Position numbers and translations under genes: made by a program
Part shown: positions 1-20,467 of the stretch, piece after piece
Layout: every line of letters begins with the position of its first letter
How positions within the stretch are numbered: position 1 is the stretch's first letter
Notes under the pieces: generated by a model
What the model was told of the DNA's origin: nothing
Seen by the model: only the letters and a program-made list of their open reading frames with translations
Database searches by the model: none
Virus record (IMG/VR): IMGVR_UViG_3300046680_000151
Coordinates: 1 to 20,467 of that record
DNA: 20,467 nucleotides
Source of the DNA: a virus
Strand: one strand, 5' to 3'

Positions 1-275
1 GGCCCGACGATCGGCGGGGTGTCCTGGTAGGTCTGTTTCATCTCGGTGCCGACGCGGACGTTGGCATCCCATAGCGAGCCGCCCGGCCTGGTGTCGGACG
101 GCACGGTGTTGAAACTGGTACCAAGAACCGACCGTTTGCCTGGGGTAGGCGTCATGTCAGGATAGGTAGAGCCACCTGGGTCCGCGTATGTCGTCGATGT
201 GTTGTCGGTCGATCCGCGGGGACCGCCTGGCGCCACCATCACCGAGGTGGCTGCGGGGTCAAGGCTATCGCCCAT
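1..275 (-). CDS. Hypothetical virion-operon protein, 3' part cut by window edge
   Basis: An open frame runs from an ATG at 275 to the left edge with no stop, giving 91 residues beginning MGDSLDPAATSVMVAPGG. Its start overlaps the stop of the lysozyme-containing ejection protein as TGATG, the same one-base coupling used elsewhere in this operon, which supports the start. The visible part is rich in Gly, Pro, Ser and Thr and shows no recognisable domain, signal peptide or membrane segment. From its place right after the ejection proteins it may be another internal virion protein or the start of a long one. That is inference from position only; the missing part to the left could change the picture. 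Confidence 0.6.
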   Translation of the reverse strand, partial: MGDSLDPAATSVMVAPGGPRGSTDNTSTTYADPGGSTYPDMTPTPGKRSVLGTSFNTVPSDTRPGGSLWDANVRVGTEMKQTYQDTPPIVG

Positions 276-2623
276 CACTGTTGCCCCTGTTGTAGAGCGC
301 GCGGCGATTTCATCACCATGATCTTGCCGTCAGCAAGGTGATAAAGCGTGCCGGGCCGAACCTCGTGTTCCTGCGCCCATTGGATGCGTCGTTGCGACCA
401 CTCAGGGCTGCTGTCGGTCCAGTGCGCGGTTAAGTCCGCAGGCACGGCTGGCACGAAGGGCTTTTGCTTTGCATCGGCAGTATCCATGGCGTCGCCATAG
501 TTCTTGCCGCGACTCATTTCCTTCTGAACGTCAGAGGAAAACCTCTGCTTTGCCTGATAGGCTTGCTGGAGGTAGCCGACTGCTGCGCTGCGTGTGTCCT
601 GGTCCATCCATTCGGTCGGCCCCATGCGCTCGATAAAATTAAGGTCTCGGTCGGACAGCGAACCCATCGCCATTCCTTGGCGCAGCGTCTTCACCAGGTT
701 GTTGATGCCGCCGCGCAGCAACTGCACGCCGCCAGTGTCGCTTAACGGCATGCCAAGCTGGCCTAGCGTTTCAGCGATGGTCTTGTCACTGCCTGGCACC
801 TTGGTGGTTTGCAACCATCCAGGCTGCCCGAAGCCATCCGAGATAGCGCGGAACCCTGCTAGTTGAGCCACAACATCACGGGAGTCGGCTTGCTCTTTCT
901 GGGCTGTTTTCAACCCTTCCAGGTTGGCAGTGTTGGTAACCTGCTCCTTGTTCGTCACGCGCTGTTGGTCCGCTTGGATGTTGGCAAGCCTTACTGCCTG
1001 CTCTCCCTCCTGCGTCTTCAGCGCGACGGCTGCCGCACGATCCGCTGCGGCTTTCTCATCCCCCTGCTTGCGCTGCATCTCAGCGTCATACAGTTGCCGC
1101 TGGGTATCCAGCGCGTTCTTCTGCGCGGCCTGCTGCAGCTCCAGTGACTTGGCCTGCGCGTCCTGCTGCAGCTTGTTCACCGCCTGGGTAGCGGTGTTGT
1201 AGTCGGACAGCGACTTGTTCGGATCGCCGCCGCGTCCGGCGCGTGCCAGCGAGAGCTGCTGGGCGGCCGCGGCCTGCGCTGCCCTGGCCTCGGCCAGACC
1301 GGGCGGCGTCACCGTGTAGTCGGCGGCGTTGATGGCGATCGGATGCTGCGCCTGGAACTGCTCGAACGTCAGCTCACCGGGGGCGGCTGGCGCGGCAGCA
1401 GAAGGCGCCGTTGCGTCGGGGGCGGTTGATGGTGCGGCAGGGGCGGCAGGGCTGCCAGGAGGCGCCCCAGGGCCGGCAAACCGCGTCCCTGAAGGCGATG
1501 GTGCGGCAGAAGCCGTGCCTGTGCCACCTCCAAGTTGCTGCTGAAGTTGCAACGCGGTAGCCGAACGACGCTGCATCTCAGCCATCGTATCTTTCGGTCG
1601 CAGATAATATTGCGAGACCGCGGCGGCCTTGGCGGCTGGCCCTTGTGCCTGGCCAATCTGCGCCGATGCTGACGCCTCGCTGCCCTTTAGTTCGCGCGTC
1701 ACGAAATCAAGTTGTTCGTCGAGAGGAGAGCCGTCAGGCGGATGGCCGTATGCGTCGGTATATGCTTGCAGGCGCGGTCCAGACCACTGGAAGAGACCAG
1801 CGGAGTTGCCTTTATCGCCGCGCCCGGTGGCTGGGTTGGCGACGCTCTCGTGCAGCGCGTTGGCTGCGAGGGCTGTGGCCGTGTCAGCATCGATGCCGCG
1901 CTTGATGAGGCCGTCACGCACTGCGGTGGCGTTGTTGAATGCTGCCGGTTCGATTGTTGCCCCAGATGGCGCCGTGGCTACACCACTGCCGCCTGGCTTG
2001 CCGGCCCCCGTCGCAGTCCCTGGCACGGCAGGGCCGGCAAGCAATGGATTGGGGATGGTTGCCCCGTACTGCATCTGCAGCAGCGGCATCGCCTCCTTGA
2101 GCCGCTCCAGCTGCAGCTTCTGCTGCTCGAGCTGCCAGTTCTGCTGCGCGCCGAGATAGGACGCCGCCTGTTGCTCGGACCCAGCCTCGCTGCGCTCCGC
2201 GCCCTGGAAGCCCTGCGCCAGGCCGCCAAACATCGGCTTGCCCGGATAGTAGCCCGAGCCCGCCATCAGGCTGGTGCCGAAGTCTCCGAGGGCGCGGATG
2301 CCGGCGCGTTCCCGCTGTGCCGGTGACAATGTGTCGGTGATCGAGCCGCCGGCGAGCGCCATGCCGATCCTGCCGAGCAGGCCCACGATACCGCCCTGCG
2401 CCGGCGTGGTGTCGGGCTTGATTTGCGGCAACGGCGCCTGGAGCAGCGCAAGTTGCTGCCTGATATAGTCCTGCGTCGGATCGGCTGCTGCCGCTGGCGC
2501 GGCGCTTGGTGGTGGCGCAGCAGCGGCGGCTGTAACTCCCCTAGCAGCCAGCGCCGCCTGGATATCCTGCGGCGAGGGGTAGTCCGGAGGCGCTGCCGTC
2601 TGGGTGTCGTCAGGTGCTGCCAT
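275..2623 (-). CDS. Ejection/internal virion protein with lysozyme-like domain (782 aa)
   Basis: Large virion protein expected to be injected with the DNA and to open peptidoglycan locally. The N-terminal ~225 residues are Ala/Pro/Gln-rich with a Gly-rich hydrophobic patch near 79-93. Residues ~228-365 resemble the phage tail lysozyme family: the ANALHES segment holds E259, the likely catalytic acid, followed by GNSAGLFQWSGPR. A Pro/Ala linker (~366-420) and a long charged, Gln/Ala/Lys-rich stretch likely to be coiled coil (~445-590) follow. The C-terminal ~190 residues contain GGINNLVKTLRQGMAMGSLS, a pattern seen in podovirus internal proteins. The start has an AGGA Shine-Dalgarno at 2632-2635, 8 nt upstream. 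It lies 2 nt after the preceding gene. The lysozyme call rests on motif recognition, without an alignment. Confidence 0.8.
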   Translation of the reverse strand: MAAPDDTQTAAPPDYPSPQDIQAALAARGVTAAAAAPPPSAAPAAAADPTQDYIRQQLALLQAPLPQIKPDTTPAQGGIVGLLGRIGMALAGGSITDTLSPAQRERAGIRALGDFGTSLMAGSGYYPGKPMFGGLAQGFQGAERSEAGSEQQAASYLGAQQNWQLEQQKLQLERLKEAMPLLQMQYGATIPNPLLAGPAVPGTATGAGKPGGSGVATAPSGATIEPAAFNNATAVRDGLIKRGIDADTATALAANALHESVANPATGRGDKGNSAGLFQWSGPRLQAYTDAYGHPPDGSPLDEQLDFVTRELKGSEASASAQIGQAQGPAAKAAAVSQYYLRPKDTMAEMQRRSATALQLQQQLGGGTGTASAAPSPSGTRFAGPGAPPGSPAAPAAPSTAPDATAPSAAAPAAPGELTFEQFQAQHPIAINAADYTVTPPGLAEARAAQAAAAQQLSLARAGRGGDPNKSLSDYNTATQAVNKLQQDAQAKSLELQQAAQKNALDTQRQLYDAEMQRKQGDEKAAADRAAAVALKTQEGEQAVRLANIQADQQRVTNKEQVTNTANLEGLKTAQKEQADSRDVVAQLAGFRAISDGFGQPGWLQTTKVPGSDKTIAETLGQLGMPLSDTGGVQLLRGGINNLVKTLRQGMAMGSLSDRDLNFIERMGPTEWMDQDTRSAAVGYLQQAYQAKQRFSSDVQKEMSRGKNYGDAMDTADAKQKPFVPAVPADLTAHWTDSSPEWSQRRIQWAQEHEVRPGTLYHLADGKIMVMKSPRALQQGQQ

Positions 2624-2625
2624 GG

Positions 2626-3006
2626 TTACAATCCTAACAAGCCGGATGTCCGACTGCCGCCCTGGAGATTGACCGGTCGTGCGCTGGCCGGGTTGCTGGC
2701 ATCCCGCAGCGCCTGCACGCGCTGCATCAGCATCTGCACCAGGGCGTTCATCGACGCCGGGTTGCCGCTGTAGGCACCCGAGGAAGCGCCTCCAGATGCC
2801 GCCGACGCGCCCGGTGGCAGGTTGGACACGGCTGGCTTTTGCGGCCCCTGCTGGGCGGTGGCGTCTCCCAGCGCCTTGGCGATCCCGGCATAGTCCACAC
2901 CGCCGCTGCTGCCGGAGGTGTTCCAGGCGCTTGCTGGCAGTGCGCCGCTACCCCATGACGACGTGTCGGCGCCAAGTCCGCCCGAGGCCAGATCGTCCCA
3001 TGCCAT
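2626..3006 (-). CDS. Hypothetical Ser/Gly/Ala-rich phage protein (126 aa)
   Basis: No family recognised. The protein begins MAWDDLASGGLGADTSS and is low-complexity (Gly, Ser, Ala, Pro) through about residue 85. A more ordered helical segment follows at roughly 86-110 (MNALVQMLMQRVQALRDA), which could oligomerise or bind a neighbour. It starts 2 nt after the stop of the Gln/Ala-rich virion protein and ends 2 nt before the lysozyme-containing ejection protein, so it is certainly part of the same operon. Its place suggests a minor virion or ejection component or an assembly partner of the flanking large proteins; this is inferred from context. Confidence 0.7.
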   Translation of the reverse strand: MAWDDLASGGLGADTSSWGSGALPASAWNTSGSSGGVDYAGIAKALGDATAQQGPQKPAVSNLPPGASAASGGASSGAYSGNPASMNALVQMLMQRVQALRDASNPASARPVNLQGGSRTSGLLGL

Positions 3007-3008
3007 CG

Positions 3009-4151
3009 CTATATCCCCGCTGCCGCGCCGCCGATGGACGCGACCTTGCTGATCAAGCCGAGATACGACCCGATCTGATCGACTGTGGACGGCGTCGTGG
3101 TGCCCGTTACGTTGCCGGTCGTCTGCCCGGTGCCCGTGGTCTGCCCCGTGGTGCCGTAAGGCACGCCGCTGACGGCGGACAGCAGCAGATCGAGGTTCTG
3201 GATCGGCTGCTGCTGCCCCGCGTAATAGTTGCCCATCTGCGCGTTGATCCCGGCCTGTTGCTGGCTCTGCTGCAGGCCGCCGATGCCGAGCAGGTTCTGC
3301 AGATACTGCTGCGGCAGTCCCGAGCCGGTGGAGAGCGCGTTGCTGAGATCCGTTTGCCCGTAGCCGGCCATGGCGCTGCCCGCGTTGCCATACATCGACG
3401 CCAGATTGCCGGCCGCAGTGGCGCCTAGCTGCTGCCGGGTATTGGCTAGGTTGCCCGCCTGGGTCAGCGCCTGGCCGTAGCCGGTGTTCAGCATGTTGCC
3501 GAGGACATTTTGCTCGTTAAGCGCGCCCTGTGCCTGCGCCATGCCCTCCATGACGCCCTGCCGCGAGCCGCCGAATGCACCGGCCTGATTTGCGTTGGCG
3601 CCGACCGTTTGCAGGTTCTGTTGCAGCGCCTGGCGCCCGAGCGCCATGGTCGGGTCGATCACCGCTTGTTGGTATGGCGACATCATCGACTGCGCATCCT
3701 GCGCGACAGACGCGGCGCTGGCCGGTGCCTGCCCTGCCCATGGCCCAAGCAGCCCCTGCGCCTGTGCCAGCCCCTGGTTTATGTCCAGTCGCTGCTGCGG
3801 CTGTCCCAGGCCGGCGAGGGTGTTGTAGATGTTGGAGGTGCTGCCGCCGATCTGCTGCGCCATCCCGACCGCGTCGTTGCCGGTGCCGTAGTTCCAACCG
3901 GCCTGCGTGCCAGGCGATACGTCGGCCACCTGCTGGCCGGGATAGGGATTGAACAGGTTGGGGTCTTGCGACAGCGTTTGCGCGGTGCCGACCGCCTGCT
4001 GCGCGGCGTTGGTCAGCCACGGCGGCAGTTGCGTCGATGAGGTGCCGGACGTGTTGCTGGTGCCGGATTGCTGGGTCTGCTGGCTCCCACTCTTGCTCTT
4101 GTAGACGCCACCGAATGCCAGGTGGTCGATCTGTCCGCCCTCGGTCCACAT
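3009..4151 (-). CDS. Gln/Ala/Gly-rich internal virion protein (380 aa)
   Basis: Likely ejection or internal virion protein, by position and composition. The sequence has a Ser/Thr/Gln-rich N-terminus, then a PPWLTNAAQQAV segment and PYPGQQVADVSP, a pattern common in podovirus internal proteins. Long Gln/Ala/Gly-rich helical stretches follow, and the C-terminus is mildly hydrophobic and Gly/Ala-rich (about the last 20 residues), which might touch membrane. Start choice: two Met codons lie two residues apart. The AGGAG at 4158-4162 is directly against the upstream ATG (4157) but 6 nt from the ATG at 4151, so the latter (MWTEGGQID) is preferred. It has no enzymatic motif. Confidence is high that the gene is real and moderate for the role. 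Confidence 0.75.
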   Translation of the reverse strand: MWTEGGQIDHLAFGGVYKSKSGSQQTQQSGTSNTSGTSSTQLPPWLTNAAQQAVGTAQTLSQDPNLFNPYPGQQVADVSPGTQAGWNYGTGNDAVGMAQQIGGSTSNIYNTLAGLGQPQQRLDINQGLAQAQGLLGPWAGQAPASAASVAQDAQSMMSPYQQAVIDPTMALGRQALQQNLQTVGANANQAGAFGGSRQGVMEGMAQAQGALNEQNVLGNMLNTGYGQALTQAGNLANTRQQLGATAAGNLASMYGNAGSAMAGYGQTDLSNALSTGSGLPQQYLQNLLGIGGLQQSQQQAGINAQMGNYYAGQQQPIQNLDLLLSAVSGVPYGTTGQTTGTGQTTGNVTGTTTPSTVDQIGSYLGLISKVASIGGAAAGI

Positions 4152-4160
4152 GGCCATCTC

Positions 4161-4640
4161 CTAGCGTTTCATGACGGCGCGGCGGAACAGCGCGGCCAGC
4201 GGCGACATCACCGCGACACGCCCGCCGGGAACGGCACGAGCCGCAGCCCGAGCAGCAGCGGGAACACCGGCCGGGCTGGCGACGCTCTCATGTGCCACGG
4301 CACCCGACGGCGTGCGCCCCTGCACCACGCGCGGCGCGCCTGATGCGATGGCCTGCCGCTTGCTCTCGGGATAGCCGAGCTGCCGCGCCATGCCGGCGTC
4401 TGTCACCGTCTTGGCCTTGGCGAACTGCTTGGCCTGCGCCGGCGACTTGGTCACCAGCGTGCCCTCGGGCCGTGTGGCCTTTACCAGTCCTGCCGGCAGC
4501 GTGCGCGGCACCTTGGTGCCCTTGGCCATGAAGGCCGAGGACTTGGGGCTGCGCGGATCAGCCACCGCGCCGATCTGGGCAGCCACATCAGCCACCGGTT
4601 CCGGCAGTGTGCCGAGCAGTCCCTGCTGCTTACGAGCCAT
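4161..4640 (-). CDS. Hypothetical basic phage protein (159 aa)
   Basis: Not recognised as a named family. The protein is basic and Ala/Lys/Arg/Pro-rich, starting MARKQQGLLGTLPEPVADVA and ending RRAVMKR. The middle contains many Lys and short helices; the C-terminal third (about 120-152) is Ala/Val/Gly-rich. Its start lies inside the end of the GNAT-like gene (11-nt overlap), indicating translational coupling. It precedes the Gln/Ala-rich internal virion protein, and its stop lies inside that gene's Shine-Dalgarno region. A DNA-contacting internal virion component would suit the charge and the neighbours, but nothing in the sequence proves it. Confidence 0.65.
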   Translation of the reverse strand: MARKQQGLLGTLPEPVADVAAQIGAVADPRSPKSSAFMAKGTKVPRTLPAGLVKATRPEGTLVTKSPAQAKQFAKAKTVTDAGMARQLGYPESKRQAIASGAPRVVQGRTPSGAVAHESVASPAGVPAAARAAARAVPGGRVAVMSPLAALFRRAVMKR

Positions 4641-5010
4641 CGGGGATCACCAGCGGCTTGTAGAACGTCGGGAAATGCGGTCTCCACCCAGAGGCATAGG
4701 CCACCCTGCCCCAACCCTTGCGGCCCATCGCGGTGGCAGCGATGCAGCCCTGCTCCCGTGCCCAGGCGTCGATGGTAGGTTCAAGCGCGAGGCAGTCGTG
4801 GAGACTTCCAAAGATCAGCCAGTAATAGACCGACTTACCAAGCGGGAATGATTGTACCTCGGTGATGATGCAGCCGTCGCCCTGCTCCCATAACTGGGCT
4901 GTACCATCGCGTAGCATCTGCACCACGTCGTCCATTCGGTGCGTGGCGTGGCCACCGCAATCCAGCGCCTTCTGCAGCCGGTGCGCTTTTTCTGCGCCAG
5001 TAAGGCTCAT
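4630..5010 (-). CDS. GNAT-like (acyltransferase-fold) phage protein (126 aa)
   Basis: The order of elements resembles small N-acyltransferase-fold proteins found near podovirus structural genes: an N-terminal helix, then DGTAQLWEQGDGCIITEVQS (two strands), YYWLIFGSL (strand), a helix containing EPTIDAWAREQGC, and the segment AATAMGRKGWGRVAYASGWR, in which G-R-x-G-W and a late GWR recall the acceptor/CoA-loop region. The canonical R/Q-x-x-G-x-G/A loop is not clear, so activity is uncertain. In such phages these proteins may be structural rather than catalytic. The start overlaps the preceding stop as ATGA (5007-5010), and the stop overlaps the next start by 11 nt. The fold call is moderate and the substrate is unknown. 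Confidence 0.55.
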   Translation of the reverse strand: MSLTGAEKAHRLQKALDCGGHATHRMDDVVQMLRDGTAQLWEQGDGCIITEVQSFPLGKSVYYWLIFGSLHDCLALEPTIDAWAREQGCIAATAMGRKGWGRVAYASGWRPHFPTFYKPLVIPDGS

Positions 5011-5228
5011 CGCGGCACCGCTTCGATGTGAAGCGCCCCCGCATCATCGACGCTCAGCTTCCATGTAGTCCCATCAGGGGAACTCAACCCAATCATCGGG
5101 AACACTGAGGCGCCGTTGGCATCAGCCTTGCGATTGAGCGCATCAGCGACTTGCGCCATGCGCTGGTTGAGGTCGCCCGATAACGGGGCAACGAACGGCG
5201 CAGGGGGTTGCCGGCGGATCGCGACCAT
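5007..5228 (-). CDS. Small conserved-looking phage protein (73 aa)
   Basis: Short protein with a helical middle (DLNQRMAQVADALNRKADA) and a C-terminal beta region (PDGTTWKLSVDDAGALHIEA). A helix followed by a dGt-W-x-l-x-V-d-d-a-G pattern is familiar from small proteins beside tail or internal virion genes in podoviruses, but I cannot name a family or function. It starts immediately after the stop of the nozzle candidate (TAG directly followed by ATG) and overlaps the GNAT-like gene by ATGA, so all three are likely translated together. A small virion or chaperone-like role is possible. Confidence 0.65.
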   Translation of the reverse strand: MVAIRRQPPAPFVAPLSGDLNQRMAQVADALNRKADANGASVFPMIGLSSPDGTTWKLSVDDAGALHIEAVPR

Positions 5229-6794
5229 CTACCGCCTCCCCGCCTTGACCAGATCGATCCGCGTGCGCCCGACCGAGAACGGGGCATCTGCCGTCGCCTC
5301 CAGCCGCATCCGAATGCTGCGTCCCGACACCCGCGTGTCCATCAGCCCGCCATGCAGTTGTGTATACAGCGCTGTATCGGTCTCAGCGCTGTCCCAGGGT
5401 TGCTCACGGGCTAAGAAGCGGAACCCGAAGTTGTTCACCAGCACAGGATCGGTCGTGCTGTCGAACACCAGTTGCTTGACCGCGAACCTGATATCCCCCT
5501 CGCCCTGGTTGATGGAACCGCTCTCGGCGTAGACCTCGCCGGCACTGGCGCGCGGTGCGCCGTTGTCGGTCCAGCCGGTTTCGTGCTGATAGAGCGCGCC
5601 GCCGGTGCCGCCTGGGCCGATGCCACCCAGGATCGGATAATCCAGCGTGCCGATGCGGTCCCCTGCCGTACGGGCTCGGGTGCCCAGTAGCCAGTAGCCG
5701 GGCGCTGACGTGTAGTTCCACGCGATGTAGCGGTTGCACTCACCGCTCGATGAGTTCTCGTCCGGGAAGTCCCACCAGACTTCCGCGAACTGCGGATTAG
5801 CAGAGCCAAACAGGCGCCCGATGCTGCCAGGGTTCAGCACAGCAAAGAAGTAGTTCTTAACGTCGCACGGCAACGGCTGCACGTTGCCATTATACGCCCA
5901 GAAGTTCTGCAGGCTCATCCACGCCACGAAGCTGCCTCCGCTAATGACTGCGCGCGGGGAGATCGGCCCACAGCCGGCCGCAATCTGGGTGATGCCGTAG
6001 GCGTATGGCGGCCCCACGTACGTCATCAGATGCACGTCGTTGGTGGTAAACAGCAGGATACCGCTGCCGATTTTGCACGCGGTCAGCGCATGGGCGTTGG
6101 TGACGAGCTGCTTTTCGCCGGCCAGGTTAGTGACATCGGCCGCCCAGACCGTCATATCCTCCTGATCGCTCCAGGCGATCTTACGGGGGTCGCCGCCAGC
6201 CCCGTAGAGCACCACCTGACGCTGATCGGTGACGATAACGCCGCGGTTCCCGGTGGGCGCGTTCAGCACCTGCGTCGCATGCACCGTGGGTGTGTTCGGA
6301 TCCCAGGAATACAGGTGGCCATCCTGCGTCGGGACCACGACCAGCAGTTCACCGAATGTGTCCATCGACCACCAGTCACTGATGTAGCTGAGGATGCCGG
6401 GGGGGCCGATGGGGGAGCCCGTGGGGCTACTGATGCCATACAGGCCATCACCATAGAACCCGAGGCCGTAGCCGCTGCGGTAGCCCGGCGGCAGGATCGG
6501 CGGCGCCCCTGTGGGCGTGATGTCGTACTGCGTGTGGGTGTCGAAGCAATAGGCCCACAGCGTGGTGTCGGTGCCGTAGGCCGCCCAGCGCTGATAGCTG
6601 TTGTCGTGCCAGGTGAGGACATCGCGCGGGGTATCGGAAACGCCGGAGCCCGTCAGCACGACATTGCCGCCGACTGGCACCATGACGCCGCCGCGCCACC
6701 TGATGTTGTTGCTATCGAACCACCGACCGCTTGTGGCTTCGGCGGTAGACTGCCTCACGATGCCGGGGGGCGGTGATTGGGTGAGCCTAGCCAA
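5229..6794 (-). CDS. Beta-propeller-like tail nozzle/DNA-stabilisation candidate (521 aa)
   Basis: Probable tail nozzle or stabilisation protein that closes the short tail and contacts the fibres. The N-terminus has the recognisable pattern LTQSPPPGIVRQSTAEATSG followed by RWFDSNNIRWRGG and PVGG. After this come repeated blade-like strands with Trp/Tyr/Gly patterns (YSWDPNTPT, IAWSDQEDMTVWAA, FWAYNGNVQPL), typical of beta-propeller phage structural proteins. Start choice: the longest frame begins with a GTG at 6818, but a TTG at 6794 (MARLTQSPPP) has a GGAG 7 nt upstream and overlaps the preceding stop by only 8 nt, so I prefer it. It ends directly against the next ATG. P22 gp10-like function is an analogy, not shown by alignment. 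Confidence 0.65.
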   Translation of the reverse strand: MARLTQSPPPGIVRQSTAEATSGRWFDSNNIRWRGGVMVPVGGNVVLTGSGVSDTPRDVLTWHDNSYQRWAAYGTDTTLWAYCFDTHTQYDITPTGAPPILPPGYRSGYGLGFYGDGLYGISSPTGSPIGPPGILSYISDWWSMDTFGELLVVVPTQDGHLYSWDPNTPTVHATQVLNAPTGNRGVIVTDQRQVVLYGAGGDPRKIAWSDQEDMTVWAADVTNLAGEKQLVTNAHALTACKIGSGILLFTTNDVHLMTYVGPPYAYGITQIAAGCGPISPRAVISGGSFVAWMSLQNFWAYNGNVQPLPCDVKNYFFAVLNPGSIGRLFGSANPQFAEVWWDFPDENSSSGECNRYIAWNYTSAPGYWLLGTRARTAGDRIGTLDYPILGGIGPGGTGGALYQHETGWTDNGAPRASAGEVYAESGSINQGEGDIRFAVKQLVFDSTTDPVLVNNFGFRFLAREQPWDSAETDTALYTQLHGGLMDTRVSGRSIRMRLEATADAPFSVGRTRIDLVKAGRR

Positions 6795-7896
6795 GCTGCA
6801 GCTCCAGGGCAGCGACACGCTCGGTCAGTTGCTGGATGGCGCCGCACAGCGCAGCGCAGAGCGTGTTGTGGTCCATCTGCCACATCGTCGTGGCACGCGC
6901 GTGCCCGCTGCTGGTCTCGGAGCCGGGCATAACGCTGGCGGGAAACACCTCGTGCTGGCGCTGCGCCACGAACCCGACCGGCACCAGCGGCGCATCGTGA
7001 GCAACCGTTGCGGTTTCCAGGTCCGGGGTCTGCCCCAACGACTTCCAACGGAACTCGAACAGCGGCGTTGCCATGACTGCGGCGAGGCAGTCGAACGTGG
7101 ATGGCGCGATGTCGCCCTTGAGCCGCTCATCCGACTGCGCCTGCAGGGCGAACTCAATCGCGTTGTCGACCCGCGCGTAAAGATTGGTGCTGTTCCAGCG
7201 GAAGTTAAAACCGTTGGGGCCGATGTTGTTGTAACGAACGCCTGTGGACTGACAACTGAAACCCTGGCTGACGGCAAGATTGCCGCTACCATCGAGGCCC
7301 ATAAGTTGGCCGCTGGGCGAGTTCCATCCCGTGCTGCCATTTGACTCGCTAAAGGCGATGCTCCAGCCGCTCTGCCATTGCAGAATGCGGCTAGGGGCCG
7401 AGCGATAGAGCACGAAGTCACCGGCCGCGATCGACAGGGCGGTGCCAACGGCCAGGCTGGCACCGATGGACATTGCCTGCTGGACGGTGACGTTGCCCGA
7501 GGCGCGGTTGATGCTGAGCGGCGAGCCAAGATAGGTGCCAACGTCATCATAGCGATTGACCGAGAAGTTAGAGCCGGCACTGCCACCGGTTTCTAAGGTC
7601 GCGTCTCCCAGCAGCACCTCCCAGCGCGGTATCCCCACCCTGGCGCCTTCGAGTTGGCTGCTGTTTGCGCCGGCCGGCTTGTTCAGCGTCAGGATCGCAT
7701 AACCGGACGGTGGCGACAGTACCAGGCTGCCGCTGATTGTCCCGCCGCCGGCGAGCGGTAGATAGCCGGACGTGATGCCGTGTATCGTGCTATCGGCTAA
7801 CACCCAGTTGGCGTTCAGCTTGTTGCCCCAGGTGTCTTGCGAGGCGCCAATTGCGGGCAAGGTAAATGAGTAATTAGGCGTGGTGGTATCGCTCAT
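6787..7896 (-). CDS. Tail fibre with C-terminal S74 intramolecular chaperone domain (369 aa)
   Basis: Receptor-binding fibre that trimerises with help of a self-cleaving C-terminal chaperone. Residues 1-40 form an attachment-type module (NYSFTLPAIGASQDTWGNKL then NANWVLADSTIHG). Residues ~45-250 are beta-rich Gly/Ser/Asn repeats of a fibre shaft. Residues ~255-369 match the endosialidase chaperone (peptidase S74) pattern: S255-D256 in QSDERLKGDI, then FEFRWK, VGFVAQRQHEVFP, and a terminal helix AIQQLTERVAALE. In this family the Ser of the SD pair marks the autocleavage point. It starts 3 nt after the preceding gene. It is a paralogue of the fibre at 8226-9536 in its C-terminal domain, while the shafts differ. 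Confidence 0.88.
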   Translation of the reverse strand: MSDTTTPNYSFTLPAIGASQDTWGNKLNANWVLADSTIHGITSGYLPLAGGGTISGSLVLSPPSGYAILTLNKPAGANSSQLEGARVGIPRWEVLLGDATLETGGSAGSNFSVNRYDDVGTYLGSPLSINRASGNVTVQQAMSIGASLAVGTALSIAAGDFVLYRSAPSRILQWQSGWSIAFSESNGSTGWNSPSGQLMGLDGSGNLAVSQGFSCQSTGVRYNNIGPNGFNFRWNSTNLYARVDNAIEFALQAQSDERLKGDIAPSTFDCLAAVMATPLFEFRWKSLGQTPDLETATVAHDAPLVPVGFVAQRQHEVFPASVMPGSETSSGHARATTMWQMDHNTLCAALCGAIQQLTERVAALELQLG

Positions 7897-7899
7897 GGC

Positions 7900-8223
7900 C
7901 TATTTAATCCCAGCCGGTGGCTTGCCGGGCCACGGGATCGGCGGCGTCAGCGCCGTCTCTGCGCCATCGTCAGCGGTGGAGATGCGCCAGGTGCCCCCGG
8001 CGTCGTATGGCATCAGGATGATCCACCCGAGTGGGCCGAGGCCGCGCCGTCTGCCCTGCCAGCCAACCTGGCGGATGTAATCCTGGCGGTTGCCTTCCGA
8101 CAGCACCCCCTTCGCACGCACTGGCTGCTTGGCATCGAGCGCGTAGAGCGGCTGGCCGCTGCACAGCACCCATTGCGGGTTGGGCTGCGTGCCGTTGAAC
8201 ATCGAACCGGCATTGGTCGCCAT
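7900..8223 (-). CDS. Hypothetical protein between two S74 fibres (107 aa)
   Basis: No family recognised. The sequence starts MATNAGSMFNGTQPNPQWVL, has a basic centre (DYIRQVGWQGRRRGLGPLGW) and a Pro-rich end (TPPIPWPGKPPAGIK). Several Trp residues and short strands suggest a compact beta domain. It starts 2 nt after the stop of one S74 fibre and ends 3 nt before the start of the other. That location between two fibre paralogues suggests a fibre accessory such as a linker, decoration or assembly factor; no motif shows which. Confidence 0.65.
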   Translation of the reverse strand: MATNAGSMFNGTQPNPQWVLCSGQPLYALDAKQPVRAKGVLSEGNRQDYIRQVGWQGRRRGLGPLGWIILMPYDAGGTWRISTADDGAETALTPPIPWPGKPPAGIK

Positions 8224-8225
8224 GG

Positions 8226-9536
8226 TTATGCCTCCGTTGCGGGAATGTTGCCCGCTTCCAGGACTTCCACCCGAGCGGTCAGCCGCTTGATCGCGTCGTA
8301 AGCAGCGGCAAGCAGCACGAGCGGATTGAGCGTCGCAAGGATCATCTGATCCTCCTTTTCCTCCGCCGGCATCATGACGGCCGAAGGAAACGTCTCGGCG
8401 GCCCGCTGCGCCACGAAACCGATCGGCTCAAGCAGCGCGGCCGGGTCATCCACGGGCTTGCCCGGTTCGCTGTGATCCTTCCAGCGATATTCAAACAGCG
8501 GCATCGCCAGCACAGCGGCCAGCCCGTCAAACGAGGTTGGCGCGATGTCAGATTTCAGCCGTTCGTCGGATACCGGCTGAAAGCCTTGGATCACACTGCC
8601 GCCGTCCACATAGCCATTGATGACGCCCGCATTGGGGGAGTTCCACTGAAACCCGTGAGTCGTCGTCCCGCTAGGCAGTCCGTAGTATCTGACGCCCCAC
8701 CCGCTGACTGCGTTGGTGTTGGTGCCGCCGCTAGCGAAAAATGCGCCGGTAGTCATCAGGGTGCCGCTAACGTTCAGTCCGCCGCTAACCGTGCCGCCAG
8801 TCAGTGGTAAGTAAGCGCCGCTGACAAACGCCTGCGTAGCAAGAATACCCTGACTAGCGTTGTCAACAAAAGCAGTAATGTTTGGGCTGGCCCAACTGAA
8901 AGATATGGCATTTGAATGGCCCGCATAGGTGATACCTAGCGGGGACATGACCTGCCCGGCGAAACTACCGTTGCCGGTTGCGGTGACAGTTCCGCTCACA
9001 GTCAGATTGCCGGTAATGGCGCCCCCCGTCGCCGCCAGCCGCGAGGTATCGCTAGGATGGGTATGGTCGCCCCGGCTGAACATGGTGGCGACGCCGGCCG
9101 CTGCGGTGCCGTCCATCGTAGGCACGGCGCCGGATGCCTGCCCGAGCACAAACGCGGTGGTTGCAATGCTGGTGTCGTTATCATTCGGGCTTGGTGTCGG
9201 TGCAGTCGGATTGCCGGTCAGCGCGGGCGATAGCAGCGGCGCATATGGGGCTAGCGCCGTCGTAACCTGCGCGGCCGTCTGATAGCCGCTCGGGTTGGTG
9301 GCGTTATAGGGCGTATAGGCGAGCGCGGTGGTGACATCGGCTGCGTTGAGCACCACAGCCCCGGTGCGGGCGTTCCATGACGTGACGCCAGCCGAGGTCG
9401 TCTGCAGGGCGTGGATGGCGCTATCGAGCACGTCGGCGTTTCCATTCAAATGGAAGCCCCACTGCCCGTCGTCCATATCGTAATTCGGCTTGAACAGGCC
9501 GAGGTTTGCGGTGAGCGTATAATCTGTGCCGCTCAT
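8226..9536 (-). CDS. Tail fibre with C-terminal S74 intramolecular chaperone domain (436 aa)
   Basis: Second S74-type fibre. Residues 1-45 carry the attachment module (MSGTDYTLTANLGLFKP, then QWGFHLNGNADVLDSAIHAL). Residues ~100-135 (ALTGNPTAPTPSPNDNDTS followed by IATTAFV) are the collar-like element frequent in phage fibres, and ~240-260 has the LPLTGGTVSGGLNVSG shaft repeat. The C-terminal chaperone begins around S323-D324 (VSDERLKSDIAP), with FEYRWK, IGFVAQRAAETFP and the helix AIKRLTARVEVLEAG. Start choice: the frame is open to 9599, but the ATG at 9536 overlaps the preceding stop as ATGA and begins the same MSGTDYT motif seen at 11906. The product should be an autocleaved trimeric fibre involved in host recognition. 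Confidence 0.9.
   Translation of the reverse strand: MSGTDYTLTANLGLFKPNYDMDDGQWGFHLNGNADVLDSAIHALQTTSAGVTSWNARTGAVVLNAADVTTALAYTPYNATNPSGYQTAAQVTTALAPYAPLLSPALTGNPTAPTPSPNDNDTSIATTAFVLGQASGAVPTMDGTAAAGVATMFSRGDHTHPSDTSRLAATGGAITGNLTVSGTVTATGNGSFAGQVMSPLGITYAGHSNAISFSWASPNITAFVDNASQGILATQAFVSGAYLPLTGGTVSGGLNVSGTLMTTGAFFASGGTNTNAVSGWGVRYYGLPSGTTTHGFQWNSPNAGVINGYVDGGSVIQGFQPVSDERLKSDIAPTSFDGLAAVLAMPLFEYRWKDHSEPGKPVDDPAALLEPIGFVAQRAAETFPSAVMMPAEEKEDQMILATLNPLVLLAAAYDAIKRLTARVEVLEAGNIPATEA
9485..9503. repeat. 19-nt direct repeat, copy 1 (fibre N-terminal module)
   Basis: The 19 bases tcggcttgaacaggccgag occur here and again at 11855-11873, in the same orientation and the same codon context (encoding NLGLFKP near the N-terminus of two tail proteins). 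It reflects duplication or exchange of the fibre attachment module. Confidence 0.8.
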
Positions 9537-9748
9537 GCCATCACCATCGCTATTGCCTGCGCGCCGCCGGGCGGTGTCAGCGCTGCGACGGAGGCCCATT
9601 GTTCGATGCCGATCTGCGTCACGACGAGCTGGATCGGTCCCGACTGCACCGTTCCCCAGTGTTCGGCGACGACCTGCGTGACCTGAGCCTGCGGGTTGGT
9701 GGTCAGCCAGTGTTCAGCTGCTGCCTGGGTAAGTCTGGTGTCCGTCAT
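9533..9748 (-). CDS. Small tail protein with three TQ-x-x-x-E-x-W strands (71 aa)
   Basis: The sequence is essentially three copies of one motif: TRLTQAAAEHW, AQVTQVVAEHW and LVVTQIGIEQW, joined by short spacers, with a hydrophobic end (AQAIAMVMA). Similar R-V-T-Q-x-x-x-E-x-x/W strings occur as single or tandem strands in phage and prophage tail-region proteins, but I know no defined function. Start choice: the frame extends to 9799, but the ATG at 9748 overlaps the preceding stop as ATGA and starts MTDTRLTQ. The stop overlaps the next fibre start, also as ATGA. A small beta structure at the fibre or spike attachment site is a reasonable guess. Confidence 0.7.
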   Translation of the reverse strand: MTDTRLTQAAAEHWLTTNPQAQVTQVVAEHWGTVQSGPIQLVVTQIGIEQWASVAALTPPGGAQAIAMVMA

Positions 9749-11208
9749 GCTATTGTCTTCGGCCCGATCTGGGCATTGTTCACGCCTGTCGCGGTCCACG
9801 CAGCCCCAGTTGCCGGATCGGTTAGATCAGTACGCCACACCCAGCCGAACGAGGACGACAGAGTGGCTGTTGGTGATGCAACCGTGGTGCCGCCGCTCTT
9901 GATCTGCACCGCAGCGGTGCGCGTGCCTGCGTCCGACTTCTGCATGAAGCCGCGCGTGGTCACCGCCACCGTGGCAAGTGGCGTCGAGGCGATGGTGCCG
10001 ATGTTGTAGAAGTCGGCGTCGCCTGGGGTGCTGTCGTAGACGTAGCTGGTGGTGCCGTCCTGGAGGGTTTCGCTGACGAACTCGGCGTTGATAGTGGGCG
10101 TGATGTTGACGGTGAAAAGCGGGCCGGTCTGATTGGCGGTCAGCGCTGGGCCGGCGGCGGGAAAGCTCGCATAGGTCGTGGTAAATGACCACTGGGTGAA
10201 GCCAGTTGTATTGTACACAATCGTCGCGTCCTGATCGACCGCAAGATGGTAAACTGTCCCCTTTGTCACGGTCAGCGGCGTGCCAAACGTGATCGCGTTC
10301 GATCCACTCGCCGGATTAACCACGGCGTTGGATGTCGCCAGTACGATTGTCCGGGTGCTGTCGTAAATCGCCGCCTTCATGTTGCCGGTGGCGCCCGCGT
10401 TAATTGATACCTGGCAAGAGGCGATCGTGCCGCTGTAAGCGGCGGTGAATGCCGACATGATCCCCAGGTTAGCGGCCTTCGATGTCGTGCCGGATGATGT
10501 CCCCGACTGCGCTACGCTCACCGGACTAGGCGCTCGCGCGAACTGCGTGCTGGCATCGCTCGCTGGCATGCGTGTATACGCTCGTATATCGCCCACGAAC
10601 GGCACGCTCGATGCGTCGCTGCGCCAGAGCAGGTCGTCGATCTGCTGGGCGTTGGTGGCCACCTGGATGCCAACCGTCAGCTTGTTGGCATAAGCATTCG
10701 TGCCAGGTCGCGTGTTCAGCGAACCAAGGAACCTGTCGTTGCTGGTGTTGCCGTTCTTACGCACCGACCAGCTTCCGGTTGTGGCGTTGATAACGATTTC
10801 GAACTCGAACGAAAACCAGGTGTTGGCCGCTGAGACCGCGCCAGTGTAGGTGTCCAACACCGTTCCGGCAGGCGTGGCTGAGGTCAACAAGATCGCGCCA
10901 TCTGAACGGAATACGATGCAGACCTGATTGGTGGCAGCATCCGAGAGTTGGAAATACAGCCCGAGCGTGGTGCCGCTTAGGACGAAGGTCTGGCGAAACG
11001 CCATGACGATGTGATGCGCCGCATCGTTCTGGCCGCTGCTTTTGACGAAATAAACACCAGCGGATGTGCTGAAGTTCCAGGCTTGACCGCCCGCGAAGCG
11101 TCCCGCGATGAGCGTGGCGTTAGAGGCCGCCCCACTGTCCCAATATCCGAGGAACGGGTCCGCCGTGGTGGCGTAGCAATCGAACCCGTCGCCGAAGATA
11201 TATGCCAT
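9745..11208 (-). CDS. Tail protein with N-terminal lectin-like (LamG/ConA-type) fold (487 aa)
   Basis: The N-terminus (MAYIFGDGFDCYATTADP) and the following ~200 residues show the strand-rich pattern of concanavalin A-like/LamG domains used by phages for glycan binding: AFRQTFVLSGTTLGLYFQLS, a WFSFEFEIVINATTGSWSVR strand pair, and DDLLWRSD. Residues ~230-390 form a second beta domain (ASCQVSINAGATGNMKAAIY, then VYHLAVDQDA). The C-terminal ~100 residues (SYVYDSTPGDADFYNIG onward, ending WRTDLTDPATGAAWTATGVN) resemble a generic phage structural module. It is likely a spike or fibre component for adsorption. It starts 5 nt after the preceding stop and its own stop overlaps the next start by ATGA. 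Role from fold pattern and position. Confidence 0.7.
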   Translation of the reverse strand: MAYIFGDGFDCYATTADPFLGYWDSGAASNATLIAGRFAGGQAWNFSTSAGVYFVKSSGQNDAAHHIVMAFRQTFVLSGTTLGLYFQLSDAATNQVCIVFRSDGAILLTSATPAGTVLDTYTGAVSAANTWFSFEFEIVINATTGSWSVRKNGNTSNDRFLGSLNTRPGTNAYANKLTVGIQVATNAQQIDDLLWRSDASSVPFVGDIRAYTRMPASDASTQFARAPSPVSVAQSGTSSGTTSKAANLGIMSAFTAAYSGTIASCQVSINAGATGNMKAAIYDSTRTIVLATSNAVVNPASGSNAITFGTPLTVTKGTVYHLAVDQDATIVYNTTGFTQWSFTTTYASFPAAGPALTANQTGPLFTVNITPTINAEFVSETLQDGTTSYVYDSTPGDADFYNIGTIASTPLATVAVTTRGFMQKSDAGTRTAAVQIKSGGTTVASPTATLSSSFGWVWRTDLTDPATGAAWTATGVNNAQIGPKTIA

Positions 11209-11213
11209 TGTAG

Positions 11214-11906
11214 CTACACCCTCGCCGCGAGGACGGTGATGCCTATTTCGGCCAGCGTCGCGTCCTGTGTCGGCGCCAAGATCTGCATCACGTCGCCCAC
11301 TGCGAGGCTGCCGCCCGCGCCAGCCAGCGTCGCGCTGGTGTTCGACGCCGTGGTGATGGTGATCGTGCCCAGCGCCGTCGTGCTGCCGCCGCTGATCTTG
11401 TTGAGCGTGAACACCGCCGACGCCGTCGCCTTGGTCACATCATAGACCACCGTCCCGGCGAGGCCGCTGGGCACGGTCAGCGCCATAGCCATCGGGACGT
11501 TGATGGTCGCCGCCGTGCTGGGCTTCCCTTGGAACGGGAATGCGATCGGCACCTGCTGCACCTCGGCCGGCAACTGCGCGTAGGTCGCCACGCCGGTGCA
11601 TGCCGAGAGCGCTGGCGTTGCTGACAGCGTGCCGGTGGTCAGCGTCATGCCAGTCAGCGTGATGACATTCCCCGCGTTCCACTGCACGTTGAGTGTGCCG
11701 CTCGTGGTGATCGGGCCGCCGGTGATGCCTGCGCCCGAGGTCGCCACGTTGGTGACTGTGCCGACCCCGCTACCTGCCCCTGCGAGTGCCGCATCGAGCA
11801 CATCGGCATTGGAGTTCCAAAGATCGCCCCACGTCCCGATTGCGCGATTTGAGATCGGCTTGAACAGGCCGAGATTGGGCGTGGTGGTGTAATCCGTGCC
11901 GCTCAT
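11214..11906 (-). CDS. Short tail fibre-like protein sharing the N-terminal attachment module (230 aa)
   Basis: Begins [17 protein letters not shown] followed by [20 protein letters not shown], nearly the same attachment module as the 436-aa fibre. The middle is Gly/Thr-rich beta repeats ([20 protein letters not shown]). The C-terminal ~110 residues ([20 protein letters not shown] to GITVLAARV) look like a beta-sandwich head. It has no S74 chaperone. Start choice: a longer frame reaches 12302, but that part is antisense-free shadow overlapping the neighbour, whereas the ATG at 11906 overlaps the previous stop as ATGA and begins with the shared motif. It is probably a short fibre or fibre adaptor docking at the same site as the S74 fibres. 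Confidence 0.8.
11855..11873. repeat. 19-nt direct repeat, copy 2 (fibre N-terminal module)
   Basis: Identical to 9485-9503 and encoding the same NLGLFKP segment. Similarity fades into amino-acid-level likeness on both sides. Confidence 0.8.
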
Positions 11907-12529
11907 GACACGGGCACCACATCGAACGGGCCGGGTGCCCAGGAGCCGGCCTTGCAGGCGTTGGATGGCACCCACACCCCGGTCTCGCACGGCGGTGGCG
12001 GCGTCCAGGCGCCGGGTTGATTGCCGCACAGCGCCACGGTGCCCAGGGTGCGGAGCAGCAGCACTGTCTGTTCCAGAGTCTCGTAGGGGCCGGCCCCGTA
12101 GCCGCCCACGTCGTAGGGCGAGCCAATGCCGCTGCCTGGCGGCACCAGGTGGCGAGAGGTGGCAAACCGGCCGGTGCCCCAGGTGAACGTGCCGAAGCCC
12201 ATGGGCACCGATGGCGAGTGAACGACCTGATAGCCCGACGCTGACACGCGCAGTTGGTCGTACATATTGCCCTGCACGACGGAGGTCGCTGCCTCGATGC
12301 ACAGGAGGTGGCCGCCGGTGAGTGCGTCAAACAGGGTCACGGCGTCGATCGGCCCCCAGTTGCTGCCGCACGCAGGCCACTGCACGCTGGTGGTATTGGC
12401 GGCGATGCGACCATCACCGATGTCCGCGAAGTGTGCCGGGCGACGCTCGTAGCCGATGCCGGTCACCTCGGTGCCGCCCACCATCAGCGCCATGTAGCAG
12501 TCGAAGGGATAGGTGATGTTGGTGGCCAT
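11903..12529 (-). CDS. Putative tail/fibre-associated protein with Cys/Trp/Pro-rich C-terminus (208 aa)
   Basis: The N-terminal ~90 residues ([54 protein letters not shown]) follow a pattern seen in phage tail-fibre-like proteins: a GGTxVxGxGYxR strand followed by a LFDAxTGG segment. The last ~35 residues are unusual, with [20 protein letters not shown] then CKAGSW, giving three Cys and several Trp, like a small carbohydrate-binding knob. Start choice: the frame is open to 12559, but the ATG at 12529 overlaps the stop of the upstream homing-like gene as TGATG. Its own stop overlaps the next start as ATGA. The tail assignment is moderate. Confidence 0.65.
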
Positions 12530-13002
12530 CAGGCGATCTCGCCCCTGCGTCTGGCCCAAACTATCTTGGCTGCGGCAGACTGCTTAGCGCGCACCTCTGG
12601 ACGATGTGAGCCATTGTTCACAGATAGCGCATGACTGATGGCAGCGCGCTTCTTCTTCGATGCACTGGCCCACCACGCCTTCATGACAGCCGACCTTTGC
12701 TCCGTAGGATTGTCACAGTTCTGGTTGCTCTCCCCGATATTCTCTTCAACAAGACAAATCCTGATGTTGCTGCGTTCATACGGGCCCCGATCGCCAAATC
12801 TCGCCATCACATATTGGCCCCGACGACGCCCTCGTAGCTCCCATTTGCCGCTGGTTTGCCAGATGTCCCACCACTCCTCGAACGACAGGAGGAACTCGAC
12901 GCCACGAGACAATGAGGTGCTTTTTTGATGGTGGTATCGACCACGGGGCGTTTTGAACCATTGCCGGTTATACTCTCTTAGTTCCTGTGGTGTTTTTCTC
13001 AT
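12529..13002 (-). CDS. Homing-endonuclease-like protein with NUMOD-type C-terminus (157 aa)
   Basis: Probably a mobile, DNA-binding gene rather than a virion protein. The N-terminus is basic (MRKTPQELREYNRQWFKTPR). The centre carries YVMARFGDRGPYERSNIRIC followed by EENIGESN, a pattern found in free-standing phage homing-type proteins, in which an R-x-G-D-x-G-P-Y-x-x-x-N-v-r block precedes the DNA-binding part. The C-terminus has two basic helical blocks (KAWWASASKKKRAAISHAL and RPEVRAKQSAAAKIVWARR) like NUMOD3 DNA-binding repeats. I see no complete HNH or GIY-YIG catalytic set. GC over 12601-12960 is about 55% by hand count, below the flanking structural genes. It breaks the adaptor-to-tail gene run, and no strong Shine-Dalgarno is visible. 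Confidence 0.6.
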   Translation of the reverse strand: MRKTPQELREYNRQWFKTPRGRYHHQKSTSLSRGVEFLLSFEEWWDIWQTSGKWELRGRRRGQYVMARFGDRGPYERSNIRICLVEENIGESNQNCDNPTEQRSAVMKAWWASASKKKRAAISHALSVNNGSHRPEVRAKQSAAAKIVWARRRGEIA

Positions 13003-13041
13003 CTATGGATAGTAGTAGACTACAAGACGCTAGACAACACC

Positions 13042-13719
13042 TTAGAAGCATGTTGCCATCTCCGATCTCAGTGGCGCTCCGGAATAATCACTCTGCTGCT
13101 TCGCGAGGTCCGCCCGTGTCACAGCCTGCTGAAATAGCGCGTCCATCTGCTGTGCGCGGTCGTCATCCAGCGCCCAGATCGCGCCCTGTTTGATGACCCC
13201 GTAGAGGTAGATGGAATACAGCTGTTCGAGGATCGGATTGGTATCGGTCGGCAGCAGCAGCGGGCGCGGCTTGCGATACCATCCCATCAGCACGCTCTGC
13301 GGCACCCAGGACGGGTCTGGAGGGTTTGGCACTTGTGGGTGCGGCAGGAACTCGATGCAATTCGCCACCAGCCTGTAGGCCACGCTGGGGCCGCTCAGCG
13401 CGGTAATGGCATCATAGGGTTGCCAGCCGATCGGCGCATATTGGTTGCTCCAATGTCCGCTCCATTGGTCGAGCAATTGGAGCATCTCACCGGTCGTGTT
13501 GTCGCGGATCGACTCCATGGTCGCGAAGTCGTCGGGCAGGGCGATGTAGGGCGCATCGATCGGCTGGATGGCCGATGCTACCTGGCAGCGCGCGCGCAGC
13601 GTTTCGGCAAGCTCCGTCTCGACCGCTGCCACCCAGCCTGGCATGACGCCGTTGGTCAGGATGTCCTGCCGGTTGAGGTAGCTGGCAACGTCGGCCTGGA
13701 GTTGCGCGAGCGAGGCCAT
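13042..13719 (-). CDS. Head-tail adaptor protein, SU10-adaptor-like (225 aa)
   Basis: Likely forms the ring under the portal that connects head and tail. The N-terminus (ASLAQLQADVASYLNRQDI, then MPGWVAAVETELAETLRARC) gives the helical start typical of podovirus adaptor proteins. A strand region with YIALPDDFATMESIRDN and a YRLVANCIEFLPHP segment follows. The helical C-terminus (EQLYSIYLYGVIKQGAIWAL, DDRAQQMDALFQQAVTRAD) is also family-like, and its last residues would reach up to the portal. Length fits the family. It starts with a one-base TGATG overlap on the Ig-domain gene. The call is by pattern and position between capsid and tail genes. Confidence 0.78.
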   Translation of the reverse strand: MASLAQLQADVASYLNRQDILTNGVMPGWVAAVETELAETLRARCQVASAIQPIDAPYIALPDDFATMESIRDNTTGEMLQLLDQWSGHWSNQYAPIGWQPYDAITALSGPSVAYRLVANCIEFLPHPQVPNPPDPSWVPQSVLMGWYRKPRPLLLPTDTNPILEQLYSIYLYGVIKQGAIWALDDDRAQQMDALFQQAVTRADLAKQQSDYSGAPLRSEMATCF

Positions 13720-14186
13720 CAGGCCCCCGGATCAACCACGACGAGGGCATTTGACGGCGGCGCTGCCGTGGTGCCGCTGGCATTCGTAGCGCTCACGACG
13801 CACGTCGCGCTCTTGCCGGCGTCTGCGGCCACGACAGGCAGCGTAGCGCCCGTGCCTGGGATGGAGGTGCCGTCCAAACTCCACGCATAAGCATAGCTGG
13901 TCGGCTCGCCGTTCCAGGTGCCCATGGTGCAGCTCAGTGTGTCGGCTGCCTGCGTCACGGCCGGCACTGTGACGTTGACAGGGGCCGCCCCGCCGGCCCC
14001 AGCCTCCGTGCCGTAGATCGGCTCGTATTGGCTGCCTTCAAGCGTTGCGCCAGCAGCCGCCGTCTCCACGCCCTGCGCGAGTGCCGCATCGCCGGCAGCG
14101 CTGATGCTGTCGGCACCGTAATACAAACGTATCAACAGCACCGGATCGAGGCCCTCGACCAGCACTGGCTCGATGGTGCCGCTCAT
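13719..14186 (-). CDS. Virion-associated protein with duplicated N-module and Ig-like domain (155 aa)
   Basis: Residues 6-58 share 28 of 53 positions with residues 48-100 of the protein encoded just upstream (EPVLVEGLDPVLLIRL against EPHLVEGIDKVLLHRL), so the two are paralogues. Residues ~68-152 form an Ig-like domain common on phage surfaces: C86 and C129 could be the core pair, with W91/W102 in GTWNGEPTSYAYAWSLDG and a final VVSATNASGTTAAPPSNALV. Such domains often bind host or environmental glycans weakly. The gene overlaps both neighbours (ATGA at 14183-14186, TGATG at 13719). Its place between capsid and adaptor suits a head-decoration or head-completion protein, which is inferred. Confidence 0.75.
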   Translation of the reverse strand: MSGTIEPVLVEGLDPVLLIRLYYGADSISAAGDAALAQGVETAAAGATLEGSQYEPIYGTEAGAGGAAPVNVTVPAVTQAADTLSCTMGTWNGEPTSYAYAWSLDGTSIPGTGATLPVVAADAGKSATCVVSATNASGTTAAPPSNALVVVDPGA

Positions 14187-14551
14187 GGCTCAGTCTTTGG
14201 CTTTTGGGTTGGCGCTTGCTGTGGCTTTGCTACAGCCGGGTCGCCCTCGATCCAGATCGGCTCCTGCTGCGCTGCCACGAGCGTCGAACCCTGCTCCCAG
14301 GTCTGCTGTCCCTGCGCCAGTGCCAGGCCCTCCACATCGGCGGCGCTGTCGGCCTCGGGGAACAGCCGGTGCAGCAGCACCTTGTCGATGCCCTCGACCA
14401 GATGGGGCTCGGCGCCCTTGGTCTCGGGCGTCTGCGCGACGTGCCCCGCCATGGGCTGCATGCTTCCAGCGGTTGCGGGAGCGCCACCAACGCCGGGTGT
14501 GGGCTTCATCTGCGAGGCGTGCGGAGCGTCGTGTTTCGTTGGGCTGGCCAT
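14183..14551 (-). CDS. Paralogue of the Ig-domain protein, without the Ig domain (122 aa)
   Basis: Residues 48-100 match the N-terminal module of the following gene (28/53 identical). Instead of an Ig domain it has a long Pro/Ala/Met-rich N-terminal extension (MASPTKHDAPHASQMKPTPG) and a Lys/Pro/Gln-rich tail (PQQAPTQKPKTEP). It has a strong Shine-Dalgarno, AAGGAG, 8 nt before the ATG, so it is well expressed. No family known to me. The pair probably arose by tandem duplication, with later gain or loss of the surface domain. A head-related minor protein is a position-based guess. Confidence 0.7.
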   Translation of the reverse strand: MASPTKHDAPHASQMKPTPGVGGAPATAGSMQPMAGHVAQTPETKGAEPHLVEGIDKVLLHRLFPEADSAADVEGLALAQGQQTWEQGSTLVAAQQEPIWIEGDPAVAKPQQAPTQKPKTEP

Positions 14552-14562
14552 GGTGGTCTCCT

Positions 14563-14886
14563 TCAGATCTTGCGGGCGTCGTCGGTCCTGAACACGCGGT
14601 TATCGCGCTCATCCAGCCAGGCATTGAGCGCCTTCTGGTCCTTCGTGATCCCGAGCTTCTGGAGCTGCTGCCAGATGACCATGGGAATGCGCGCGACGTG
14701 GGTGATGCCGTCCGGGTTCGGCCGGTGCTTGTCGAAGTTGGACGCGAGTTGCTTCGCGCTCTCGACAATGGGGCGGGTGTTCTGCGAGGTGATGATGAGC
14801 GGCAGCCCGGTTTCGCTGTCCGTCACGATCTCGGTGGACCGCTGCGTTACCGGGTTCCAGGACTGATAGAACGGTCTGTCGGTCAT
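14563..14886 (-). CDS. Conserved-type podovirus hypothetical protein (107 aa)
   Basis: The C-terminal half, THVARIPMVIWQQLQKLGIT followed by LNAWLDERDNRVFRT, matches a pattern I know from small proteins encoded next to capsid genes in podoviruses (V-A-R-I-P-x-V-v, then a W-L-n-D-x-D-N-R-x-F-R-T end). The function of that family is not established. The N-terminal half (SWNPVTQRSTEIVTDSETG) looks beta-rich. There is no membrane segment or signal. In the usual gene order it would follow the capsid gene directly; here the antisense endonuclease gene separates them. A potential hairpin sits immediately upstream of its ATG, and a Shine-Dalgarno is weak. Confidence 0.72.
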   Translation of the reverse strand: MTDRPFYQSWNPVTQRSTEIVTDSETGLPLIITSQNTRPIVESAKQLASNFDKHRPNPDGITHVARIPMVIWQQLQKLGITKDQKALNAWLDERDNRVFRTDDARKI

Positions 14887-14942
14887 AGCGGTAATCCGCT
14901 ATAAGCGGGGCGTTGCTGGCTCTCCCAAGCCAACAGCGCCCC
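14887..14942. other. Nested inverted repeats between divergent genes
   Basis: Two structures lie side by side. At 14887-14908 AGCGG, CCGCT and AGCGG alternate with 4- and 3-nt gaps, so two mutually exclusive 5-bp hairpins are possible. At 14907-14942 two 15-nt arms (GGGGCGTTGCTGGCT and AGCCAACAGCGCCCC) pair around a 6-nt loop with one wobble and one mismatch. No U-run follows on either strand, so a simple intrinsic terminator is unlikely. The element lies upstream of both the 107-aa gene (minus) and the endonuclease gene (plus), and could control either. Confidence 0.6.
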
Positions 14943-14975
14943 TGACCGCGATCCTACTGGAGAGGACCGAAGCTG

Positions 14976-15458
14976 ATGCCATATGATGATGACGAGACGC
15001 GCAAGTCTATCAAGACCGCTTATATGCGAACTTGGGTTGCGGAAAACCGCGAGGCTCGCGCTGCCTATCAGAAGGAATATGCCCAAAAGAACCGCGAAGC
15101 CTTGCGCGAGAACCGGCGACGTTATCGCGAGAAGAACCGCCAAAAGATCAGAGAAGCCAATCGCAGATACATCCGCGGCGAGTATGGCGAGATAACAGCC
15201 AAAGAGAAGGAACACCAAGCACGCAATCGCCTTCAACGCGCTGTGGATTTGGAGGTGCTGGCAGGACGTCCTCGGCCCGAGATGTGCGATGCTTGCGGCG
15301 GAGCGCCAGACAAGGGACGCGCACTTCATTTCGACCATTGTCACCAGAAGGGCCATTTCCGTGGCTGGCTGTGCCGGGAATGCAACCTGGCTCTGGGCAA
15401 TGTGCGAGACGACCGCAATCGGCTTCTCAAGCTGATCGCCTATCTCGACAGAACCTAG
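14976..15458 (+). CDS. Recombination endonuclease VII-like HNH nuclease (160 aa)
   Basis: Only gene on the plus strand. The C-terminal half has the zinc-bound beta-beta-alpha-metal nuclease signature of T4 endonuclease VII relatives: C104-x2-C107, then F-D120-H121-C122-H123, then C133-x2-C136-N137, ending NVRDDRNRLLKLIAYL. All expected zinc and catalytic positions are present, so it should be active. The N-terminal ~65 residues are a strongly basic helical repeat (QKNREALRENRRRYREKNRQ), a DNA-binding extension common in free-standing homing-type members. A GGAGAGG at 14959-14965 precedes the ATG by 10 nt. Insertion in reverse between capsid and 107-aa genes suggests a selfish gene or homing enzyme; Holliday-junction debranching is the alternative, less likely role. 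Confidence 0.85.
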   Translation: MPYDDDETRKSIKTAYMRTWVAENREARAAYQKEYAQKNREALRENRRRYREKNRQKIREANRRYIRGEYGEITAKEKEHQARNRLQRAVDLEVLAGRPRPEMCDACGGAPDKGRALHFDHCHQKGHFRGWLCRECNLALGNVRDDRNRLLKLIAYLDRT

Positions 15459-15521
15459 GATCGCATTCCCAGACAGTTTACCCTCCATTCTAGCCAGCAG
15501 ACTTACAAGAAACCGCTGGTA

Positions 15522-16505
15522 TCATTGGTTAAGATCGAAAATTGTGGCATGTGCCTTAGGAGCGGTGGGCCTGATGCACCCCTCGAAAATAACCCCACCC
15601 TGGGAATTATCTCCTGTCTGGGCATAGTCCTGCTGGACTAAATCCCTTTCCGGCAACGGCGCCATCTCGACATAGTCTGTCGACACCATCAGGATTTGAT
15701 GGGCTGGACAGAACCGATCGGGTGCGAGTTGCAGTGTGCCGAAGTTGGTGCGGTAGACATCGACCGCGCCCTGGATGGTCATCTCGCCGGTTGGTGACGC
15801 CTGCACGATGTTCTGGGCCACGATCGGGTTGCCCGTCCCGCCCTGCGACAATGTCGCGAAATAGTTCTTAATATTTCCCGACATGATCCCCAATGTCGGA
15901 TTACCACCGGCCTGCCAGGACTGCTGGATGGCGGCGTTGACGACGTTCAGCGTAAGATCGTAGGGCGTGCCAGCCGTTCCGGCGTTGGAACCGTCACCGA
16001 TCGGCATGACGCCAGCACCGGCACCACGCGCGCCGAATGCGGTATAGCAGGGCAGGCCGCTCATGTGGCGTGGGTCGGTGATGGTGCGTACGAGTGGCGA
16101 GGTGACGGCCAGCTCGAGGTCGCGCTTCACCTCCATGCCGCGTAGGATCATATTGCGATTGTACTCGTCCTCCCCACCGACCACGTCCACGACGCGGAGC
16201 GTGTTGGAGACGCCCACTGTACGGGCGATAATCTGGCAGACGTTGTTCAGGCGGATGGGCTTGATCACCGCCTGCATAACGGCGGTGAAGCCCTCAGGCT
16301 GAGCATTATCTGCCGCAGGATTCAACTCCTGCACGATCCACTCGGTCAGGACTTGTTTGGAGCCGACGCGGGAACATGCTGATACCAGCGGTGTCTCGTC
16401 GGGATCGATACGATAGATGATATCCGCGAGGTCTTCGCGGACGCCGACAGCTGCAGTCTCGATATAAGTGCCTGCGGGAGCGGCTCCCTGTGCGGGAACG
16501 GCCAT
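15522..16505 (-). CDS. Major capsid protein, SU10-type HK97 fold (327 aa)
   Basis: Forms the icosahedral head shell. The N-terminal part shows the SU10/DUF5309-type pattern: GVREDLADIIYRIDPDETPL, then LTEWIVQELNPAADNAQPEG, and an R-L-N-N-V-C-Q-I strand followed by RTVGVSNT. The helix NMILRGMEVKRDLELAV is the expected long spine helix. The C-terminal half (NPTLGIMSGNIKNYFATLSQ, VDVYRTNFGTLQLAPDR, HQILMVSTDYVEMAPL) is the P-domain/E-loop-like remainder. Start choice: the frame opens at ATG 16517, but the third ATG (16505, MAVPAQGAAP) has a GGAG 6 nt upstream, and the related sequence kept in CRISPR spacer 1 conserves only the part from that ATG on. It follows a 428-nt non-coding gap holding the array. 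Confidence 0.9.
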   Translation of the reverse strand: MAVPAQGAAPAGTYIETAAVGVREDLADIIYRIDPDETPLVSACSRVGSKQVLTEWIVQELNPAADNAQPEGFTAVMQAVIKPIRLNNVCQIIARTVGVSNTLRVVDVVGGEDEYNRNMILRGMEVKRDLELAVTSPLVRTITDPRHMSGLPCYTAFGARGAGAGVMPIGDGSNAGTAGTPYDLTLNVVNAAIQQSWQAGGNPTLGIMSGNIKNYFATLSQGGTGNPIVAQNIVQASPTGEMTIQGAVDVYRTNFGTLQLAPDRFCPAHQILMVSTDYVEMAPLPERDLVQQDYAQTGDNSQGGVIFEGCIRPTAPKAHATIFDLNQ

Positions 16506-16511
16506 GTCCAT

Positions 16512-16515
16512 CTCC
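16512..16515 (-). promoter_or_regulatory. Shine-Dalgarno (GGAG) of the capsid gene, inside the spacer 1 look-alike
   Basis: GGAG on the minus strand lies 6 nt before the ATG at 16505 and decides that start over the upstream ATGs. The GAG of this site is the first three positions of the 32-nt sequence matching CRISPR spacer 1, and the ATG at 16515-16517 sits where a type I-E PAM would be. Confidence 0.7.
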
Positions 16516-16717
16516 ATTGCATGGCACGCGCGTAGCTACGCTGCATGCCTGATTGAACCAAATTGCTGGTTCGCAATGGAGCGACTGGAGGTCTGCTCGG
16601 GCGTTTACCGCTTGGTCTTGCGACTGCGGTGCGTGCCGGCGACCAACTTGGTCATCCTCGCGACTACACGGCCCGCCCAGCCGGTTGGTGCAAGCACTCC
16701 TTCGGGCGACGAATGTC

Positions 16718-16747
16718 AGTATGTTGTCAGTAGAGCCATGCCGTCAA
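16718..16747 (-). promoter_or_regulatory. Candidate promoter for the capsid transcript
   Basis: On the minus strand TTGACG (16742-16747; five of six consensus -35 bases) and CATACT (16718-16723; four of six -10 bases) are 18 nt apart. It begins just past the last CRISPR repeat and would give a ~200-nt leader before the capsid start. Prediction only. Confidence 0.35.
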
Positions 16748-16752
16748 TAACG

Positions 16753-16903
16753 GGTTTCATCCCCGCACACGCAGGGAACACGCTCCCTGTGCGGGAACGG
16801 CCATGGTCTACTCCGGGTCATCCCCGCGCCTGCGGGGAACACGCGTTGCAGGTTGGTGTCGGCCCAGGTTTCGGCGGGTCATCCCCGCGCCTGCGGGGAA
16901 CAC
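16753..16903 (-). CRISPR. Mini-CRISPR array, type I-E-like: three repeats, two 32-nt spacers
   Basis: Repeats at 16875-16903, 16814-16842 and 16753-16781, each 29 nt; spacers at 16843-16874 and 16782-16813, each exactly 32 nt, the type I-E geometry. Read on the minus strand the repeat starts GTGTTCCCCGC and ends GGGGATGACCCG, with a 6-bp stem (CCCCGC/GCGGGG) and loop AGGC, as in I-E repeats cut by Cas6e. The first two repeats are identical; the one at 16753-16781 differs at 7 of 29 positions but keeps the stem (one G-T pair), as expected for the leader-distal end. That sets transcription on the minus strand, the same as the operon. No cas gene is present in the window, so processing and interference would need host Cas proteins. 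Spacer 1 (16782-16813) matches 16483-16514 in the capsid gene start at 28/32. Spacer 2 has no good match in the window. Confidence 0.93.
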
Positions 16904-16909
16904 GCTTCG

Positions 16910-16937
16910 TATATACTCCAACCGGTTCATGGATCAA
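16910..16937 (-). promoter_or_regulatory. Candidate promoter/leader of the mini-array
   Basis: On the minus strand TTGATC (16932-16937, overlapping the scaffold stop codon) and TATATA (16910-16915) are 16 nt apart, and the first repeat begins 6 nt after the -10-like element. Only 30 nt separate the scaffold gene from the array, so any leader is very short. Each hexamer matches consensus at four positions; read-through from the structural operon is an equally possible source of crRNA. Confidence 0.35.
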
Positions 16938-18091
16938 TACCGGGTGCTGCCGTTGGCGTTGGAGCGTCGTGCGCTGAGCAGGGCGGCGGCGTTGCGGGCA
17001 TTGGGCCGTGCCTCGAACGCCTGCTCCATGGCCTGCACCTGGGCGGCGGCGGCTGGTGGCGGGCGCACGCCACGCACCTGTGCGGTCTGTACTGGCTGCG
17101 GTGCCCTGGTCTTGGCGCCCTCCAGCATCCTATCCCACATCATCGCTTTCATCATGCTCTCGACGTGGCGCGGGTCGGACAGCCCCTGGAGCTCCTGGCG
17201 GGTGTAACCGCCCTTGCTTTCGGCCCAGCGGGCGATATCGCGCTGCACGGTCGAGCGCATCGCGTCATCGCGCCAGAACTCGTACTTTTCGCTCAGCATT
17301 TTGTTGCCGGCCTCGACCTGCTGCGACATCGCCCTTTCGTAGGCTTGCTGCTGGAGTTGGGTGAGGCTGCCCAGACGTTGTTGCTCAGCCGTAGCCTGCT
17401 GGTAGGCGGCGAATTGGCGGAGATAGCCCTGCGGGTCGCTTTCGATCAGGCCGGGGTCTGGCGGGGTCGCTCCCTGGAGCCGCTCACCAAGCTTCGCGAG
17501 TTCCGGCTGGATATGGGGCAGCACGGTGGCGAGTGCCTCGGCCTGCTGCTGCAGCTGCTGGCGCTGCTGGGCTAAATCCTGGGTCTTGCGGGTGTAGTCC
17601 GCGGCCATGCCCATGGCGGTGCGGATTTGGGCTGCGGTGACGCGGTGTCCGTCGATCGTATAGACGCCGTCGGTTGCCCCTTCGGTGGGGGCACCCTCGG
17701 CCGGTGCTGGCGCCGCTCCCTGCTCGAGCCCCAGCGCCTTGGCGATGGTGTCGTAGCTGTCCCTTGGGCTGTCCCTTGGGCTGTCCCTTGGGCTGTCGGT
17801 GGGGGTGGTGGGCGCTGCGGGTTTGGACTCTACCGGCGCCGTAAGCTGTCCGGGCGGCCCTGCGGGGGCTGGAGAGGGGTTGAGGCGTGCTGTCGGCTGC
17901 CCCTGCCCCTGCGCCTCGCGTGCGGTCTCCTGGCGGCGTCTGGCGAGCAGCCTGCCGGCATCGGAGAGGCTGATGCTTTCCTGCGACGCTGGCGCTGGGG
18001 CGTTGACGACGTTGGTGTTGGTTGCCGGTGCCGGGGTGGCCGGCTGGGCTGCTGCCGGTGCGGCAGGCGCGGATGGGCTACTCTCACTCAT
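16934..18091 (-). CDS. Capsid scaffold-like protein (385 aa)
   Basis: Guides head assembly and leaves or is cut out on maturation, by position between portal and capsid genes and by composition. The first ~140 residues are disordered Ala/Pro/Ser/Thr-rich, with a DSPR repeat. A short folded motif follows (GVYTIDGHRVTAAQIRTAMG, then ADYTRKTQDLAQQ), well known in podovirus scaffold-like proteins. A long Gln-rich coiled coil spans roughly 175-270, then a helical segment with YEFWRDDAMRSTVQRDIARW and MMKAMMWDRMLEGAKT. The basic C-terminus (LLSARRSNANGSTRY) could bind the capsid inner face. A GAGGA lies ~7 nt before the ATG. It starts 9 nt after the previous gene, and the mini-CRISPR array begins 30 nt after its stop. 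Confidence 0.8.
   Translation of the reverse strand: MSESSPSAPAAPAAAQPATPAPATNTNVVNAPAPASQESISLSDAGRLLARRRQETAREAQGQGQPTARLNPSPAPAGPPGQLTAPVESKPAAPTTPTDSPRDSPRDSPRDSYDTIAKALGLEQGAAPAPAEGAPTEGATDGVYTIDGHRVTAAQIRTAMGMAADYTRKTQDLAQQRQQLQQQAEALATVLPHIQPELAKLGERLQGATPPDPGLIESDPQGYLRQFAAYQQATAEQQRLGSLTQLQQQAYERAMSQQVEAGNKMLSEKYEFWRDDAMRSTVQRDIARWAESKGGYTRQELQGLSDPRHVESMMKAMMWDRMLEGAKTRAPQPVQTAQVRGVRPPPAAAAQVQAMEQAFEARPNARNAAALLSARRSNANGSTRY
17757..17797. repeat. 12-bp tandem repeat in the scaffold-like gene
   Basis: Three exact copies of ctgtcccttggg plus a partial fourth (ctgtc) encode repeated Asp-Ser-Pro-Arg units in the disordered N-terminal part. The unit keeps frame, so copy number can vary without breaking the protein. 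Confidence 0.9.
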
Positions 18092-18100
18092 GGTACATCC

Positions 18101-18373
18101 TCATTCAAACCGCCGCCCATCGGTCTCGCGCTGGTTCTGCAGCAGGGCGGTATCGAGGCGTGAGCGCATCTCGGTCGCGAGGTGATCGATGGCCCGCGCC
18201 AGGTTGCGGGCGTCCTCGCGCTCGCGGACATCCGTACCATGCACTGCCGTCTGCACCGCGCCTTCCCGAATGAACGTGAGCATGTCCATCAGCTCGCGGT
18301 CCTGCAGCAGGCGGTGGGCTTCGCCGCCGCGGCGCTGGATCTCGTAGCGTTCCTCGCGGGAGAGGTCGCTCAC
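18101..18373 (-). CDS. Hypothetical helical phage protein (90 aa)
   Basis: Highly charged, almost entirely helical-looking protein starting MSDLSREERYEIQRRGGEAH and containing NLARAIDHLATEMRSRLDTA, likely a coiled coil. There is no domain I can name. It starts with an ATGA overlap on the 49-aa gene and ends 9 nt before the scaffold-like gene. Similar-sized helical proteins occur between portal and scaffold genes in podoviruses; a head-assembly helper is a guess from this position. Confidence 0.7.
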   Translation of the reverse strand: MSDLSREERYEIQRRGGEAHRLLQDRELMDMLTFIREGAVQTAVHGTDVREREDARNLARAIDHLATEMRSRLDTALLQNQRETDGRRFE

Positions 18374-18519
18374 TTCCGGGTTGTGGTCCTGCTGATGGTG
18401 GGCAGCTTGGCGGTGCCGCGATCCTTGCCTGCCCCGGCCGCCCCACCGCTCACCGGCTTGTTCTGGCCCTGCTTGGGCACGGTTTTCGTCGATTGGCTGC
18501 CTGATGCGCGTGTGACCAT
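18370..18519 (-). CDS. Small basic Ser/Thr/Lys-rich protein (49 aa)
   Basis: A short, basic, apparently disordered protein: MVTRASGSQSTKTVPKQGQN to KLPTISRTTTRK. The frame is open further to 18561, but the ATG at 18519 has an AGGAG at 18527-18531, 7 nt upstream, and the longer version would overlap the preceding gene by 32 nt, so the short form is preferred. It overlaps the next start as ATGA. Role unknown; its charge would suit nucleic acid or capsid-interior binding. Confidence 0.6.
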   Translation of the reverse strand: MVTRASGSQSTKTVPKQGQNKPVSGGAAGAGKDRGTAKLPTISRTTTRK

Positions 18520-18529
18520 GGTGGTTCTC

Positions 18530-18772
18530 CTATTGCTCATCTTTTTCGCTGGCGCGCACAATCATTGCCATCAAGGCGAGCGGAAAATAGCTGTCATCGT
18601 TGGTCTTTAGCAGTGCGCCAAGCATATGCGCGCAAGCGACGATGATTGTTGCATGATCGGTATCTTTGGCATTGACGGCGTCAAGGATCTCGTTGACACG
18701 AGACTTATCGAATGCCTCCGTGAAGAGGTCGCACCATTCATCCACGCTATCAAAGATATGAGTCTCCGACAT
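18530..18772 (-). CDS. Acidic hypothetical protein, possible moron (80 aa)
   Basis: Acidic helical protein (MSETHIFDSVDEWCDLFTEA, then DTDHATIIVACAHMLGALL and a YFPLALMAMIVRASEKDEQ end). No family recognised and no membrane segment long enough to be sure of. GC is about 50% by hand count (121 of 243), clearly below the neighbouring portal and scaffold genes, which suggests a separate origin. It sits 2 nt after the portal stop and 10 nt before the next gene, so it is expressed with the head genes. A small acidic protein of foreign composition could be a moron, immunity or anti-defence gene, but nothing in the sequence identifies it as one. Confidence 0.65.
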   Translation of the reverse strand: MSETHIFDSVDEWCDLFTEAFDKSRVNEILDAVNAKDTDHATIIVACAHMLGALLKTNDDSYFPLALMAMIVRASEKDEQ

Positions 18773-18774
18773 TC

Positions 18775-20467
18775 CTATTGCCCTGGTTGTGGTGGCTGTG
18801 CGCCGGGCCGCGGCAATGCCGGCCCCCCGGGTCCGAACAGTGACTTCGCCGCGGCGTTGGCAGCGATGTTGCCATATGCACTGGGCATCTGCCCCTGCAT
18901 CAGCGCCTGGCGGGTGGCCATCGCCTGGGCCGGATTGAACGAGCCGGCGGGCGGGCCCATCGGTTGCTGTGGGCGTGGCGGCACCATGGATGGCCCTGGC
19001 GCCCCTTGGGGCATCCCTGGCGGTCGTGGCGGCCCTTGGGGCGGCTGACCAGGCGGGGGGCCTGCCGTGGCTGGCATCTGCGGGCTGGTGGGCGGCGGCA
19101 GATTGCCGAGCAGCTGGATCCCCGGCACCTTGCTGGCCATGGCCTGCTGGAACTCGGTGAGCGACGGCACGGGGGTGCCGAACTGGGCCCCGGCGATCCA
19201 GGTCTTGGTCCAGGCATCGAGCGCCGCCTGATCCCGCTTCAGGTCATCATCGGTCAGCATCTGCGCGCGTTTGGTTTGTTCTGACGCCCGATCGTTCTCG
19301 ACATCGGCAGCGGTCTTACCGGCCTGCACCTGGGCGAGGATCAGTGACGGATCGGGCGGTGTCGGTGGTGGCGGCGGCGCCTGGAACCCTGGGGGTAACG
19401 CCTTAAAATACGAGGACACATCGGCAATGTTGGCGGTTTCCAGCATCCGGCTGAGCGTATTCCGGTACTCCGGCACGCCGACCAAGGGATTGGTTAACCC
19501 CTGTGTCTGCATGATCATCTCTTGCTTGCCGGCGATCTGGGCGAGCATCGCCAGCCGTTCCATCGGCATGCCCTTGCCGCCGACATTGACCGAGGTCTGC
19601 CACATGACGCCGAGCGCCCGCGGATCGATCGGCACCCATTGCCCGCGGATACGATAGACGTTGGGTCGGTCCTGATGCCGCGCCATCATTCTCAACAGCC
19701 CGCTATACAGCGGCGCCAGCCCGGTCTCGGCCAGCGTGCGTGCCATCATGTCGAGCCGGTCCTGCGCGGCCGAGGTCTGCGCCGACACGGCCACGGGTGC
19801 CGTGCTCTGCAACTCGTCCACGGTGAGGCCCTGCGAAGCTCGCGTGATGCCTGTCCGTGACTCCCGGATCGCCTCCAGCGCCTGCATCATGTTGAGCGCG
19901 GCCTCGCCCGTGTAGGGCTTCACCAGCTCGGTGACGGCGCCCGCCTGGGTGGTGCGGATGATCGACCCGATAGCCGTTTGTCTGGCGTCCGCGAGGTTGA
20001 CTTGCCCCAGCGTCACCACCGTCCGCGGGAACATGCTCTGGGCTAAACTATCCAGTGTCGCCCGCATCACCCGGCTTTCCACCCGCTGCAGGTCCATCAC
20101 CATGTCGGCCTGCGAATAGCCGATCAGCCGCCCGGGCTCCCTGTAGGGGGTGAAACAAGCGAGCGGGATCTCATCCACCCGCTCCCACTGGATCATCCTG
20201 GTGGCATTGCCCAGCATGTGGACGTGGATGAGTTCCGCTTTATGGTCGTTATCCGTGTCGCAGCGTATCCAGCCTTCCGCGTAGCGACAGATGCCCATAC
20301 TGCGGTCACCTGGGGGCGACGGCTTGATGTTGTGCCCCTGGGCTGGGTTGCGGGCGATCATCTCGCGGCGCTGCTGCGGCCGCATCATGGTATCGCAGTA
20401 GGCGAGGATCTTGTCCTCCGGCAGTCCCATCTCGATCAGGTCGCTGGCGGGCACATCGCGCACATGG
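18775..20467 (-). CDS. Portal protein, P22/SU10-like, N-terminus beyond window edge
   Basis: Forms the dodecameric DNA channel at the head vertex. The frame is open to the right edge; the first in-window start codon is a GTG at 20463, but codons continue upstream and the family is much longer at the N-terminus, so it is treated as 5'-truncated. Recognisable parts: an ELIHVHMLGNATRMIQWERV strand pair, PLACFTPYREPGRLIGYSQA followed by DMVMDLQRVESRVMRATLDS (clip/stem region), then EAIRESRTGITRASQGLTVD, the conserved helix-turn of P22-type portals, and MPMERLAMLAQIAGKQEMIM. The last ~110 residues are Pro/Gln/Gly-rich and probably disordered inside the head. The terminase genes are presumably just right of the window. 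Confidence 0.85.
   Translation of the reverse strand, partial: HVRDVPASDLIEMGLPEDKILAYCDTMMRPQQRREMIARNPAQGHNIKPSPPGDRSMGICRYAEGWIRCDTDNDHKAELIHVHMLGNATRMIQWERVDEIPLACFTPYREPGRLIGYSQADMVMDLQRVESRVMRATLDSLAQSMFPRTVVTLGQVNLADARQTAIGSIIRTTQAGAVTELVKPYTGEAALNMMQALEAIRESRTGITRASQGLTVDELQSTAPVAVSAQTSAAQDRLDMMARTLAETGLAPLYSGLLRMMARHQDRPNVYRIRGQWVPIDPRALGVMWQTSVNVGGKGMPMERLAMLAQIAGKQEMIMQTQGLTNPLVGVPEYRNTLSRMLETANIADVSSYFKALPPGFQAPPPPPTPPDPSLILAQVQAGKTAADVENDRASEQTKRAQMLTDDDLKRDQAALDAWTKTWIAGAQFGTPVPSLTEFQQAMASKVPGIQLLGNLPPPTSPQMPATAGPPPGQPPQGPPRPPGMPQGAPGPSMVPPRPQQPMGPPAGSFNPAQAMATRQALMQGQMPSAYGNIAANAAAKSLFGPGGPALPRPGAQPPQPGQ

Follow-up and report, generated by a model that had tools for sequence, protein, structure and literature searches.

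A cas-less mini-CRISPR array of type I-E borne by an SU10-like tailed phage and probably directed against sibling phages

The array described here is very probably a mini-CRISPR array of type I-E, without cas genes, that a lineage of SU10-like tailed phages carries and uses against its siblings. It lies in a stretch of 20,467 nucleotides (the window) belonging to a phage record of 41,314 bases, G001, which carries a 110-base terminal repeat and is for that reason probably complete. Comparison of related genomes revealed the arrays, PAM-flanked perfect or near-perfect targets, reciprocal targeting, and a leader that is common to arrays with different spacers; from these features we infer expression of the array, interference by a host type I-E system and the exclusion of siblings. 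Archaeal viruses have provided the clearest earlier cases of mini-CRISPR arrays used by virus against virus. Here, a single natural tailed-phage family displays perfect targets, correct PAMs, reciprocity, changed spacers behind a common leader and an immune allele, and the mechanism is open to direct test in a standard type I-E system.

The array is located on the minus strand between the head-scaffold and capsid genes and comprises three repeats and two 32-nt spacers. The arrangement of the repeats, of which the terminal one is degenerate, places spacer 2 at the leader-proximal end and spacer 1 at the leader-distal end of a minus-strand array. The features of this region are:

15522-16517, minus strand: major capsid protein, SU10-type (Pfam PF17236, 8e-61)
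16483-16514, minus strand: self protospacer-like site at the capsid start, 28/32 to spacer 1
16515-16517, minus strand: PAM of the self site, ATG
16753-16781, minus strand: terminal repeat GTGTTCCCTGCGTGTGCGGGGATGAAACC, degenerate, hairpin kept
16782-16813, minus strand: spacer 1 GAGTAGACCATGGCCGTTCCCGCACAGGGAGC, leader-distal, matching the capsid start of relatives
16814-16842, minus strand: repeat 2, identical in sequence to repeat 1
16843-16874, minus strand: spacer 2 CCGAAACCTGGGCCGACACCAACCTGCAACGC, leader-proximal, matching a NusG-like gene of relatives
16875-16903, minus strand: repeat 1 GTGTTCCCCGCAGGCGCGGGGATGACCCG, leader-proximal
16904-16934, minus strand: leader-like segment immediately 5' of the first repeat
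16934-18091, minus strand: head scaffolding protein gene, upstream of the capsid gene (phrog_3927, 1.6e-24)

The hairpin of repeat 1 had a predicted energy of -15.6 kcal/mol (z -2.8). A scan of the viral collection for the core pattern of the leader returned three contigs only, each of them an array carrier, while an Rfam search of the window gave no match and promoter prediction made no call on the leader segment. The capsid gene probably starts at 16505 (ATGGCC, with the true ATG at 16505-16503) and not at 16517: in relatives that have the other allele, the upstream ATG is followed in frame by a TAG stop codon. Close downstream of the capsid gene but on the plus strand (14976-15458) lies an Endonuclease VII-type HNH open reading frame (PF02945) that looks like a free-standing homing-type nuclease, and a GIY-YIG/NUMOD3 homing-type endonuclease gene is present elsewhere in G001 (L103:8663-9508, minus strand).

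The 29-nt repeat, the Cas6e-type hairpin and the 61-nt period are traits of type I-E, and the hairpin was retained by every repeat tested, degenerate repeats included. The E. coli type I-E system has ATG and AAG as its consensus PAMs for interference (PMC6568314), and one or the other was found at the best targets of 6/9 family spacers (ATG for sp1, A and X9; AAG for sp2, E and X11; sp1 and sp2 being spacers 1 and 2). The 26-nt core of the repeat also occurs in bacterial arrays, among others in Ectothiorhodospira, and at one locus (L166) a core-bearing array directly follows cas6e, cas1e and cas2e of type I-E. The first bases differ, as bacterial repeats begin CC or CT and not GT, so that full-length repeat identity was not seen in bacteria. 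Eight bacterial stretches with the same core held 145 spacers, the best of which reached no more than 25/32 against the phages, and the variant repeat GTTCCCTGCGTCAGCGGGGATG was absent from 399 genomes of one phylum. Cas1, the one cas family searched for, was not found in 10 phage records; on this ground a phage-encoded CRISPR-Cas system was rejected, and the phages would have to use host machinery.

The relationship between spacer 1 and the capsid start was studied in the window and in 78 related loci retrieved from the viral collection (IMG/VR) by a search for the capsid. On the crRNA (minus) strand, spacer 1 reads GAGTAGACCATGGCCGTTCCCGCACAGGGAGC and the self site GAGATGGACATGGCCGTTCCCGCACAGGGAGC, with mismatches only at positions 4, 5, 7 and 8, all within the seed. 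A recount of the coordinates and of this agreement gave the same values as an earlier, sequence-only reading of the DNA, and the ATG PAM which that reading had placed beside the self site is present as 5'-ATG at 16517-16515. It had further been proposed that spacer 1 was derived from a near relative and is aimed at the capsid gene of that relative, which supposes that relatives with a perfect protospacer exist. Seven contigs (L005, L007, L008, L011, L012, L029 and L076) were found to hold a 32/32 site with an ATG PAM at the capsid start, in support of the proposal; G011 and G012 account for two of these and, being nearly identical records, represent one phage. Nine further relatives have an intact seed, one matching at 31/32 and eight at 30/32, and an independent pattern scan of the whole viral collection returned the same seven contigs together with the 31/32 site of L013. 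A chance match was ruled out, as 48 shuffled spacers reached a maximum of 23/32 over ~1.19 Mb of related phage DNA. In another reading, the spacer-1 crRNA would repress the carrier's own capsid gene by guiding Cascade to its start, where the self site spans the Shine-Dalgarno/start region and is flanked by a valid PAM. Note, however, that 4/4 mismatches fall in the seed, that siblings hold perfect sites and that spacer 2 is directed elsewhere, and such self-regulation is extremely improbable.

Type I-E binding is least tolerant of mismatches in the seed. The carrier had been thought to escape its own spacer through four seed mismatches, and the self site is indeed seed-mismatched, but it is better described as a different standing allele in a mosaic patch than as four seed mutations. 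The GAGATGGACATGG seed allele is also present in G006, G009, G010, G024 and G027, and the mismatches are therefore not private mutations of the window phage. This phage matches G007 at every informative position between -161 and -69 as well as at +35, +50 and +59, and it matches G009 from -31 to +7 save for one small indel. The pattern is consistent with recombination, in which a short patch of the second allele spans the seed in a G007-like background. The seed falls between GGAG (16515-16512), which resembles a Shine-Dalgarno motif, and the ATG that is the probable start, an interval in which the sequence may be freer to vary.

Mini-arrays were found across the phage family as follows:

Array I, G001: spacers sp2 and sp1
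Array I', G011/G012: spacers A, B and C
Array II, G001, 10.4 kb: spacer E
Array III, G009, G010 and G052: spacer X9
Array III', G011/G012: spacer X11
Array IV, G051: spacer F

The family spacers are of 32 nt, with one of 33. G011 and G012 represent one phage and G009 and G010 another, each pair consisting of nearly identical records from different samples, and an assembly artefact was ruled out by the presence of the same arrays in independent records (G011/G012; G009/G010/G052). Array I' sits at the same place as array I. Alignment showed that the two have in common the 35 nt of leader ending at the first repeat (from TATTGATCCATGAACC) and the first repeat itself, with one base differing at the junction, and that they have no spacer in common. 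One interpretation of the degenerate terminal repeat, and of a leader that differs from the bacterial leaders examined, is that the array is a functionless remnant of a host array acquired by recombination. This is highly improbable, as leader and first repeat have been kept between G001 and G012, the aligned parts of which are ~84% identical, while the spacers are wholly different, a combination indicative of turnover and not of decay; moreover, the spacers are directed at siblings and not at random DNA. In a separate observation, the repeat variant GTGTTCCCTGCGTCAGCGGGGATG was seen to terminate array II (G001), array III' (G012) and array IV (G051), at three genomic sites in different phages, an indication of either a shared source array or cassette movement. 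In addition, G052 carries a solitary CRISPR repeat (L191, ~2557-2574, minus strand) at the site of array II of G001; candidate explanations are an emptied array, an array not yet filled, or an RNA anti-CRISPR.

Each of the family spacers was next compared with the complete records of the relatives. Spacer 2 matched a NusG-like gene at 31/32 in G002 and at 28/32 in G012, with an AAG PAM, and a NusG domain was found in the window phage's own ortholog of this target. The lone mismatch with G002 falls at position 6, and type I-E Cascade leaves this position unpaired. Spacer A of G011/G012 matched G001 at 32/32 with an ATG PAM (G001:36233), in a small gene for a probable membrane protein. As G011/G012 hold the perfect spacer-1 site and G001 the perfect spacer-A site, targeting between G001 and G012 is reciprocal. 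The remaining spacers gave weaker results. Spacer E matched at up to 28/32 with an intact seed and an AAG PAM, X11 matched a portal gene at best at 29/32 with an AAG PAM, and X9 reached at best 26/32 with an ATG PAM (ATA in some relatives). Spacers C and F gave weak matches only, at orthologous places, while no target of any kind for spacer B, and no perfect target for B, X9 or X11, was found in the whole viral collection. Two further sites in the window resemble spacers carried by other members of the family:

18273-18304, plus strand: site resembling the single spacer of the G009/G010/G052 mini-array, 26/32, ATG PAM, one seed mismatch
19097-19128, minus strand: portal-gene site resembling the spacer of the second mini-array of G011/G012, 27/32, AAG PAM

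The self sites of all six PAM-supported spacers were weaker than the sibling targets or absent, agreeing at 28 (sp1), 22 (sp2), 20 (E), 20 (A, site absent), 19 (X9) and 25 (X11) of 32 positions. For the three spacers of this group carried by the window phage (sp1, sp2 and E), the carrier's own ortholog was thus mutated or absent. The self site of spacer 2 has a seed that is intact save for position 6, its mismatches being in the PAM-distal half.

The repeats could also yield decoy RNAs that sequester host Cas6e/Cascade against host immunity, the spacers being incidental, as in an RNA anti-CRISPR (Racr). The solitary repeat of G052 at the array II site and the degeneracy of several family repeats favor this idea. 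Against it, repeats 1 and 2 are intact, and standard-length spacers with PAM-flanked perfect or near-perfect sibling targets and mismatched self sites are not expected of incidental spacers. Like Racr, the array consists of phage-encoded type I repeats; Racr, however, are solitary repeats without targeting spacers (PMC10651486), whereas here the spacers have PAM-flanked sibling targets. A decoy role is accordingly very improbable.

The preferred reading, a mini-array aimed at siblings, would operate as follows. The array, lying in the scaffold-capsid interval in late-gene sense, would be transcribed from the minus strand and its transcript processed by host Cas6e, giving a predicted crRNA of 61 nt with the 5' end AUGACCCG. 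The crRNAs would load host Cascade, which with Cas3 would destroy a co-infecting or superinfecting sibling bearing the matching site, spacer 1 being directed at the sibling capsid start and spacer 2 at the sibling NusG-like gene. The carrier would be spared because its own sites are mismatched, that of spacer 1 in the seed and that of spacer 2 in the PAM-distal half. Primed adaptation, should the self site trigger it, would be a cost of the kind discussed in PMC7099407. Equivalent arrays are present in siblings, at least one of them targeting the window phage, and the conflict would thus be mutual.

The family arrays have one to three spacers, CRISPR repeats and no cas genes (Cas1 searched in 10 records), with PAM-flanked spacer matches in close relatives and reciprocal targeting within the population. 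By its sequence the array belongs with the virus-borne mini-CRISPR arrays of interviral conflict and would work like them. Such arrays are carried by the Saccharolobus portogloboviruses SPV1/SPV2 (Medvedeva et al. 2019, PMC6858448). In both systems the arrays are cas-less, have a leader and occupy the same position with different spacers (one or two in SPV1/SPV2), close relatives bear spacers aimed at one another, the corresponding loci of the carrier have undergone mutation or deletion, and targets lie near arrays (PMC6858448). The present arrays differ in being of type I-E with AAG/ATG PAMs, in residing in tailed bacteriophages of SU10 capsid type, and in having several array sites in the family, as many as three spacers and degenerate terminal repeats. 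Faure et al. 2019 also surveyed mini-arrays and solitary repeat units of phages (cited via PMC6858448 and PMC7099407). As described in these sources, the arrays are likewise phage-borne and some spacers are aimed at adjacent genes in close relatives and not in the carrier, but the arrays are said to lack host-type leaders, whereas in the present family two carriers with different spacers have kept a short leader-like segment and targeting is reciprocal at 32/32.

The distance from each array to the orthologous site in its carrier was 268 bp for sp1, 46 bp for E, 163 bp for X9, 1116 bp for X11, 512 bp for F (a weak match) and ~0.15 kb for C (also weak); the targets of sp2 and A lie 15-18 kb away. 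Four of the six well-supported spacers are within 1.2 kb of their target, and the binomial p of ~1.6e-4 is indicative only, since the pattern is a post hoc one and sites are common to arrays I and I' and to arrays III and III'. Across the six array types, the near-target spacer was always leader-distal or sole, and the leader-proximal spacers with known targets (sp2 and A) were the distant ones. The side of the PAM on which the array lies, considered as the side of Cas3 travel, agreed for sp1, E, X9 and F and not for X11, too small a set to show a trend. Target proximity was also observed by Medvedeva et al. and left unexplained (PMC6858448), and the present data bear on that 2019 question of why spacers target sequence near their own array. 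It is conceivable, if on balance unlikely, that the mini-arrays serve as cassettes for RNA-guided homing or for killer-immunity linkage. Host Cas3 would cut the sibling's array-less locus, and repair from the carrier genome would copy the array and the immune allele; alternatively, selection would keep a killing spacer linked to the immune allele. Either process would explain the proximity. Free-standing homing endonucleases (intronless homing) similarly lie near the site that is cut in element-free relatives and have a resistant carrier site, and in the small, post hoc sample available here the arrays adjoin their targets in relatives without the element and the carrier is mismatched. Unlike those elements, the arrays encode no nuclease; a guide RNA with a host nuclease would give the specificity, and mobility is hypothetical.

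Two minor features of the capsid gene were observed among the relatives. Paired capsid-start-like sites, 806 bp apart and one per sequence type, are present at L026:5198 and 6004 and in L126/L127 (G027), where they may represent a partial duplication of the capsid gene start. A group I intron (RF00028, 67-73 bits) lies within the capsid gene of several relatives (L024:5685-5915, L028:6921-7150, L030:6914-7147 and L039:6914-7147), and the window capsid gene is intronless.
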